From assembly GCF_000024785.1 (NCBI RefSeq), contig NC_013441.1, positions 4,402,001 through 4,466,000 of the forward strand: a stretch of DNA of 64,000 nt, in the 5' to 3' direction. The stretch is from Gordonia bronchialis DSM 43247. Lineage in GTDB: Bacteria; Actinomycetota; Actinomycetes; Mycobacteriales; Mycobacteriaceae. Of this stretch, positions 1 to 64,000 are shown in pieces (within the stretch, counting starts at the first letter, position 1; each line of letters opens with the position of its first letter). The position numbers were made by a program, and so were the translations under genes. Under the pieces are notes generated by a model. It made no database searches and was not told where the DNA came from. It was given only the letters and a program-made list of their open reading frames with translations.

Positions 1-31
1 CACGACCCCCGAGGTCGGGAGAGGACCGACG

Positions 32-610
32 ATGACCATTTCCGCGCACCCCACAGCCGGCCCCGACGACCTGGGCGCATTGCTCGACCGTGTCGGCAAG
101 GGCGATGCCGCCGCCTTCGCCACCTTCTACGACCTCACCGCGCAGCGCGTGTACGGCATGGCGCTACGGGTCATACGCGACCGCGGCTTCAGTGAGGAGA
201 TCACCCAGGAGGTGTACCTGACGGTGTGGCGGACCGCGAACACCTTCGACGGCTCGTCGGGATCGGCTCTGTCGTGGGTGCTGACCATGGCGCATCGCCG
301 GGCCGTGGATCGCGTCCGGTCGGAGGTCGCCAGCCGCCGTCGCACGCTCGCGCATGGTCAGGCGGCGATCACCCCTCCGTTCGACGAGGTCACCGAGATC
401 AGTGAGCGGCGCGAGGCCGCCCGACTGGTGCGCTCCGGCCTGCAACGACTCACGCCTGCGCAGCGAGAGTCCATCGAGCTTGCCTACTTCGACGGACTCA
501 CCTATCGCGAAGTGGCAGAACGACTTCAGGTTGCACTTCCCACGGTGAAGTCACGAATCCGGGACGGTATGCGGCGTCTGCGGCTCAGCGTCGCCGACAC
601 CGCGGCCTGA
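32..610 (+). CDS. sigK: ECF RNA polymerase sigma factor, SigK type
   Basis: This 192-residue protein has the two-domain layout of an extracytoplasmic-function sigma factor. Region 2 (about residues 28-95) includes YDLTAQRVYGMALRV and the -10 recognition helix. Region 4 (about 135-185) has LTPAQRESIELAYFDGLTY and a helix-turn-helix ending in PTVKSRIRDGMRRLR. It would direct RNA polymerase to a small regulon when its anti-sigma factor is inactivated. In mycobacteria SigK is paired with the membrane anti-sigma RskA; no such gene lies downstream, so a partner would have to be left of the window. A purine-rich GAGAGGA lies just before the ATG. Subfamily assignment is from overall similarity and is less sure than the ECF call. 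Confidence 0.85.
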   Translation: MTISAHPTAGPDDLGALLDRVGKGDAAAFATFYDLTAQRVYGMALRVIRDRGFSEEITQEVYLTVWRTANTFDGSSGSALSWVLTMAHRRAVDRVRSEVASRRRTLAHGQAAITPPFDEVTEISERREAARLVRSGLQRLTPAQRESIELAYFDGLTYREVAERLQVALPTVKSRIRDGMRRLRLSVADTAA

Positions 611-653
611 CGTCCGAAGCCGAATCCTGACCCACGGGCGTGGTTACGGTGGA

Positions 654-2291
654 GTGGTGAGCACTCGCCCGTACGTCCTGAACAGTCCCGATTCCTTCAT
701 CACCGACGCACTGCGCGGCCTTCTCGCCGCCAATCCGGCGATCGTCTGGCAGGCAGATCCCGGTTTCCTCTACCGCCGCGACACGGACGATGATCGCGTG
801 GCCGTCATCTCCGGCGGCGGATCGGGTCACGAACCCATGCATTCGGGGATGATCGGCGCGGGAATGCTGGATGCGGCCTGCCCCGGCCTGGTGTTCACCA
901 GTCCCAACGCGCTGCAGATCGCCGCGGCCACCCGCCAGGTCGACCGCGGGCGCGGTGTTCTGCACATCGTGAAGAACTACACCGGCGATGTGATGAACTT
1001 CCGCATCGCCCGGCACATGCTGCGCGACGAGGTGACCACTGACCACGTCGTCGTCGACGACGATGTGGCGACCGAGTCGGAATCGGGTCCGGGCCGACGC
1101 GGCACCGGAGCGACGATCATCGTCGAAAAGATCTGTGGCGCAGCAGCTGCGCGCGGTGACGAGCTCACCGAGGTCGCCGAGATCGGTCGTCGCGTTGGCG
1201 CCGACGCCCGGAGTTTCGCGGTGGCCTACCGCGCCTGCACCACCCCCGGGTCGTCCGCACCGAGCTTCGAACTCGACGACGAGGAGATGGAACTCGGGGT
1301 CGGTATCCACGGCGAGGCCGGCGAGGACCGGACCACGATCGTCGGAGCGCGCGAACTGGTCGGCCGGATGCTCGACCGCATCGTCGACTCGCTGTCGCTG
1401 ACCTCCGACGAGCAGGTGATCTGCCTGGTCAACGGCCTGGGGTCGGCGCACCCGCTCGAGTTGTCGCTGGTCTTCGGCGAGGTGATCTGCAATCTCGACG
1501 AGCGTGGTGTCACGGTCGAACGCGCGATGGTCGGCACCTTCGTCACCGCCCTGGACATGACCGGCTTCTCCATCACCCTCGTCCGCGTCGACGACGCCAT
1601 TCTCGAGCTATTCGACGCCGAGACCTCGGCTCCCGCATGGCCTTCCGTCATCGCCCGGCCGACACAGGTCGACGAGGTCACCTTTGCCGAGCCGGCCGAC
1701 ACAGCCGCCGACGGACCAGAATGCGGCTGGCTGTCCGACTTCGTGAGCCGCGTCGTCGATTCCGTCGACGATCTGACCGAACTCGACAAGCAGGCCGGCG
1801 ACGGTGACTTCGGCACCAACATGACTGCGGCCCTCGGCCACTTCGACCTGCCGTTGCGTGGCTCGGACACCGCGGTCCTGCACGCCATCAGCACCTCGTT
1901 CTTTGTCCGGGCGGGCGGCACCTCGGGTGCTGTCTTCGGCGTCCTGTTCCGATATCTGGCAACAGCTTTCGAGGACGCGAACAGCTTCGACGAGGCACTT
2001 GGAGATGGTGCGTCGTCGGCACTCGGGGAGATCGGCGATCTCGGCGGCGCACAGGTGGGCGACAACACGATGGTCGACGCCCTTGCTCCGGCCGTCGACG
2101 CCCTGCGAGACGGACGATCACTGGCAGAGGTCGCCGATGCCGCCGAAAGCGGAGCCGAATCCACTCGTGACACAACGGCTTCCAAGGGACGCGCGAGCTA
2201 CGTGGGCGAGAACGCCCGGGGCGTCGTCGATCCGGGTGCGCTGGTCACCTCGTGGCTGTTCCGCGCCGCCGCGCAGAGTCAGGCCCGATAG
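654..2291 (+). CDS. dihydroxyacetone kinase, fused DhaK-DhaL (ATP-type)
   Basis: A 545-residue one-piece kinase that phosphorylates dihydroxyacetone to dihydroxyacetone phosphate in the cytoplasm. The N-terminal DhaK domain (about 1-330) has the GGGSGHEP motif and GVGIHGEAGE, whose histidine is the covalent substrate-binding residue in the family. The C-terminal DhaL domain (about 355-545) has the nucleotide/Mg motif GDGDFGTNM, the RAGGTSGAVFG loop and GDNTMVDAL. Having both domains in one chain fits the ATP-dependent class rather than the PEP:PTS class, and no EIIA-like partner is nearby. Start is GTG at 654 (a second GTG follows at 657); the ribosome site is weak. It follows sigK by 43 bases and may be co-transcribed. 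Confidence 0.93.
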   Translation: MVSTRPYVLNSPDSFITDALRGLLAANPAIVWQADPGFLYRRDTDDDRVAVISGGGSGHEPMHSGMIGAGMLDAACPGLVFTSPNALQIAAATRQVDRGRGVLHIVKNYTGDVMNFRIARHMLRDEVTTDHVVVDDDVATESESGPGRRGTGATIIVEKICGAAAARGDELTEVAEIGRRVGADARSFAVAYRACTTPGSSAPSFELDDEEMELGVGIHGEAGEDRTTIVGARELVGRMLDRIVDSLSLTSDEQVICLVNGLGSAHPLELSLVFGEVICNLDERGVTVERAMVGTFVTALDMTGFSITLVRVDDAILELFDAETSAPAWPSVIARPTQVDEVTFAEPADTAADGPECGWLSDFVSRVVDSVDDLTELDKQAGDGDFGTNMTAALGHFDLPLRGSDTAVLHAISTSFFVRAGGTSGAVFGVLFRYLATAFEDANSFDEALGDGASSALGEIGDLGGAQVGDNTMVDALAPAVDALRDGRSLAEVADAAESGAESTRDTTASKGRASYVGENARGVVDPGALVTSWLFRAAAQSQAR

Positions 2292-2638
2292 ATCTCCACG
2301 TGCGTGCCGGTGACGACGCCGACGTTCAACAACGAAGTGCGCCAGCTGGTCCTGCGGTTGCTCGCGGCATGGCCGGTCCGGGGGGGACCAGCGACTGGAT
2401 TGTTCACAGGGGCCCACTTCATAGAGCGGAACCTGTTTGGGCCGACCGTGGACACCCCAGCACTCGACGGTCAGGACATACTCGCCGCTCTGCGGAGCAT
2501 AAGTGTCGTGGCAGGTGGTCGAGGCGTCCCACCGGACGTTGCAGTTCCCCGTGCCGGCGTAGGCGGCGACCGTCGCGCAGGAGACTCCGACACGCACGTG
2601 GCCGCGAGCTTTGCCCAGGTCCTCGTGCTCCTGGTCAT
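2279..2638 (-). pseudogene. possible small secreted protein, reading frame broken
   Basis: On the minus strand, protein-like sequence with high third-position GC is spread over different frames. A possible signal start MTRSTRTWAKLAA (ATG at 2638) is followed in another frame by a Cys-containing stretch with GEYVLTVECWGVHGRPKQV, then a third frame gives a plausible C-terminus ending LLNVGVVTGTHVEIYRA and a TGA at 2279-2281. One frame change falls at a run of seven G (2380-2386 on the plus strand). The last bases overlap the 3' end of the dihydroxyacetone kinase gene. I do not recognise the family. It could be a real exported protein damaged by mutation or base-calling, or a coincidental open stretch. 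Confidence 0.35.
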
Positions 2639-2710
2639 GGCGGCTCCGTTGCACGGCACATCGGAATTGTCGTTTCAGCGGCGACGAACCTTAGCCCTTG
2701 CCCACCGCAG

Positions 2711-2786
2711 TGACTGAGGACGGGCCCCTGAGCGACCGGATCGGGACTATTCCCGAGGACAGCCGTCAGGGGCCCGTTCTCAGTCA
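2711..2786. repeat. 21-bp inverted repeat with inner hairpin
   Basis: The arms at 2711-2731 and 2766-2786 match at 20 of 21 positions as inverted copies, with core CGGGCCCCTGA / TCAGGGGCCCG. The 34-base spacer holds a second small hairpin, TCGGGA-CTAT-TCCCGA. It lies between the end of clpB and the possible small secreted gene. A transcription terminator is one explanation, but no T-run follows on either side, and a small mobile palindromic element is another. Confidence 0.7.
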
Positions 2787-2876
2787 TCTCGGCCGAGCAC
2801 CGACGGCTCGGTCGGTACCGGACACCGACGTGATGGGCTGCTCCACCAGGTGGGACAGCCCATCACATCAATCAAT

Positions 2877-5429
<2,553 letters not shown>

Positions 5430-5458
5430 TCGCGTGCACCTTTCTCTTTAGTCCAACA

Positions 5459-5474
5459 GGCTCAAGTATGAGCC
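5459..5474 (-). promoter_or_regulatory. second palindrome in the clpB leader
   Basis: GGCTCA-AGTA-TGAGCC is a perfect 6-bp inverted repeat located 30 bases before the clpB ATG and about 25 bases inside the HAIR site. It could be an accessory HspR half-site pair (CTCAAG is present) or a 5'-UTR hairpin. Confidence 0.4.
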
Positions 5475-5499
5475 ATTCGAGAGGTGCAACGCCAGTAGA

Positions 5500-5520
5500 G
5501 TTGAGTCCATTCCGCTCAAC
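5500..5520 (-). promoter_or_regulatory. HspR-type (HAIR) operator upstream of clpB
   Basis: The perfect arms GTTGAG and CTCAAC are separated by nine bases, and the inner reading TTGAGT-N7-GCTCAA matches the actinobacterial HAIR consensus (CTTGAGT-N7-ACTCAAG) at most positions. It sits about 70 bases upstream of the clpB start. In mycobacteria and Streptomyces HspR represses clpB and the dnaK operon through such sites. Repression here is inferred. Confidence 0.65.
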
Positions 5521-5800
5521 TTAGATTTACGAGTGATCCCGGTCACATTAGCTGGGTGCTGCGCGTATGAGGGATCGCCAGCAGTGCGACGACGGGAGTT
5601 CACCCACCACTGCGAGTGTTTGTCACCTGTCTCCACGGAGTATCCCGACGTTGAGCCGCTGATCTCCAGTCCGTGTGGACCATCGGTCACCATCAACCGA
5701 AGCCAACTCCACCGCCATCCCCTGACGCGGCCACCCTCGATCACCTTGTGCGGTCGTCGGCTGCCGTCCGGCGGGTGTTCGGGGTCACCGGAGGAACGCC
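5521..5800. other. intergenic region between clpB and Mn catalase
   Basis: This 280-base divergent control region holds no reading frame that I can support. It should contain the promoter of the catalase-like gene. GGAGGA at about 5790 is a good ribosome site for the ATG at 5801. No sigma-factor consensus was convincing. Confidence 0.5.
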
Positions 5801-6731
5801 ATGTACTTGCACACCCAGCAACTCATCAACGAAATCGCCGTCGACGAGCCGGACCCCGCCGCGGCCAACGCGCTGCAGGAGGGACTCGGCGGCCAGTTCG
5901 GCGAGATGCGCACGATGATGCAGTATCTGTTCCAGAGCATGAACTTTCGCGGCGATCCCACCTCGAAGCCCTACAAGGATCTGCTGCAGGGCGTGGGCAC
6001 CGAGGAGATCAGCCACGTCGAACTCATCGGCACCACCATCTCGCGACTGCTCGACGGGTCGCCCGAGTACTCCGGCAAGAAGACCGATCCGGGTGGACAA
6101 GCCGGGCGCCAAGGGTGCGACGCCGCTCAAGATCGCGTTGGATACCAGCAACATTCACCACTATCTCGTGGGCGCTCAAGGCGCTCTGCCGGTCGACGCG
6201 GCCGGCAACCCGTGGTCGGGGTCGTACGTGTACAACAGCGGCAACCTGGTTCTCGACCTGCTCTACAACCTGATGCTGGAATCGACCGGGCGCCTGCAGA
6301 AGTGCCGGATCTACGAGATGACCGACAACAAGACCGCACGGTCGACAATCGCCTACCTCATCGTCCGCGACCAGGCACATGAGAACGCCTTTGCCAAAGC
6401 ACTGGAGAGTCTCGGTGTGGATTGGGGCACCGTTCTGCCGATCCCCAAGACCAACGCGGAGAAGTTCCCCGAGGTGAAGAAGCTGCTGGACAAGGGTTTA
6501 CAGAGCATCCAGTACACCTTCAGCTCCGACGACCAGAGCCAGGCGGCCAAGCTGTACCGCGGTGCCTCGCCGTCGAACGTCGGGACCGAACTGAGCACCG
6601 CGGTGATGCCCGAGGGCTTCCCGATGACGATCGCACCGGATCGTCGTGAGGAGTTCGCTCCCGGCCTGGACAAAGATCTGCTGGCACTCATCCAGGCGAC
6701 CGCGGAAGTGGAGATCGCTGAACAGAAGTGA
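5801..6731 (+). pseudogene. manganese (non-haem) catalase, one-base frameshift
   Basis: Two overlapping frames together give a complete manganese catalase, a ferritin-like four-helix protein that disproportionates hydrogen peroxide. The first frame runs from MYLHTQQLINEIAVDEPDP through EEISHVELIGTTISRLL, carrying metal-ligand glutamates and a histidine. The second carries NIHHYLVGAQGALPVDAAG, the conserved GSYVYNSGNLVLDLLYN segment and the C-terminal part ending at 6731. The break is at about 6085-6092: GATCCGGGTGGAC would read on in frame as D-P-V-D-K-P if one G were removed, so there is one extra G in a short G run. That is either a real inactivating insertion or a sequencing error. Confidence 0.85.
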
Positions 6732-6742
6732 GACCACGCAGT

Positions 6743-6816
6743 TGACCGGGATGACACCGGACAGCGCCAGTATGCGGATAAACGCATCTGGTGGCTGACC
6801 GGTGTCATCTGGGTCA
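6743..6816. repeat. nested palindromic element, copy A
   Basis: The outer arms starting TGACC and ending GGTCA pair over 23 bases with three mismatches and include ATGACACCGG / CCGGTGTCAT. The inside holds a second stem, CCAGTATGCG / CGCATCTGG. It begins 12 bases after the catalase stop codon. The same architecture and much of the same sequence recur at 22740-22810 after another plus-strand gene. It is probably a terminator-like or mobile palindromic unit. Confidence 0.75.
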
Positions 6817-6871
6817 GCGGCTCGCAGATATCTGGGTCGGCAGAGCCGAAACCTCTAATGGCCCAATTCTC

Positions 6872-7033
6872 TCAGCGGTTCAAATCAATCCGTAGGTCCC
6901 ACGGCTCTGCGGGGAATGGGCGCGGGGCCACCATCCGGACGCCCTCCTGGAGTTCGGTATGAACGTCGGCCATCTCGCCGAGGTCGCGCCAGTCATCGAG
7001 CGACATCAGCCGAGGACCAGGAGTTGCGGTCAT
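6872..7033 (-). pseudogene. truncated Uma2-like (DUF820) N-terminus
   Basis: A 53-residue frame starting MTATPGPRLMSLDDWRDL and continuing to LQEGVRMVAPRPFPAEP resembles the first 50 residues of Uma2-family proteins (PD-(D/E)XK nuclease fold), which normally open with a 'MSLDEW...YELVEGVLVVSPRP' pattern and are about 190 residues long. The frame stops 10 residues later and none of the catalytic core follows. It looks like a decayed remnant beside repeat copy A. The identification is by pattern only. Confidence 0.4.
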
Positions 7034-7140
7034 GGTGCACGAGTCTACGAACGCGGACGCACGACCACGAGTGCAAAATTCACAGCGCCGAAGACGATCG
7101 TGCACAGCCACGCAGCATCCACCACTGCCACAATGGCCTC

Positions 7141-7866
7141 ATGGCCGACGACATCCGCTTCTACTTCGACCCCGTGTGCCCCTTCGCCTGGATGACCAGC
7201 AAGTGGGTGCGACAGGTACAAGCGCAACGCGACTATTCCGTCGACTGGCGATTCATCTCCCTGCGACTACTCAACGCCCACATCGACTACGCGTCGCACT
7301 TCCCGCCGGAGTACGAGGCCGGACACACCGCCGGACTACTCCTCCTGCGTGCGGCAACAAGCATCCGCCGCGAGCACGGCCGCGCGCCGCTCGGTCCGCT
7401 GTATCAGGCCTTCGGGACGCGAATCTTCGAGCAGCACAACGGAACCTATCTCGTCGACGGCACCGACTTCCGTGGCACCGAGGGCTTCCTCGGCCCGATC
7501 CTCGACGAACTCGGACTCCCCCGCCAGCACATCGCCGCGCTCGACGACGAGTCCCTCGACACCGAGATCCAGGCGGAGACCGACGAGGCGCTCGCCCTCA
7601 CCGGCCGCGATGTGGGCACCCCGATCATCCACTTCGAGCCACCCGAGGGTGTCGCGTTCTTCGGACCGGTGATCAGCCGGCTGCCCGACGACGAGCACGC
7701 CGCGCAACTGTGGGACCACGTCATCGGACTCGCCCGCTTCCCCGGATTCGCCGAACTCAAACGCAGCCTGCGGGAGAAGCCGCAACTCAAGGCATTTGGC
7801 GTCGACGCCGACGAGACCGGTGAACAGGAGGACTGGCACGGGGGAAGCCGACGCACCAAGCACTGA
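7141..7866 (+). CDS. DsbA-fold protein, Rv2466c/mycothiol-nitroreductase-like, one-cysteine motif
   Basis: This 241-residue protein opens with MADDIRFYFDPVCPFAW, the thioredoxin-fold start of the DsbA/FrnE group. The rest, including LGPLYQAFGTRIF, DVGTPIIHFE and VAFFGPVISRLP, follows Mycobacterium tuberculosis Rv2466c, a mycothiol-dependent reductase that activates nitro prodrugs. Rv2466c has CPWC at the active site; here the motif is CPFA, so the second (resolving) cysteine is absent. Such a one-cysteine enzyme could still work by a monothiol mechanism with mycothiol, but this is inference. ATG at 7141 is chosen because homology begins there. There is no obvious operon partner. Confidence 0.8.
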   Translation: MADDIRFYFDPVCPFAWMTSKWVRQVQAQRDYSVDWRFISLRLLNAHIDYASHFPPEYEAGHTAGLLLLRAATSIRREHGRAPLGPLYQAFGTRIFEQHNGTYLVDGTDFRGTEGFLGPILDELGLPRQHIAALDDESLDTEIQAETDEALALTGRDVGTPIIHFEPPEGVAFFGPVISRLPDDEHAAQLWDHVIGLARFPGFAELKRSLREKPQLKAFGVDADETGEQEDWHGGSRRTKH

Positions 7867-7890
7867 GCCCGACAATACTGAGCCCGACGC

Positions 7891-8214
7891 TCAAAGCTCG
7901 TGCCGCACAAGGAACTCCTCGATGGCACCGGCAAAGACCTGGTTGTCATCTCCGGCCACCATGTGCCCGGCCGCACTCACGTCGGCCACCTCGGCCTGCG
8001 GAATCAGCGCCTTCATCGAGGCAACTCCGGCTTCACTGACGACGTCGGACTGACCACCACGGACGATCAGGGTGGGCACGACGATCTTGCGTGCGGCCGC
8101 GGTCAGCCGAACCGGGTCGGTGTGGCGGGGCTCGTCCTCGCCGGACCGGATGAACGCCGGGTCCCAATGCCAGTACCACCGACCGTAAGAACTGATTGCC
8201 GACGACCCGGGCAT
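7891..8214 (-). pseudogene. alpha/beta hydrolase, C-terminal remnant
   Basis: About 100 residues match the cap and C-terminal part of an alpha/beta hydrolase: GRWYWHWDPAFI (cap region), VPTLIVRGGQSDVVS (strand with the acidic catalytic residue) and VSAAGHMVAGDDNQVF (with the catalytic histidine). The N-terminal half, including the nucleophile elbow GxSxG, is missing. Upstream, an out-of-frame piece starting MTAVTHPEVDEPPRPG overlaps the stop of the preceding gene by ATGA, so the original operon joint survives while the body of the hydrolase does not. It is at the distal end of the minus-strand catabolic operon. Confidence 0.7.
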
Positions 8215-8268
8215 TGCTGAACATGCCCGGCCGCGGCGGTTCGTCGACCTCGGGATGAGTCACGGCGG

Positions 8269-9039
8269 TCATGCCGCGGCTCCGGCGCGTCGGTCGTCGG
8301 ATTCGCGGGTGAGACGTTCGCGGACCGGGAGGAAGTCGTAGGTCGGGTAGAACTCGGTGTGGAAGGTGCCCCACGCCCGACGTTCCAGTTCGACGTTCAC
8401 CGCGGCCAGCTCGTCGGCCGGCAACCGCAGCGTGACGATCTGCCCGATCCCCATGGCGACCACCCCGTTGCAGCGCAGGAACGCCATCTGGCGCTCGGAC
8501 CAGTCCGAGATCCGCATGCCGAGCACCTGGGTGTAGAAGCGAGCGGTCCGTTCGATGTCGGTGGTGTTGAGCACGACATGGGCGATCTTGCGCGGAATGG
8601 CCTGGCGTCCGGCGGGTTCCAGCTCGGGCACGGCGAAGGTGTCGGCGGACAGTTCGATCGTGCGGCCCTCCGGGTCGACGAACCGCAGACCGTAACCGCC
8701 GCCGGCGTCGTCGAGCGGGCCGGGCTCGGTCAGCATCGGCACGCCGATCGCGACCAGCGCGCGGGCGGCGTCGTCCACCTCACGCGGGGTGGCGAGCGCG
8801 AAGCTGATGCCGCCCAGTGAATTCACATCGTTGCGCCGCAGGTCCAGGACATGGTGTTCGGAACCGTTGGCACGCAACCAGAATCGGTCGCCGTCCTCAT
8901 CGACGGTGTGCAGGCGCCACACCTCGTGGTAGAAGTCCCGGGAGGCCTGCGGGTCGGCGACACCGAGGGCGACGGAACGCAGTCCGCGCAGCCGGCACAC
9001 CGGAGCGTCGCAGAGTGGGGGAAGCTGGGAGTAGAGCAC
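8269..9039 (-). CDS. glyoxalase/extradiol dioxygenase-fold (VOC) protein, C-terminus replaced
   Basis: A 256-residue protein from GTG at 9039 (26 bases after the reductase). It has two VOC modules: VALGVADPQASRDFYHEVW, then IAHVVLNTTDIERTARFYTQVLGM, which would hold the first iron ligand of a type I extradiol dioxygenase. After FLRCN the sequence departs from the family: the usual second histidine and final glutamate regions are absent and are replaced by about 60 unfamiliar residues (LERRAWGTFHTEFYPTYDF to the end). The gene therefore looks like a deletion fusion and probably lacks ring-cleavage activity. Its original role would fit the operon's aromatic-catabolism genes. Confidence 0.6.
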   Translation of the reverse strand: MLYSQLPPLCDAPVCRLRGLRSVALGVADPQASRDFYHEVWRLHTVDEDGDRFWLRANGSEHHVLDLRRNDVNSLGGISFALATPREVDDAARALVAIGVPMLTEPGPLDDAGGGYGLRFVDPEGRTIELSADTFAVPELEPAGRQAIPRKIAHVVLNTTDIERTARFYTQVLGMRISDWSERQMAFLRCNGVVAMGIGQIVTLRLPADELAAVNVELERRAWGTFHTEFYPTYDFLPVRERLTRESDDRRAGAAA

Positions 9040-9065
9040 GGGAATCCTTGGGTTCGAGGTGACGA

Positions 9066-10028
9066 TCAGAGGTCGAGGACGAGTTCGGCCGAGCGGCAAC
9101 GTGATACGCAGGGGAACATCGTGGTGTTGGCGGCGTGCTCGTCGGGGCTGAGCAGGAAGTCGCGGTGGTCGACGTCGCCCTTGATCACGCCGACCTCGCA
9201 GGTGCCGCAGATTCCCTCGGTGCAGGAGCTCGGGACATCGATCCCCGCGTCGAGCGGGGCATCGAGGACCGACACGTCCGGGCCGACCGGGATGCGGTCA
9301 CCGGTGCGGTCGCAGACCACGTCGAAGGCGGTGTCGTCGCCGGTGGGTGCGGGTGCCTCGGGTGCGGCGAACCGTTCGGTGCGCAGCGTGACCCCCTAGG
9401 GCACGCGGGCACTCACGGCGTCGAGCAGCGGCGCGGGGCCGCAGCAGTACACCACCGCGCCCGGTGTCGCCGAGCCGAGGAAGCCGTCGAGGTCGGGCAG
9501 GCAGCCGCGTTCGTCGTCGGCGTGCACGACGGCCGTGATGTGCCCGGTCACCTCGTCGACGAAGGCCATACTGTGCCGCGAACGGCCGGCGTAGAGCATC
9601 CGCCAGGTCTGACCCTGTTCCCGCAGCCGCCGCATCATCGCGACGATGGGGGTGATGCCCACACCACCGGCGACCAGCAGGTGCTCGGTGGCGTCGGGGT
9701 CGAGGGCAAAAGCGTTGCGGGGTCCGGAGATCTCGATCTCCGCACCGACCGACAACCGATCGTGGACCAGTGTGCTGCCACCACGGGACTGCTCGGCTCG
9801 CAGCACCGCGACGGTCCACCGCGAGGTGTCCTGTGGGTCCGAGCACAGCGAGTACTCACGGACCAGCCCGCCGGGCAGGTGCAGGGCGATGTGCGCGCCC
9901 GGCTCCCACGTCGGCAGCGGCGCACCCGTCGGGTCGACGAAGGTGACGCTGGTGATGCCGTCGGCCTCCCACGTCTTCTGCTGGACGCGAAGCACTCTCG
10001 TGTCTGTCGACATCGCTGTGGTGGACAT
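9066..10028 (-). pseudogene. phthalate-dioxygenase-type reductase, interrupted by in-frame TAG
   Basis: The whole 963-base frame encodes a typical 320-residue reductase that passes electrons from NAD(P)H through flavin to a 2Fe-2S centre for an oxygenase. The flavin domain has VREYSLCSDP, the nucleotide domain has HLLVAGGVGITPIVAMMRR, and the C-terminal ferredoxin has CTEGICGTC with a distant fourth cysteine (FPC). At 9396-9398 a TAG replaces an expected sense codon (probably GAG, since the context reads VSARVP-stop-GVTLRTERF). The frame is unchanged on both sides. Translation would stop after 210 residues, losing the iron-sulfur domain. The start follows a good GGAAAGGA site. Confidence 0.85.
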
Positions 10029-10065
10029 CGCTGTTCCTTTCCGATCGGTTGTCGGTCCGCAGACG

Positions 10066-10584
10066 TCAGCGGGTGACGCCGTAGATCTCCGAGCTCGGCG
10101 GGTAGGTGGGCAGCTCCGGCTTCTTGGAGCCGATGATCACGCAGAACAGTGCGTCGGTGTCACCCACGTTGGCCAGGCTGCGGGGGACGCCGGCGGGAAC
10201 CCGGATGAGGTCCCGGTAGCCAAGGCGCCGAACGGCTTTGCGATTGCCGTCTTCGACGTCGTGAACGGCGACCTCGAGCTCCCCTTCAAGGACGAAGAAG
10301 ACCTCTTCGACGTCGTGGTGGGTGTGCTCGGGGCCCACGGCGCCGACGGGCAGCCGCATGTTGGAGAAGGTGAAGTGGTCCGATCCCAGGGTGCGGTTGT
10401 CACCCTCGTGGTTGCCGGTGGCGCCGGACCCGATGTAGCGGATCTGGGCCCGCTTGAAGCGGTCTCCGCCCGCGGCAGCCTGGAAACCCAGGGTGTCCCA
10501 GTCCTCGTGGCGGGTCTCGCGGCTCGCGATGCACGAGTCGATGAGCTGGTCGAGGTCGACGGCGGTCTTCTTGGGAGCGGTCAT
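10066..10584 (-). CDS. cupin-domain protein
   Basis: A 172-residue single-cupin protein. The metal-binding motif HTHHDVEEVFFVLEGELEV (about residues 89-107) and the later RLGYRDLIRVPAGVPRSLAN with its DTDALFCVIIG strand are clear. The first 60 residues carry an extension (GFQAAAGGDRFKRAQIRYIG). Cupins in such operons can be ring-cleaving dioxygenases, isomerases or decarboxylases; I cannot choose among them. It sits between the RidA-type protein and the reductase in one minus-strand operon, with AAAGGAC before the ATG. Confidence 0.8.
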   Translation of the reverse strand: MTAPKKTAVDLDQLIDSCIASRETRHEDWDTLGFQAAAGGDRFKRAQIRYIGSGATGNHEGDNRTLGSDHFTFSNMRLPVGAVGPEHTHHDVEEVFFVLEGELEVAVHDVEDGNRKAVRRLGYRDLIRVPAGVPRSLANVGDTDALFCVIIGSKKPELPTYPPSSEIYGVTR

Positions 10585-10627
10585 GATGGTGTCCTTTCGG
10601 TGGGTGGTGCGGTTGGGGGTCTGCGGA

Positions 10628-10997
10628 TCACGCGCGGTGCGCGATGGCTTCGATCTCGACGCTCGCGCCGTAGGGCAGCGCGGCGACCTCGACAAACGAG
10701 TGTGCGGGCCGAGGAGCGTCGAAGATCTTCTCGTAGTGACGGTTTGCCGCGTCACGCAGCGAGACGTCGGTGACGAAGTAGGTGGTCTTGACCACGTCGG
10801 TCAGCGCCATGTCGATGGTCGCGAGACGTTCGGTCAGCCGGGCGACGGCCGCATCGAGGGCGGGTTCGACGCCGGCGACGGCCTTGCCGTTCTCGTCGAC
10901 CGACAGTGCGCCCGAGACGAATCCGAAACCCGCCGCCTCGTAGGCGGGGCTGTACGGATGTGCCGCGGGGGCTGTGGTGTCGGCGGTGATGGTCATG
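10628..10997 (-). CDS. RidA/YjgF-family protein
   Basis: A 122-residue member of the RidA superfamily, which hydrolyses reactive enamines and imines and includes 2-aminomuconate deaminases. It has the core FGFVSGALSVDENGKAV, the central TDVVKTTYFVTDVS strand and the C-terminal PARPAHSFVEVAALPYGASVEIE-type segment, although the conserved arginine is displaced. Placed directly after a semialdehyde-dehydrogenase-like enzyme, it could deaminate an amino-substituted intermediate of an aromatic pathway; this is inference from context. ATG at 10997 follows GGAAAGGA. Confidence 0.85.
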
Positions 10998-11034
10998 GTG
11001 TTCCTTTCCGGTGGAGTCGAGAGGTGCTGTGTCA

Positions 11035-12585
11035 CTAGTGCTTTCCCCAGGCGATGGGGGCGTCGCTGCGGTCGAGGTAGATGCTCTTCTGGTCGCAGTA
11101 CGCGCGGACGGCGTCGCGGCCCTTCTCGGTGCCCAGCCCGCTGTCCCGCAGGCCGGTGAACGGGGTGGAGATGGAGAACTGCTTGTAGGTGTTGACCCAG
11201 ACGGTGCCGGCGTCGACGGCCTCGCCGAGGCGCAGTGCGCGGCGATAGTCCTCGGTCCAGATGCCGCAGGCCAGTCCGTAGACGGTGTCGTTGGCCTGGG
11301 CGATGACATCGGCTTCATCGTCGAAGGGCAGGATGACGGCGACAGGCCCGAAGACCTCCTCCTGGCAGATGGTGTCGGTATTGGCGACGCCGGTGAGGAT
11401 GGTCGGCGGATAGTAGTTGCCGTCCGCGAGCCTCGGATCGTCAGGAATGGCTCCACCGCACAGGATTCGGGCTCCGGCGGCGACGGCGTCGTCGACCATG
11501 GCGGCCACCGAGTCACGGTGGGCACGGGCGATCATGGGGGCGACGTCGGTGCCGGGATCGGTTCCGCGGCCCAGCCGCAGCTGCTGCGCACGCTCGACGA
11601 GGTCGGTGGTGAACGCATCGAAGATGCTGCGCTGCACAAAGATCCGTGATCCGGCGATGCAGCTCTGCCCGGAGGAGGAGAAGATGCCGAACAGCACTCC
11701 CGCCACGGCGCGCTCGATGTCGGCATCGTCGAAGACGATCGTCGGGGACTTGCCGCCGAGTTCCAGGGTGATGGGCATGAGTTTGTCGGCGGCCACGTGG
11801 GCGAGGTGACGTCCGGTGGCGGTGCCGCCGGTGAAGCTGACCTTGGACACCAGCGGGTGGCTCACCAGCGCTTCGCCGACGGTGCGGCCCGGCCCGGGCA
11901 GTACCGAGAGCACGCCGGCGGGCAGGCCCGCCTCCTCGCACAGCTGGGCGAGCAGCAGGGTCACCCACGGCGCCCACACCGGCGGCTTACTGATCACGGC
12001 GTTGCCCGCAGCGAGCGCCGGCGCGAGCTTCTGCGCGTCGGAGGCGATGGGCGAGTTCCACGGGGTGATGGCGCCGACCACCCCCATCGGCCGGTGCGTG
12101 GACATCGTCAGCCACGGCCCGCGTGGCGTGGTCAGTGCCGAGTCCATGGTTTCCAGTGCGGCAGCCATGTAGCGAAAGGTGTTGGCGGCACTCATCGCGA
12201 GTGCCCGCGTCTCGGTGAGGGTCTTGCCGGTATCGAGGGTCTGCAGCGCGGCGATCCGGTCACAGGCATCCTCGACGGCGTTACCGATGCGGTGCAGCAC
12301 GGCGGCCCGCTCGTGCGGCAATGCCGATGCCCATCCGGAAGCCCTTGCGGCGGAGAGACCTTCGCGCACTGCGGTGTCGACGGTGTCGGCGGTCGCGCCG
12401 TGCAGGGTGGCGAACACGGCGCCGGTGGCCGGGTCGATCGACTCGATGAGGTCTCCGGTGCCGATCTCCCACCGGCCGGCGACGAAGATCCGGTCACGCA
12501 GATCCCGGGCGGGGTCGACGGTCGGCGTCGAGGCGCAGACGGGGGAACCGTCGTGAAGGTGTGCTGGACTCGTGGCGAGCGACAT
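11035..12585 (-). CDS. NAD(P)-dependent aldehyde dehydrogenase
   Basis: A 516-residue aldehyde dehydrogenase, first gene of a minus-strand catabolic operon. Family motifs are present: the cofactor region GVVGAITPWNSP, the general-base glutamate in LELGGKSP and the nucleophilic cysteine in SSGQSCIAGSR, with EVFGPVAVILPFDDE near the C-terminus. Its company (RidA, cupin, oxygenase reductase, VOC protein) suggests oxidation of a semialdehyde from aromatic ring cleavage, such as a hydroxy- or amino-muconic semialdehyde. Substrate is not determinable here. Start MSLATSPAH at 12585 is chosen because the preceding in-frame sequence crosses the promoter and operator at 12646-12689. Confidence 0.92.
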   Translation of the reverse strand: MSLATSPAHLHDGSPVCASTPTVDPARDLRDRIFVAGRWEIGTGDLIESIDPATGAVFATLHGATADTVDTAVREGLSAARASGWASALPHERAAVLHRIGNAVEDACDRIAALQTLDTGKTLTETRALAMSAANTFRYMAAALETMDSALTTPRGPWLTMSTHRPMGVVGAITPWNSPIASDAQKLAPALAAGNAVISKPPVWAPWVTLLLAQLCEEAGLPAGVLSVLPGPGRTVGEALVSHPLVSKVSFTGGTATGRHLAHVAADKLMPITLELGGKSPTIVFDDADIERAVAGVLFGIFSSSGQSCIAGSRIFVQRSIFDAFTTDLVERAQQLRLGRGTDPGTDVAPMIARAHRDSVAAMVDDAVAAGARILCGGAIPDDPRLADGNYYPPTILTGVANTDTICQEEVFGPVAVILPFDDEADVIAQANDTVYGLACGIWTEDYRRALRLGEAVDAGTVWVNTYKQFSISTPFTGLRDSGLGTEKGRDAVRAYCDQKSIYLDRSDAPIAWGKH

Positions 12586-12645
12586 GCGTGGGGTCCGTTC
12601 AGACGAGAGGCGCGACCGGGGCTGTGGTCCGCGCTGACGATTTAT

Positions 12646-12689
12646 CTTTGCGCTAAGACAGTTGTAAAGCCTTAGCGCAAAGACGTCAA
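12646..12689 (-). promoter_or_regulatory. promoter with twin MarR-type operator
   Basis: The perfect 12-bp arms CTTTGCGCTAAG (12646-12657) and CTTAGCGCAAAG (12671-12682) are themselves pseudo-palindromes of form CTT-W-GCGC-W-AAG, spaced 25 bp centre to centre. On the minus strand a -35 TTGACG (12684-12689) and -10 TACAAC (12661-12666) are 17 bases apart, so one operator sits in the promoter spacer and the other just past the -10. This layout fits repression by the adjacent MarR protein and release by an aromatic effector. Confidence 0.75.
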
Positions 12690-12809
12690 CCTCGGAAATG
12701 CCTGGACAGACGTCCGAAACGGGAGTTACGCCCAAGAAACTGCTGCGACGCAGGTCACATGGGGTGTGTCGGCGAACACAATTGCCGCGAAAATTTTCTG
12801 GTGCGCGCC

Positions 12810-13349
12810 TCAGCCGATGGTGATCGGGTCGGTTTCGCCCGGATCCAGACCGTCCTCGAGCACCGCGGAGCGCGAGGAGTGCTCGAGCCGGCTCAACAAC
12901 GAGGCGAGCTCGGCGGCCTCCTCCTCGGAGAGTTCGCCGAGCATCGACGCCAACTTGGCGAAGTGGTCGTCGGCAATGCGGTCGACGAGTGCCGCCCCCT
13001 GTGGGGTCAGCGTCACGTAGACGACGCGGGCATCGCCGGCATCACGGGACCGGGTGACGAGTCCGGCGTCTTCGAGACGTTTGACGCGCAGCGAGAGACC
13101 GCCCGTGGTGACCAGGGTCTGTTCGGCCAGCTGACCGGCGGTGAGTCGATGGTCGGGCTCGGCGCGGCGCAGACAGGCCAGGACGTCGAAGCCTGCCTCA
13201 CTGATGTCGTAGGCCTCGAAGGTGCGCGCGATGCGGGCGCGATAAACCAGAAAGCTGCGGTGCAGGCGGCCGAAGACCTTCAGCGCGGAGACGTCCAGTT
13301 CCGGACGCGCGACCGCCCAGTGGGACACGATGACGTCGACTCCATCCAT
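12810..13349 (-). CDS. MarR-family transcriptional regulator
   Basis: A 179-residue winged-helix regulator. The recognition region runs LTAGQLAEQTLVTTGGLSLRVKRLE and the wing has DARVVYVTLTPQGAALVDRI. The N-terminal helix region (ALKVFGRLHRSFLVYRARI) is the dimerisation part. It lies directly upstream of the aldehyde dehydrogenase operon on the same strand, and the twin palindrome in between is its likely binding site. The effector is unknown; compounds of the downstream pathway are the natural candidates. Confidence 0.88.
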   Translation of the reverse strand: MDGVDVIVSHWAVARPELDVSALKVFGRLHRSFLVYRARIARTFEAYDISEAGFDVLACLRRAEPDHRLTAGQLAEQTLVTTGGLSLRVKRLEDAGLVTRSRDAGDARVVYVTLTPQGAALVDRIADDHFAKLASMLGELSEEEAAELASLLSRLEHSSRSAVLEDGLDPGETDPITIG

Positions 13350-13394
13350 GATGGGCCGTAGCCTACCTGCACCGGCCTACCTGCCCTGCGCCGA

Positions 13395-13440
13395 CGACTG
13401 TCGCGGGCGCGCCGCCCTTCGGACGCACCCGCGACAGTCG
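13395..13440 (-). terminator. 17-bp hairpin after the leucine-type dehydrogenase gene
   Basis: The arms at 13395-13411 and 13424-13440 (CGACTGTCGCGGG...CCCGCGACAGTCG) pair at 16 of 17 positions around a 12-base loop. The hairpin lies 9 bases past the dehydrogenase stop codon and 45 bases before the MarR start, so it should separate the two transcripts. Confidence 0.7.
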
Positions 13441-13448
13441 ATGAACCC

Positions 13449-14504
13449 TTATGCGAAGTACGGCCGGTGCTTGCGCTTGTTCTCGACGACCTCCCGGGCC
13501 ATCGCCAACGCCACGCTGACCGTGTCGGCCTGGGTGGAGGCCGATCGGGCCAGGATGTCGCGGGCGGTGTCGGCGATGGCGTCGACGCGCTCGGTGAGCC
13601 CGTCCTCGGCGTCGTGGATCTCGGCTTCCACCGCGAGTAGCCCACCCGCGTTGGCGACAAAGTCCGGGACGTGAATGATGTTGCGCTCGCGCAGGTCCCG
13701 CGCGAGCGCGTCGTGGCTCAGCATGTTGTTGGCGGCACCCACGAGGATCGAGGCGCGCAGTCCTGCCACCACCCGCTCGTCGATCACCCCACCACCGGCA
13801 CACGGCGCGACCACGTCGACATCGGCCAGCAGAACATCATCGAGATCGACTGCGACCAGGTCGATCTCGTCCACAGCGCGGCGCACCCGTTGCGGATCGA
13901 TGTCGGCACCGAAGACCTGCGCACCGGCTTGCGCGAGCATGCGCGCGGCATGCAGCCCGACGTTTCCGAGCCCCTGGATGGCCACCCGTGCGCCCGCTAC
14001 CGCGCGGTCAGCGGCCTCGAGCGCGACCTCGATGCTGCGCACCACACCACGAGCGGTGAAATACGACGGATCGCCGCGCTGGCTCGAGGCCACCGGCACG
14101 TGCCGTCCGATCAGTTCGAGGTCACGCACCGAAGTGCCCATGTCCACACCCGGGATGTACCGGCCACCCAGCGACGCAATGTATTTCGCGTGTGCCACCA
14201 GGATCTCGTCCCGATTGGCCACGCGCGGGTCGACGTTGATGACGCTCTTTCCGCCACCGAGAGCCACTCCGGCAAGGGCTGCCTTGTAGGTCATGGCCTG
14301 CGCGAGGTTCATCGCGTCCGCGACTGCGTCCGCCCGGGTGGGGTACGCCCGCATGCGCACCCCGCCGAGCGAGGGCCCCAACGTCGTATCGTGCACGGCG
14401 ATAACGGATTCGAGTCCCGCCTCCGGGTCGCGGCAGAGCACGATCTGCTCGAAGTCGCGGTTGGTGAAGTCGTCAAGGATGTGGGTATCGGTGAATGTCG
14501 TCAT
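13449..14504 (-). CDS. Leu/Phe/Val-type amino acid dehydrogenase
   Basis: A 351-residue Glu/Leu/Phe/Val dehydrogenase that oxidatively deaminates a branched-chain or aromatic amino acid with NAD. The substrate domain has LGPSLGGVRMRAYPT, MTYKAALAGVALGGGKSVI (catalytic lysines) and the VDMGTS segment. The NAD domain has VAIQGLGNVGLHAARML. The length is that of leucine, valine and phenylalanine dehydrogenases rather than of glutamate dehydrogenases. It is divergent from an Lrp/AsnC regulator across 111 bases, and an amino-acid permease lies beyond, making a plausible uptake-and-deamination module. Confidence 0.9.
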   Translation of the reverse strand: MTTFTDTHILDDFTNRDFEQIVLCRDPEAGLESVIAVHDTTLGPSLGGVRMRAYPTRADAVADAMNLAQAMTYKAALAGVALGGGKSVINVDPRVANRDEILVAHAKYIASLGGRYIPGVDMGTSVRDLELIGRHVPVASSQRGDPSYFTARGVVRSIEVALEAADRAVAGARVAIQGLGNVGLHAARMLAQAGAQVFGADIDPQRVRRAVDEIDLVAVDLDDVLLADVDVVAPCAGGGVIDERVVAGLRASILVGAANNMLSHDALARDLRERNIIHVPDFVANAGGLLAVEAEIHDAEDGLTERVDAIADTARDILARSASTQADTVSVALAMAREVVENKRKHRPYFA

Positions 14505-14598
14505 GCCGCAGGACGGTACGAGTGTCGCGGGTCACACCACAAGGACTTGGCGTGGACCAGGGTGCGATACGCAAATCTTTGTTACTGGATTCTCGCCT

Positions 14599-14615
14599 GC
14601 GCTAAATTGTTGCGC
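14599..14615. promoter_or_regulatory. candidate Lrp-type site in the dehydrogenase/regulator divergent region
   Basis: GCGC-TAAATTGTT-GCGC, an AT-rich centre between matching GCGC ends, abuts the regulator's ATG. Lrp/AsnC proteins bind short, loosely palindromic AT-centred sites and often control the divergent gene. This is a weak pattern match only. Confidence 0.3.
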
Positions 14616-15050
14616 ATGGTTGAGCTCGATGATGTTGATCTTCAATTGTTGGCACTGCTGTCCGCGGACGGTCGGGCGACCTTCTCCGACCTCGCCTCCC
14701 GCGTGAACCTGTCGGTGGCCGCCACCAAACGACGCGTCGACCGGCTCCGCGCACAGAAGGTCATCACCGGTTTCACCGCCACCGTCGACCAGACCGCACT
14801 CGGCCGTCCGGTCGAGGCGTTCACCGAGGTCCGCTACGTCGGCACCTCGCAGCCCGAGGAGATGATGGCCGAGATGACCCGCATCCCCGAGGTCGAGGCC
14901 GTCTACACCATCGCGGGCGACCCCGACATGCTCGTCAAGGTGCGCGCCCGCGACCACAGCCACCTCCAGCAAGTCATCAACCATCTCCGACGCGGCGGCA
15001 AGGCCACCGGCACCAAGACGATGATCGTCCTCGGCTCCTGGCACCGCTGA
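14616..15050 (+). CDS. Lrp/AsnC-family transcriptional regulator
   Basis: A 144-residue feast/famine regulator. The N-terminal helix-turn-helix is DLASRVNLSVAATKRRVDRL (about 25-44), and the C-terminal RAM ligand domain runs from GRPVEAFTEVRYVG to GTKTMIVLGSWHR. It is divergent from the leucine-type dehydrogenase gene, and this arrangement (for example with bkdR or alanine dehydrogenase genes) usually means that the regulator activates the neighbour in response to the amino acid. ATG at 14616 is chosen because the family N-terminus (VELDDVDLQLLALL) starts there. Confidence 0.9.
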   Translation: MVELDDVDLQLLALLSADGRATFSDLASRVNLSVAATKRRVDRLRAQKVITGFTATVDQTALGRPVEAFTEVRYVGTSQPEEMMAEMTRIPEVEAVYTIAGDPDMLVKVRARDHSHLQQVINHLRRGGKATGTKTMIVLGSWHR

Positions 15051-15273
15051 GCGAGCCGTCCCGGCCATCAGCATGTCCGCAACCACTCTCCCCACGCAAA
15101 GAAGTCCGCAGTCCCCGGAGAGATCGCGCAGAACTTTGCGTTCCTCACCCGCTCTCCCCACTTTTCCTCGACGTGTCCCAGGTCACACTGCTTGCATGAA
15201 CGGCGTTGCCGATCCGCCGACACCCACGGCCGGACCGGAACGCAGCGAAACCCCGCTTTGAGGAGACACACCC

Positions 15274-16824
15274 ATGCCCGGAACCGGGATATGGCGGACA
15301 AAATCCGTCGAGCAATCGATCGCCGAAACCGATGAACCACGCAGCAAGCTGCGCAAAGACCTGACCACCCGAGATCTGACGGCCTTCGGCGTGGCCGTGG
15401 TCATCGGTGCCGGCATCTTCACCCTCACCGCACGCACAGCCGGCGACCTGGCCGGCCCGTCGGTGTCACTGGCCTTCGTTATCGCCGCGGTAGCCTGCGG
15501 CCTGGCCGCGCTGTGCTACGCGGAGTTCGCGTCCACCGTGCCGGTCGCCGGCAGCGCGTACACCTTCTCCTACGCCACCTTCGGCGAGTTCATCGCATGG
15601 ATAATCGGATGGGATCTGATCCTCGAATTCGCCTTGGCCAGTTCGGTTGTCGCGAAGGGCTGGTCGCTGTACCTGGCCGACTTCCTCGGCTCGGCGACCA
15701 CCCTCGACATCGCCGGCGTCAAGGCCGACTGGGGCGCGGTCCTGATCATCGGTGCCATCACCCTCACCCTGGCGTTCGGGGTGAAGCTGTCGTCGCGGGT
15801 CTCGGCGATCATCACCGCGATCAAGGTGGCGGTGGTGCTGCTGGTGATGATCGTCGGCGCATTCTTCATCAACACCGACAACTACAAGCCGTATGTTCCT
15901 GCCGCCGAACCGAACACCGATTCCGCGTCGGGCCTGCACCAGACGCTGTTCGCCATGCTGACCGGCTCCGACGGCAGCAACTACGGCGCCTACGGGCTGC
16001 TCGCTGCGGCGAGCCTGCTCTTCTTCGCCTTCATCGGATTCGACGTCGTGGCCACCACCGCCGAGGAGACCAAGAACCCGCAGAAGTCCATCCCGCGTGG
16101 CATTCTCGGTTCGCTCGCCATCGTGACCGTCCTCTACGTCGCGGTGACGGTGGTACTGACGGGCATGGTCAGCTATCAGCAGCTGCGTACCGGCAGCCCA
16201 CTGGTCGGCGAGGGCAGCGCTACTCTCGCAACGGCTTTCGAATACCACGGCATCACCTGGGCGCAGACGGCGATCAACGTCGGTGCACTCGCGGGCCTCA
16301 CCACGGTCGTGATGGTGATGATGCTGGGCCAGACCCGTGTCCTGTTCGCGATGTCACGCGACGGTCTGATCCCCCGCACCTGGGGCACAACCAACAAGTC
16401 CGGAAATCCGGTGCGTATCACCATGATCGTCGGTGTCGTGGTCGCCGTCATCGCAGCGATCTTCCCCATCGAGACCCTCGAGCAGATGGTCAACATCGGC
16501 ACCCTGTTCGCCTTCGTCCTCGTCTGCGCCGGTGTACTCGTGCTGCGCAAGACGCGCCCCGATCTCAAGCGCGGCTTCCGAGTTCCGGGCAGCCCCGTCG
16601 TACCGATCCTGGCGATCGTGGCCTGCGGTTGGCTGATGATCAACCTGTCGGTGGAGACCTGGGTTCGGTTCCTCGTGTGGATGGTCATCGGTGTCGTCGT
16701 CTACGCGCTCTACGGTCGCCGGCATTCGGTCCTGCGGCTGCGATTGCGTTCTGCCGCGCAGGTACCGGATCAGGAGGTCATCGATCCGGACGCCACCGCC
16801 GAGAAGGTGCCCGTCCGAGACTGA
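15274..16824 (+). CDS. APC-family amino acid permease
   Basis: A 516-residue polytopic membrane protein with about 12-14 transmembrane helices. The first is FGVAVVIGAGIFTL, carrying the GAGIF substrate-binding motif of APC transporters, and FFAFIGFDVVATTAEE is the conserved sixth-helix region. It resembles the cationic-amino-acid (CAT/YfnA) branch. It is downstream of the Lrp regulator and close to the leucine-type dehydrogenase, so uptake of a branched or aromatic amino acid is likely. The 223-base leader before it contains a purine-rich ribosome site (GAGGAG) and an 8-bp inverted repeat ACGCAAAG / CTTTGCGT (15094-15101, 15134-15141) that could be regulatory. Confidence 0.9.
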   Translation: MPGTGIWRTKSVEQSIAETDEPRSKLRKDLTTRDLTAFGVAVVIGAGIFTLTARTAGDLAGPSVSLAFVIAAVACGLAALCYAEFASTVPVAGSAYTFSYATFGEFIAWIIGWDLILEFALASSVVAKGWSLYLADFLGSATTLDIAGVKADWGAVLIIGAITLTLAFGVKLSSRVSAIITAIKVAVVLLVMIVGAFFINTDNYKPYVPAAEPNTDSASGLHQTLFAMLTGSDGSNYGAYGLLAAASLLFFAFIGFDVVATTAEETKNPQKSIPRGILGSLAIVTVLYVAVTVVLTGMVSYQQLRTGSPLVGEGSATLATAFEYHGITWAQTAINVGALAGLTTVVMVMMLGQTRVLFAMSRDGLIPRTWGTTNKSGNPVRITMIVGVVVAVIAAIFPIETLEQMVNIGTLFAFVLVCAGVLVLRKTRPDLKRGFRVPGSPVVPILAIVACGWLMINLSVETWVRFLVWMVIGVVVYALYGRRHSVLRLRLRSAAQVPDQEVIDPDATAEKVPVRD

Positions 16825-16843
16825 GTGACCCTTCTGGTCGATT

Positions 16844-16886
16844 CAGTGTGATGTTGTGCCCGGTTTCCGGCCACAACATCACACTG
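16844..16886. terminator. 20-bp hairpin with TTT loop between convergent genes
   Basis: The arms at 16844-16863 (CAGTGTGATGTTGTGCCCGG) and 16867-16886 pair at 19 of 20 positions around a three-base TTT loop. It lies between the convergent permease and SDR genes, so it would terminate both. No U-tract follows, as is common in high-GC actinobacteria. Confidence 0.8.
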
Positions 16887-16927
16887 GTCTGTTGGGGTTC
16901 AGGGCCGGCCGATTCCCCACGGACCGT

Positions 16928-17758
16928 TCACCCGATCCCGACCAACCGTTCCGACGCCGACCACAACCCGTCGATGAGTTCCTGCTTCCTGGCCTGTGGA
17001 TTCTCCCGGCCGTCGGCCTTGAACCGGCTGTAGTACTTGCCGTTGATCGCCGGATCGGCGCCGCGATTGGCCAACGCGATGAGCGGAGCCGCACCTTTCT
17101 CCGGGGTGATGGTGCCGATCCGCTTCAGCGGCGTCCGGTACAGCAGGCCGACGAAGAAGGAGTCGCGCCCGAACTTGGTGGCCGCCGGACCGGGATGCAC
17201 GGCGGCCGAGACGATTCCGTCGTCGGACCATCGCTGGGCGATTCCGCGGGTGAACAGGATGTTCTCCAGCTTGCCGGTGCCGTAGCACCGCAACTCGAGG
17301 GCGCGCCGACGCTCCCAGTCGAGATCGTCGAGGTCGACGCTGCCGGCGAGGTTCCCGACGCTGGAGGTGTTGAGCACCAGCGCACCCGAACCGGCGGCGA
17401 GCTTGTCGCGCAGCAGATTGGTCAGCAGGAAGCTGCCGAGATGGTTGATCTGGAAGTTCGGTTCGTGTCCGTCGGATGTCCGCCGCTTCGGGTCGAAGGT
17501 GCCGCCCGCGTTGTTCATCAGGACGTCGATGGACTCAACACGCGCACTGATCTTCTCGGCCAGCGCGCGGACGTCGTCGAGCTTGGCGTAGTCAGCGGTG
17601 AAGGCGGTCGCCCCGGTCTGGCGGGCCACCGCATCGGTCTTCTCCTTCGATCGTCCGACGATGATGAGATCGGTTCCTGCTCCGGACAATTCACTCGCGG
17701 CGATCGCACCGATGCCGTCACTGGCGCCGGTGATGACCACTGTTCGGGTGGGTGCCAT
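16928..17758 (-). CDS. short-chain dehydrogenase/reductase
   Basis: A 276-residue classical-type SDR. It has the cofactor motif TGASDGIGAIAASEL near the N-terminus, MNNAGG as the structural NNAG motif, the catalytic serine in LNTSSVGNL and YGTGK as the catalytic YxxxK. Cofactor preference is not clear. Retinol-dehydrogenase/WW-domain-oxidoreductase-like SDRs share the long SVDLDDLDWERRRALELRC-type loop. Start MAPTRTVV at 17758 follows GAGGAGA. It is followed by nothing on its strand; the glutathione peroxidase gene lies 37 bases upstream and may share its transcript. Confidence 0.85.
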   Translation of the reverse strand: MAPTRTVVITGASDGIGAIAASELSGAGTDLIIVGRSKEKTDAVARQTGATAFTADYAKLDDVRALAEKISARVESIDVLMNNAGGTFDPKRRTSDGHEPNFQINHLGSFLLTNLLRDKLAAGSGALVLNTSSVGNLAGSVDLDDLDWERRRALELRCYGTGKLENILFTRGIAQRWSDDGIVSAAVHPGPAATKFGRDSFFVGLLYRTPLKRIGTITPEKGAAPLIALANRGADPAINGKYYSRFKADGRENPQARKQELIDGLWSASERLVGIG

Positions 17759-17795
17759 GGTCGTCTCCTCGTTGAGTCGTGTGGTGGGTGGGCGG

Positions 17796-18272
17796 TCAGA
17801 GAACCTTGTCAATGTCGCCGGTCATCTTCTCCGGCTTCACCGTCGGGGCGAATCGCCCCACCACCGCACCCGACTTGTCGACCAGGAACTTGGTGAAGTT
17901 CCACTTCACGCGGCTACCCAGCAGTCCCGACTTCTGTTGGCGCAGCCACTGATACAGCGGATGCGCGTCACCGCCGTTGACGTCGACCTTCGCGAACATC
18001 GGGAAGGTGACGTCGTAGGTGAGTGAGCAGAAGTTCTTGATCTCCTCCTCGTCGCCCGGCTCCTGATGCGCGAACTGGTCGCACGGGAAGCCGAGCACCA
18101 CCAGGCCCTTGTCGGCGTACTCGCGGTGGATCTTCTCCAGACCCTCATACTGCGGTGTGAACCCGCACTTGGATGCGGTGTTCACGATCAGTAGCGGATG
18201 TCCGCGGTAACGCTCCAGGTCGACGGGATTTCCGTCGATGTCGGTCGCGGTGAAGTCGTATGCCGTGGTCAC
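17796..18272 (-). CDS. glutathione-peroxidase-family thiol peroxidase
   Basis: A 158-residue peroxidase of the GPx family. The peroxidatic cysteine is in VNTASKCGFTPQYEGLE, followed by LVVLGFPCDQFAHQEPG with the conserved glutamine, FCSLTYDVTFPMF and the tryptophan motif VKWNFTKFLVD. Bacterial members with cysteine instead of selenocysteine usually take electrons from thioredoxin; mycothiol organisms do not make glutathione. GTG at 18272 (TTAYDFTATDIDGNPVDL) is chosen because the domain starts there. Confidence 0.93.
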   Translation of the reverse strand: MTTAYDFTATDIDGNPVDLERYRGHPLLIVNTASKCGFTPQYEGLEKIHREYADKGLVVLGFPCDQFAHQEPGDEEEIKNFCSLTYDVTFPMFAKVDVNGGDAHPLYQWLRQQKSGLLGSRVKWNFTKFLVDKSGAVVGRFAPTVKPEKMTGDIDKVL

Positions 18273-18358
18273 TAACGCCCCGTTCGTCGTCCCCAGGCCG
18301 GTACCGCTCGGCACCGACACCGCAGAGCCTACGCGCCGCGGCACCGGTACAGGGCCGG

Positions 18359-19489
18359 TCAGCCCCACTCCGCCTCCACGACGAAGCCGCGGGCATCTGG
18401 CCGTGGGCCGGCCGTGAACGTCCCGCCGGTGGCGACGACGCGCTCACGCATGCCGATCAAGCCGAGTCGCGAACCCGGCGGCCGTATCGCCGAATCCGGG
18501 CTGCCCCCGTCGTCGGACACGATCACCCGCACCGCACGCGGTTCGGCAACCATCACCGAAACCTCCACTCGGGCAGCCCGTCCCGCGTGTCGGACGACAT
18601 TGCTGAGTGCTTCCTGCACCACCCGGTACGCAGCACCGGAGATCGCGGTCGCCACCGCCGCGAGGTCACCCTCGGTACCGAACACGACCTCCAGGCCGTC
18701 GGCACGGGCCCGCGCGACGAGTTCTTCGACATCCGACAGTCGTCGTGCCGGCAGTCGCTGCGCGCCGCCTTGTTCGTCGCGCAGGGCGGTGAGAATGCTG
18801 CCCAACTCGTCGAGGGCGTCGGCACCGGCCTGCCGGATGGCGCCGATCGCGGCACGCGCCTGCTCCGGTCGACGGTCGAGCAGTTTCGCGGCAACATCGG
18901 CCTGCACGGTGACGGTGACCAGCGCGTGCGCGACGGAGTCATGCAGATCGCGGGCAATCTCCAACCGTTCTCGGTCCGCCGCCTGCCGCTGCATCAGTCG
19001 CACCCTTTCCCGTTGTGCCGCAGCGTGTTCGGACCATATCGCGAGGAGCTGCCCGGCGAGCATCAACGCGAACGCCCAGGCCGGCCCCGCGATGGCGATG
19101 GCACCCGGCTCACCGGTCCCCAGTATCTGACCCGCCACCACCGCCACCGATATGGCGAAGGCCGCGCCCAGCGCCACCCACCACGAGGCGGCGTAGCCCA
19201 CCAGCGCCATCGCCACGGGCCCGAGGAGCAGAACCGGTCCACCCGCATAGCCCAGGGCCAGGTAGGCGAGAACAGCGATGGCCGCGCCAGATGCGGCGAG
19301 CACGGGCATCCGACGCCACGGCAGTAGGGTGAGGGCCCCGGCGACCCCGATGAGGATGGCGACGAGATCGGGTTGCCGGGCAGAAGTACCGCCGCCGGCG
19401 TGCGGCGAGCCGAGCGCGATCACCACCACGAGCGCGGCGATCAGCACGGCGTCGTACCACCTGATTGCGATCTGCGTACTGCGGGACAT
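18359..19489 (-). CDS. two-component sensor histidine kinase, NarL/DesK class
   Basis: A 376-residue sensor. About four to five transmembrane helices fill residues 10-150. The dimerisation/phosphoacceptor segment is ARDLHDSVAHALVTVTVQ (HisKA_3 type), followed by an HATPase with the N-box EALSNVVRHAG and the G-rich loop GLIGMRERVVATGG. With almost no extracytoplasmic sensing domain it is an intramembrane-sensing kinase. Its gene is divergent from its response regulator (80 bases apart), which precedes an ABC exporter. Such sets often sense membrane-active compounds; the signal is not visible here. Confidence 0.92.
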   Translation of the reverse strand: MSRSTQIAIRWYDAVLIAALVVVIALGSPHAGGGTSARQPDLVAILIGVAGALTLLPWRRMPVLAASGAAIAVLAYLALGYAGGPVLLLGPVAMALVGYAASWWVALGAAFAISVAVVAGQILGTGEPGAIAIAGPAWAFALMLAGQLLAIWSEHAAAQRERVRLMQRQAADRERLEIARDLHDSVAHALVTVTVQADVAAKLLDRRPEQARAAIGAIRQAGADALDELGSILTALRDEQGGAQRLPARRLSDVEELVARARADGLEVVFGTEGDLAAVATAISGAAYRVVQEALSNVVRHAGRAARVEVSVMVAEPRAVRVIVSDDGGSPDSAIRPPGSRLGLIGMRERVVATGGTFTAGPRPDARGFVVEAEWG

Positions 19490-19568
19490 GACCCGACGTT
19501 AGGACGCAGCACCCCGGTTTCGCGTCGTACCAGTGTTGAGATGTCCGCTACTGTGGCACGGTCGAGAC

Positions 19569-20261
19569 GTGGCGTCCACGATCCGCGTCCTGCTCGCCGA
19601 CGACCAGCCGCTTGTACGGTCGGGTTTCGGTGCGCTGCTCGACGCCGAAGACGACATCGACGTCATCGCCCAGGCCGGTGACGGTGCCGAGGCGATCGAA
19701 CTGGCCCGCTCCCATCACCCCGACGTGGCCATCCTCGACATCCGGATGCCCGGCACCGACGGACTCACCGCCACCCGCACCATCACCGCCAACCCGGACC
19801 TGGCGGAGGTGAAGGTGCTGATCCTCACCACGTTCGAGCTCGACGAGTACGTCTTCGAGGCGGTGGCCGCCGGGGCCAGTGGATTCCTGGTCAAGCACAC
19901 CCAGCCCGAGGAACTGGTCCGCGCGGTCCGGGTTATCGCGGCCGGCGACGCACTGCTCTCGCCCAGCGTCACCCGTCGCCTGATCAGCCGATTCGCCGAC
20001 GCCGGACGATCCCCCACAACACCCGTGACACCTGGTGGCGGCCCGGTGTCCGCACTGACCGAGCGGGAGACCGAGGTCGTCCGGCTCGTTGCCGACGGGT
20101 TGTCGAATGAGGAGATCGCACAGCGCTGGGTGGTCAGCAACGCGACCGTTCGCACCCATGTGAGTCGTGCGATGACCAAGCTCGACGCCCGCGACCGTGC
20201 CCAGCTCGTGGTGTTCGCCTATCGCCTGGGTCTGGCCACACCGCCTCAACATCTGACGTAG
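19569..20261 (+). CDS. NarL/FixJ-family response regulator
   Basis: A 230-residue regulator. The receiver domain has DDQPLVRSGF and the phosphorylated aspartate in VAILDIRMPGTDGL. The LuxR-type helix-turn-helix is LTERETEVVRLVADGLSNEEI with VSNATVRTHVSRAMTKLD. GTG at 19569 is chosen since the domain starts at VASTIRVLLADD; in-frame GTG at 19533 is possible. It is the partner of the divergent kinase and lies 57 bases upstream of the ABC exporter genes, which are its likely targets. Confidence 0.92.
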   Translation: MASTIRVLLADDQPLVRSGFGALLDAEDDIDVIAQAGDGAEAIELARSHHPDVAILDIRMPGTDGLTATRTITANPDLAEVKVLILTTFELDEYVFEAVAAGASGFLVKHTQPEELVRAVRVIAAGDALLSPSVTRRLISRFADAGRSPTTPVTPGGGPVSALTERETEVVRLVADGLSNEEIAQRWVVSNATVRTHVSRAMTKLDARDRAQLVVFAYRLGLATPPQHLT

Positions 20262-20318
20262 CACGATCTCCACACCAGGCCGACGACGCGAGAGCTGCTG
20301 CGCGGCATCGTTGTCCAC

Positions 20319-21296
20319 ATGACTCACTACACCTCGCACACCGCACTCCGACCCACCCTCCGACCCGCCGTCACCGACACGTCAACCTGCGTGCGCGCCG
20401 TCGACCTGACCAAACGATTTCGCGGACGCACCGTGGTCGACGCGGCCACGTTCTCGATCCGAACCGGCTCGGTGACCGGGCTCATCGGCCCCAACGGCGC
20501 GGGCAAGACCACGCTGATGGGCATGATGCTCGGCCTGGTCCGCCCGTCCGCGGGTTCCATCGAAGTGCTGGGACACACTCCGGCGCACCGTGATCGATAC
20601 CTCCCGCGGGTCGGCGCACTCATCGACACACCTGCCTTTCACCCCGGGGTGTCGGCTCGCGCCAACCTCGCCGCGATCGCCGCGCTGGCCGGCCAACGCG
20701 GCGACGACATCGACGATCTCCTCGAAGTCGTCGGACTCGCCGACTGGGCCGACGACCGCTTCGGCACCTATTCACTCGGCATGAAGCAACGGCTGGGCAT
20801 CGCAGCGGCACTACTGGGGGACTCTGATCTGGTGATTCTCGACGAACCGGCCAACGGCCTCGACCCCGTGGGCATGCGCGAGATCCATCGGGTGATCACC
20901 GGTATCGCTCGCGAAGGCCGCAGCGTGGTGGTCTCCTCCCACCTGCTGCACGAACTCGAAAGCTGCTGCGACGACCTGATCGTCGTGGAGAACGGCCGGA
21001 TTCGCTATGCCGGCGGGACGGAGGATCTGGGCCTAAAGGCGGCTGCCCTCACCATCCGGCCGACCAGCGAGAGCGAGCTTTCCAGATTGACACGCCTCAT
21101 CACCGGGGTCGTCGATGCGGCCACGCCGGCCGACGGCGTCGTCCACGTGCCCGTCCCCGCCCACCTTGACCCGTATGCACTTTCGGGACAGATCAATTCG
21201 AGCGCGCACGACGCCGGGATCGTCCTCACCGAGATCTCCGGCCATCACCACGATCTTCAGTCGCGCTACCTCGAACTCGTCTCCTCAACCCACTGA
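20319..21296 (+). CDS. ABC exporter ATP-binding protein (ABC-2 type)
   Basis: A 325-residue ATPase with Walker A LIGPNGAGKTTLMGMM, signature YSLGMKQRLGIAAALL, Walker B LVILDEPANGLDP and the switch histidine in VVSSHLLHELE. The LGMKQ form of the signature is typical of DrrA/BcrA-type exporters. It has an N-terminal extension of about 25 residues. With the next gene (41 bases on) it forms an exporter for peptides, antibiotics or lipids, probably controlled by the upstream two-component pair. Confidence 0.93.
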   Translation: MTHYTSHTALRPTLRPAVTDTSTCVRAVDLTKRFRGRTVVDAATFSIRTGSVTGLIGPNGAGKTTLMGMMLGLVRPSAGSIEVLGHTPAHRDRYLPRVGALIDTPAFHPGVSARANLAAIAALAGQRGDDIDDLLEVVGLADWADDRFGTYSLGMKQRLGIAAALLGDSDLVILDEPANGLDPVGMREIHRVITGIAREGRSVVVSSHLLHELESCCDDLIVVENGRIRYAGGTEDLGLKAAALTIRPTSESELSRLTRLITGVVDAATPADGVVHVPVPAHLDPYALSGQINSSAHDAGIVLTEISGHHHDLQSRYLELVSSTH

Positions 21297-21337
21297 TCCT
21301 GCTTTCCCACAACAACTGTCACCTCCAAGGAGAGATC

Positions 21338-22129
21338 ATGTCCACCATCACCACCTTCCGGCGATCCTTTGTCTCGGAATGGATCCTGCTCGGCCGGCGC
21401 CGCCTGTGGATCGGCGTGTCGGCCACCGCGATCGGACTCGCGGCGGTGATCACCTGGCTGCTCGTCGCCTCGTCGACGACGATGGGCCGCGGACAGACCG
21501 CGGTGACGCTCGACTCGCACGCCATCACCGGCAGTGGTGGGGCCACCGCGGCGGCCATGCCGGCCATGGGCTTCACGGCACTGCTCACCGTCGCCGCGAT
21601 GGGCAACGACATCAGCCGCGGTACGTTGCGGACCGCTTTCCTCCGACAACGCAGCCGGGCGATGCTGATCACCGGAAAACTCGGCGCGCGGATCGTCATG
21701 GCGCTGACGGTGTTGGTGGCGGCGATGATCACCGCCGCGGTGACCACCCAGATGATCGACCTGGCCCGCGGGCTCGACACCAGTGACCGGGCGTCGACAG
21801 CCGCCCTGGGCACGACGGCGGAGAATCTGCTGCGGCTCATCGTCTTCGTGACCATGTACGCAGTGATCGGCACCGCCGTCGCGGTCGCCATCCCCTCGAC
21901 CCCGATCGCCCTCGGCGCGCTGCTGGTGTGGTTCGGTCCGGTGGAGAACATCATCGGCGACGGGCGGACGTGGGCCCAGGAATGGTTCCCCGGCCTGGTG
22001 CTCCGTGAGGTCCTGGCGCCCACGCCCACCGGCCCGTCCACCACCCACGTAGCCATCGTGCTGGCCGCCTACGCGCTGGTTGCGATCGCCACCATCACCG
22101 TACTGACCAGGCGTGACGTCACCGAATGA
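21338..22129 (+). CDS. ABC exporter permease
   Basis: A 263-residue integral membrane protein with about six hydrophobic helices (e.g. WIGVSATAIGLAAVITWLL and MALTVLVAAMITAAVTT) and the cytoplasmic segment MGNDISRGTLRTAFLRQRSR, which is the coupling-helix region seen in ABC-2 permeases. It follows its ATPase closely with an AAGGAGA ribosome site. Substrate is unknown. Confidence 0.88.
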   Translation: MSTITTFRRSFVSEWILLGRRRLWIGVSATAIGLAAVITWLLVASSTTMGRGQTAVTLDSHAITGSGGATAAAMPAMGFTALLTVAAMGNDISRGTLRTAFLRQRSRAMLITGKLGARIVMALTVLVAAMITAAVTTQMIDLARGLDTSDRASTAALGTTAENLLRLIVFVTMYAVIGTAVAVAIPSTPIALGALLVWFGPVENIIGDGRTWAQEWFPGLVLREVLAPTPTGPSTTHVAIVLAAYALVAIATITVLTRRDVTE

Positions 22130-22214
22130 CGATGCGACGTCGCTCGCGAGTGGCCGTGCCCTGTCATAGGGCGCGGCTATCGTGGCAGCAAATCCGCCAA
22201 CCGAGGAGGTATCG

Positions 22215-22730
22215 ATGACCGACGACCGGCACGCGATCATCGACACCACGCTGTGCTCGATCGCCCTGGCCGCGTCCGGTGAGAACCTCGTCGGCCTCGC
22301 CTTTGAACTCGACGGCCACTACTCGGCCGGCGCCACCATCGGACCCGTCGTCGACTCCGCCCACGACCCCCTGCTGCGCGCGGCGCACACACAGCTCACC
22401 GAGTACCTGACCGGGGACCGTCGCGACTTCGACCTCCCGCTCGCGACCCACGGCGACGCGTTCTCCGAGCAGGTGTGGGCGCTGCTGCGGGAGATTCCCT
22501 ACGGCGAGACCACCACCTACGGTGCGATCGCCACGGCACTGGGCAACCCGCGGTTCGCGCAGCGCGTCGGTCAGGTCGTCGGTCGCAACCCGATCGGCAT
22601 CATCATCCCGTGTCACCGCGTGATCGGCGCCGACGGCACGCTGACCGGTTTCGGCGGCGGACTCGACCGCAAACGCCGCCTGCTCGACCTCGAGGAACCC
22701 GCAGAGCGCAGAGCCGAGCGGCTGTTCTGA
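22215..22730 (+). CDS. ogt: methylated-DNA--protein-cysteine methyltransferase
   Basis: A 171-residue suicide DNA-repair enzyme that removes O6-alkyl groups from guanine. It has the helix-turn-helix arginine region FSEQVWALLREIPYGETTTYG, the hinge NPIGIIIPCHRVIGADG with the acceptor cysteine in PCHRV, and a C-terminal TGFGGGLDRKRRLLDLE. ATG at 22215 follows a strong GAGGAGG site. It stands alone. The nested palindrome copy B starts nine bases after its stop codon. Confidence 0.96.
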   Translation: MTDDRHAIIDTTLCSIALAASGENLVGLAFELDGHYSAGATIGPVVDSAHDPLLRAAHTQLTEYLTGDRRDFDLPLATHGDAFSEQVWALLREIPYGETTTYGAIATALGNPRFAQRVGQVVGRNPIGIIIPCHRVIGADGTLTGFGGGLDRKRRLLDLEEPAERRAERLF

Positions 22731-22739
22731 CGACGGCCC

Positions 22740-22810
22740 TGACATAGATGACACCGCTGAGCGGCCAGACGCACAATATGCATCTGACGGCTGCCGTGGC
22801 ATCTATGTCA
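22740..22810. repeat. nested palindromic element, copy B
   Basis: The outer arms CTGACATAGATG and CATCTATGTCAG flank an inner stem CAGACGCA / TGCATCTG. Aligned to copy A at 6743-6816 it shares TGAC-N4-ATGACACCG, AGCG, CCAG, GCATCTG, GGCTG, CATCT and the closing GTCA in the same order. It lies between the convergent methyltransferase and small membrane-protein genes; its last bases include the latter's stop codon. Confidence 0.75.
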
Positions 22811-23023
22811 GCGGTCGCCGCCCGAGGGGTCGGGTCCCCACTGACTTCCCGGATGCCGCACCGGACCGGATTGGCCCGGCCACGGCGCCTGCCCCATCGG
22901 AGGCGGCACCTGTCGCGCACGTGTCGACTTCACCACCACGACGACGACCGTCACGATCGTCCCGACGACCACGGCCAGAAACGCCAAGAGAACCAGCAGG
23001 TGCCAGGGCTGCAGCATTGCCAT
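22808..23023 (-). CDS. small single-helix membrane protein
   Basis: A 71-residue protein with one strong transmembrane helix (about residues 6-30, FLAVVVGTIVTVVVVVV) followed by a positively charged and then proline/glycine-rich tail (PPPMGQAPWPGQSGP). The tail type is common in actinobacterial membrane proteins. No family is recognised. GTG/ATG at 23023 is chosen; ATG two codons in is also possible. The stop codon TGA lies in repeat copy B. Confidence 0.55.
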   Translation of the reverse strand: MAMLQPWHLLVLLAFLAVVVGTIVTVVVVVVKSTRARQVPPPMGQAPWPGQSGPVRHPGSQWGPDPSGGDR

Positions 23024-23096
23024 CACGCACGCACAGTAACGCACACCCCGACGTGTAGCGTCGACGACGCAGTCAACCGTTCGTCAGGGGGTCGGG

Positions 23097-24182
23097 ATGT
23101 CGAAGATCGTGTTGTTCGGGGCCACCGGGTACACCGGACGGCTGACCGCCGCGGCGCTGGTGGCCCGCGGGATCCGGCCCGTCCTGGCCGCACGCAACGC
23201 CACCACACTGGCCGGCCTGTCCGACGAACTCGGCGGGCTCGAGACCGCCGTCGCCGATGTCACCGACCCGGCGTCCGTGCGGGCACTGCTGAGTCGCGAT
23301 GACGTGATCGTGAGCACCGTGGGGCCGTTCCTGCGCTACGGGCAGCCCGCGCTCGACGCCGCGCTGGACGCCGGAGCACATTATCTGGACTCGACGGGTG
23401 AAGGTCCGTTCATCCGTGCGGTTTTCGAGCGTGACCGGGCAGCACGCGAGGCAAACATCGCCCTGCTCACCGCATTCGGCTTCGACTTCGTTCCCGGAAA
23501 CCTCGCCGGCGCGTTGGCACTGCAGCATGCACCAGACGCCGTTGGACTCGAGATCTGTTATGGCATCGTCGATCCCGGAGCCAGCGGCGGAACCCAGGCG
23601 TCGATCGCCGGGATGATCTTCGAGAAGGGTTTCGCGTTGCGCGGTGGCACGCTCGCCCCGGCACGCCTCGGCGGACGCATCCGCGACTTCGATGTCGACG
23701 GCAAGCCGCGCACCGCGGTGTCGGTCCCCGGGTCCGAGCATCTGACTCTCGTCCGCACCCATCCCGAGCTGCGGGACGTCGACGTCTACCTGGCGATGCC
23801 CCGAAACCCAGCCCGCGCAATGCAATTCGGCACACGGATCGCTGCTCTGGCGGCGCAGGTCGCGCCCCTGCGGCGGGTCGGTGACGCGATGGTCAGCCGC
23901 GCGGTCAAAGGTTCCACCGGCGGCCCCAGCTCCGACGAGCGCGCCCGCACCACCACGTGGATCGTGGCCGAGGCGCTGGACGCCCAGGGACGCGTCCTGC
24001 ACACCACGCGACTCGACGGCGTCGATCCCTACGGCTTCACCGGCGCGATGCTCGCCTGGGGTGCCGACAAGGCATTGACCGGCGCCCTGAGATCCGACGG
24101 CGCCCTCGGGCCGGGGGAGGCCTTTGGTCTGGCCGAACTCACCGCCGGCGCGACCGAGGCAGGCCTGACCGTCAGGGCGTGA
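23097..24182 (+). CDS. saccharopine-dehydrogenase-like (trans-acting enoyl reductase family) oxidoreductase
   Basis: A 361-residue Rossmann protein beginning MSKIVLFGATGYTGRLTAAAL, followed by VIVSTVGPFLRYGQPALDAAL and HYLDSTGEGPFIR, the pattern of the saccharopine-dehydrogenase/Rv2449c (trans-acting enoyl reductase) family. In mycobacteria relatives act on lipid or polyketide intermediates; the substrate here is unknown. The gene overlaps the 3' end of the convergent L,D-transpeptidase gene by 11 bases. Confidence 0.85.
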   Translation: MSKIVLFGATGYTGRLTAAALVARGIRPVLAARNATTLAGLSDELGGLETAVADVTDPASVRALLSRDDVIVSTVGPFLRYGQPALDAALDAGAHYLDSTGEGPFIRAVFERDRAAREANIALLTAFGFDFVPGNLAGALALQHAPDAVGLEICYGIVDPGASGGTQASIAGMIFEKGFALRGGTLAPARLGGRIRDFDVDGKPRTAVSVPGSEHLTLVRTHPELRDVDVYLAMPRNPARAMQFGTRIAALAAQVAPLRRVGDAMVSRAVKGSTGGPSSDERARTTTWIVAEALDAQGRVLHTTRLDGVDPYGFTGAMLAWGADKALTGALRSDGALGPGEAFGLAELTAGATEAGLTVRA

Positions 24183-24777
24183 TGGTCACCGTCGTGCCCA
24201 CCGACACCCAGCGGTAGAGTTCGGCCATCGTCGGTCCCGGTACACGGATGCACCCGCGGGAACCGTTGGTCTTGTATTGCGTCCGGTCGCCGTACGGGAA
24301 CCGTTGCCAGGGCGAGTCGTGGAATCCGAAGTCGCGAAAGAACGGCAACCAGTACCGCACGAACACCCGGTAGTCGGGTCCGTTCAGATACCGGTTGGTC
24401 TCGCGGCTGACGATATGCCACGTGCCCAGTGGCGTGCCGTGCCCACGAGCGACGCTGCCGCTGGTGATAGCCGATGACTCGACCAGGCGGTCACCCTCAC
24501 AAAACCACATCCACTGATCACCGAGGCTGACCTTGACCAGCCGCTGTTCACCGACGCCGGCACAGGCGAGCTGGGCTTCGCTGGGCGCCCTCGTCGAAGG
24601 TGCCGCCACCACGTAGCCCTGGTCCGGGGCGTTGGCGATCGGGGCGGCATCGGAGCGACCTGTGACGAGTTCGGTCACGAGCACGATGGTGACACCGAGC
24701 GCGGCGACCACCAGGACCAGCAGCCACCACTGGTCGCGCAAAGCCGCGACCCCCTCGGAGACGTGCCGGATCGCCAC
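24172..24777 (-). CDS. L,D-transpeptidase (YkuD domain), membrane-anchored
   Basis: A 201-residue protein with an N-terminal membrane anchor (WWLLVLVVAALGVTIVLVTEL, about 17-38) and an extracytoplasmic YkuD catalytic domain. The domain has TPLGTWHIVSRE, FHDSPWQRFPYG with the catalytic histidine, and NGSRGCIRVP with the catalytic cysteine. It would make 3-3 cross-links in peptidoglycan or attach proteins. It lacks the Ig-like domains of the large mycobacterial Ldt proteins, so a lipoprotein-attachment or minor role is possible. Confidence 0.88.
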   Translation of the reverse strand: MAIRHVSEGVAALRDQWWLLVLVVAALGVTIVLVTELVTGRSDAAPIANAPDQGYVVAAPSTRAPSEAQLACAGVGEQRLVKVSLGDQWMWFCEGDRLVESSAITSGSVARGHGTPLGTWHIVSRETNRYLNGPDYRVFVRYWLPFFRDFGFHDSPWQRFPYGDRTQYKTNGSRGCIRVPGPTMAELYRWVSVGTTVTITP

Positions 24778-24875
24778 GACGATCAGGGCTCGCAGCTCGG
24801 ACGGTTCACCGCGTCGATCTTACGCGTGTCGAAGAATGCCTCCGACGGCGTCGTCTCTGACCGCCTCAGTTGTGA

Positions 24876-25238
24876 TCAGGCGTCGCGCAACTGCCGCCGC
24901 AGGATCTTCCCGCTGGCAGTCTTCGGAATCTCCGGCAGCAGCACCACCTCACGTGGCACCTTGTAGGCCGCGAGTCGCTCCCGCGCGAAACCGATGAGCT
25001 CGGCGGGCGTCGCACCGGCATCCCCACGAAGCGTGACGAACGCCTTGACCGTCTCCCCACGGTAGGAATCGGGAACCCCGACCACCGCGGCTTCACGGAC
25101 CGCGGGATGCTCGTACAGCACGTCCTCGACCTCACGCGGCCACACCTTGAAGCCGCTCGCGTTGATCTGGTCCTTCTTGCGGTCGACGATGTAGAACCAG
25201 CCGTCGTCATCCACATATCCCACATCCCCGGTGTGCAA
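24876..25238 (-). pseudogene. acyl-CoA ligase, C-terminal remnant
   Basis: A 120-residue piece matching only the C-terminal domain of AMP-forming acyl-CoA ligases: MHTGDVGYVDDDGWFYIVD with the hinge RKKDQINASGFKVWPREVE, and the catalytic lysine in PKTASGKILRRQLRDA. The reading frame is open for about 10 more residues upstream, then stops (TGA near 25272), so roughly 400 N-terminal residues are missing. The deletion end abuts the control region of the next plus-strand gene. Confidence 0.85.
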
Positions 25239-25361
25239 CGCACCCTCGGGGATCGCAGCACCCCTGCCGAATCAGGTAGTCGGACGGTTATCGACGGCGA
25301 CCCCATCGACGAGAGTGATGGGGACCACACGGTGATACCCGCCCGATCGAGAGGACCTCAC

Positions 25362-25751
25362 ATGACTCAGCAGAACGCCGAAGCACTCAAGAAGGCCTTT
25401 GCTGCCGCCGACCAGGGCGATCCCGTCCCCCTCGTCGAGTTGTACGACGACAACATGACCTGGGCCGGATTCACCCTCGACGGCACCCAGCGGCTGTACA
25501 CCAAGGGCGAGTTCCTCGAGGCGTTCGGTGTGCTGGCCATGCTCGACGAGTCCCGCAACGAGGTTCTCTCGTGTGACGTCGTCGGCGATGAACTGGCCAA
25601 CGTGCGCGCCTACCGTCGGCTCGGCGATCAGGAACTCGACATCACGATGGTCATGACCCATCGCTTCGTCGACGGAAAGGTCACCCACGGAACCGACATC
25701 GTGCCGTCGTCCTTCGAGCGGTTCTGGTCCGATACCGGCATCACGGTCTGA
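25362..25751 (+). CDS. SnoaL/NTF2-like protein
   Basis: A 129-residue protein of the small alpha+beta barrel fold: helices ALKKAFAAADQGDPVPLVELY, a tryptophan-containing strand MTWAGF, and strands ELDITMVMTHRFVDGKVTHG. This fold covers polyketide cyclases, isomerases and dehydratases, and the function here cannot be told. It is followed at 15 bases by the RibB-like frame, so the two may be co-transcribed. GAGAGGA precedes the ATG. Confidence 0.75.
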   Translation: MTQQNAEALKKAFAAADQGDPVPLVELYDDNMTWAGFTLDGTQRLYTKGEFLEAFGVLAMLDESRNEVLSCDVVGDELANVRAYRRLGDQELDITMVMTHRFVDGKVTHGTDIVPSSFERFWSDTGITV

Positions 25752-25766
25752 GGAGGACAACTCTCA

Positions 25767-26367
25767 TGAGTGCCACCCTCGCCGCGCCCACCAGCCTCGA
25801 CGCCGCCTTCGCCGCGCTGGGCGCGGCGAGCCGGTACTGACCGTCGATGACATCGACGGAACCGGAACCGACATGATCGTCCTCGCGCGGGACGTGCACA
25901 TGCCGGTGGTCGCCGAGATGATCCGGCTCGGCTCCGGATTCCTCTGTGTCACAATCGATCCCCGACGAGCCGAGAAACTCGCCCTGCCACCGATGACGTG
26001 GGCGTCCGCGGTCCGGACCTTCGGCGGCCGGATGTGCGTGTCGGTGGACGCACTCGGCACCACCACCGGGATCTCGGCGCTGGACCGGACCACCACCCTG
26101 CGCACCATCGCCGACCCCGACGCAACGGTCACCGACTTCACCCGTCCCGGACACGTGATCCCGGTACTCACCGACGACGCGGTCATCGACCGTCCCGGCA
26201 TCCTCGCCCGGGCCGGTCTGCGGTGCGGCGACGACACCACCTCCCCGGTCGCCTTCGTCTCCCTGGTGTCCGAGATCGACCCCGTGCGAATCGCCGGCAC
26301 CGCCGAGGCGGGCGATCGCGGGCTACCCGTGCTGCGCTATTCCGATCTCCTCGCGACCTGGACCTGA
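25767..26367 (+). pseudogene. RibB-like (3,4-dihydroxy-2-butanone 4-phosphate synthase) paralogue, frameshifted
   Basis: The frame starting MSATLAAPTSLDAAFAAL runs to a TGA at about 25840, while the next frame takes up EPVLTVDDIDGTG and continues with MIRLGSGFLCVTIDPRRAEKL and the rest of a RibB-type fold to 26367. Adding one G near 25826-25829 (GCGGCGAGCC to GCGGCGGAGCC) restores one 200-residue frame. The acidic segment that in true RibB reads like DDEDRENEGDL is here DDIDGTGTDMI, so the Mg-binding glutamates are gone. It may be a non-riboflavin paralogue or a decaying duplicate. Confidence 0.75.
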
Positions 26368-26464
26368 CCTCGACGCCCGCCCGGGGATGCCGTCGAGCCT
26401 CCTCGCGGCCGTCGCATCGTCGAGTACTACCGTGTGTGGGTATCACTCGAGCGGGAGGTTGACT

Positions 26465-27310
26465 GTGCAGCAGATCGGTGTCGTCGGCGGCGGAACGATG
26501 GGTGCGGGCATCGCGGAGGTGTGCGCGAAGGCCGGCAGCGACGTCATCATCCTCGAGGTCAAACAGGAGTTCGCCGACGCCGCGCGGCAACGTGTCGAGA
26601 AGTCTCTCGCGCGGGCGGTCACCAAGAACAAACTCAGCCAGGACGACGCCGACGCCGCACTCGGCCGGCTGCGCGTGACCACCGACTACGCCGACCTCGC
26701 CGACCGCGACCTCGTCATCGAGGCAGCGCCCGAGATCGAGGATCTCAAGCGCGAGATCTTCACCCGGCTCGACGAGGTGGTCGGCGAGAACACCATCCTG
26801 GCGACCAACACGTCGTCGATCCCGGTCATCAAGGTGGCCACCGCCACCAAGCGCCCGGAGCGCGTGGTGGGTGTCCACTTCTTCAACCCGGTCCCGGTGA
26901 TGCCGCTCGTCGAGATCATCTCCACCCTGGTGACCGCCGACGAGACCGCCGACGCGGTGAGCACCTACGTCCGCGACACCCTCGGCAAGAACCCGGTCCG
27001 CGCGGGCGACCGCTCGGGCTTCATCGTGAACGCGCTGCTGATTCCCTATCTGTGTCAGGCGATCCGCATGTTCGATTCCGGCTACGCCTCCGCCGAGGAC
27101 ATCGACACCGCGATGAAGGGCGGCTGCGGATACCCGATGGGCCCGCTGACGCTGGTCGACACCATCGGTCTCGACATCACGCTCGCCGCAGCGCAATCGC
27201 TCTACGACGAGTTCGCCGAACCCCACTTCGCTCCCCCGGCACTCCTGCGCCGCATGGTCGACGCCGGGCACCTGGGCAAGAAGTCGGGACGCGGGTTCTA
27301 CACCTACTGA
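26465..27310 (+). CDS. 3-hydroxybutyryl-CoA dehydrogenase
   Basis: A 281-residue 3-hydroxyacyl-CoA dehydrogenase. The NAD site is IGVVGGGTMGAGIAEVCAKAG; catalytic residues are in FFNPVPVMPLVEI (His) and DRSGFIVNALLIPYL (Asn), with GYPMGPLTLVDTIGLD and the C-terminal GKKSGRGFYTY. It oxidises short-chain 3-hydroxyacyl-CoA or works in reverse in acetoacetyl-CoA reduction. GTG at 26465 is chosen for the domain start; TTG at 26459 is an alternative. It is not in an operon with thiolase or ligase genes. Confidence 0.94.
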   Translation: MQQIGVVGGGTMGAGIAEVCAKAGSDVIILEVKQEFADAARQRVEKSLARAVTKNKLSQDDADAALGRLRVTTDYADLADRDLVIEAAPEIEDLKREIFTRLDEVVGENTILATNTSSIPVIKVATATKRPERVVGVHFFNPVPVMPLVEIISTLVTADETADAVSTYVRDTLGKNPVRAGDRSGFIVNALLIPYLCQAIRMFDSGYASAEDIDTAMKGGCGYPMGPLTLVDTIGLDITLAAAQSLYDEFAEPHFAPPALLRRMVDAGHLGKKSGRGFYTY

Positions 27311-27429
27311 CGTCGTGCGATCGGGCGAAAACTTCCGCTGCTGACCAGCGGACGAGTGACAATGGGTGGCAACCGTCAGGAGCCGCTCATGAACACACCG
27401 GACGCTTCGCCATCCGACGCCCCACCATC

Positions 27430-28872
27430 GTGCGTGCCGAACTGTGCATCGTCGGCGCCGGAATCGCCGGGATGAACGCGCTCTTCGCGGCCACCCGCTA
27501 CCTGTCGCCGACGGACACCGTCGTTCTCGTCGATCGGCGATCGGGGCCGGGCGGTATGTGGCGCGAGACGTATTCCTATGTGCGCCTTCACCAACCGCAT
27601 GCGATGTTCACCGCCGGGAACATCGCCTGGGAGTCCCGTTGCGATCGTGCCCACCTCGCGACCGGCACCGAGGTCCTCGCACACTTCGACACCATGGTCC
27701 GGGTGATGAGTCAGCGGGTCGCCCTCGATGAACGCTACGGCTGGTCACTGGACTCGGCCACCGAGGCCGACGGAGTGGTCACGGCAACGATCACCGACCA
27801 CGACGGCCATCGGCTGATCATCCAGACGCCCCGCCTGATCAAGGCGTATGGGTTTGCGGTGCAATCGAATCCGCCACTGGAGCTGTCGAGCACACATGTC
27901 ACGTCAGTCTCGCCGGACTCCTGGAATCCCCATACCGACGCCCCCGATGCGCCGGTGTGGATCATCGGCAGCGGTAAGACGGCGATGGACACCGCGCACC
28001 TGCTGATCACCGAGCAACCCGGCCGCGAGGTCAACATGGTGACCGGCGCCGGCACCTACTTTCTTTCCCGCGACACTCTGTACCCGACCGGCCGGCGCCG
28101 CTAGTGGGGCGGAACCCCCATCAACGCGGCCGCAACCGAGATGGCGCTGGCGTTTGACGGGACCAACGAGCGCGAGATCACCGAAGTATTCCGCCCCCGC
28201 TACGCCATCGCACCCATCCCGGATGCCCCCAACAACATGTTCGGCATGCTCTCGACCGCGGAGTCGGCCACCATCGTCGGCGGTGTCACCACGATGGTGC
28301 GCGATCACCTCATCGACGTCGTCGACCGGGGCGACGCCACCGAACTCGTCCTGCGCAGCGGTGCGTCGACCCCGATCGCGCGTAACAGCCGCGTCGTCAA
28401 CTGCACCGGTTATCTCGGCCGCCGCCTGGACCCGTACGAGCCGTATCTCTCCGATCAGGGCGGCGTGGTCACCATCAGCGACCGGTCCGCGGTCATGCAT
28501 CTGACCACGTACGGGGGCTACTTTCTCGCCCACCTGATGTTCCTCGACAAACTCCGCGACGTAGCGCTCTACGAGATCGATCTGGCCGACCTGCGTGCCA
28601 AAGGGCCGGCGACCGTACCTTACGTCCTGGTGACACTCGCCCAGCACAACCTCGGCCTTATCGCCGATGCGGTGCCGTTCAAGGTGCTCGGTGAGACCGG
28701 CTTCGATCTCAACCGCTGGTACCCGTTACCGCGCCAGCTGGCCGGGGTCGTGGGGTTCACCCTCACCCATCGCCGGCGGCGCCCGCACCTGCAGGCAACC
28801 CTCGACACGCTGCGCGACCGATTCGACGTCCGCTGCGGGCCGCTGACACGCCATACCGCCACCACCGCGTAA
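27430..28872 (+). pseudogene. FAD/NAD(P)-binding monooxygenase-like flavoprotein with in-frame TAG
   Basis: One frame of about 480 codons encodes a flavoprotein: IVGAGIAGMNALFAA is the FAD site, GPGGMWRETYSYVRLHQPH resembles the flavin-monooxygenase GGxW/HP region, and WIIGSGKTAMDTAHLL is the second nucleotide site. A TAG at 28102-28104 lies between YPTGRRR and WGGTPINAATEMALAF, with the same frame continuing on both sides to a TAA at 28872. Truncation would remove about half the protein. GTG at 27430 is used as start; no good ribosome site is seen. The substrate is unknown. Confidence 0.75.
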
Positions 28873-28896
28873 CGACGAATCAGCCGTCGAAATCGG

Positions 28897-30138
28897 TCAA
28901 CCCGCCGCGCGTACCGGCGAATTCTTCAACTCGCGCAACGCCGTTCGCAATCCACGTCGCTTCCCGGTTGCCGGATCGACACCGAAATGCGACGCCATCC
29001 CCTCGCGCACCGCGAACCGTAACTCCGACGCGGTTTCCGGGGCGTCGTCGGAGCTCGCCTTGAGCAGTGCGTTCGGCAGCGCCAGCTTGGCGATCGTCCG
29101 GAACGACTGGAAGTACTGGTGGACAAGCGATCCCGTGGTGTAGGGCAGATCGTACTTCTCGCACAGCTCGCGCACCCGCACGCCGATCTCCTCGTACCGG
29201 TTGCTCGGCAGGTCGGGGAACAGGTGGTGTTCGATCTGGTGACTCAGGTTGCCACTCATGAACCGCATGAGCTTGCCGGCGCTAAAGTTGGCCGACCCCA
29301 ACATCTGCCGTAGGTACCACCGCGGCTGATCCTCGTTCTCGTACTCCTCGACGGTGAACTTCTCGGCGCCGTCGGGGAAGTGCCCGCAGAAGATCACCAT
29401 GTAGGCCCAGTAGTTGCGGATGATGTTGGCGGTGAAGTTCGCCGCGATCGTCGTCTTCCAATTGGGCCCGGACAGCGCCGGGAAGATCAGGTAGTCCTTG
29501 GCTGCCTGTTTACCCACCTTGCGGCCGATGACCTGGAGGTCCTTGGCCGCCTGCCGGTAGGTCTTCTCCTTGTTGCGTAGCTTCTCGGTTTCCAGATGAT
29601 GCAGTGCCACACCATATTCGAAGAACGTCCCGAGGGTGAGGTTGTAGATCGGGTTACCGATGTTCCACCACTCCCAGGGCTGGTCACGGGTGACCCGCAG
29701 GATTCCGTAACCCACATCGTCGTCCATCCCGACGATGTTGGTGTACTTGTGATGCACGAAGTTGTGCGAGTGCTTCCACTGCACGCTGGGACAGGTGGTG
29801 TCCCATTCCCAGGACGACGAGTGGATCTCCGGGTCGTTCATCCAATCCCATTGGCCGTGCATCACATTGTGGCCGAGTTCCATGTTCTCGATGATCTTCG
29901 CCAGCGACAGCATCGCGGTACCCAGCACCCAGGCGGGTTTGCGGTTGCTGAACAGCAGCGCCGCCCGCCCGCCGGCGGCGAGTCCCCGCTGCAGCGTGAT
30001 GGCCCGACGGATGTAGCGGGCATCCCGCTCGCCTCGGGCCTCTTCGATATCGGTTCTGATGGCATCGAGTTCGGCGCCGAGTGCCTCGACGTCGGCGTCG
30101 GTCAGATGTGCGTACTGGTCGATGTCGGTAATGGCCAT
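28897..30138 (-). CDS. membrane fatty acid desaturase (DesA3-like acyl-CoA delta-9 type)
   Basis: A 413-residue desaturase with the three histidine clusters of the di-iron membrane family: HNVMH, HSHNFVHH and HQIEHH. Hydrophobic segments lie between them. It would introduce a cis double bond into a fatty acyl chain. In mycobacteria the Rv3229c (DesA3) desaturase works with the Rv3230c oxidoreductase, and the same pair is adjacent here: the reductase gene ends eight bases before this start. ATG at 30138 is chosen because the family N-terminus begins MAITDIDQYAHL. Confidence 0.93.
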   Translation of the reverse strand: MAITDIDQYAHLTDADVEALGAELDAIRTDIEEARGERDARYIRRAITLQRGLAAGGRAALLFSNRKPAWVLGTAMLSLAKIIENMELGHNVMHGQWDWMNDPEIHSSSWEWDTTCPSVQWKHSHNFVHHKYTNIVGMDDDVGYGILRVTRDQPWEWWNIGNPIYNLTLGTFFEYGVALHHLETEKLRNKEKTYRQAAKDLQVIGRKVGKQAAKDYLIFPALSGPNWKTTIAANFTANIIRNYWAYMVIFCGHFPDGAEKFTVEEYENEDQPRWYLRQMLGSANFSAGKLMRFMSGNLSHQIEHHLFPDLPSNRYEEIGVRVRELCEKYDLPYTTGSLVHQYFQSFRTIAKLALPNALLKASSDDAPETASELRFAVREGMASHFGVDPATGKRRGLRTALRELKNSPVRAAG

Positions 30139-30146
30139 CCGGCCCC

Positions 30147-31259
30147 CTACAGCTCGATTGTGCATTCTCCGGACACGGCGCTGATGCATGTCTGGATTCG
30201 GTCACCTTCGCGGTGCTCGTCGCCGTTGCGCAGGTCGCGCACGTATCCGCCGGCGAGCGGCACCACACAGGTCTGGCAGATTCCCATCCGGCATCCGAAG
30301 GGCATGGTGATGCCGAGCTCCTCGCCTGCATCAAGGAGCGTTGTGGCGCCGTCGATCTCGGCGCTCTTACCAGTCTTGGAGAAGGTCACGGTACCGCCCT
30401 CGCCACCGTGGTCGGTGCGGGCGATCGCGAACCTCTCGATGTGGAGTTGCTCGCGCAGCCCCTCGTTCTCGTAGTGTTGCTCCACCGCGTCGAGCATGGC
30501 GACCGGGCCGCACGCCCAACACGAGCGGTCACGCCAGTCGGGGATCTCCGAATCGAGCGAGGCGACGTCGAATTTGCCGTCCGCCCTGGTGATCTGGAGT
30601 TGCAGATCGTAGGTCGGCAGCTCGCGGTTCATCTCCTCGATCTCGTCGAGGAAGATCACCTCGTCGCGGGTCGGTGCCGAATGGACGTGCACGATGTCGG
30701 GCTGGGTGTCACGGGTTCGCAGGGCGCGCAACATCGACATGACCGGTGTGATGCCGCTGCCGGCGGTGAGGAAGAGGATGGAATCCGGCGCCGGCTCGGG
30801 CAGATGGAAGTCCCCTTTGGGCGCGGCCAGACGGATGACGGTCCCCGGTGTCACGCCTTCCACGAGGTGGCTGGACAGGAATCCGTCCGGATTGGCCTTG
30901 ACGGTGATGGTGATCATCTTGTCCACGTTGCTGCCGAACGAGGTCAATGAATACGACCGCCAGTGCCAGCGGCCACCCACCTGCAGTCCGATGCCCACAT
31001 ACTGGCCCGGCTTGTACGAATCGGGGAATCCCCAGCCGGTGCGGATGGTGACCGTGGCCGAGTCCTCGGTCTCGCGGATCACGTCCACGACGCGGCCGCG
31101 CAGTTCACGGGCCGACCACAACGGATTGATCAGGTGCAGGTAATCGTCGGGCAACAGCGGCGTGGTGGCACGCGCGATGAGACCGCGCAGGATGTTCACT
31201 TCGGGCTTGCGGGCTTCGACATCGGCTGCCGGCCGCTTGCTCCACTTCAGCAGATCCAC
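30147..31259 (-). CDS. ferredoxin-NAD(P) reductase-type partner of the desaturase
   Basis: A 370-residue electron-transfer protein: an FAD-binding domain with WHWRSYSLTSFG, a nucleotide-binding domain with LFLTAGSGITPVMSMLRAL and CWACGPVAMLDAVEQHY, and a C-terminal 2Fe-2S ferredoxin with CRMGICQTC and a fourth cysteine in IQTC. It is the counterpart of Rv3230c and should pass electrons from NADPH to the desaturase downstream. The two genes form a tight minus-strand operon. Confidence 0.94.
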   Translation of the reverse strand: MDLLKWSKRPAADVEARKPEVNILRGLIARATTPLLPDDYLHLINPLWSARELRGRVVDVIRETEDSATVTIRTGWGFPDSYKPGQYVGIGLQVGGRWHWRSYSLTSFGSNVDKMITITVKANPDGFLSSHLVEGVTPGTVIRLAAPKGDFHLPEPAPDSILFLTAGSGITPVMSMLRALRTRDTQPDIVHVHSAPTRDEVIFLDEIEEMNRELPTYDLQLQITRADGKFDVASLDSEIPDWRDRSCWACGPVAMLDAVEQHYENEGLREQLHIERFAIARTDHGGEGGTVTFSKTGKSAEIDGATTLLDAGEELGITMPFGCRMGICQTCVVPLAGGYVRDLRNGDEHREGDRIQTCISAVSGECTIEL

Positions 31260-31481
31260 TCGGCTCCCCTCGGGCTGGTTCGGATCTCCCCCTGGACCAT
31301 TGGTGCACGACTGTACACCGAATGTGTGTCTGGCGTCACAGGTACTGGTGAGAGCACGTTATCGGCCCGTGACCGTCGGTCGCGATCCCGTTGCAGCAGG
31401 CGCTCGGAGGCTGCTTGCCGGGCCGTCACGCTGCTAGCGTCGAAGCATGTCCTCAGTGGTTGATTTGTCAGTGGTTGACTC

Positions 31482-32558
31482 ATGAGAGTCCTCGTCACCG
31501 GCGCCACCGGCTACGTCGGGTCGCGTCTGGTCGAGGCGCTGCTCGACGCCGGGCACGACGTGGTCGTCACCAGCCGCCGGCCCGACTCTCTGCGCCGATT
31601 CTGCTGGTTCTCGGCCGTGACGGCCGTGGAGATGGACGCCACCGACGACGCGTCGGCGCGGGCGGCCTTCGACGAGGCCGGCACCCTCGACGCCGTCTAC
31701 TACCTGGTGCACGGCATCGGTGCCCAAGACTTTGACGACGTCGACGTGTGCGCGGCCACCAACGTCGCCCGGGCCGCCCGCGACGCCGACGTACCCCGCA
31801 TCGTCTACCTCGGCGGCTTCGTGCCCGACGGCGATCGCGCCGATCTGTCCAACCATCTGCGCAGCCGCGCCGAAGTCGGTGAGGCATTGAGCCTTCCCGA
31901 CGGCCCCGAGGTGGTCTGGTTGCGGGCGGCGGTGATCCTGGGTGCCGGGTCCACGTCGTTCGAGATCATCCGCTACGTTGCCGATCGGCTCGCCGTCATC
32001 CCGGAACCGACCTGGACGACCAATCCGATGGACCCGATCTCGGTGCGCGACGTGCTGCACTATCTCGTCGCGGTCCTCGACCCCGCTATCCCGGCCGGCA
32101 CCTACGACATCAGAGGCCCCGACGACGACCTGCGCTACCGATCGGTGCTCACCGCCTATCTGCGCGCCATCCACCAGCCCCGCCTGCGCATCCGACTCCC
32201 GCATGTGAGCACCCGTCTGGCCGGCATGGTGACCGGCCGGATCGTCCCGGTCCCCACCGCGCTCACCACCGACCTGGTGACCTCACTGAGTCAGCCCATG
32301 GTGGCCGCCGAACAACACATCCGTGAGCTGGTGCCCGACCCGCCGGAGGGGTTGACCCCGATGCGGGCGGCGGTCGCTGCGTCGGTGCGCAGCCCGTATC
32401 CACGGCCACTGTGTGAACTCGCCGACCCCCACCACCTCGCCGACACGGACCCCGACTGGGCCGGTGGCGACCTCATGCGCGTCCGACGCCGGGTCAACGC
32501 GGTGGTCGGCTTCGCGACGCACCGCGTCCGAAACGTGGTATCCCTGCTGACAGGATGA
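31482..32558 (+). CDS. NAD(P)-binding atypical SDR (NmrA-like)
   Basis: A 358-residue protein with an N-terminal Rossmann motif VLVTGATGYVGSRLVEALLDAG and YYLVHGIGAQDF, as in the NAD(P)H-binding epimerase-like family of actinobacteria. The C-terminal 120 residues look helical and are not assigned. There is no evident catalytic Tyr-x-x-x-Lys. The gene overlaps the next one by ATGA, so they are translated together. Confidence 0.8.
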   Translation: MRVLVTGATGYVGSRLVEALLDAGHDVVVTSRRPDSLRRFCWFSAVTAVEMDATDDASARAAFDEAGTLDAVYYLVHGIGAQDFDDVDVCAATNVARAARDADVPRIVYLGGFVPDGDRADLSNHLRSRAEVGEALSLPDGPEVVWLRAAVILGAGSTSFEIIRYVADRLAVIPEPTWTTNPMDPISVRDVLHYLVAVLDPAIPAGTYDIRGPDDDLRYRSVLTAYLRAIHQPRLRIRLPHVSTRLAGMVTGRIVPVPTALTTDLVTSLSQPMVAAEQHIRELVPDPPEGLTPMRAAVAASVRSPYPRPLCELADPHHLADTDPDWAGGDLMRVRRRVNAVVGFATHRVRNVVSLLTG

Positions 32559-33259
32559 ACTCAGCACTGACCGAACTCGTCGAACGATTCTCCGGACCCG
32601 CCCCGGACGCCGTCGACGACGATCCTCGACAGTCCCGCAGACGCCGGATCGTCGTGGCCGTGTTCCTCATCGCCGGCGCCGTGATCCTCGGATTCTCGCT
32701 GACCGCGCAACCCGGCGACTCGTCGTTCTATCCGCTGACCGCCGCGCTGGCCGCGACCTGGATCGTCGGCGGCCTGGCCTCCGGGCCGATCCGGCTGGGC
32801 CACTTCGCGTTACGCGGTACACGCACCGCATCCGACGCCGCCGTCTTCGGAGTGCTCACCGGCGCCGCGGTGGGCCTGGTGTTCATCGTGGGCGCGCTGA
32901 TCACCCGCGAGATCCCGGCGCTCTCGGACCTGGTGAACAAGGTCCTCGCGTTCAGCGACCAGGGCAGCATCATCGTCATCACGGTGATCACCCTGGGCAA
33001 CGGCCTGGCCGAGGAGGTGTTCTTCCGGGGCGCCGTCTACTCGGCGGCACAGCATCATCGACCCATCGTGGTGTCGACGATCCTCTATGTGATCGCCACC
33101 CTGGCCAGCGGCAACCCGATGCTCGGTTTCGCCGCGATCATCCTCGGCGCCGTGTGCGCGCTGCTCCGGCGCAGCACCGACGGGGTGCTCGCGCCGATCT
33201 GCTGTCACGTGGTGTGGGGTGCGATCGTGCTGTTCGGACTGCCGCCGCTGTTCGCGTGA
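32555..33259 (+). CDS. CPBP-family intramembrane metalloprotease
   Basis: A 234-residue membrane protein with about six helices. The Abi/CAAX-protease motif AEEVFFRGAVYSA (EExxFRG) is present, followed by LGFAAIILGAVCALLRR and the second motif helix with a late CCHVVWGAIVLFG histidine. Members cleave or modify membrane peptides; targets are unknown. The start overlaps the upstream oxidoreductase stop by four bases. Confidence 0.88.
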   Translation: MNSALTELVERFSGPAPDAVDDDPRQSRRRRIVVAVFLIAGAVILGFSLTAQPGDSSFYPLTAALAATWIVGGLASGPIRLGHFALRGTRTASDAAVFGVLTGAAVGLVFIVGALITREIPALSDLVNKVLAFSDQGSIIVITVITLGNGLAEEVFFRGAVYSAAQHHRPIVVSTILYVIATLASGNPMLGFAAIILGAVCALLRRSTDGVLAPICCHVVWGAIVLFGLPPLFA

Positions 33260-33278
33260 CCCGAGCGCCCGGTGATAC

Positions 33279-34664
33279 TCAGCCCCGGCAGGCGGCCCGG
33301 ATGTTCTGCTTGGAGTAGTACTGGTCGAGCGTGACCACACCGCCCTGAGCCAGCTCGACGAGCTGACCACCCTCGTACTGCACCGCCTCATTCGGATACC
33401 GCTGCGCGACCCTGCCGAGGTTCTCCACGAGCTCCAGATACTGGGTCCCGCCGACGTCGTTGATGATGTTCACCGGCCCGGTGAAAATGTCTGCGACCTT
33501 CTTGTTCGCCGCGCAGAGTTCGGTTTTCGTCGCCACACCCGAATTCCCCGTCGGTGCACCCGACGACTCGTCGGGCAGGCAGCGGCACAGCACGATCGAG
33601 CGCACGGTGCCGTCGGCGACACTGCCCTGACAGCCGATGCGCAGCGCGGTTCCCCGGGCCTTGTCGGCGGCGAAGTAGGCGGTCGACGACGCGGTGTCGT
33701 CGCGAACCGGCTGCCCGAACAACTCCACGACCCGCGTCATCGGTGTCCCGACGGTGATTCCGTCGACCGTCGCGCTGGTCGAGCCCAGCGGACGGATCTC
33801 CACCAGCGTCCCGTTCTGGAAGACCCAGTCGCATTCCCTCCACCGCACGACTGTCCGGTCCCCCTCGGAAGTTCCCGTCGTCAGTCCCGGGACTGCCGGA
33901 TGTGCACCGGTGATCTGCGAATGTGTCTGTCCCAGTTCCACTCCGGCAAGACCGGTGTTGGTCAGCTTCGACGACGCGGCCTCGGCGTCGCGGGCCGCGT
34001 CGATCCGCGCCGACAACTGTGCCGTATTGTCCGCGGTGACGAACACACCTCCACCCTCCCGGGCCACGCACTGCAGTTGTGCGGCATCGGATTTGAAGCC
34101 GACGGTGCTAATGGTCAGATTCGGGTTCTGCTCGCGCAGCGAGCGGGCGGTCGCACACGGATCCGGCAGGCAGTTCGCCTCACCGTCGGAGACCAGGACC
34201 ACCGAACCGGCCTCGGTGCCGAGCATCTCGGCGGCTCGGGTGAGCGCCGCCGACAACGGCGTCCACCCCTGTGCCCGCACGCCGTCGATCGCGCTGCGTG
34301 CCGCCTCCTTGTCGATCGGGCCGAGGCGGGCCAGCGTCGACACGTCCTCGCATCCGACCGCCTGGGGTGTGGTCTTCGCACTCTCGGTATTGCCGTACGC
34401 CACCAAGCCGAAGGGTGTACCCGAGGTGAGGTCGCTGATGAACGTCGACACGGCGTTGCGTGCGGCGTCGATCCGCGGACCGGGCGCGTCGGCGATCTGC
34501 ATCGACTCCGATCCGTCCAAGATCACCACGACCGGCGTAGTCGGCTTGTCCGCGGCAGTAGACAAGCCACCGGCACCGGTCGGCGTGCCGTCGGAGGTGG
34601 TGCATGCCGCGAGCATCATCGACACTGCGGACAACAGGACCAGCACGGAACGACGCAGACGCAT
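33279..34664 (-). CDS. VWA-domain lipoprotein
   Basis: A 461-residue exported protein. The signal peptide ends in the lipobox MLAAC (about residue 21). The von Willebrand A domain follows, with the metal-binding MIDAS motif ILDGSESM (DxSxS) and GSVVLVSDGEANC. The C-terminal half has several cysteines (CDWVF, IGCQG, CRCLP) and is unassigned. VWA domains bind proteins or other ligands, here at the outer face of the membrane. It stands alone, tail-to-tail with the CPBP protease gene. Confidence 0.88.
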   Translation of the reverse strand: MRLRRSVLVLLSAVSMMLAACTTSDGTPTGAGGLSTAADKPTTPVVVILDGSESMQIADAPGPRIDAARNAVSTFISDLTSGTPFGLVAYGNTESAKTTPQAVGCEDVSTLARLGPIDKEAARSAIDGVRAQGWTPLSAALTRAAEMLGTEAGSVVLVSDGEANCLPDPCATARSLREQNPNLTISTVGFKSDAAQLQCVAREGGGVFVTADNTAQLSARIDAARDAEAASSKLTNTGLAGVELGQTHSQITGAHPAVPGLTTGTSEGDRTVVRWRECDWVFQNGTLVEIRPLGSTSATVDGITVGTPMTRVVELFGQPVRDDTASSTAYFAADKARGTALRIGCQGSVADGTVRSIVLCRCLPDESSGAPTGNSGVATKTELCAANKKVADIFTGPVNIINDVGGTQYLELVENLGRVAQRYPNEAVQYEGGQLVELAQGGVVTLDQYYSKQNIRAACRG

Positions 34665-34872
34665 TACGGCATCCTAACGACCGATTTGCCGGATATCGCT
34701 CCTCGGAGCGGACCATTCTTGGGGTCGCCTCTGCCCGATCTGTCCGATTGATCGTCGATCCTGTTTAATCCGAGCCTTGGTCAGGACTAGCCGATCACCC
34801 AGTGTGATGCCACGCACAATCTCGGATGGTTGATATGCAGCCCACAGCCATCTACCAGGAGCGCGCATCCCC

Positions 34873-36255
34873 ATGAGTCCGACCCCCACCCCCTCGTCGC
34901 CGACCAGCGTCGACAAGCAGCGAACCGACGCCAAGTACTCCAGCACCGTGAAGTGGACCGTCGCACTGGCCACCCTTGCCATCCTCTTCGACGGCTACGA
35001 CCTGGTGGTCTACGGCACCATCCTGCCTCTCCTGATGGACGATCCCGGCCAGCTCGGCAACGTATCCGCCGGCCAGGCGGGCATGCTGGGCTCCTACGCG
35101 CTGATCGGCGTGATGGTCGGCGCACTCGTGAACGGGGCGATCGGCGACTACCTCGGCCGTCGACGCCTGATGCTGATGAACATCGTCTGGTTCTCCGCCG
35201 GAATGGCAATGGCCGCCATGGCGACCTCGGTCGAGATGTTCGCGGTACTGCGTTTCGTGACCGGTATCGGCATCGGTGGGCTGCTCGCAACCACCGCGGC
35301 TCTCGTCGCCGAGGTCGTCCCGGCCGCCAAGAAGAACCTCTACAACGCCATCGTCTACAGCGGTGTCCCGGCCGGCGGCATCCTGGCATCGGTGCTCGCG
35401 ATCGCGCTGCGCGACGTGATCGGCTGGCGCGGACTGTTCTGGATCGGCGCCCTGCCGGTGGTGCTCCTGCTGCCGCTGGCGCTGGCCAAACTGCCCGAAT
35501 CACCGCGCTGGCTCGTCTCTCGCGGACGTCTCGACGACGCTGCCCGGGTCCACGCCGCCACCGGCATCCCGCTGCCGTCGGAGGCCGACCTCGACGCCGA
35601 ACGCGACGTCACCAAAGTCGGCTTCGCCGCCCTCGCCACTCGCCGCTACGCACTGGGCACCGCGCTGCTGGGCGTCATGAGCTTCGTGGGCCTCATGCTC
35701 ACCTACGGCCTGACCACGTGGCTGCCGAAGATCATGCAGGACGCCGGCTACAACGCGAAGGGCTCGCTGCTGTTCCTGGTGGTTCTCAACGGCGGAGCGG
35801 TGCTCGGCACCATCATCGCGTCCCGGATCGCCGACCGGCGCGGACCACAACGCGTGGTGGCCACCACCTTCGGCCTGGCCGCCCTCTCGCTGATCCTGTT
35901 CACCATGGGCTTCCCGATCACGGTTCTGCTGGCGCTCGTCGCCGTCGCCGGGACCGGAACCATCGGAACCCAGGTGCTCATCTACGGATTCGTGTCCAAC
36001 TACTACTCCACCTCGGCGCGGGCGGCCGGTGTCGCGTGGTGCGCCGGATTCGGCCGGCTCGGTGGGATCTTCGGACCCATCATCGGTGGCGCCATCGTCG
36101 CCGCGGGACTCAGCAACAGCGTGACCTTCTACATCTTCGCCGGTGTCGCGATCGTCGGCATGGTGGTCACTCTCCTTGTGCCACATGTCCGTAGCCAGTC
36201 CGCGGCCACCGGCGCCGCACCTGCGGCGGTACCCGCGGTACCCGCCACCGCCTGA
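34873..36255 (+). CDS. MFS transporter, aromatic acid:H+ symporter (AAHS) type
   Basis: A 460-residue, 12-helix transporter. The first helix has the AAHS signature LFDGYDLVVYGTILPLLM, and the loop between helices 2 and 3 has GAIGDYLGRRRLMLMNI. PESPRWLVSRGR follows helix 6. Members (PcaK, BenK, VanK) import benzoate, protocatechuate or hydroxybenzoates. No catabolic gene is directly linked, but the ben/cat genes and the hydroxycinnamate-type cluster lie 5-20 kb away. A strong hairpin ends the transcript. Confidence 0.88.
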   Translation: MSPTPTPSSPTSVDKQRTDAKYSSTVKWTVALATLAILFDGYDLVVYGTILPLLMDDPGQLGNVSAGQAGMLGSYALIGVMVGALVNGAIGDYLGRRRLMLMNIVWFSAGMAMAAMATSVEMFAVLRFVTGIGIGGLLATTAALVAEVVPAAKKNLYNAIVYSGVPAGGILASVLAIALRDVIGWRGLFWIGALPVVLLLPLALAKLPESPRWLVSRGRLDDAARVHAATGIPLPSEADLDAERDVTKVGFAALATRRYALGTALLGVMSFVGLMLTYGLTTWLPKIMQDAGYNAKGSLLFLVVLNGGAVLGTIIASRIADRRGPQRVVATTFGLAALSLILFTMGFPITVLLALVAVAGTGTIGTQVLIYGFVSNYYSTSARAAGVAWCAGFGRLGGIFGPIIGGAIVAAGLSNSVTFYIFAGVAIVGMVVTLLVPHVRSQSAATGAAPAAVPAVPATA

Positions 36256-36265
36256 CCAGAAGCGA

Positions 36266-36302
36266 CGAGGTGCGCCACACGGATGCCGTGTGGCGCACCT
36301 CG
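36266..36302. terminator. perfect 17-bp hairpin, ATG loop
   Basis: CGAGGTGCGCCACACGG pairs perfectly with its inverse across a three-base loop. It lies 11 bases past the MFS stop codon and between convergent genes, so it should act as a bidirectional terminator. Confidence 0.85.
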
Positions 36303-36303
36303 A

Positions 36304-36373
36304 TCTATCCGTCTGCGTCTATCCATCTGGGTCTATCCATCTGGGTCTATCCATCTGGGTCTATCCATCTGCG
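36304..36373. repeat. tandem repeat, five 14-bp units
   Basis: Five head-to-tail copies of TCTATCCATCTGGG follow the hairpin; the first has a G for A and the outer copies end GCG. The last unit runs into the 3' end of the isochorismatase-like gene and contains its stop codon (TAG on the minus strand). Copy number may vary between strains. Confidence 0.9.
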
Positions 36374-36996
36374 GCCGCGCGCCCGTCGACCGCCGAGGAC
36401 ACCAGATTGCCCTTAGCCAAGGCGGTTCCGGCCTTCACCGCATCGATCCACTCCTCGGTCGGCGCGACCGCGGCGAAGTTGGAGTTGAACAGCACCATCA
36501 GCGTCTCGTGCACCTGCTGGGCCGTGACACTACCCGCCGAGTTCGCGAGATTGATGGCACCCGTTGCGTCCGAGAGGACCTCGGCCGTGAGCCCGAGCGT
36601 CTCGGCCTGTGCGGCGGTGGCCAGGTCACAGTTGTTGGTCATGAACCCGACGATCGTCACCGTGTCCACGTCCTGGGCGGCCAGCCATTCGGCGGCGTCG
36701 GTCCCGGCGAAGACCGTCCCGAACTGCTTGGTGACACGGTGCCAGCGATCGGTTACCCGTGCGGAGATCTCCGGGTGCAACTCCCATCCCGTCGAACCCT
36801 CGGCGAAGACCGGCGCCTCGGCCGGATATGTGTGCTGTGCAAAGAGAATCGGCATCTCGGCGGCCTCGGCGGCATCGATGGCCCGGGTGATGTTGGACAG
36901 CGATTCGTCACGGGGCGGATAGGCGATCTCGAGCGGGCCCGAGAAGTACTCGTTCTGGACGTCGACGACGATGAGCGCGCGGCGCGGTGTGGTCAC
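36361..36996 (-). CDS. isochorismatase-like cysteine hydrolase
   Basis: A 211-residue hydrolase with the catalytic triad of the family: aspartate in ALIVVDVQNEYFSG, lysine in RVTKQFGTVF, and cysteine in GFMTNNCDLATA. Members act on nicotinamide, N-carbamoyl amides or similar amides; absence of the nicotinamidase metal motif argues against PncA. It is divergent from an AraC/GATase regulator, which probably controls it. The last residues are encoded inside the 14-bp tandem repeat. Confidence 0.88.
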   Translation of the reverse strand: MTTPRRALIVVDVQNEYFSGPLEIAYPPRDESLSNITRAIDAAEAAEMPILFAQHTYPAEAPVFAEGSTGWELHPEISARVTDRWHRVTKQFGTVFAGTDAAEWLAAQDVDTVTIVGFMTNNCDLATAAQAETLGLTAEVLSDATGAINLANSAGSVTAQQVHETLMVLFNSNFAAVAPTEEWIDAVKAGTALAKGNLVSSAVDGRAAADG

Positions 36997-37099
36997 GATG
37001 TTTCCTTCCGTTGGTCACAATCGATGCTTCCCCGCGACTCGTGTGTGCGACAGTGGCCTATATGACCACTTTCGATGGTTTCGGGCCACGGCGATCCTG

Positions 37100-38065
37100 A
37101 TGGAGATCGCGATCTATGCCTTCGACGGAGTGACGATGTTCCATCTCGCCGCACCGGAGATGGTGTTCGGCGAGGTCGCCCGGCTGGCCCCGGAGGCGGG
37201 CTGGCGCACCACACTGTGGTCGGACGAACCCGGCGATGTCGAGGTCTCCGAGGGGTACCGCATCGGACCCGTCGCCGGTCCCGACGTCGCCGACGACGCC
37301 GACATGATCGTCATCCCATCCTGGCCCGAGCACCTGCCGCCGATCACCGATGACCTCGGCGATCTGCTGCGACGAGCCCACCGGCGCGGCGCGACGATCG
37401 TGGGGTTGTGTCTGGGTTCGGTCGCGGTCGCCGACGCCGGGCTGCTTCGCGGACGCTCCGCGGTCACCCACTGGGCCGCGATCGAGGAACTCCGGGCGCG
37501 CCACCCCGACGTGTCGGTGGATTCGGGAGGCCTCTACGTCGACCACGGGGACGTCCTCACCGCCGCCGGCACCGCATCCGCACTCGATGCGTGCCTGCAC
37601 CTCGTGCGGTCCCATCTCGGTGCGCGAGAGGCCAATCGGGTGGCACGACGGCTCGTCGTCGCACCCCATCGCGACGGCGGGCAGGCGCAGTACGTGGATC
37701 GGCCGTTGCCGCCGGCGACCGGCGCCGACCCGATGAGTGCGGTCTGCCACTGGGCGCTGGCACACCTGTCCGAACCGCTGTCCGTGGATCGGATGGCCGC
37801 CCAGGCCCAGATGTCGCGACGGCACTTCGTGCGGAAGTTCCAGGAGGCCAACGGAATTGCCCCGGCCCGCTGGGTTGTGCTCCAACGTCTGGAAAGCGCC
37901 CGCACACTGCTCGAGAGCAACGACTGGGACATCGACCGGGTGGCCCACACCTGTGGTTTCGCCAGCGTGGTCACCTTTCGGCAGAACTTTGCGGCCCACT
38001 TCGCCACCACACCGTCGGCGTATCGGCGCCGCTTCCGCACCACCGGTGAGGTGTCCCATGTCTGA
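37100..38065 (+). CDS. GATase1-AraC (FtrA/CdhR-type) transcriptional regulator
   Basis: A 321-residue regulator. The N-terminal DJ-1/PfpI-like domain (about 1-180) has GATIVGLCLGSVAVADAGLL with the nucleophile-elbow cysteine and the AVTHW segment. The C-terminal AraC helix-turn-helix pair runs from LSVDRMAAQAQMSRRHFVR to IDRVAHTCGFASVVTFRQNF. Such proteins activate amine, amide or nicotinamide-related genes. It is divergent from the isochorismatase-like gene across about 100 bases, and its 3' end overlaps the ABC-F gene by eight bases. ATG at 37100 has no clear ribosome site. Confidence 0.9.
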   Translation: MEIAIYAFDGVTMFHLAAPEMVFGEVARLAPEAGWRTTLWSDEPGDVEVSEGYRIGPVAGPDVADDADMIVIPSWPEHLPPITDDLGDLLRRAHRRGATIVGLCLGSVAVADAGLLRGRSAVTHWAAIEELRARHPDVSVDSGGLYVDHGDVLTAAGTASALDACLHLVRSHLGAREANRVARRLVVAPHRDGGQAQYVDRPLPPATGADPMSAVCHWALAHLSEPLSVDRMAAQAQMSRRHFVRKFQEANGIAPARWVVLQRLESARTLLESNDWDIDRVAHTCGFASVVTFRQNFAAHFATTPSAYRRRFRTTGEVSHV

Positions 38066-39704
38066 AGAGTTGCAGTTCCCGGCACGTGCACGGGCCTCCA
38101 TCGTCGTCACCGGCGCCTCGGTCCTCCTCGGTGCCCGCCGCGTGCTCTACGACGTCGACATGACGGTGTCCCCCGGTTCACGGATCGCTGTCGTCGGCGA
38201 GAACGGGCGAGGCAAATCGACGCTGCTGCACGTACTCGCCGGCACGGTGGAACCCGACGCGGGCAGCGTGACCCGCATCGGGACCGTCGGTGTCGCCGAA
38301 CAGGAGATGTCCACCGGCACCGACGACACCCGGACGGTCGGCGACGCCGTCGCGGAGGCGATCATCGACTCACTCACCGCGTTACGCGATCTCGACGACG
38401 CCTCAGTGGCGTTGGCCGGCGAACAGGACGAAGCGGCCGACGCCTACGCCGATGCGCTGCATCGCGCTGAGATGCTCGACGCCTGGGATGCGGAGCGCAG
38501 GGTCCAGATCGCTTTGGAAGGTCTTGATGCCGAACAGGATTGGGATCGGTTGCTCGCGTCGCTCTCGGTGGGCCAACGCTATCGGGTCCGCCTGGCCTGC
38601 CTGCTCGGCGGTGACACCGACTTCCTACTCCTCGACGAGCCGACCAACCATCTCGACCGTAGCGGTCTGGATTTCCTGACCGAGCGGATCAGTTCCTGGC
38701 CGGGCGGCGTCGTGGTGGTCAGCCACGACCGGGTGCTACTCGCCGACGTCGCCGAGACCCTGATCGACCTCGACCCGTCACCAGATGGCCGGCCTCGGGT
38801 GTACGGCGGTGGTTACCAAGGGTTTCGGTCCGGCCAGGTCGCCGACCGGCAGCGGTGGGAACACCAGTACTCCCGCCAGGTGGCGCAGCGGAACCGGCTC
38901 GAGGCGGATCTCGCCGTCGCCCAAGACCGACTGGAGGACGGCTGGCGGCCCGAGAAGGGCGCCGGACGGCACGAACGAGCCACCCGCGCACCGGGTTTGG
39001 TGCGCAATATCCATCGCCGGCAGGACGCCCTCGAGGCACATGCCGTCGAGATCCCCGAACCCCCGCTGGCGCTGTCCTTTCCCGATCTCGCGGTCCCCGC
39101 CGACGAGGCGTTGCTCAGCGCCGACGACATCACCGTCTACGAACGCCTGAGCACGCCAGTGTCACTGCGGGTTGCCGGGGCCTCGCGTCTGGTCGTGGTG
39201 GGCCCCAACGGCGCCGGCAAGTCGACGCTGCTCGGCGCACTGGCCGGCGAATTGCCGATCACCACCGGACATCTCGAACGTTCCGACCTTGCCCGGGCGG
39301 GCCTGCTCCACCAGGAATCGACTCTGCCACAACACCTTCGCGCCGCCGATGCCTACCGGGGCCACGTCGACCGCCTGATCCTCGCAGGTGTCATCGGCGA
39401 CGACGACACGGTGCCGTTGCCCTCCCTCGGCCTGCTGCGCACCGACGAGGAAGACCAACGGGTGGGTGATCTGTCGATGGGACAGCAGCGTCGCCTGGAA
39501 CTCGCCATGACCCTGGCCGCCCGACCGAATGTCCTGCTCCTCGACGAGCCCACCAATCATCTCTCGATCAGCCTCGTCGACGAACTCACGGACGCGTTAC
39601 AACTGACGCCGGCCGCGGTTGTCCTGTCCACCCATGATCGTCAACTGCTGCGCGACGTCGCGAACTGGCCGCACCTGCCGCTTCAAGCGAGCCCACCCCC
39701 GTGA
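38058..39704 (+). CDS. ABC-F family ATPase
   Basis: A 548-residue protein with two ATPase domains and no membrane helices. Domain 1: VVGENGRGKSTLLHVLAG, LSVGQRYRVRLACLL, FLLLDEPTNHLD. Domain 2: VVGPNGAGKSTLLGALAG, LSMGQQRRLELAMTL, VLLLDEPTNHLS. The linker of charged helices (QYSRQVAQRNRLEADLA) is the P-site tRNA interaction motif region. ABC-F proteins act on the ribosome; some protect it from antibiotics, some are translation factors. The overlap with the AraC gene suggests coupled expression. Resistance function cannot be claimed from sequence. Confidence 0.92.
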   Translation: MSEELQFPARARASIVVTGASVLLGARRVLYDVDMTVSPGSRIAVVGENGRGKSTLLHVLAGTVEPDAGSVTRIGTVGVAEQEMSTGTDDTRTVGDAVAEAIIDSLTALRDLDDASVALAGEQDEAADAYADALHRAEMLDAWDAERRVQIALEGLDAEQDWDRLLASLSVGQRYRVRLACLLGGDTDFLLLDEPTNHLDRSGLDFLTERISSWPGGVVVVSHDRVLLADVAETLIDLDPSPDGRPRVYGGGYQGFRSGQVADRQRWEHQYSRQVAQRNRLEADLAVAQDRLEDGWRPEKGAGRHERATRAPGLVRNIHRRQDALEAHAVEIPEPPLALSFPDLAVPADEALLSADDITVYERLSTPVSLRVAGASRLVVVGPNGAGKSTLLGALAGELPITTGHLERSDLARAGLLHQESTLPQHLRAADAYRGHVDRLILAGVIGDDDTVPLPSLGLLRTDEEDQRVGDLSMGQQRRLELAMTLAARPNVLLLDEPTNHLSISLVDELTDALQLTPAAVVLSTHDRQLLRDVANWPHLPLQASPPP

Positions 39705-39746
39705 CCCGTCCATCGTGCGCCCAATCCCGTTGACCGTGCGCCCGGG

Positions 39747-40247
39747 CTACCGCGCGGCCGCCTTGTCGTCGGCCTCCACGAGCGTGGCGAGCGCTTCGGT
39801 CACCGCACCCCAGCCCTCGAAGAAGCCGAGCTCTTCATGACGCGCCCGGTCGCGCGGATCACCGTGGCGGACGACGGCCCGGTATGCGGTGCCGTCCGGA
39901 TGATCACCCAGCGTGATCTCGGCGGTCATCGTCACCGGCGCGGGCAGCGCGGGACGCCAAGCGCTGTCGACCGCATTGGTGAAGACCAGGCGCGAATTCT
40001 CCTCCGCAACAAGGAAGATCGCGTCCATATGCGGTACGAAGTCCACGCCGTCGTCGCTCATGCGCGTGACGAGGGCACCACCGGGCCGCGCCTCGAGACG
40101 GTCGACGCGAGTGATGGTAGGGGCCGGCGTCCACCACTGGGCGAACAGGTCCGGAGTGGTCCAGTGCCGCCAGACCGCGGCGGGCGGGGCATGGATCACC
40201 CGGTCCAGCTCCAGGTCGAGCTCCGTATCAATCGGGTTGTCGCTCAT
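39747..40247 (-). CDS. SRPBCC (AHSA1/START-like) protein
   Basis: A 166-residue AHSA1-type protein with DRVIHAPPAAVWRHWTTPD, the LFAQWW motif, and LGFFEGWGAVTEALATLVE at the C-terminus. The fold binds hydrophobic ligands in a deep cavity. It overlaps the upstream ArsR-type regulator gene by four bases. ArsR-SRPBCC pairs are common in actinobacteria, with the regulator controlling both. Confidence 0.9.
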   Translation of the reverse strand: MSDNPIDTELDLELDRVIHAPPAAVWRHWTTPDLFAQWWTPAPTITRVDRLEARPGGALVTRMSDDGVDFVPHMDAIFLVAEENSRLVFTNAVDSAWRPALPAPVTMTAEITLGDHPDGTAYRAVVRHGDPRDRARHEELGFFEGWGAVTEALATLVEADDKAAAR

Positions 40248-40588
40248 GATGTTCGCTCCTCGTGATCGGCTGATTCCACCAGCGATTGCAGACGGTCGGT
40301 GCGCTCCGCCCAGATTCGACGCTGCTCGGTGAGCCAGTCGTCGACGAGCGCCAGTCGCTGCCGGTCAAGGGTGCAGATACGCACTCTGCCCGCCTTGTGG
40401 GTGTCGATCAATCCGCTCGCCTCGAGCTTTCCGACATGCTTCATGAACGACGGCAACGTGATCGAGTACTCGTCGGCCAGGTCACTCACACTCGCCGGAC
40501 CGCGACCCAGGCGCCGCACGACGGCGCGTCGGGTCGGGTCGGCGAGTGCGACGAAGATGCCGTCCAGCTCCTCCGAATACTTTGCCAC
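40244..40588 (-). CDS. ArsR-family transcriptional regulator
   Basis: A 114-residue winged-helix protein: DGIFVALADPTRRAVVRRL, then ASVSDLADEYSITLPSFMKH as recognition region and LEASGLIDTHKAGRVRICTL as wing. It lacks the cysteine metal site of ArsR/SmtB, so it belongs to the metal-independent branch found with SRPBCC proteins. GTG at 40588 is chosen because the family starts near VAKYSEELD. It is translationally coupled (ATGA) to the SRPBCC gene. Confidence 0.9.
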   Translation of the reverse strand: MAKYSEELDGIFVALADPTRRAVVRRLGRGPASVSDLADEYSITLPSFMKHVGKLEASGLIDTHKAGRVRICTLDRQRLALVDDWLTEQRRIWAERTDRLQSLVESADHEERTS

Positions 40589-40630
40589 ATGGCTAAGTAT
40601 TGCAGGCGGCCGCACGAGGCGCAACGTCCG

Positions 40631-41109
40631 TCACTCGAAGTAGCGGTACACCGCCTCCACCACGGCCGCCGGCCGATCGCTGCCCTCGAGTTCGATGAGA
40701 CCGTCGACGACGACCTGAACACCACCCTTGGGTAGGTTCTCGAGCGACTTCAACGTGGCCGCCAGCCGGACCCGCCCACCCGCAGGCACCGGATTGGTGA
40801 AGCGCACCTTGTTGAGCCCGTAGTTCACACCCATCTTCAGACTCTCGACGGTGAGCACCTCCCCGAACATCGGCACGATGAGCGAGAGCGTCAGGTAGCC
40901 GTGGGCGATCGCCCGCCGAACGGGCTCTCCTTGACAGCACGTTCCGGGTCGATGTGAATCCACTGGTGGTCCCCGGTGGCGTCGGCGAAGGTGTTGATCC
41001 GCTCCTGGGTGACGGTCAGCCAGGAGCTGGTGCCGAGTTGGGTGCCGACCAGCGGTTCGAGTTCCGCGATTCCGGCCACGCGAGTCGTGGTGGCCTCGTT
41101 GCTGCTCAT
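40631..41109 (-). pseudogene. MaoC-like dehydratase, one-base frameshift
   Basis: The N-terminal frame gives [20 protein letters not shown] and [20 protein letters not shown] (hot-dog hydratase motif), and a second frame continues with [20 protein letters not shown] to YRYFE at 40634. They join at about 40920: TTCGGCGGGCGATCGCC would need one more G to read F-G-G-A-I-A. The intact protein would be a 158-residue R-specific enoyl-CoA hydratase. In Rhodococcus jostii the analogous gene in the hydroxycinnamate (cou) cluster hydrates the cinnamoyl-CoA double bond. GGAGG precedes the ATG at 41109. Confidence 0.85.
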
Positions 41110-41144
41110 GGGTTCCTCCATTTCGATGGTCATCGTCGCCGGGC

Positions 41145-42038
41145 TCACTGCTCGATACCCAGGACGCGCAACGCATTCTCCCGGAGGATCAGCGGTGCCA
41201 CCGCGGGTTTGATGTCGAGTGTCGCGAAGTCCGTGCGCCAGCGGTCGACTCCGATGACCGGGAAGTCCGACCCGAAGAGCACCTTCTCGCGCAACATGGA
41301 GTTGCTCGCCCGGACGAGTTGTGGCGGAAAGTACTTCGGCGACCATCCGGACAGATCCAGGTACGCGTTGGCCTTGTGGGTCGCGATCGAGATCTGCGCA
41401 TCCACCCACGGCACCGCCGGGTGGGCCATGACGATGGTGAGATCCGGGAAGTCGGCTGCGACGTCGTCGAGCAACATCGGGTCGGAGTAGCGCAGCTTGA
41501 TGCCGTGCCCGCCGGGCAGCCCGGCGCCGATGCCGGTCTGCCCGGTGTGGAACAGCGCCGGCACCCCGGCCTCCTCGATCGCCGCGTACACCGGGTAGAA
41601 GCGACGATCGTTGGGCTCGAAGCCCTGCATGCTCGGGTGGAACTTGAATCCCTTGACCCCGAAGTCGTCGACAAGCCGGTGGACACGACGGACCGCGGCC
41701 TTGCCCTGCCACGGGTCGACCGAGCCGAACGGGATCAGCACATCGTTGAATTCGGCTGCGCGCTCGGCGATTTCCTCCACGTTGTTGGGTTGGTGACCCG
41801 ACGCCGACGACGCGTCGACGGTGAACACGACCGCCGCCATGTTGCGCTCGCGATAGTGTTGCGCGATCGACCCGATCGTCGGGGTTCGTTCCTCACCCGA
41901 CCGGAAGTACTTCTCCGACGCGGCCATGAGTTCGTCGTCCATCGATCGGTGTCCGCAGCCGTCGATCTCGACGTGGGCGTGAAAGTCGATGGCCTCGACG
42001 GACCCGAAGTCGATGCCGTATTCGTAACGGGCGCTCAT
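41145..42038 (-). CDS. amidohydrolase-family protein (CouO-like)
   Basis: A 297-residue TIM-barrel amidohydrolase_2 member: [15 protein letters not shown] (metal HxH), [42 protein letters not shown] and the terminal [11 protein letters not shown] aspartate. In the R. jostii hydroxycinnamate pathway CouO, of this superfamily, hydrolyses 4-hydroxyphenyl-beta-ketoacyl-CoA. The neighbours here (MaoC, SDR, MarR, CoA ligase) match that cluster, which supports the same role by inference. Its ATG overlaps the SDR stop codon (ATGA). Confidence 0.85.
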
Positions 42039-42484
42039 CACTTGGCCCCGGTCAGTTCGGCGGGGAACTCCTCGCCGACGGTCTCGAGTTCGTCGGCGAA
42101 GGTGACCGGCGTGACCGGCCACTGCGCGGCGGCGGCGTCGGAAGCGAGGAACGCGATGACCGCGTCGAAGTCGTCATCGGTCATCTTCCACAGCACCTTG
42201 TCACGCAGGATGCCTGCGTTGGTGACGATGACGTCGAGTCGCCCGAACGCCCCGACTGCCCGCTCGACCAGCGCTTTCGCAGTTTCGGTGCTGCCCACCG
42301 GGGCAACGACGGACACCGCTCGCCCGCCGCTGCGAGTGATGTCGGCGACTGCCTGTTCGGCGGTCTCGGCGCGGACGTCGTTGATGACGACCGAAACACC
42401 GCGGGCGGCCAGTTCCCGGGCGTAGGCGAGGCCGAGCCCCTGTCCACTGCCGGTGACGATGGCGACCTTTCCACTGAGATCCAT
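42038..42484 (-). pseudogene. SDR with internal in-frame deletion (CouN-like)
   Basis: A continuous 148-residue frame has the SDR start KVAIVTGSGQGLGLAYARELA and VTNAGILRDKVLWKMTDDDF, then jumps to AFLASDAAAAQWPVTP, a C-terminal segment. A usual member is 250-300 residues, and the missing middle holds the catalytic Ser and the YxxxK. The protein cannot be a working dehydrogenase. In the cou-type pathway this enzyme oxidises the 3-hydroxyacyl-CoA. The frame is preserved across the deletion. AGGAG precedes ATG 42484. Confidence 0.8.
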
Positions 42485-42509
42485 GGCGTTCACTCCTGTC
42501 GAGATGCGT

Positions 42510-42535
42510 ACAAATTAGGTCTATATGTAAATTGT
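42510..42535. promoter_or_regulatory. AT-rich imperfect palindrome, candidate MarR operator
   Basis: ACAAATTA...TAAATTGT arms (six of eight paired) flank GGTCTATATG between the divergent SDR and MarR genes. The surroundings are much more GC-rich. It is the obvious candidate site for the adjacent MarR protein but the match is loose. Confidence 0.4.
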
Positions 42536-42585
42536 TGAGTTTGTCAATCATTTGGGTCTGCTAGTCTTCGCCGGGAAGGAGGGCG

Positions 42586-43047
42586 ATGAGCAAACGGCGA
42601 ATCCTGGAGGAGGACCTCGGCTTCCTCGTCTCCCGAGCCGGTGCACAACTGGTCCGGGCGACCAATCGCGCCCTCGCCCCATTGGGCCTCAAGGTGCGCG
42701 CCTACAGCGCCCTCGCGGCCGTCTGCGACGAACCCGCCGGGATCACCCAGCGCCGGCTGGCGGCCGACGTCGGACTCGATCCGAGTCAGATCGTGGCCCT
42801 CGTCGACGAACTCGAGAACAAGGAACTCGTGGTCCGCGAGCCCGATCCCAGCGACCGGCGCAACAAGCTGATCGTCGCCACCCGGGCCGGTCGCGAATTG
42901 TGCGCGCGGGCAAGGAAAGTGTCGGCCAAGGTGGCCGACGAGGAACTCGGACACCTCGACGACGTGCAACGTGAGACGCTGCGTGCCGGCCTCTACCGGT
43001 TCACTTTTCCCGACCGCGCATCAACCGACGAGACCCGCCGACACTGA
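42586..43047 (+). CDS. MarR-family regulator of the hydroxycinnamate-type cluster
   Basis: A 153-residue winged-helix protein: ITQRRLAADVGLDPSQIVAL as recognition region and VREPDPSDRRNKLIVATRAG as wing. It sits between the leftward SDR-amidohydrolase-MaoC genes and the leftward CoA ligase gene, like CouR of R. jostii, which represses the cou genes until p-coumaroyl-CoA is made. Strong GGAAGGAGG precedes the ATG. The 3' end overlaps the convergent CoA ligase gene by 27 bases. Confidence 0.88.
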   Translation: MSKRRILEEDLGFLVSRAGAQLVRATNRALAPLGLKVRAYSALAAVCDEPAGITQRRLAADVGLDPSQIVALVDELENKELVVREPDPSDRRNKLIVATRAGRELCARARKVSAKVADEELGHLDDVQRETLRAGLYRFTFPDRASTDETRRH

Positions 43048-44573
43048 CGGGGTACACATGGCGCGCAGGCGGTCCTTGCGGATCTTGCCGGTCGCGTTCC
43101 GCGGGATCTCGTCGAGCACGACGAATGATCGGGGAATCTTGTAGCGCGCCAACCGCTCTCCCGCCCACGCCGCGATGTCGTCGGCCGTTACCGACGAACC
43201 CTCAGCCAGAGTTACTGCGGCACAACCCACCTCACCCCACTTCTCGTCGGGAATACCGAAGACGCCACACCCGACGACGCCCGGGCAGGACAGGATGACG
43301 GCCTCGATCTCGGCCGGATAGATGTTCTCTCCACCGGAGATGATCATGTCCTTGAGGCGGTCGACGATGCGCACATAGCCCTCATCGTCGCGCACACCCA
43401 CGTCCCCGGACCGGAACCACCTGTCGTCGACGAAGGTGGCCTCGGTGGCATCCGGACGATTCCAGTACTCGCGCATGACATTCGGGCCCTCGAAGAGGAT
43501 CTCACCACGCTCGCCGGGTGCCGCCTCGGCACCGTCGGCGTCGACGACCCGGACGTCGGTGAAGAAGTGCGGGACACCCGCGGACCCGAGTTTGCGCTCC
43601 GCCTGAGCCGGTCTGAGGATGAGCGCGCCGGGACCGGTCTCGGTCAAACCGTAGGCTTGACACAGTGCGACCCCACGTTCGGTGTAGGTGTGCAGAGTGT
43701 GTGGTGGTACCGGCGCGGCCGCGACGATCAGGCGTCGGATCGAGGACAGATCGGCGTGTGCCCAGTTCGGATGCGCGCTCATGGCGTCGAGCATCGTCGG
43801 CACACAGAAGGAGTACGTCACGCGCTGCTCGTCGATGACACTCAGCGCCCGACCCGGGTCGAAGGTCTCGTGGATGATCAGTGTGCCACCTTTGAGGATG
43901 GTGGGCAGGGACACGAAATTCATTGCTGCCGTGTGGAAGAGCGGCGCCACCACCAGCGACACCTCATCGGAGGCGATGTCGAGGTCGAGGATCGGGTTCA
44001 GCACCGCGAAGGTGACACCGCCGTGGGTGAGCACCACCCCCTTCGGGTTTCCCGTGGTCCCGGAGGTGTACATGATGAAACACGGTTCCTCGTGGCCCAC
44101 CGGGATGTCGATGCGTGCGGCGTCGGCATCCGCGATGAGCTGTTCGTATCCGAGGGCGTCGTCGTCGGGGTCGCCGTCGACGACCACGCGACGGGAGGTA
44201 CCGGCGTCGTGCGCGGCGGCCGATGCCACCGGACCGAGGTCCGTGGAGTGGATGAGAACCGTTGCGCCCGAGTCGGTGAGCGCGTACGTCACCTCGGCGC
44301 GGTGAGGCGTGCGTTGAGTGGCACGAGGATGGCGCCGAGTAACCCGGCAGCGAAGAGCGCCTCGAGATAGACGGGATGATTGGCGCTGAGCAGCGCCACC
44401 CGGTCGCCGCGATGCACACCCAGGTCGGCCAGCGCGTGCGCGAGCCTCGTCACCCGATCGTCGAGTTCCCGATAGGACATCCTCTGATCCCGGAAGACGA
44501 TGGCGGTCGCATCCGGTGCCTGCCGCGACGCGCGATGGGGCCAGGTCCCGACACCTTGATTCTGCACGATCAC
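43021..44573 (-). pseudogene. acyl/aryl-CoA ligase (CouL-like), one-base frameshift
   Basis: The N-terminal frame (MIVQNQGVGTWPHRAS to ILVPLNARLTAPR, 44573-44289) and a second frame (EVTYALTDSGATVLIHS to 43021) join at about 44297. GCGCCGAGG read as GCGGCCGAGG gives N-A-R-L-T-A-A-E-V in one frame, so one G is missing. The joined 517-residue protein has the ATP motif MYTSGTTGNPKGVVLTHGG, YGLTETGPG, RSGDVGVRDDEGY, and the lysine in PRNATGKIRKDRL. It would activate a hydroxycinnamate or related acid with CoA. Confidence 0.88.
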
Positions 44574-44671
44574 TCCTCGCTGATGTGGTCGCGATCACCA
44601 TACTTTTCAATGATTTAGATTGCCAACGATTATGGTGGAACATCCCGGCGAGGTGCACTGTTGCACCGAGC

Positions 44672-45397
44672 ATGAGTGTGACCGTGGACATCTGGACCGA
44701 CATCAACTGCCCGTTCTGCTACCTGGGGAAGAAGCGATTCCTCGACGCACTGGACGGCTTCGACCATCGCGACGACGTGCACGTCATGCATCGCTCCTTC
44801 GAACTCGACCCGACGCTCGGACCCGAGGACACCGGCTCGGTGGAGCAGCACATCGCCGGCAAGTACGGCATCAGCGTCGAGCAGGCTCGTGCCAACGAAG
44901 ACCGGATCGGGGCGCAGGCCGCCGAGATCGGGCTGCCCTACCAGACACGTGGACGCGACTTCGGCAGCAGCTTCGACATGCACCGACTGCTGCACCATGC
45001 CCTCGCCGCGGGCAGGCAGGACGAGCTCCTCGACGCGCTCTACGACGCCAACTTCGGGACCCCGGAACCGCTCTTCGGCGACCGGGAACGACTCGTCGCC
45101 GTCGCCGTGGCGGCCGGGTTGGACGAGACCGACGTTCGCCGCGTTCTCGCCGACCCCGACGTCCATGCCGAGGCCGTCCGCCGCGACGAACAGCAGGCCG
45201 CCGCCCTCGGCGTGACCGGCGTCCCGTTCTTCGTCATCGGCGGCAAGTACGCGGTGTCCGGCGCGCAACCCACCGAGGTGTTCGGCCGGGCCCTGCAGAT
45301 GGCCTGGGCCGACCAGCCCACCCTTGTCGACGTGAGCGCCGACGACGCCACCACCTGCGGTCCGGACGGGTGCGAGATTCCCGCGGCCCGTTCCTGA
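44672..45397 (+). CDS. DsbA-family (FrnE-like) oxidoreductase
   Basis: A 241-residue cytoplasmic thioredoxin-fold protein. The active site is DINCPFCYLGKKRF (CPFC), with the alpha-helical insertion and the cis-proline region ALGVTGVPFFVIGGKYAVSGAQ. A C-terminal pair of cysteines (TTCGPDGCEI) is an extra feature seen in FrnE relatives. There is no signal peptide, so it acts in the cytoplasm, perhaps as a disulfide isomerase or in detoxification. It is divergent from the CoA ligase gene. Confidence 0.9.
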   Translation: MSVTVDIWTDINCPFCYLGKKRFLDALDGFDHRDDVHVMHRSFELDPTLGPEDTGSVEQHIAGKYGISVEQARANEDRIGAQAAEIGLPYQTRGRDFGSSFDMHRLLHHALAAGRQDELLDALYDANFGTPEPLFGDRERLVAVAVAAGLDETDVRRVLADPDVHAEAVRRDEQQAAALGVTGVPFFVIGGKYAVSGAQPTEVFGRALQMAWADQPTLVDVSADDATTCGPDGCEIPAARS

Positions 45398-45427
45398 CCG
45401 CGCGCAACGAGCCGAAGGAAGTGCACC

Positions 45428-46279
45428 TCAACCAGCAGGAGGCGTCTCAGTGGACGTTTCCACCGGCCGGTCCGGATCCGACGACCACTGCGAGAACGAT
45501 CCCGGGAACAAGCGTGCTCTGACGCCGGCGATCTCCAGCGCCGCAACGGCATGGGCGGCATTGATGCCCGAACCGCAGTAGGCGATGACGTCGGAGCCTT
45601 CATCGACGCCCACCTCGGAGAACAGCTTTCGCAACTCGCCGGCCGGCCGGAAATACCCGTCGGCGTCGAGGTTGGCGGTGGTCGGTGCGTTGCGGGCGCC
45701 GGGAATGTGGCCGGCACGCGGATCCACCGGTTCCACCTCACCCCGATACCGTTCGGCCGCACGGACATCCAGCAGTACCGCCGTCGAGTCGGCGACCTCG
45801 TCGATGTCGGCGACCGGCAACTGCCCGGGACGCAGGGTGACCGAGCCCGCGCGCGCGATGCCGCCGTCGCCCTGCGCGGTTCGTAAACCGGCGGCCCGCC
45901 ATGCCCCGAGACCGCCGTCGAGCATCCGCACGTCGGTGATACCCGCCCAGCGCAGCAGCCACCACGCCCGGGCCGCCGCGAGGTTGCCGTAGTCGTCGTA
46001 GACCACCACGGTGACGTCGTCGTCGATCCCCCACCGACGCGCGGCGGCCTGCAAATCGTCGACGGCGGGCAGCGGATGACGTCCACCCGCCGCGCCGGCC
46101 GGTGGGGCGGCGAGTTCGCTATCGAGATCGACGTAGATGGCACCCGGCAGATGACCGTCGCGGTAGTGCTGACGGCCGTCATCGTCACCGAGCTGCCAGC
46201 GGACATCGAGAATCACCGGCGGCGTCGGCGACAGCATGAGTTCGGCGAGATCGGTCGCGGTCACCAGCACATCAGCCAT
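45428..46279 (-). CDS. sulfurtransferase with two rhodanese domains
   Basis: A 283-residue thiosulfate/3-mercaptopyruvate sulfurtransferase. The N-terminal inactive rhodanese domain has VILDVRWQLGD and HLPGAIYVDLDSELAAPP. The C-terminal domain carries the catalytic cysteine in VIAYCGSGINAAHAV. The active loop CGSGINA is close to the CGSGVTA of bacterial SseA-type enzymes. It transfers sulfur to cyanide or thiols. ATG at 46279 is chosen because the fold starts at MADVLVTATDLAEL. Confidence 0.9.
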   Translation of the reverse strand: MADVLVTATDLAELMLSPTPPVILDVRWQLGDDDGRQHYRDGHLPGAIYVDLDSELAAPPAGAAGGRHPLPAVDDLQAAARRWGIDDDVTVVVYDDYGNLAAARAWWLLRWAGITDVRMLDGGLGAWRAAGLRTAQGDGGIARAGSVTLRPGQLPVADIDEVADSTAVLLDVRAAERYRGEVEPVDPRAGHIPGARNAPTTANLDADGYFRPAGELRKLFSEVGVDEGSDVIAYCGSGINAAHAVAALEIAGVRARLFPGSFSQWSSDPDRPVETSTETPPAG

Positions 46280-46336
46280 GCGCCGAGCATACCGAGACAC
46301 CGCCGGCGAGCAGATCGCGTCCGGAACGTCAGGCGG

Positions 46337-47155
46337 TCACGAACTGTAGGCCCGGATCCAGTCGACCAGCAGGTACGACGGGTTGGGGGTGGTCGCGTCG
46401 GGAGCACCAGGCCAGTTGCCGCCGACCGCGAGGGTGAACAGCACATAGGTCGGTTTGTCGAAAACCCACTGCTGTCCGCTGCTCAGCTGCGACGACGTGA
46501 ACGTCGCCACGGTCCGGTCGTCGATCTTCATCACGAGCCGTCCACGCGACTTCGTCACCGAGTAGACGTGATAACCGGCGGCCAGGTCGACGCCGAGCGA
46601 ACCGCTCACACCGCGCTGCCAGTGTCCGCCACTCGTCGTCGGCCCGTGGACCGTCGTGTTGTAGCGCAGCGCGTTGTTGGGCGCCTCGATGACGTCGATC
46701 TCCCCGGACTTGGGCCAGCCCGCGCTGTAGATGTCGGTACCCATCAGCCAGAACGCCGGCAACAACCCTTGTCCGGCAGGAAGTTTGATACGCGCCGAGA
46801 CGGTACCGAAGGTCAGCGAGAACTTGCCGAAGGTGTTCATGCGGGCCGAGGTGATGCCGGTGGTGTCACCGCGGACCGCGATCACCAGGCGCCCGTTGCC
46901 GTCGAGGTAGGAGTTCGACCGCGACGAGGTGTAGGTCTGCCATTCGTTGTTTCCCCACCCACCTCCGCCGGTCTCCCAGTTCCACTTCGACGACGCCGGG
47001 GACGCCCCGGACGGGCCGGTGAACTCGTCGGACCACAGCAGCGTCGCGCCGCGCGCGGGATGCGGTACGACCGTACCGATGGCGGCCAGAGTCACCGCCG
47101 AGATCAGGATCACGAACCATCGTGAGAACCGCCGAACGTGGAGCATGTGAAACAC
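46337..47155 (-). CDS. secreted GH16-family glycoside hydrolase
   Basis: A 272-residue exported protein. The signal peptide has a core WFVILISAVTLAAIGTVV and a likely cleavage after ARG-A. The mature part starts LLWSDEFTGPSGASP, as in GH16 beta-glucanases, and has the catalytic motif GEIDVIEAPNN (ExDxxE). Family members cut beta-1,3 or beta-1,3-1,4 glucans or other beta-linked polymers; in Corynebacteriales the target is unknown. The likely start is the first Met (47155) or the fourth residue (47146). Confidence 0.92.
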   Translation of the reverse strand: MFHMLHVRRFSRWFVILISAVTLAAIGTVVPHPARGATLLWSDEFTGPSGASPASSKWNWETGGGGWGNNEWQTYTSSRSNSYLDGNGRLVIAVRGDTTGITSARMNTFGKFSLTFGTVSARIKLPAGQGLLPAFWLMGTDIYSAGWPKSGEIDVIEAPNNALRYNTTVHGPTTSGGHWQRGVSGSLGVDLAAGYHVYSVTKSRGRLVMKIDDRTVATFTSSQLSSGQQWVFDKPTYVLFTLAVGGNWPGAPDATTPNPSYLLVDWIRAYSS

Positions 47156-47198
47156 CTTCCGTCGCAGTCATGTCCCCCGTGTCGCTCCTCCTCCCGCA

Positions 47199-47214
47199 TT
47201 GACCTACCGGTCAA
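47199..47214. promoter_or_regulatory. TTGACC-TACC-GGTCAA palindrome upstream of the GH16 gene
   Basis: A perfect 6-bp inverted repeat with a four-base centre about 45-60 bases upstream of the glycosidase start. It resembles TetR-type operators. No regulator is next to it, so the binding protein is unknown. Confidence 0.45.
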
Positions 47215-47332
47215 CTCTGCCAGGTCGCCCGAAATGACCGGTTCGTTACCGAAACGTTCACCTCGGAGTGCGGGTGCTTGAATGGATGCAAGGGTCCGGC
47301 GAATCGGACGGACCGAACACGAGGAGGCAACT

Positions 47333-48478
47333 GTGGCGGTGTTCGCTGCCGTCGCATTGGCGCTCATCACGTTCTGGCTCCACCGGCGCCTCGTCCGCGC
47401 GACGCGCCTGTCGCGACCGTGGTCATGGATCGTCGACGGGGTGCTGGTCATTCTGTGGGCACTCGCCGTCATCGGGGCCGCGTCGGGCAGCTATCTCGAT
47501 CCCTCCTGGGCGCGCGCACCGGCGTTCGCGGGTATGACGTGGCTTGCCGTGGTCCTCTATCTGGCTCTCGGCCTGGCATTCGTGGGCATCGGCTCGCTGA
47601 TCGAGCGGCTCATCCGCCGGCTGCGCAGCACCGAAGCCGACGACGCCTACCGGGTCCGCCGCCTCCTGGTCCTGCGTACCGCGACCGTTCTGGTGGTGAT
47701 CGCCTCGGTGGTGACCGTGGGGTACGGGCTCGTCGAGGCGGCCCGACCGCGCGTCGTGGACGTCGACGTCGCGCTGCCGCGCCTGCCGGCGGGATTCGAC
47801 GGGGTGCGCATCGCGGTCATCTCCGATCTGCACGTCGGCCCCACCCGCGGTGCCGCCTTCACCCGGCGCGTCGTCGACCAGGTCAACAGCACGCGTCCCG
47901 ACCTGATCGTCATCACCGGTGACCTGCTCGACGGAACCATCTCCCGGGTCGCCGACGATCTGACCCCACTGGCCGAATTGTCCGCTCCGCTGGGCGTTTT
48001 CGGAATCAGTGGCAACCATGAGTTCTACGCCGACGACGGCGGACGATGGCTCGACGTGTGGGACCGCCTCGGTGTCCACACCCTGCGCAACCAGCGAGTG
48101 GAGATCCACCGCAACGGCGACACCATCGACCTCGCCGGCATCCAGGACTACACCGCGCCCGCCCCCTACGAACCGGATCTGCCGGCGGCACTCGCCGGTC
48201 GGGACCCCAACCGTTTCGTGCTCCTGCTCGCCCACCAGCCGCGGCAGGCGAAGCAGGCCTCGGATCTGGGTGTGGACCTTCAGATCTCCGGTCACACCCA
48301 TGGCGGCCAGATGTGGCCGATCCGCTATCTCGTTCCGCTGCAACAACCCTCACTCCAGGGTCTGGACCAGGTCGGCAACACCGCGCTGTACACGACGCGC
48401 GGTGCCGGCGCCTGGGGACCGCCGGTGCGCGTGGGCGCGCCACCCGAGATCACATTGATAAAAATCATGTCTCAATGA
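47333..48478 (+). CDS. membrane-anchored metallophosphoesterase
   Basis: A 381-residue protein with four N-terminal transmembrane helices (about 1-150) followed by a calcineurin-like phosphoesterase. The metal motifs are all present: VISDLHVGPT, VITGDLLDG, GISGNHEFYADD, LLAHQPRQA and SGHTHGGQMWP. Its layout is that of YkuE/YaeI-type enzymes acting at the membrane, for example on lipids or UDP-sugars. GTG at 47333 follows GAGGAGG and fits the first helix. Confidence 0.92.
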   Translation: MAVFAAVALALITFWLHRRLVRATRLSRPWSWIVDGVLVILWALAVIGAASGSYLDPSWARAPAFAGMTWLAVVLYLALGLAFVGIGSLIERLIRRLRSTEADDAYRVRRLLVLRTATVLVVIASVVTVGYGLVEAARPRVVDVDVALPRLPAGFDGVRIAVISDLHVGPTRGAAFTRRVVDQVNSTRPDLIVITGDLLDGTISRVADDLTPLAELSAPLGVFGISGNHEFYADDGGRWLDVWDRLGVHTLRNQRVEIHRNGDTIDLAGIQDYTAPAPYEPDLPAALAGRDPNRFVLLLAHQPRQAKQASDLGVDLQISGHTHGGQMWPIRYLVPLQQPSLQGLDQVGNTALYTTRGAGAWGPPVRVGAPPEITLIKIMSQ

Positions 48479-48528
48479 GGCCGAATCGGTTTCTGGTGCA
48501 TGCCCAATCAGGTCGATAACCTGGAGGA

Positions 48529-50133
48529 ATGCTTGTTGCACCCACCACCCTCGTAGCCGCCACATCGTCGGATGATCTGGCGGCCGCGCGCCGACAAGCC
48601 CAGTCCTGGCGATCACCGGAGATCGGTATCGCCGACCGCGATCTCACCGACGCCGCGCTCGACGACCTGATCGCCACCGCGCAGGCGGCATCCGAGGATT
48701 CCTTTGCCCGGGCGGTCACGGCGATCGCCGCGGCTCGCGCCGGACGCTTCCCGGTGATCCCCCACATCGACGCGGCGGGCGAGATCTTCCGCAGCTTCCT
48801 GCGCCACGATCGCATCGACGGCTGGCTCTACATCCGCGAGTCCGACGGGTATCTGCACCCGTACCTCGTCATGGACATCACCTCCGAGCACGGCGACCGC
48901 ACGCACGGCCCCCGGATCAAGTTCACGATGGAGGCAGACAACGCGACGGTCAAACGTCCCTCCCGCAAACCGCGGGTGCTGTATTTCGAGGAAACCGAGA
49001 TCGTCGGGAAGACGCCCGGAGATGTCCTGGTGGCCGCCGGCGCGTACAAGGAGACCCCGGACCTCAAGGCGGAGTACCAGGCCCGTCGCGACACCTACCA
49101 GCAGATCATCGACCACGGATTCGGCCGGCAGTACACCTTCACCGGACGTGTGATCCGTACCGACGACTACCGGTCACCCAACAAGCGCGAGAACCGCAAG
49201 GTGGTCCATGATGTCGCACCCGGTGAGGTCGCCGCGCTGCGCATGGTCGCGCCGTCGATCCTCTTCGACAGCGACGACTTCGAGCAGCCCGACGCCGACG
49301 AGTACGGTCCGGTCCCGGTGATCACCGCCGTCCGCGTCTTCGACCTCGGGGCCCAGGATTTCCTCGACGTCAACACCGGTGACCTCACCCCCTATGTCTA
49401 CGATCCGCATCTGCAGGACAAGCTGGTGTTGCCCGACGAGCAACGCGAACTCCTCAACATCCTCACCACCGACATCTCGGTGTTCACCGGCGACATCATC
49501 GACGGCAAGTCCGCCGGCAACGTGATCCTCGCGAAAGGCCGTCCGGGCGTGGGTAAGACACTCACCGCCGAGGTGTACGCCGAGGTCACCGGGCGCCCCC
49601 TCTACTCGATCCACTCCGGATCTCTGGGCATCACAGCCGAACTCGTGCGCAAGAACCTCGAGGTCATCTTCGACAGGGCCAAACGCTGGGATGCCGTCCT
49701 GCTGCTCGACGAAGCCGACGTGTTCGTGATGGAACGCGGCATGGACCTCGGCCAGAACGCCATCGTCGCCGAATTCCTGCGCACCCTCGAGTATTTCGAC
49801 GGCCTGCTGTTCCTCACCACCAACCGCATCGACGGCGTCGACGAGGCCATCCTCGCCCGGTGCGCCGCCGTCATCGAATATCAGCCCCCGGGCCCCGACG
49901 ACGCTCGCGAGGTGTGGCGAATCCTCGCCGCCGGCAACGACGTCGTGCTCGACGACGATCTGCTCGACGACCTGGTGGCCGGTTTCCCCGGCATCACCCC
50001 ACGCGACATCAAGATGCTTCTGCGCCTTGCCCTCCGGATGGCACGACATCGTGGCACCGACCTCGACACCTCGGTCTTCGCCAGCAGTGCGGCCTTCCGC
50101 GGCCTGCACTACCTGCCGCCCGAGGCCCGGTAG
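48529..50133 (+). CDS. AAA-family ATPase with uncharacterised N-terminal domain
   Basis: A 534-residue protein. The C-terminal AAA module has Walker A ILAKGRPGVGKTLTAEVYAE, Walker B AVLLLDEADVFVMERG, sensor 1 LFLTTNRIDGVDEAIL and the arginine finger area CAAVIEYQ. The N-terminal 300 residues (e.g. FRSFLRHDRIDGWLYIRESD and RKPRVLYFEETEI) match no family I know. AAA proteins of this kind remodel protein complexes. There is no gene partner; the upstream metallophosphoesterase gene is 50 bases away. Confidence 0.8.
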   Translation: MLVAPTTLVAATSSDDLAAARRQAQSWRSPEIGIADRDLTDAALDDLIATAQAASEDSFARAVTAIAAARAGRFPVIPHIDAAGEIFRSFLRHDRIDGWLYIRESDGYLHPYLVMDITSEHGDRTHGPRIKFTMEADNATVKRPSRKPRVLYFEETEIVGKTPGDVLVAAGAYKETPDLKAEYQARRDTYQQIIDHGFGRQYTFTGRVIRTDDYRSPNKRENRKVVHDVAPGEVAALRMVAPSILFDSDDFEQPDADEYGPVPVITAVRVFDLGAQDFLDVNTGDLTPYVYDPHLQDKLVLPDEQRELLNILTTDISVFTGDIIDGKSAGNVILAKGRPGVGKTLTAEVYAEVTGRPLYSIHSGSLGITAELVRKNLEVIFDRAKRWDAVLLLDEADVFVMERGMDLGQNAIVAEFLRTLEYFDGLLFLTTNRIDGVDEAILARCAAVIEYQPPGPDDAREVWRILAAGNDVVLDDDLLDDLVAGFPGITPRDIKMLLRLALRMARHRGTDLDTSVFASSAAFRGLHYLPPEAR

Positions 50134-50193
50134 TCGCGACCGAGGGGCCCGAAGAGTACTGACTCGGCAGCGAAACCACCCTATTCTCGCGTC

Positions 50194-50884
50194 ATGCCAT
50201 CACTCGCGCGGTCCTGGTGGTCTCGCATCGAACCCGACGACGCCCGGGAGCGGATCACCGACGTCAACGACGGGATCGTGGCGGTCGCCTGGATGGGGCT
50301 CGGGCCTCGCCGGAGCGGAGGTGAGCGCGGCCACGTCGTACATGGTGATCAGCGTGAGCACGCTGGTGGGCGCGATGTCGGTCTTCGGCGCCAAGCTCGG
50401 CGAGAGCTTCGCCGACCGAGAGGCGCAGCAGGCCACCGTGGACTACGAGCGCAGCCGGATCGAGCGCACCCCCGAGGAAGAGATCGCCGAACTCGCCGAC
50501 TGGTTCGAGGCCAAGGGAGTCACCCCGCAGACCGCCAGGGCCGTCGCCGAGGAACTATCGGAGGCCGACGCGCTCTCGGCGCAGCTGGAGATCGAATACG
50601 GGATACGCGATCTCACCACGCCATCCGATGCCTGGCAGGACGGTCTGTGGGCTGGACTGGCGTTTGTCCTCGGCGCCCTCGTACCGCTTCTCATCGCGGT
50701 CCTGGTCCCGATCAACTGGCGCTCGGAATGGACGATCCTCGCGGCAACCCTCGCCCTGATCCTGACCTCGGTCGTCCTGTCGGTGCTCGGCCGGTCCCGA
50801 ATCTGGATGACGATCGCGAGGTCGGTGATCGTCGGCCTCGGAACGCTCGGCGTTTCCTACGCGCTGGGCGACTGGCTGCTCTGA
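50194..50884 (+). pseudogene. VIT1/CCC1-type iron/manganese transporter-like protein, one-base frameshift
   Basis: The first frame reads MPSLARSWWSRIEPDDARER and ITDVNDGIVAVAWMGLG, and a second frame continues GLAGAEVSAATSYMVISVST to the end with four predicted membrane helices. GGGCCTCGCC at about 50303-50312 needs one C removed to give GLGLAGAEVSAATS. The joined 229-residue protein has the VIT1 pattern (ND near the start, helices split by a long charged cytoplasmic segment rich in E). Members load iron or manganese into compartments or export them. Confidence 0.75.
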
Positions 50885-50913
50885 TCGTCTCCGTGACAGA
50901 GACACCCCACAGA

Positions 50914-50957
50914 CACCCCACCGCTCCCCGGAAGGTGCCGCGGGGAGCGGTGGGGTG
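50914..50957. terminator. perfect 17-bp hairpin between VIT1-like and catA genes
   Basis: CACCCCACCGCTCCCCG (50914-50930) and its inverse (50941-50957) flank a 10-base loop. It lies 30 bases past the VIT1-like stop and 20 bases past the catA stop, so it can end both convergent transcripts. Confidence 0.85.
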
Positions 50958-50977
50958 AGCAGCAGAACTCGAAGTGG

Positions 50978-51907
<930 letters not shown>

Positions 51908-52192
51908 TCAGCCCGCAGCGATATCTGAGGGATGGGTGGCCAGGGGGGTCACCCGGATGGTCATGTAGGGAAACAACGGCAGCCCGGACAGGATGTCGTG
52001 CAGCTCGTTGTTGTCCGCGACATCGAAGATCGAGAAGTTCGAGTACTCGCCGACGATGCGCCAGATGTGTGGCCACTTGCCGGAGCGTTGCAACTCCTGC
52101 GAGTACGCCTTCTCCCGGGCCACGGTGTCGGCGCGGACATCCGGGTCGAGATCGTTCGGGATGTTGACGTCCATGCGAACGTGGAACAGCAT
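51908..52192 (-). CDS. catC: muconolactone delta-isomerase
   Basis: A 94-residue protein with the catC pattern: MLFHVRMDVNIPNDLDPDV, QELQRSGKWPHIWRIVGEYS and NNELHDILSGLPLFPYM. It isomerises muconolactone to 3-oxoadipate enol-lactone in the catechol branch. It starts four bases after catB. The stop codon lies in a weak hairpin (GGGCTGA / TCAGCCC, 51881-51914) that precedes catA. Confidence 0.96.
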   Translation of the reverse strand: MLFHVRMDVNIPNDLDPDVRADTVAREKAYSQELQRSGKWPHIWRIVGEYSNFSIFDVADNNELHDILSGLPLFPYMTIRVTPLATHPSDIAAG

Positions 52193-52196
52193 CCGC

Positions 52197-53309
52197 TCAG
52201 CTCCGTTCCTGATCGATGCGGTAGTGGGCCAGTTTGTCGGGATCGATCTCGATCCCGATTCCGTTGCCGGGCAACCGATGCAGGAATCCACCACGGATCT
52301 GCAGCGGCTCCGTGAGCAGGTCGTCACTCATGTCGAGGAAGTTCGAGAGTTCCCCGGCGTAGTGCGACGTCGACGAGTAGGCACATCCGAAGGCCAGCGT
52401 GCAGGCCGAACCCACCTGACCGTCGATCTGGTTGCCCATCACCACCTCGATGCCGAGTCCGTCTGCAAGATGGTGTACCCGTTGCGAATTGGTGAAGCCG
52501 GTGCGTGCGGTCTTGATGTTGATCGCGGTGGCCGAGCCGCCCAGGATCTCGCGGGTGACGTCGGCCGGTGTCGGCACCGACTCGTCGGCGATGAAGGGCA
52601 CCGGGGTCTGCCCGACGAGCCACCGGCGTCCCAGCACATCATCTGCGGGACAGAGCTCTTCGGCGAACAACAGGTCCAGGTCACTCATCTCGCGCATCGC
52701 CCGCGCCGACTCCGCCGGCGACCAGCCGCGGTTGCCGTCGACGTACAGTTCCACCTCACCGCCGAAATGCGCTCGCAAAGCCCGCACCACCGCGGTGTCG
52801 AGGGTCACCGGACGGCGTCCCACCTTGACCTTGAAAGTGGTGATGCCGTAGGTATCTCGCATCTTCTGGGCCTCGGCGACCATCACTGCCGGCTCGTCGA
52901 AGCCGAGCATGTGGCTGACCTTCATCCGATTGGTGAACCCGCCGAGCAGATCCGAGACGGAGACGTCGAGCGTCTTGCCCAGCGCGTCCCAGATCGCCAT
53001 GTCGATGGCGCATTTCGCGGTCGGGTTCCCGATGGTCCGGGCCATCCGGTCGCCGGCGACCTCACGTTCGAGCAGCGTCAGGCCGACGATCTGCGGGGCG
53101 AAGACATCCTCGATGACCGCGACGATGCCGCGTTGGGTCTCGCCGTAGGTGAACGGGCGCGGGGGTGCCTCCGCGACACCGACGACACCGTCGTCGGTGT
53201 GCACACGGACCAGCACGTGCGACGCCACCCGGACCTCACCGGAAGCGAAGACCAATGGTTTGCGGTACGGGATGGCGAACGGGATCGCTTCGATCCTCGT
53301 GATTTTCAC
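52197..53309 (-). CDS. catB: muconate cycloisomerase
   Basis: A 370-residue enolase-superfamily enzyme that lactonises cis,cis-muconate to muconolactone. The catalytic lysine motif is TTFKVKVG, with metal ligands in YVDGNRGW, LFAEELCP and FIADESVP, and the second lysine region in INIKTARTG. Length and motifs fit CatB rather than a chloromuconate enzyme, but substrate range is not decided from sequence. Its ATG overlaps the stop of the LysR gene by four bases. Confidence 0.95.
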   Translation of the reverse strand: MKITRIEAIPFAIPYRKPLVFASGEVRVASHVLVRVHTDDGVVGVAEAPPRPFTYGETQRGIVAVIEDVFAPQIVGLTLLEREVAGDRMARTIGNPTAKCAIDMAIWDALGKTLDVSVSDLLGGFTNRMKVSHMLGFDEPAVMVAEAQKMRDTYGITTFKVKVGRRPVTLDTAVVRALRAHFGGEVELYVDGNRGWSPAESARAMREMSDLDLLFAEELCPADDVLGRRWLVGQTPVPFIADESVPTPADVTREILGGSATAINIKTARTGFTNSQRVHHLADGLGIEVVMGNQIDGQVGSACTLAFGCAYSSTSHYAGELSNFLDMSDDLLTEPLQIRGGFLHRLPGNGIGIEIDPDKLAHYRIDQERS

Positions 53310-54205
53310 AGCAAGTCTCCTGAAACAGAGGCGAATTCGGCTTCGATGACACCGATCACGGCGTCGACGACGGGATTGTCCTCGGAGGCACGGCGAGCCA
53401 GCGCGAGCTCGACGCTGCCCGCATCGACGAGGTCACGGATCACGATGCCCTCAATCGGCAGCGACCGCACCGACGCCGGGACCACCGCGATACCGAGGCC
53501 CGCCGCGACGAGCGCGAGCAGCACCGCGGTGCCGGGCGCCTCGTGATCGCGGCGTGGGACGAAATCGGCTGCGCGACAGCTACGTAACACGGCCTCATTG
53601 ACTGCCGAGTCACGGCTGCCGTACATCACGAAGGACTCGTTGCGCAGGTCGGTCATCGACACGACAGGTTCGACGGCGAGCCGATGATCGGCACTGACCG
53701 CGAGCACGAGCTGCTCGGAGTCCAGGGTGCGGACCTCGATGTCCTCACCAACCGACGGTGGGCGCAGCAATCCGAGGTTGGTCGCACCGCTGCGCAGCGC
53801 GTCGCACTGTGCCGGGGTGAGCATGTCCGCCGAGATGGCCACGCCCACGTCGGGCAGCTCGCGGTTGACCGCGCGCACAATTCGCGGCAGATGCGAGAAG
53901 GCGGCGGTGCCGGTCAGGCCGAGCCGGACCAGGCCGCTGCGGCCGGCGGCGATACGACGTACCCCGCGCACCGCGTCGTCGACGCTGCCGAGGATGCGCT
54001 GTACCTCGGTGTAGAGGTACTCGCCGGCGGTGGTGGGCGTGACGCGACGCGTCGTCCGGGTGAACAGCGGGACATCGAGTTCGGCCTCGAGCTGCCGGAT
54101 CGCGTAGGACAGCGCCGGCTGCGCCACATGCAATTGAGCAGCCGCCTGCCCGAAATGACAGGTCTCGGCCACCGCTGCGAAATAGCGGAGGTGACGCAGT
54201 TCCAT
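53306..54205 (-). CDS. LysR-family regulator, CatR-like
   Basis: A 299-residue LysR protein. The helix-turn-helix is FGQAAAQLHVAQPALSYAIRQLE, and the effector domain runs from about residue 90 on, ending LVDAGSVELALARRASEDNP. CatR/BenM relatives bind muconate or benzoate. Here the gene precedes catB with a four-base overlap, so regulator and enzymes share a transcript, and the control region faces benA. ATG at 54205 is chosen because homology starts at MELRHLRYFAAVA. Confidence 0.92.
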   Translation of the reverse strand: MELRHLRYFAAVAETCHFGQAAAQLHVAQPALSYAIRQLEAELDVPLFTRTTRRVTPTTAGEYLYTEVQRILGSVDDAVRGVRRIAAGRSGLVRLGLTGTAAFSHLPRIVRAVNRELPDVGVAISADMLTPAQCDALRSGATNLGLLRPPSVGEDIEVRTLDSEQLVLAVSADHRLAVEPVVSMTDLRNESFVMYGSRDSAVNEAVLRSCRAADFVPRRDHEAPGTAVLLALVAAGLGIAVVPASVRSLPIEGIVIRDLVDAGSVELALARRASEDNPVVDAVIGVIEAEFASVSGDLL

Positions 54206-54363
54206 GAGTTCGGCCTTTGGTGCGAGCGTGTGGGCTGTTGCTCGACCCACCTCGGTGTGACGCGCAACACGTACTCCCAGGGTAGGACCGCCATACATAA
54301 CTGACAAGGACTTGGTTTTGTCCCATTAATCGCTGCTGTTTATCAATAGAGCCCTCATCTGGT

Positions 54364-54381
54364 ACTAGGTATTTGCCTAGT
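54364..54381. promoter_or_regulatory. ACTAGG-TATTTG-CCTAGT palindrome in the cat/ben divergent region
   Basis: A perfect 6-bp inverted repeat 59 bases upstream of the benA ATG, in the 234-base region between the cat and ben groups. The core fits the LysR T-N11-A rule (T in the left arm, A in the right). It is the best candidate here for a LysR or LuxR-type site. The region also has an AT-rich stretch (about 54310-54355) likely to hold promoters. Confidence 0.5.
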
Positions 54382-54439
54382 GTGATCGGTGGCACACAGT
54401 GGGAAAGTGCAAGAGACAGCCCACAGGAGGACTCTGCAC

Positions 54440-55867
54440 ATGACCACTTCTCTGCCCCGCCCGGCCCAGCACCAGACGCCCCTTCCGACGCACCTGGGAC
54501 ATGTGTCGTCGGTCCTGTCCGACGCCGTCATCGACGACCGCGACGCGGGTGTCTACCGGGCCAACCGGAGGATCTTCACCGACGAGGAGATCTTCGAGTT
54601 GGAGATGAAGCACATCTTCGAGGGCAACTGGCTCTACCTGGCCCACGAGAGTCAGGTGCCCGAACCCGGCGACTACTTCACCACCTACATCGGTCGCCAG
54701 CCCGTCGTCATCACTCGCGGCAAGGACGGCGAACTCAACTGCCTCATCAACGCCTGCGCGCACCGCGGCGCGATGATCTGCCGCCGTAAGACCGACAACC
54801 GGACCACCCTCACGTGCCCCTTCCACGGCTGGACCTTCCGCAACGACGGCACCCTGCTCAAGGTGAAGGATCCCGATGATGCCGGCTATCCGGAGACCTT
54901 CAACGTCAACGGCTCGCACAACATGACCAAGGTGGCCCGGTTCGACAGCTACCGCGGCTTCCTGTTCGGCAGTATCAACCCCGACGTCGTCGACCTGACC
55001 GAGCACCTCGGTGACACCACCAAGATCATCGACATGCTCGTCGACCAGTCCCCCGAGGGTCTCGAGGTGTTGCGCGGGTCGTCGACCTACACCTACGACG
55101 GTAACTGGAAAGTGCAGGCGGAGAACGGCGCCGACGGCTATCACGTGACAGCCACACACTGGAACTACGCCGCGACCACCTCACGCCGCAACACCGGCGA
55201 ATCCAAGAACGACACCAAGGCACTCGACGCCGGCGGCTGGGGCAAGTCCGGTGGTGGATACTGGTCCTACCCCAACGGCCACCTCTGCCTGTGGACCTGG
55301 GCGGCCAATCCGCAGGACCGTCCGCTCTGGGACAAGATGGATCTGCTCAAAGAGAAGTTCGGGGATGCCAAGGGCGAGTTCATGGTCAAGGGGTCACGCA
55401 ACCTCTGCCTGTACCCCAACGTCTACCTGATGGATCAGTTCTCCACCCAGATCCGCCACTTCCGGCCCATCGCCCCGGACAAGACCGAGGTGACGATCTA
55501 CTGCATCGCTCCCAAGGGTGAGAGCGATCAGGCACGCGCACACCGGATCCGCCAGTACGAGGACTTCTTCAACGCATCCGGCATGGCCACCCCGGACGAT
55601 CTCGAGGAGTTCCGTTCCTGCCAGCTCACCTTCCGCGCCGAGGCCGCACCGTGGAACGACATGAGTCGCGGCGCCCAGCACTGGCGAAACGGGCCCGACG
55701 AGGTCGCCGAATCCCTGGACATGCCCGGGGTGATCTCATCCGGGCGCAAGAACGAGGACGAGGGGCTCTACCCCGTCCAGCACGGCTATTGGCTGACCGC
55801 GATGGAGGCGGCACTGCAGGCCGAGGAAGCGGCCGAGGCCCACGCGAACGGCAAGGCAGGAAACTGA
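54440..55867 (+). CDS. benA: benzoate 1,2-dioxygenase, large (alpha) subunit
   Basis: A 475-residue Rieske oxygenase alpha subunit that, with BenB and BenC, makes benzoate cis-1,2-diol. The Rieske cluster ligands are in [13 protein letters not shown] and [12 protein letters not shown] (CxH...CxxH). The catalytic iron site follows in [18 protein letters not shown], with the bridging aspartate. It has the length and sequence of BenA/XylX. ATG at 54440 is nine bases after AGGAGG. Confidence 0.97.
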
Positions 55868-55868
55868 G

Positions 55869-56414
55869 ATGACCACCACTGACATGACCCCCACCGGAAC
55901 TCAGACACCGGTCTCGGCAACAAAACTCATCACCCAGAACGCCATCGAGCAGTTCCTCTACCGCGAAGCCCGCTACCTCGACGACCGCGAGTTCGAGAAG
56001 TGGCTCGACTGCTACGCCGACGACGTCGTCTACTGGATGCCGTCGTGGGATGACCGCGACAAACTGGTCGAGAACCCGCAACGCGAGATCTCGCTGATCT
56101 ACTACCCCAACAAGGGTGGCCTCGAGGACCGGGTGTTCCGCATTCGGACCGAACGATCCTCGGCGACCTCACTTCCCGAGCCGCGGACGAGCCACAACAT
56201 CAGTAACGTCGAGGTCATCGAGCGTCGAGGAGACCTCGTCGACGTCCGATTCAATTGGCACACCATGTATTTCCGATACAACACGGTGGACCCGTACTAC
56301 GGCACCTCGTTCTACACCATCGACTTCTCCGGTGATCAACCACTGATCCGCCGCAAGACCGTCGTCCTGAAGAACGACTACATCCACCACGTGGTGGACA
56401 TCTACCATTTCTGA
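55869..56414 (+). CDS. benB: benzoate 1,2-dioxygenase, small (beta) subunit
   Basis: A 181-residue beta subunit of the ring-hydroxylating family, with FLYREARYLDDREFEKWLD, YADDVVYWMPSWD and a C-terminal FYTIDFSGDQPLIRRK. It builds the alpha3beta3 structure and has no cofactor. Its ATG is one base after the benA stop codon, so the two are translated together. Confidence 0.97.
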   Translation: MTTTDMTPTGTQTPVSATKLITQNAIEQFLYREARYLDDREFEKWLDCYADDVVYWMPSWDDRDKLVENPQREISLIYYPNKGGLEDRVFRIRTERSSATSLPEPRTSHNISNVEVIERRGDLVDVRFNWHTMYFRYNTVDPYYGTSFYTIDFSGDQPLIRRKTVVLKNDYIHHVVDIYHF

Positions 56415-56417
56415 GGG

Positions 56418-59312
56418 ATGACCATGACAGTCACGACCGACCGGTCGGCAGGTCCCCCGTCCGCCGAGGAAGCCACCGCCCATCAGGTGGCGCTCACCTT
56501 CGAGGACGGCGTCACGCGATTCATCACCTGCCGCGACGACCAGACCGTAGCCGACGCCTCCTACCGACAGCGCATCAACATTCCGCTCGACTGCCGCGAC
56601 GGTGCATGCGGAACCTGCAAGGCGTTCTGCGAATCCGGCGACTACGACGGCGGAACCTACATCGAGGACGCGTTGACCGACGCCGAATCCGCCGAAGGTT
56701 ATGCGTTGCCGTGCTGTATGAAACCGAAGTCCGATCTCGTCCTGCAGATCGCCGCGACCTCGGACATCGCCAAGACACAGGCGGCCACGTTCACCGGGAA
56801 ACTCGTTGATCTCGAGCGTCTCTCGGAGTCGACGGTGCGGATCTCGGTGGACATCGAGAACCGCGGCGCCCTGGCGTTCCTGCCCGGCCAGTACGTCAAC
56901 TTCGCCGTACCCGGAACCGACGACGGTGCCGGCAAGCCGATCACCCGCTCGTACTCGTTCGCCAACGGACCGCACGAGTCGCGACTGCAGTTCCTGGTGA
57001 AGCTCACTCCCGGCGGCGTCATGTCGACATATCTCACGGAGCGCGCCACGGTCGGCGAGGCGGTCAGCTTCACGGGCCCGCACGGATCGTTCTTCCTGCG
57101 TGAATCCTCGCGTCCCGTTTTGCTTCTCGCGGGCGGAACCGGGCTGGCACCGATCCTGTCGATGCTGCGCAAGTTGCACGACGATGACAGTCCTCGCAAG
57201 GCGCACCTGATCTACGGGGTGTCCACCGACACCGACCTGGTGGCACTCGACGACATCGAGTACTTCGCTCGCGAACTCCCCGGCCTCACCTGGGATCACT
57301 GTGTCTCCGACCCGAACTCGTCGGCGACCAACAAGGGCTACGTGATGAGCCTGATCCGCGATCAGCACCTCTATGACGGTGACGTCGCCGTGTACCTGTG
57401 CGGTCCGCCGCCCATGGTCGAATCCGTCCGCAGCCACATCAGCGAGGCCGGCATCGAACCGACCGGCTTCTACTACGAGAAGTTCGCCCTCGCCGGGGCC
57501 GCGGCGGCCAAGACGACTACCTCCTCACCGGCGGCCGAGGCCACCGACGCACCGATGTCGACCGCGGCCGGCAACCCCGAACCCGCTGTCGCCGAATCTG
57601 TTGTCCCCGAATCTGTTGTCCCCGAATCTGTTGTCCCCGGATCTGTTGTCACCGAGTCGGCCACCACCGTCGACGTCGACACCGACGAGCTCATCACCGC
57701 CCCGGACGCCCGCGCGATCGCCGGCCAGGTGACCTTGCCGTCGGCCGAGATCGACCCGTTGGGCCTGTCCGTCGGCACCGGCCCCGACAGCGATTCGCTG
57801 CTCCGCATCGCTGGTCAGCAGGTCTGGTCGGACATCACCGGCGACGGGGATCCACTCGACTCCGATACCGGTGCGCTGCTGCCACATCCGGCCCGCGCGA
57901 TCGCCGGCCAGGAGGTCTTCACCGCTGCCGAGGTGCAACCGCTCGTCGCCCCGGCTCCTCTGCCGACGGAAACTGTTGTGCCGCAATCCGTGCAGGCGCC
58001 CACTCCGGCCGTCGCGGCCGGCGCGCCGACCGTCGGCTCGCAGGGCTACGAGATCGGTGAGGAACATCCGGGTGTGCACGAGTCCGACGCGCTGTTCGAG
58101 GCACGGGCCGCGCTGGAACTCGGTGCGCTCGAACTGACCTTCGGCCGGCTCAGCACCGGTCAGCTCACCGGTTACCGACTGCTCGCCGAAGCGACCCTGC
58201 CCTACGTCGAGGATGACCACTTCGTGGACGCCGCCGAGTACACCGAGACCAACGCCAACTTCCACGACTATCTGTTCACGCTCACCGGCAACAGCCATCT
58301 ACTCGAGGCGTATTCGGCGCTCGGCGTCAAGGGCCGCATGGGGGAGGTCCTGCGCAACGCCACCTGGTGTCACCCGCTGTGTGCACGCGATCACGTCGAC
58401 ATCGTCGACGCCTTCGAGTCGGGTGACCGGGACAAGGCGCGTGCTCTGATCAGTGCCCATGCCGACCGCTCCAAGCAGACCATGCGTCGGGCGATGGCCG
58501 ACGAGATGGCCTCACGCAGACCACGTTTCGTCACTCCCGGTCGGTTCTCCGGCAAGGTCGTGGTGGTGACGGGGGCCGCTCAGGGCATCGGCGCCCAGAC
58601 CGCACGCCGCATCGCGGCCGAGGGCGGCACCATGGTGCTCGCCGACCGGTCCGACCTCGTCAACGAGCTCACCGACGAATTGCGGGCGGATTCATCGGCT
58701 CTCGCGGTCGTCTCCGACCTCGAACGCTACGACGGCGCGACGGCGATCGTCGAGAAGGCGCTCGCCACCTTCGGCCGGGTGGACGTGCTGATCAACAACG
58801 TGGGCGGTGCGATCAACTTCAAGCCGTTCACCGAGTTCACCGACGACGAGATCCGCGCCGAGATCGACCGGTCGCTGATGACCACCCTGCACATGTGCCG
58901 GGCGGTCCTACCCGGCATGGTGCAGCGCGGTAGCGGCGTCATCGTCAACGTGTCCTCGGCGGCCACCCGCGGTATCCATCGGATTCCGTACTCGGCCGCT
59001 AAGGGTGGGATCAACGCGATCACCGCGTCACTGGCGGTGGAGTACGCCGAGCACGGCATCCGGGTGGCGGCAACCGCCCCCGGCGGCACCGAGGCACCAC
59101 CGCGGCGGATCTCTCGTGGCACACCCGAGCCGCGCAACGAGACCGAGTCGCAATGGTTCCAGGCGCACATCGACCAGACGCTCGACTCGTCGCTGCTCAA
59201 ACGGTACGGGACGCTGGACGAGCAGGCCGCCGCGATCTGCTTCCTCGCCTCCGACGAGGCGTCCTACATCACCGGGACGGTGCTCCCGGTGGCCGGCGGT
59301 GACCTCGGGTGA
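56418..59312 (+). CDS. fused benzoate dioxygenase reductase, FCD domain and cis-diol dehydrogenase (BenC-BenD)
   Basis: One continuous 964-residue frame. Residues 1-358 are BenC: the plant-type ferredoxin CRDGACGTCKAFC with a late CC, FAD site RSYSFANGPHES, NAD site LLLAGGTGLAPILSMLRKL and YLCGPPPMVE. Residues about 359-550 are a Pro/Val/Ala-rich linker with four SVVP-type repeats (near 393-414) and three AGQ motifs. Residues about 552-695 match a GntR-type FCD domain, with the metal-binding pattern FHDYLFTLTGNSHLLEAY, DHVDIVDAFESGD and ISAHADRS, but no DNA-binding domain. Residues about 708-964 are BenD, an SDR with VVVTGAAQGIGAQTA, NVSSAATRG and YSAAK. In-frame Met697 (58506) could be an internal start for BenD. 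Confidence 0.9.
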   Translation: MTMTVTTDRSAGPPSAEEATAHQVALTFEDGVTRFITCRDDQTVADASYRQRINIPLDCRDGACGTCKAFCESGDYDGGTYIEDALTDAESAEGYALPCCMKPKSDLVLQIAATSDIAKTQAATFTGKLVDLERLSESTVRISVDIENRGALAFLPGQYVNFAVPGTDDGAGKPITRSYSFANGPHESRLQFLVKLTPGGVMSTYLTERATVGEAVSFTGPHGSFFLRESSRPVLLLAGGTGLAPILSMLRKLHDDDSPRKAHLIYGVSTDTDLVALDDIEYFARELPGLTWDHCVSDPNSSATNKGYVMSLIRDQHLYDGDVAVYLCGPPPMVESVRSHISEAGIEPTGFYYEKFALAGAAAAKTTTSSPAAEATDAPMSTAAGNPEPAVAESVVPESVVPESVVPGSVVTESATTVDVDTDELITAPDARAIAGQVTLPSAEIDPLGLSVGTGPDSDSLLRIAGQQVWSDITGDGDPLDSDTGALLPHPARAIAGQEVFTAAEVQPLVAPAPLPTETVVPQSVQAPTPAVAAGAPTVGSQGYEIGEEHPGVHESDALFEARAALELGALELTFGRLSTGQLTGYRLLAEATLPYVEDDHFVDAAEYTETNANFHDYLFTLTGNSHLLEAYSALGVKGRMGEVLRNATWCHPLCARDHVDIVDAFESGDRDKARALISAHADRSKQTMRRAMADEMASRRPRFVTPGRFSGKVVVVTGAAQGIGAQTARRIAAEGGTMVLADRSDLVNELTDELRADSSALAVVSDLERYDGATAIVEKALATFGRVDVLINNVGGAINFKPFTEFTDDEIRAEIDRSLMTTLHMCRAVLPGMVQRGSGVIVNVSSAATRGIHRIPYSAAKGGINAITASLAVEYAEHGIRVAATAPGGTEAPPRRISRGTPEPRNETESQWFQAHIDQTLDSSLLKRYGTLDEQAAAICFLASDEASYITGTVLPVAGGDLG
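57592..57659 (+). repeat. 15-bp tandem repeat within the BenC-BenD linker
   Basis: Four near-identical copies of GAATCTGTTGTCCCC are in frame and code for the repeating ESVVP pentapeptide (the last copies have G or T substitutions). They lie at the junction between BenC and the FCD domain. In-frame length changes would alter the linker without a frameshift. Confidence 0.85.
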
Positions 59313-59350
59313 CCTCCGACCGCCCCATCTGAACCGGCCCGCGCAATACG

Positions 59351-62032
59351 ATGAAACGCGTGGTGAACAGGGCGCGGTGCATCGGGCGGCAACCTGAACT
59401 CGACGTACTGGCCGAGGAGGTCCGCCACGCCGAGCGCGGCGGAGTTCGCCGCGTCGCGGTCATCGGTCAGCCGGGCGTCGGCAAGAGCGCACTCCTGCGC
59501 GCCGCCGGCGACTACCTCTCCGCAGATCACCCCACTGCGGACCGGAGCGCCGAGGTGCTGTTCGCGACGGTCCCGGCGGATCGGTCCGCGGCGCCCGGCG
59601 CGATGCTGGCCCAACTCCTGCAAACCGAGCCGGGCCCCATTGCGGAGATGACCGACGCGCTGCTGTCGCGGTTGTCGGGGGCGGGTCCGGTCGTGGTCCT
59701 CGTCGACGATGCGCATCACGCGGATGACGAATCACGCTCTGCGCTCGCCGGTCTGCTCGCCCGTCATCGCTCATCACCCGTCGTGGTCGTGGAGGCGGTG
59801 AGCGCCGAGACGTCGTCACCGCTCGCAGACACCGAGTTGCGCCTGGGTGGTCTCGATCCCGAGTCGGTGGGTGAGCTGGCCCGCGATCGCGGCATCATCC
59901 TGCATCCGTCGATGCGTGATCATCTGTGGCGGCACACCGCCGGCGTACCGCGCGACGTCCTGGGCCTTCTCGACGAGGCACCCCGGACGTTGTGGTCACA
60001 ACCCGGGGGCGATCTTCCGGCACCGGCACGCACCCGGGACGAGACGGCCCGGCACCTTGCTTCCTGCCCCGCCGACGGGCGCGCACTCATCGAAGCGATC
60101 GCTGTCCTGGGCGACGAGGAAACGCTCTCTCTCGCAGCAACTCTCGCCGAGGTTACCGATGCGTTCACGGCCGCCGATCAAGGTCTGGCGACGGGGCTGC
60201 TGATCCGCTCGGCGGATCTCGCGCCGGGGCAGGTGAGCATCCGCCTGCGCAGCCCCATCATCCGTGCCGCAGTCATCGAATCGATGGGGCTGCAACGGGT
60301 CTCGGCAGCACATCGGCGGGCTGCCGAGTTGGTGACCGACCCGGTGACTCGACTGCAGCATCGGGTGGCGGCCACCGTCGGCACCGATGCGGCGCTGGCT
60401 GACGAACTCGACGCACTGGCCCGCACGCGTGCCGCCGACGGCGCCTGGCGGGAGGCGGCCAGCCTGTTACGACAGGCCGGGCGTCTCACCGACGAGGGAC
60501 TGGTGCGCGACGAGCGTCAGACCCGTTCGGTGGATGCCCTGCTGTCCGCGGGCGACTGCACCGCCGCGGCGGCACTCATCCCGGCGATCGAAACACTCCG
60601 CGAAACCGCCTTGCGCAATGCGACTCTCGCCTATCTGGCCATCCTGCGGGGACGATCCGCCGAAGCCGAGGTACGGCTGGATCGCGCCTGGTCGATCGTG
60701 AACACCGAACGCGACCCGGACGTGGCATCACTCATCGCCGCACGCCGGGTGCTTCACGCGCTGATCCGCGGACAGGGAGCCGATTTGATCGAATGGGCCG
60801 ACCGAGCCGTCGAATTGACCGGCCCCACATCACCTACCGGGGTGGAGGCCACCGTCATCCGCGGTCTCGGCGAGGCGTGGTCGGGCCATCCGCAACGCGG
60901 TATCGACACCTACCACACAGTGTCCGAGGCCATCCGGCACGGCGCACAGGCCCAGCGGGCCACGATGGGCCGCGGCTGGCTCCAGCTGGGTGTCGACGAG
61001 TTGGATGCCGCGCGTACCAGTCTGGAAACGGCGGTATCGATGGCCCGGCTCGGCGGGTCCGACCGAATCACGTTGTGGTCGTTGGCGTGGCTCGCGCGCG
61101 TCCGGTTTGCGATCGGCGAGTGGGATGCCGCCGTGCATGCCGCGCGGGAGGGACTTGCCCTGGCGGCCACCAGCGGGATCACCATTGCCACCGGTCTTCT
61201 CGAATGGACGCTGGCCCAGATTCTGTCGATGCGCGGCGACTGGGATGGCGCACACGAGGCGGTTCGGCACGCCGAGTCGGCCGGCGCTGATTATCCGACC
61301 ATGGAGATCCCCGCCCGACTCGCCCGCGCGCACGTCGCCGAGGCTGCTGCCGACTACGCAACGGTCATCCATGCCCTGAGTCCGCTGGTGGGCCTGTCAC
61401 GTTCGGTCCCCGCACTCGTCGAACCGGGATTCTGGCCGTGGGTGGACGTTCTGGCCAACGCCCTCATCGTCGAAGGACGGCTCGACGACGCCGAAACGCT
61501 ACTCGCCGGCCATGAGCAGCGCGCGGCCGACCGCGCTCATCCCTCCGCGCAGGCCCGCCTCGGTTATGCCCGCGGACGCCTCCTCGGCGCGCGTGGCGAC
61601 ATCAATGGTGCGCGAGGTGTTTTCGAGCGTTCCGTCGGGCTCGTCCAATCCAGCCCCAACCGGTACGACTCCGCCCGGGTCAACTTCGCCTACGGCCAGA
61701 CATTGCGCCGGGCCGGTAAACGTCGTGATGCCGACCGGGTGATGACGGCGGCCCGCGACATCTTTCTCGCCCTCGGTGCCCAGACCTACGTCGACCGTTG
61801 CGACCGCGAACTCAAGGCCGGCGGCCTCAACACCTCCCCCGGCCGACGCGACGACGTCCACCTCACACCCCAGGAAGAGTCTGTCACAGCGCTTGTGGCA
61901 CAGGGCCTTTCCAACAAAGAGGTTGCAGCCGAACTGTTCATCTCCACCAAGACGGTCCAGTACCACCTCACCCGCATCTACGCGAAGCTCGGATTACGCT
62001 CCCGCGCCGAGCTCGTCGCGGCCCGGCGGTGA
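59351..62032 (+). CDS. LuxR/LAL-type ATPase regulator (BenR-like)
   Basis: An 893-residue regulator. An N-terminal STAND-type ATPase has VAVIGQPGVGKSALLRAAG and VVVLVDDAHHADDES. The middle (about 370-790) is helical repeats of TPR type. The C-terminal LuxR helix-turn-helix is LTPQEESVTALVAQGLSNKE with ISTKTVQYHLTRIYAKLG. It follows the ben genes by 38 bases, as in Corynebacterium glutamicum and Rhodococcus where a LuxR-family BenR sits by the benzoate genes and activates them; that is a family-level comparison. The likely ligand is benzoate or a downstream acid. Confidence 0.9.
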   Translation: MKRVVNRARCIGRQPELDVLAEEVRHAERGGVRRVAVIGQPGVGKSALLRAAGDYLSADHPTADRSAEVLFATVPADRSAAPGAMLAQLLQTEPGPIAEMTDALLSRLSGAGPVVVLVDDAHHADDESRSALAGLLARHRSSPVVVVEAVSAETSSPLADTELRLGGLDPESVGELARDRGIILHPSMRDHLWRHTAGVPRDVLGLLDEAPRTLWSQPGGDLPAPARTRDETARHLASCPADGRALIEAIAVLGDEETLSLAATLAEVTDAFTAADQGLATGLLIRSADLAPGQVSIRLRSPIIRAAVIESMGLQRVSAAHRRAAELVTDPVTRLQHRVAATVGTDAALADELDALARTRAADGAWREAASLLRQAGRLTDEGLVRDERQTRSVDALLSAGDCTAAAALIPAIETLRETALRNATLAYLAILRGRSAEAEVRLDRAWSIVNTERDPDVASLIAARRVLHALIRGQGADLIEWADRAVELTGPTSPTGVEATVIRGLGEAWSGHPQRGIDTYHTVSEAIRHGAQAQRATMGRGWLQLGVDELDAARTSLETAVSMARLGGSDRITLWSLAWLARVRFAIGEWDAAVHAAREGLALAATSGITIATGLLEWTLAQILSMRGDWDGAHEAVRHAESAGADYPTMEIPARLARAHVAEAAADYATVIHALSPLVGLSRSVPALVEPGFWPWVDVLANALIVEGRLDDAETLLAGHEQRAADRAHPSAQARLGYARGRLLGARGDINGARGVFERSVGLVQSSPNRYDSARVNFAYGQTLRRAGKRRDADRVMTAARDIFLALGAQTYVDRCDRELKAGGLNTSPGRRDDVHLTPQEESVTALVAQGLSNKEVAAELFISTKTVQYHLTRIYAKLGLRSRAELVAARR

Positions 62033-62064
62033 CCGCGCACCATCTGCCGGCCGAGCAACCCCAG

Positions 62065-62264
62065 CTGCCGGTTGAGCCGGCCCCCAACTGCTGGTTGAGC
62101 CGGGACCCCCAACTGCTGGTTGAGCCGGGACCCCCGTCGGCCAGTTAAGCCGGCCCCCCAACTGCTGGTTGAGCCGGGACCCCGTCGGCCAGTTAAGCCG
62201 GGACCCCCAACTGCTGGTTGAGCCGGGACCGTCGAGCGAAGCGAGACGGACCCGCGTCGAAACC
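62065..62264. repeat. left REP-like array (24/25-bp units, then one full 54-bp element)
   Basis: Seven units start at about 62065, 62088, 62113, 62137, 62162, 62186 and 62211. The commonest core is CTGCTGGTTGAGCCGGGACC; alternate units have the variant GTCGGCCAGTTAAGCCGG. The last unit continues into a full element ending CCCGCGTCGAAACC at 62264. The same full element, inverted, is repeated on the other side of the nuclease gene. The array follows the regulator stop codon closely and contains no supported gene. Confidence 0.9.
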
Positions 62265-62353
62265 ACCCCCGACCAGGGACTGTCCGCGACCCGAATATTC
62301 AGGCGTGTGGACAATATCCGGGAGATCATCACCCGATCAGGGATAGTCACCAC

Positions 62354-62647
62354 ATGGCCGCCCACATGTACATCCTCGAATGCTCCGACGGAAGCTTCTA
62401 CGTCGGGAGTACCCGAAATCTCGACGAGCGGATCGCTCAGCACCTGAGCGGTCGTGGCTCCGCGTACACCAGCCGCCGGATGCCGGTCAAGCTTGTCTAC
62501 TCAGCCGAGTTCGAGCACATCGGAGAAGCGTATGCCGCCGAGAAGCGCGTCCAGGGATGGTCACGCGCGAAGCGGTTGGCGTTGATCAACAATGACTTCG
62601 GCGCGCTTCGGCGTCTTTCGGTGAAAGGTGGCGACAGGTCCCGGTGA
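62354..62647 (+). CDS. GIY-YIG domain protein
   Basis: A 97-residue stand-alone GIY-YIG nuclease domain. The first motif is MYILECSDGSFYVGST (Y-I-L...Y-V-G), followed by the catalytic arginine in RNLDERIAQH, and the glutamate in AYAAEKRVQGWSRAKRLALI. It resembles the UPF0213/YhbQ group, which shows weak DNA-nicking activity in some members. It lies between two inverted arrays of a REP-like repeat. Start is ATG at 62354 (a second Met is four codons on). No other gene is in its transcript. Base composition resembles the surroundings. Confidence 0.92.
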   Translation: MAAHMYILECSDGSFYVGSTRNLDERIAQHLSGRGSAYTSRRMPVKLVYSAEFEHIGEAYAAEKRVQGWSRAKRLALINNDFGALRRLSVKGGDRSR

Positions 62648-62696
62648 GTTGCGTTCCCGACTGCGCTGTCGGTACGGACATGTTTGGCTCGCCGAT

Positions 62697-62946
62697 GGTT
62701 TCGACGCGGGGCCGTCACGCTATCGCTCGACGGTCCCGGCTCAACCAGCAGGCGGTGGCGCGGTTTCGACGCGGGGCCGTCACGCTACCGCTCGACGGTC
62801 CCGGCTCAACCAGCAGGCGGTGGCGCGGTTTCGACGCGGGGCCGTCACGCTACCGCTCGACGGTCCCGGCTCAACCAGCAGGCGGTGGCGCGGTTTCGAC
62901 GCGGGGCCGTCACGCTACCGCTCGACGGTCCCGGCTCAACCAGCAG
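62697..62946. repeat. right REP-like array, four 65-bp tandem copies
   Basis: The copies start at 62697, 62762, 62827 and 62892, the last being partial at 55 bases. Each has a 55-bp element (GGTTTCGACGCGGGGCCGTC... to ...GGCTCAACCAGCAG) plus a 10-bp spacer; they differ by only one base in the first copy. Read on the minus strand the element matches the left-array element at about 50 of 55 positions. Inside it GGGGCCGTC pairs with GACGGTCCC as a hairpin stem. Degenerate copies (GGCTCAACCAG, GGCTCAGCCAGCAG) continue to 62998. Long frames through it are not genes. Confidence 0.95.
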
Positions 62947-62986
62947 TAGGGGATGCCGGCTCAACCAGAGGAACGCCGGTCCCGGC

Positions 62987-63634
62987 TCAGCCAGCAGAGG
63001 CGACGGTTTCGACGATCGGTGCATCCGTCTTGGCGCGCACGTCGTCGAGACTGACCTCCGGAGCAAGTTCGACCAGGTCGAAACCTGTTCCGTTGGTGTC
63101 GAAGACGCCGAGATCGGTGATGACACGGGACACGACGGCACGTCCGGTCAGCGGCAGGGAGCACTCGGCCACCAACTTGGCATCGCCCTTCTTGGTGACG
63201 TGTTCCATCAGCACGATCACCTTGCCCGCACCGTTCACCAGATCCATGGCGCCGCCGATGCCCTTCACCATGGCACCGGGAACCATCCAGTTGGCGAGGT
63301 CGCCGTTGGCGGCCACCTGCATACCTCCCAGGACGGCAACGTCCACATGGCCACCACGGATCATGGAAAAGCTGGTGGCCGAGTCGAAATACGACGCACC
63401 GGGAAGTACGGTCACCGTCTGCTTACCCGCGTTGATCAGGTCGGGATCGACTTCTTCGTCGTACGGGTACGGCCCGACACCGAGGATGCCGTTCTCGGCA
63501 TGCAGGGTGATTCCCGAGTCGTCGGGCATGTAATCCGGGATCAGGGTCGGCAGGCCGATACCGAGGTTGACGTACTCCCCTGGTTGCAGTTCGCGGGCGG
63601 CGCGGGCGGCCATTTCCTTACGGGTCCAGCTCAT
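62987..63634 (-). CDS. 3-oxoacid (3-oxoadipate) CoA-transferase, beta subunit
   Basis: A 215-residue subunit B of the class I CoA-transferases. It has the catalytic glutamate in [14 protein letters not shown], the oxyanion loop [14 protein letters not shown] and [16 protein letters not shown]. PcaJ (3-oxoadipate) and ScoB (acetoacetate) cannot be separated on these motifs; the ben/cat context favours 3-oxoadipate. The last residues and the TGA stop (62987-62989) lie within a degenerate copy of the repeat. RBS-like GAGGAG precedes the ATG. Confidence 0.92.
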
Positions 63635-63659
63635 GACGGTCTCCTCATCAAGTCCGTGG

Positions 63660-64000
63660 TCACCGTGTCCGCACGGTGCGTTGTTCGATTTCCTTGCGCG
63701 CGGCCTGTTCCGGTGTCAGTTCGACGATGCTCTGCACGAAGATCCCGGGCAGGTGCACGTCGTCGGGGGCGATCTCACCCACCTCGACGACCCGCTCGGC
63801 CTCCACGATGGTGTACCTGCCCGACATCGCGGCCGGCGGATTGAAGTTGCGTGCGGCGGCGTGGAATCGGCAGTTACCGGCACGGTCGACCACGGCGGCG
63901 CGGATGAGCGCGAAGTCGGTGATGATGGACTCCTCGAGCACCATCTGCTGCCCGTGGATCTCGCGAACCTCCTTGGGCGGTGAGCTTTCCGCGACGGTAC
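63660..64000 (-). CDS. 3-oxoacid (3-oxoadipate) CoA-transferase, alpha subunit, cut by the window edge
   Basis: The C-terminal 113 residues of subunit A are visible: [40 protein letters not shown] and [20 protein letters not shown], as in ScoA/PcaI. It ends 26 bases before the beta-subunit start, so the two form an operon with the alpha subunit first. The N-terminal part lies beyond the window's right edge. Confidence 0.92.

Follow-up and report, generated by a model that had tools for sequence, protein, structure and literature searches.

Classical BenD is a protein of its own, and the closest solved structure to the reductase described here, PDB 1krh (E 4.8e-99), which we take to be Acinetobacter BenC, comprises 338 residues and BenC alone. 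In Rhodococcus-type loci (e.g., L144), BenC is followed by an FCD domain homologous to the one described below and with identical metal residues, but BenD lies outside the BenC frame. Otherwise, helical FCD domains with an Asn-His3 metal site are found in FadR/GntR regulators such as Ps5454, TM0439 and DgoR, where they accompany a DNA-binding half. A fusion of benC and benD with FCD was already published in 2019 for Gordonia alkanivorans YC-RL2 (PMC6362181), and among the literature searched, as far as its available text goes, the fusion is stated in this paper alone. Its text describes BenC-BenD with a GntR-type FCD, benAB ahead, a LysR regulator upstream and a LuxR regulator downstream, and, the supplementary figure aside, does not touch on a mechanism, the distribution, a metal site or a repeat in the linker. 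Furthermore, a figure legend in PMC6498646 gives benC of Rhodococcus ruber Chol-4 the double name reductase component / diol dehydrogenase beside a separate benD, a passage of PMC11858498 names BenC an FCD domain-containing protein, and the available text of PMC8879720 makes no mention of ben genes.

Here we analysed a stretch of 64,000 nucleotides from Gordonia bronchialis DSM 43247 (the window), in which benCD encodes a single chain of BenC, a repeat-bearing linker, FCD and BenD. The likeness to YC-RL2 is one of domain content and operon layout as given in the text of PMC6362181. We see an even chance that this chain is a tethered NADH-recycling enzyme, the repeats of which dock a partner, probably BenAB.

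The benCD frame and its gene neighbourhood

The benCD frame (56418..59312, plus strand) starts with ATG and runs over 964 aa with zero internal stops. The open frame, which is conserved in relatives, and the Pfam and NCBIfam matches confirm what a sequence-only reading of this DNA had claimed, namely that BenC and BenD are joined via FCD in one 964-residue chain. The BenC part (residues 22-357, 56481..57488, plus strand), including its NAD-binding domain, scored 468.2 bits with NF040810, above the equivalog cut-off of 430. Its plant-type 2Fe-2S cysteines (Cys59/64/67/99) and its FAD motif (R177-x-Y179-S180) are invariant in alignment A1 (104 sequences), and it is predicted to be the NADH-dependent electron donor to BenAB. 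The BenD part (residues 709-964, 58542..59309, plus strand), a classical SDR, likewise exceeded its equivalog cut-off (NF040811, 409.7 versus 380 bits) and holds the SDR motifs TGAAQGIG (718-725), Ser846, Tyr858, Lys862 and Asp743. Asp743 is invariant in A1 and of the NAD(H) type, Asp being described as an NAD(H)-selecting criterion in SDRs in the available text of PMC10579966, and is consistent with local NADH recycling.

Upstream of benCD lie benA, encoding the large subunit of benzoate 1,2-dioxygenase (54389..55867, plus strand; TIGR03229, 801.9 bits, cut-off 780.95), and benB for the small subunit (55869..56414, plus strand; TIGR03232, 274 bits, cut-off 225.55), which ends 3 bases ahead of benCD. 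On the 3' side follows a LuxR-type regulator with AAA and TPR regions (59351..62032, plus strand), in the place of R2 as described in the text of PMC6362181. A LysR-type regulator, assigned by family match, is divergent from benABCD (53306..54307, minus strand), and the catechol branch is represented by a muconate cycloisomerase-like enzyme (52197..53309, minus strand; TIGR02534, 191.4 bits, below the cut-off of 334.95) and muconolactone delta-isomerase (51908..52327, minus strand; TIGR03221, PF02426). The benA gene was called from a GTG frame, and its real start may be further in.

Distribution and origin of the fusion

Within the genus, 31 of 59 genomes have the fused chain (30 were read; for G001 the fusion is inferred, two matches lying in a single 981-aa frame), compared with 23/151 genomes in the family. 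The search of named genomes covered the best 80 of 571, and the 45 fused loci among these 80, from many genera, therefore give no frequency; benA and benB were present at all 30 de-duplicated named fused loci. On the tree of BenC plus BenD, the fused rows together with one split row form one side of a branch with support 100/100; the fusion arose once on this tree. The tree contains 133 rows, with at least the genomes G326 and G332 entering twice as differently cut loci, and leaves out loci lacking a BenC or a BenD match, exact duplicates, and rows with fewer than 280 (BenC) or 220 (BenD) aligned residues.

The simplest source of the fusion is a Rhodococcus-like BenC-FCD. The sequence-only reading rightly placed extended actinobacterial BenC at about 510 residues: most unfused BenC-FCD frames measure 512-547 aa from their likely start; in Rhodococcus sp. 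CH91, BenC-FCD has 539 aa and BenD is a separate frame. The tree is read most simply as an extension of BenC that preceded the addition of BenD, although the node at which unfused BenC-FCD rows meet the fused clade is weak, with a support of 21. Several BenC lineages are without FCD, which makes the domain dispensable, and the label for a short separate BenC needs seven changes on the tree. The fusion is dispensable as well, because Mycobacterium gordonae (L151) has BenC and BenD apart, with a single repeat relic retained. In Prauserella muralis the FCD is missing, and the BenC-BenD fusion and two repeats are retained.

The FCD domain and the linker repeat

The FCD domain (residues 541-700, 58038..58517, plus strand) comprises seven predicted helices in the AlphaFold2 model, the last one reaching the BenD junction. 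Its match to PF07729 (residues 559-683, E 5.7e-15, 56.3 bits, cut-off 24.3) covers profile positions 2-124 of 125, and the nine Pfam families with E of 1 or less listed for the benCD protein include no DNA-binding domain, in agreement with the earlier description of an FCD without its DNA-binding half; here it is joined to enzymes instead. PdhR was the closest solved sequence (E 0.11), the nearest FCD in the same genome had 30% identity (24.3 bits), and the VIA-align fold-match list for the chain was taken up by the SDR part. The metal site consists of N612, H616, H659 and H681, a tetrad found in 83/83 fused rows and 16 of 17 unfused FCDs, with several flanking residues also conserved. The spacing from FCD to BenD is 34-42 residues throughout the 83 rows and exactly 37 in 72 of them. 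With the four ligands kept at nearly the spacing of Ps5454 given in the available text of PMC7674646, the FCD could plausibly sense a metal and a ligand.

A true allosteric sensor, in which a metal-bound carboxylate would switch BenD or the electron delivery of BenC on and off, is possible but rather doubtful. It is favoured by the conserved tetrad and its flanks, by the near-fixed FCD-BenD joint, and by CitO and DgoR, which bind carboxylates with a divalent metal according to the available text of PMC4746285 and PMC7674646. However, P. muralis is fused without FCD, other BenC lineages do without it too, and metal ions were not found to control the DNA binding of DgoR directly in that part of PMC7674646.

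The linker between BenC and FCD (residues 358-540, 57489..58037, plus strand), delimited by alignment and mostly of low model confidence, carries three repeats on the plus strand, namely ARAIAGQVTLP (residues 431-441, 57708..57740), LLRIAGQQVWS (461-471, 57798..57830) and ARAIAGQEVFT (492-502, 57891..57923). In fused proteins the motif R-x-[IV]-A-G-Q-x-[VM]-[FLW]-P occurs in 1-3 copies per tether, about 30 residues apart, the tether being 77-227 residues long (83 fused rows). The 82 unique fused linkers contain 171 [IVLM]AGQ, compared with a mean of 1.3 and a maximum of 5 in 200 shuffles, and each holds at least one loose copy in an otherwise variable sequence, whereas 0 of 17 unfused BenC-FCD linkers, which in 12 of the 17 rows are shorter (21-46 residues), have the repeat. 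Among the rows examined it is restricted to the fused proteins and one split relic. The repeat was absent from the sequence-only reading and is unmentioned in the literature searched, supplements aside.

Profile A3 represents the three repeats by 22 rows from 36 listed stretches with three AGQ, the window's own included; since these rows were picked for exactly three AGQ, AGQ is bound to be invariant in A3, and the count against shuffled linkers is independent of this choice. The A3 searches scored at most 90 (genus) or 35 (family) first-look candidates per genome, so that weaker carriers were possibly missed. In the genus, the A3 matches fell in exactly the 31 of 59 genomes that have benCD, with a second, partial match inside the benCD frame of G020 and a weak one elsewhere in G056 (E 0.003). 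In the family, each of the 23 fused-gene genomes matched (G087 and G187 weakly), compared with 0 of 18 genomes with unfused genes, and weak matches outside benCD occurred in G098, G108 and G191. The exact RxIAGQ DNA pattern was found at 62 places in the window's own genome, an excess over the 37 of a reversed control, and benCD was the sole site with two copies on one strand within 200 bases. We rejected the repeat as a tag common to other cell proteins; across the genomes searched, strong matches were confined to benCD. A protein search with A3 gave three short hits. Two of them continue into the FCD and are apparently pieces of the benCD protein; the third, of 113 aa, could be either an independent small protein or a fragment produced by a frameshift. 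The 25 other hits of the repeat profile were mostly other cuts of benCD, and judged by locus and position none was recognised as a BenA or BenB frame.

The AlphaFold2 model of the full chain (mean pLDDT 72, pTM 0.51) has a badly modelled BenC Fe-S domain, values below 50 at residues 355-426 and 504-533 of the linker and its margins, and 55-62 in the repeat blocks. In this model and in that of the P. muralis chain (pLDDT 73.7, pTM 0.45), small hairpins of low confidence appear at the repeats.

In our view it is unlikely that the fusion serves merely to keep BenC and BenD stable and made in a one-to-one ratio, with the linker acting as a passive spacer, the FCD left over for dimerisation, and no local recycling, sensing or docking. 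FCD and fusion are each missing in some lineages, and much of the linker varies, including a 15-bp tandem repeat of 5.4 copies (57575..57655, plus strand), which encodes an ESVVP-like stretch in columns mostly empty in relatives. However, repeats that recur in every unique fused linker despite this variability, and a metal site kept in every fused row, would hardly be expected of a passive spacer or relic.

What the fused chain may do

As a tethered NADH-recycling enzyme, one bifunctional chain would serve both reactions flanking the dioxygenase. BenC would take NADH and pass electrons to BenAB, BenAB would make the cis-diol, and BenD on the same chain would convert the diol to catechol and return NADH, provided that, as we infer, the full-length chain accumulates and the transfer of NADH and diol brings a gain. 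BenC would hang on the flexible tether, the RxIAGQ-type repeats of which may be docking motifs for a pathway partner, most likely BenAB. FCD and BenD would form one module at near-fixed distance, in which a divalent metal is probably bound at the Asn-His3 site and ligates an aromatic carboxylate that tunes or stabilises the module. The benCD tether resembles the repeat-bearing linker proteins EPYC1 and CsoS2 in that a short motif recurs several times along disordered sequence; the resemblance is one of layout. A freely diffusing NADH pool may render local recycling irrelevant. The dispensability of FCD and fusion in some lineages speaks against the tethered-recycling reading, as do Rhodococcus-type BenC-FCD with separate BenD and no repeat, and the low model confidence at the repeats. 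Comparing BenA of 49 fused-locus and 39 unfused-locus rows, we found ten clade-specific positions, eight of them between 279 and 335; because the fused rows form one clade, these positions are indistinguishable from ancestry, and a docking site read from them was dropped.

A more elaborate form, which we consider improbable, is a multivalent scaffold. Here two to three repeats, each turning into a short beta-hairpin on binding, would hold oligomeric BenAB and FCD-BenD together so that NADH and diol pass locally, and the FCD, a recruited transcription-factor sensor, would gate assembly via a metal-bound aromatic carboxylate.

It is very unlikely that, besides the full chain, a separate BenD arises through internal initiation or through cleavage of the linker by proteases. 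Disordered linkers are protease-prone, and ATGs are frequent near the junction, 14 codons ahead of the BenD match in 72 and 18 codons ahead in 60 of the 84 fused genes, distances that take the start of the match as reference and may be one or two codons off in some rows. In the window, however, these ATGs encode Met693 and Met689, which are both conserved and belong to the final helix of the FCD. Near the junction, 10/84 fused genes combine a start codon with a Shine-Dalgarno-like site, versus 128/840 control stretches, and the sole start in the scanned stretch of P. muralis is a TTG without such a site. The separate BenD from Met697 that the sequence-only reading had envisaged is unsupported, with an ATG at that place in 21/84 genes, as is one from any other internal start, since no conserved one was found in the junction region of the 84 fused genes.

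Two genes joined through sequencing or assembly error, the remaining objection raised by the sequence-only reading as a hidden stop or frameshift, can be discarded with near certainty, because the same frame is open in relatives, the architecture is identical in 30/30 genus loci read, fused frames recur in the family and among the named loci, and a fusion was published from a SMRT-sequenced genome, according to the text of PMC6362181.

While the fusion alone was already published, the conserved repeat tether is the addition of the present analysis. It provides a defined short motif, the partner of which could be found by a simple pull-down, and P. muralis (no FCD) and M. gordonae (no fusion) are natural variants for ready comparison. 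If the tethered recycling enzyme is true, benCD would be a natural self-recycling electron supply for a Rieske dioxygenase, with the NADH consumer fused to the producer; in the available text of PMC10579966, SDR partners regenerate NADH for Rieske oxygenases of another pathway, and in situ NADH regeneration for these enzymes is a stated aim of biocatalysis. It would also place a regulator's sensor domain at work inside an enzyme, in a fused chain that occurs in many soil actinobacteria.

The benCD chain and its distribution

The benCD gene (window 56418-59312, + strand) starts with ATG and forms a single open frame of 964 residues, in which residues 22-357 make up the BenC part and residues 709-964 the BenD part, both scoring higher than the NCBIfam equivalog cut-off set for them. 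A full-length FCD domain (residues 559-683, E 5.7e-15) separates the two, and the families that the domain search listed for the chain include no DNA-binding domain. The open frame and the family models thus confirm what the sequence-only reading had observed, BenC and BenD in one frame with an FCD lacking its DNA-binding half; its interpretation, cofactor recycling and ligand sensing, is partly supported. The genes benA and benB directly precede benCD, a LuxR-type regulator lies downstream, and a LysR regulator and catechol-branch genes lie divergently upstream. Two tandem arrays were observed in the stretch that separates the LuxR gene from a CoA-transferase gene, one of 65 bp (window 62697-62946, 3.8 copies, 99% matches) and one of 25/49 bp (window 62040-62230). 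The genome comprises 2 contigs (completeness 100), and the nearest named protein in the protein search was from Gordonia sp. NPDC003585 (82% identity).

Within the genus, 31 of 59 genomes, own genome counted, match at E <= 1e-60, all in stop-free open frames of 924-1140 aa. BenC, FCD and BenD share one frame in all 30 genus loci read (L001, L009-L037), and this same frame, open in relatives, excludes a sequencing error; for genome G001 the fusion was deduced from two matches inside one 981-aa frame. Genome G034 carries two different benCD genes (C1:602175-604988 and C1:3434951-3437743; 77% and 67-69% identity to that of the window). Matches in the family come from 41 of 151 genomes; frame analysis assigns the fusion to 23 of them, BenC-FCD plus a separate BenD to 15, and BenC without FCD plus a separate BenD to three. 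In the order, 8 of 150 genomes match, all eight fused. Among the best 80 of 571 named loci, which are ranked by similarity so that counts are not a frequency, 45 are fused with FCD, from Gordonia, Williamsia, Mycobacterium, Mycolicibacterium, Mycolicibacter, Nocardia, Aldersonia, Antrihabitans, Nocardioides, Prauserella, Saccharopolyspora, Amycolatopsis, Actinomycetospora, Pseudonocardia and a Modestobacter bin. One of these 80 (Prauserella muralis) is fused without FCD, four have BenC-FCD with BenD not in that frame, and the remaining 30 have BenC without FCD and BenD not in its frame.

A tether with a conserved repeat

Counted from His681 to the TGAAQGIG motif, the joint between FCD and BenD is nearly constant, at 37 residues in 72 of 83 rows and within 34-42 across the whole set, and the linker between BenC and FCD spans 77-227 residues (median 142). 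In the structure model, the last of seven FCD helices (671-700) reaches the BenD junction, with block pLDDT 84-92 over 681-710 and mostly <50 in the linker. From the near-fixed joint and the variable, low-confidence linker, BenC therefore sits on a tether, with FCD-BenD probably a compact module. The linker coding sequence contains a 15-bp tandem repeat (window 57575-57655, 5.4 copies).

In P0001-P0121 (121 proteins) one element stands out from an otherwise variable linker, the repeated [A]-R-x-[IV]-A-G-Q-x-[VM]-[FLW]-P. Its core, [IVLM]AGQ, occurs 277 times in these proteins, most commonly 30 residues apart (68/164); exact copies within residues 381-600 number one to three in 111 of 121 and zero in ten, and linkers without exact copies carry variants, e.g., ARAVIGQVMLP and ARGIGGQQVLP. 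In the 82 unique linkers of fused genes taken from genome loci, 171 cores compare with a mean of 1.3 (maximum 5) over 200 shuffles, and a looser motif has 165 copies against a mean of 0.475 (maximum 4), with at least one loose copy in 82/82, two in 59 and three in 12. The repeat was found in 0/17 unfused BenC-FCD linkers and in 1/32 short BenC tails, that one being the Mycobacterium gordonae relic (L151). Among the genomes searched, with at most 90 (genus) or 35 (family) first-look candidates scored per genome, the three-repeat profile matched strongly in benCD only. The Prauserella muralis fusion (L157:3998-6085, 695 aa), a natural FCD deletion, retains two repeats in the stretch joining BenC to BenD. 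In genus g4 (L062-L066), the linker of unfused BenC-FCD proteins is also long, and another motif, IAARPVGYxPP (pattern I-[AE]-A-R-P-x-G-[YFH]-x-P), recurs in it three times at intervals of about 30 residues; long repeat tethers are therefore not strictly tied to fusion.

BenAB is trimeric in alpha. Candidate docking targets of the repeats are BenAB, the chain's own BenD or the repeats of other chains. Between fused and unfused loci, BenA (window 54389-55867) shows clustered differences in residues 279-335 (including W292, P295, C300, A305, G329 and G335), whose cause is not separable from ancestry. A predicted 113-aa protein consisting almost wholly of three RxxAGQ repeats (P0122, on an 8,769-base contig) may be a fragment or a separate small protein.

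Origin of the fusion

In a BenC + BenD tree of 133 rows the fused rows cluster, and after rooting on proteobacterial rows they form one clade with L151 (SH-aLRT 99). In the careful 61-row tree a branch with 100/100 support separates the 37 fused rows and L151 from the rest, and a topology grouping the fused rows without L151 was rejected (p-AU 0.0013); the fusion therefore has a single origin, with at least one later reversal. In L151, which lacks FCD, BenC and BenD occupy separate frames, and a single ARCIVGQLVF in the BenC tail is interpreted here as a remnant of the repeat in the linker. Because unfused BenC-FCD proteins fall outside this clade, the simplest reading is an initial union of BenC with FCD, followed by the addition of BenD downstream. 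This order is likely, not proven, because support at the node where the two clades meet is low (21). The label for short, separate BenC requires seven changes on the tree, which implies repeated loss of FCD or movement of genes between lineages. Genome G072 of genus g15 has the short form, and the two other matched members are fused; its short BenC with separate BenD (L078, G072:C12:1295500-1300500) groups with unfused BenC-FCD rows, which suggests gene transfer.

Metal site, proposed working and published record

Residues N612, H616, H659 and H681 read NHHH in 83/83 fused rows and 16/17 unfused BenC-FCD rows, spaced 4, 43, 22, nearly as the Ni2+ ligands Asn144, His148, His192 and His214 reported for Ps5454 (4, 44, 22; PMC7674646). 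FCDs of the same type are described with a carboxylate beside the metal in DgoR (PMC7674646) and CitO (PMC4746285). Benzoate, the diol and muconate all carry a carboxylate group, which makes a carboxylate of the pathway the likeliest predicted ligand. The domain is distant from regulator FCDs, the closest in the own genome having 30% identity (24.3 bits) and the nearest solved sequence E 0.11.

In the proposed working, BenC would oxidise NADH and reduce BenAB via its 2Fe-2S centre, and BenD would regenerate NADH by oxidising the diol; for each benzoate, the two reactions together are redox-neutral. D743 of BenD, invariant in an alignment of 104 sequences, is the NAD(H)-selecting Asp by a criterion given in PMC10579966, which also reports NADH recycling with separate enzymes of another pathway. 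A single chain would supply equal numbers of BenC and BenD and could hold NADH and diol near the dioxygenase, and a gain in speed is conceivable.

Rhodococcus BenC is named an FCD domain-containing protein, with BenD listed separately, in PMC11858498. For Gordonia alkanivorans YC-RL2, PMC6362181 describes a fusion of benC and benD with a GntR-type ligand-binding FCD domain, and regulators positioned as in the window; the fusion as the sequence-only reading describes it is therefore already in print. Our literature searches yielded no publication that treats the mechanism, the spread or the linker of fused BenC-FCD-BenD. New here are the tether and the conserved repeat that it carries, the fusion's single origin together with two informative variants, and the preserved metal site, and the novelty attaches to the tether, not to the fusion as such.
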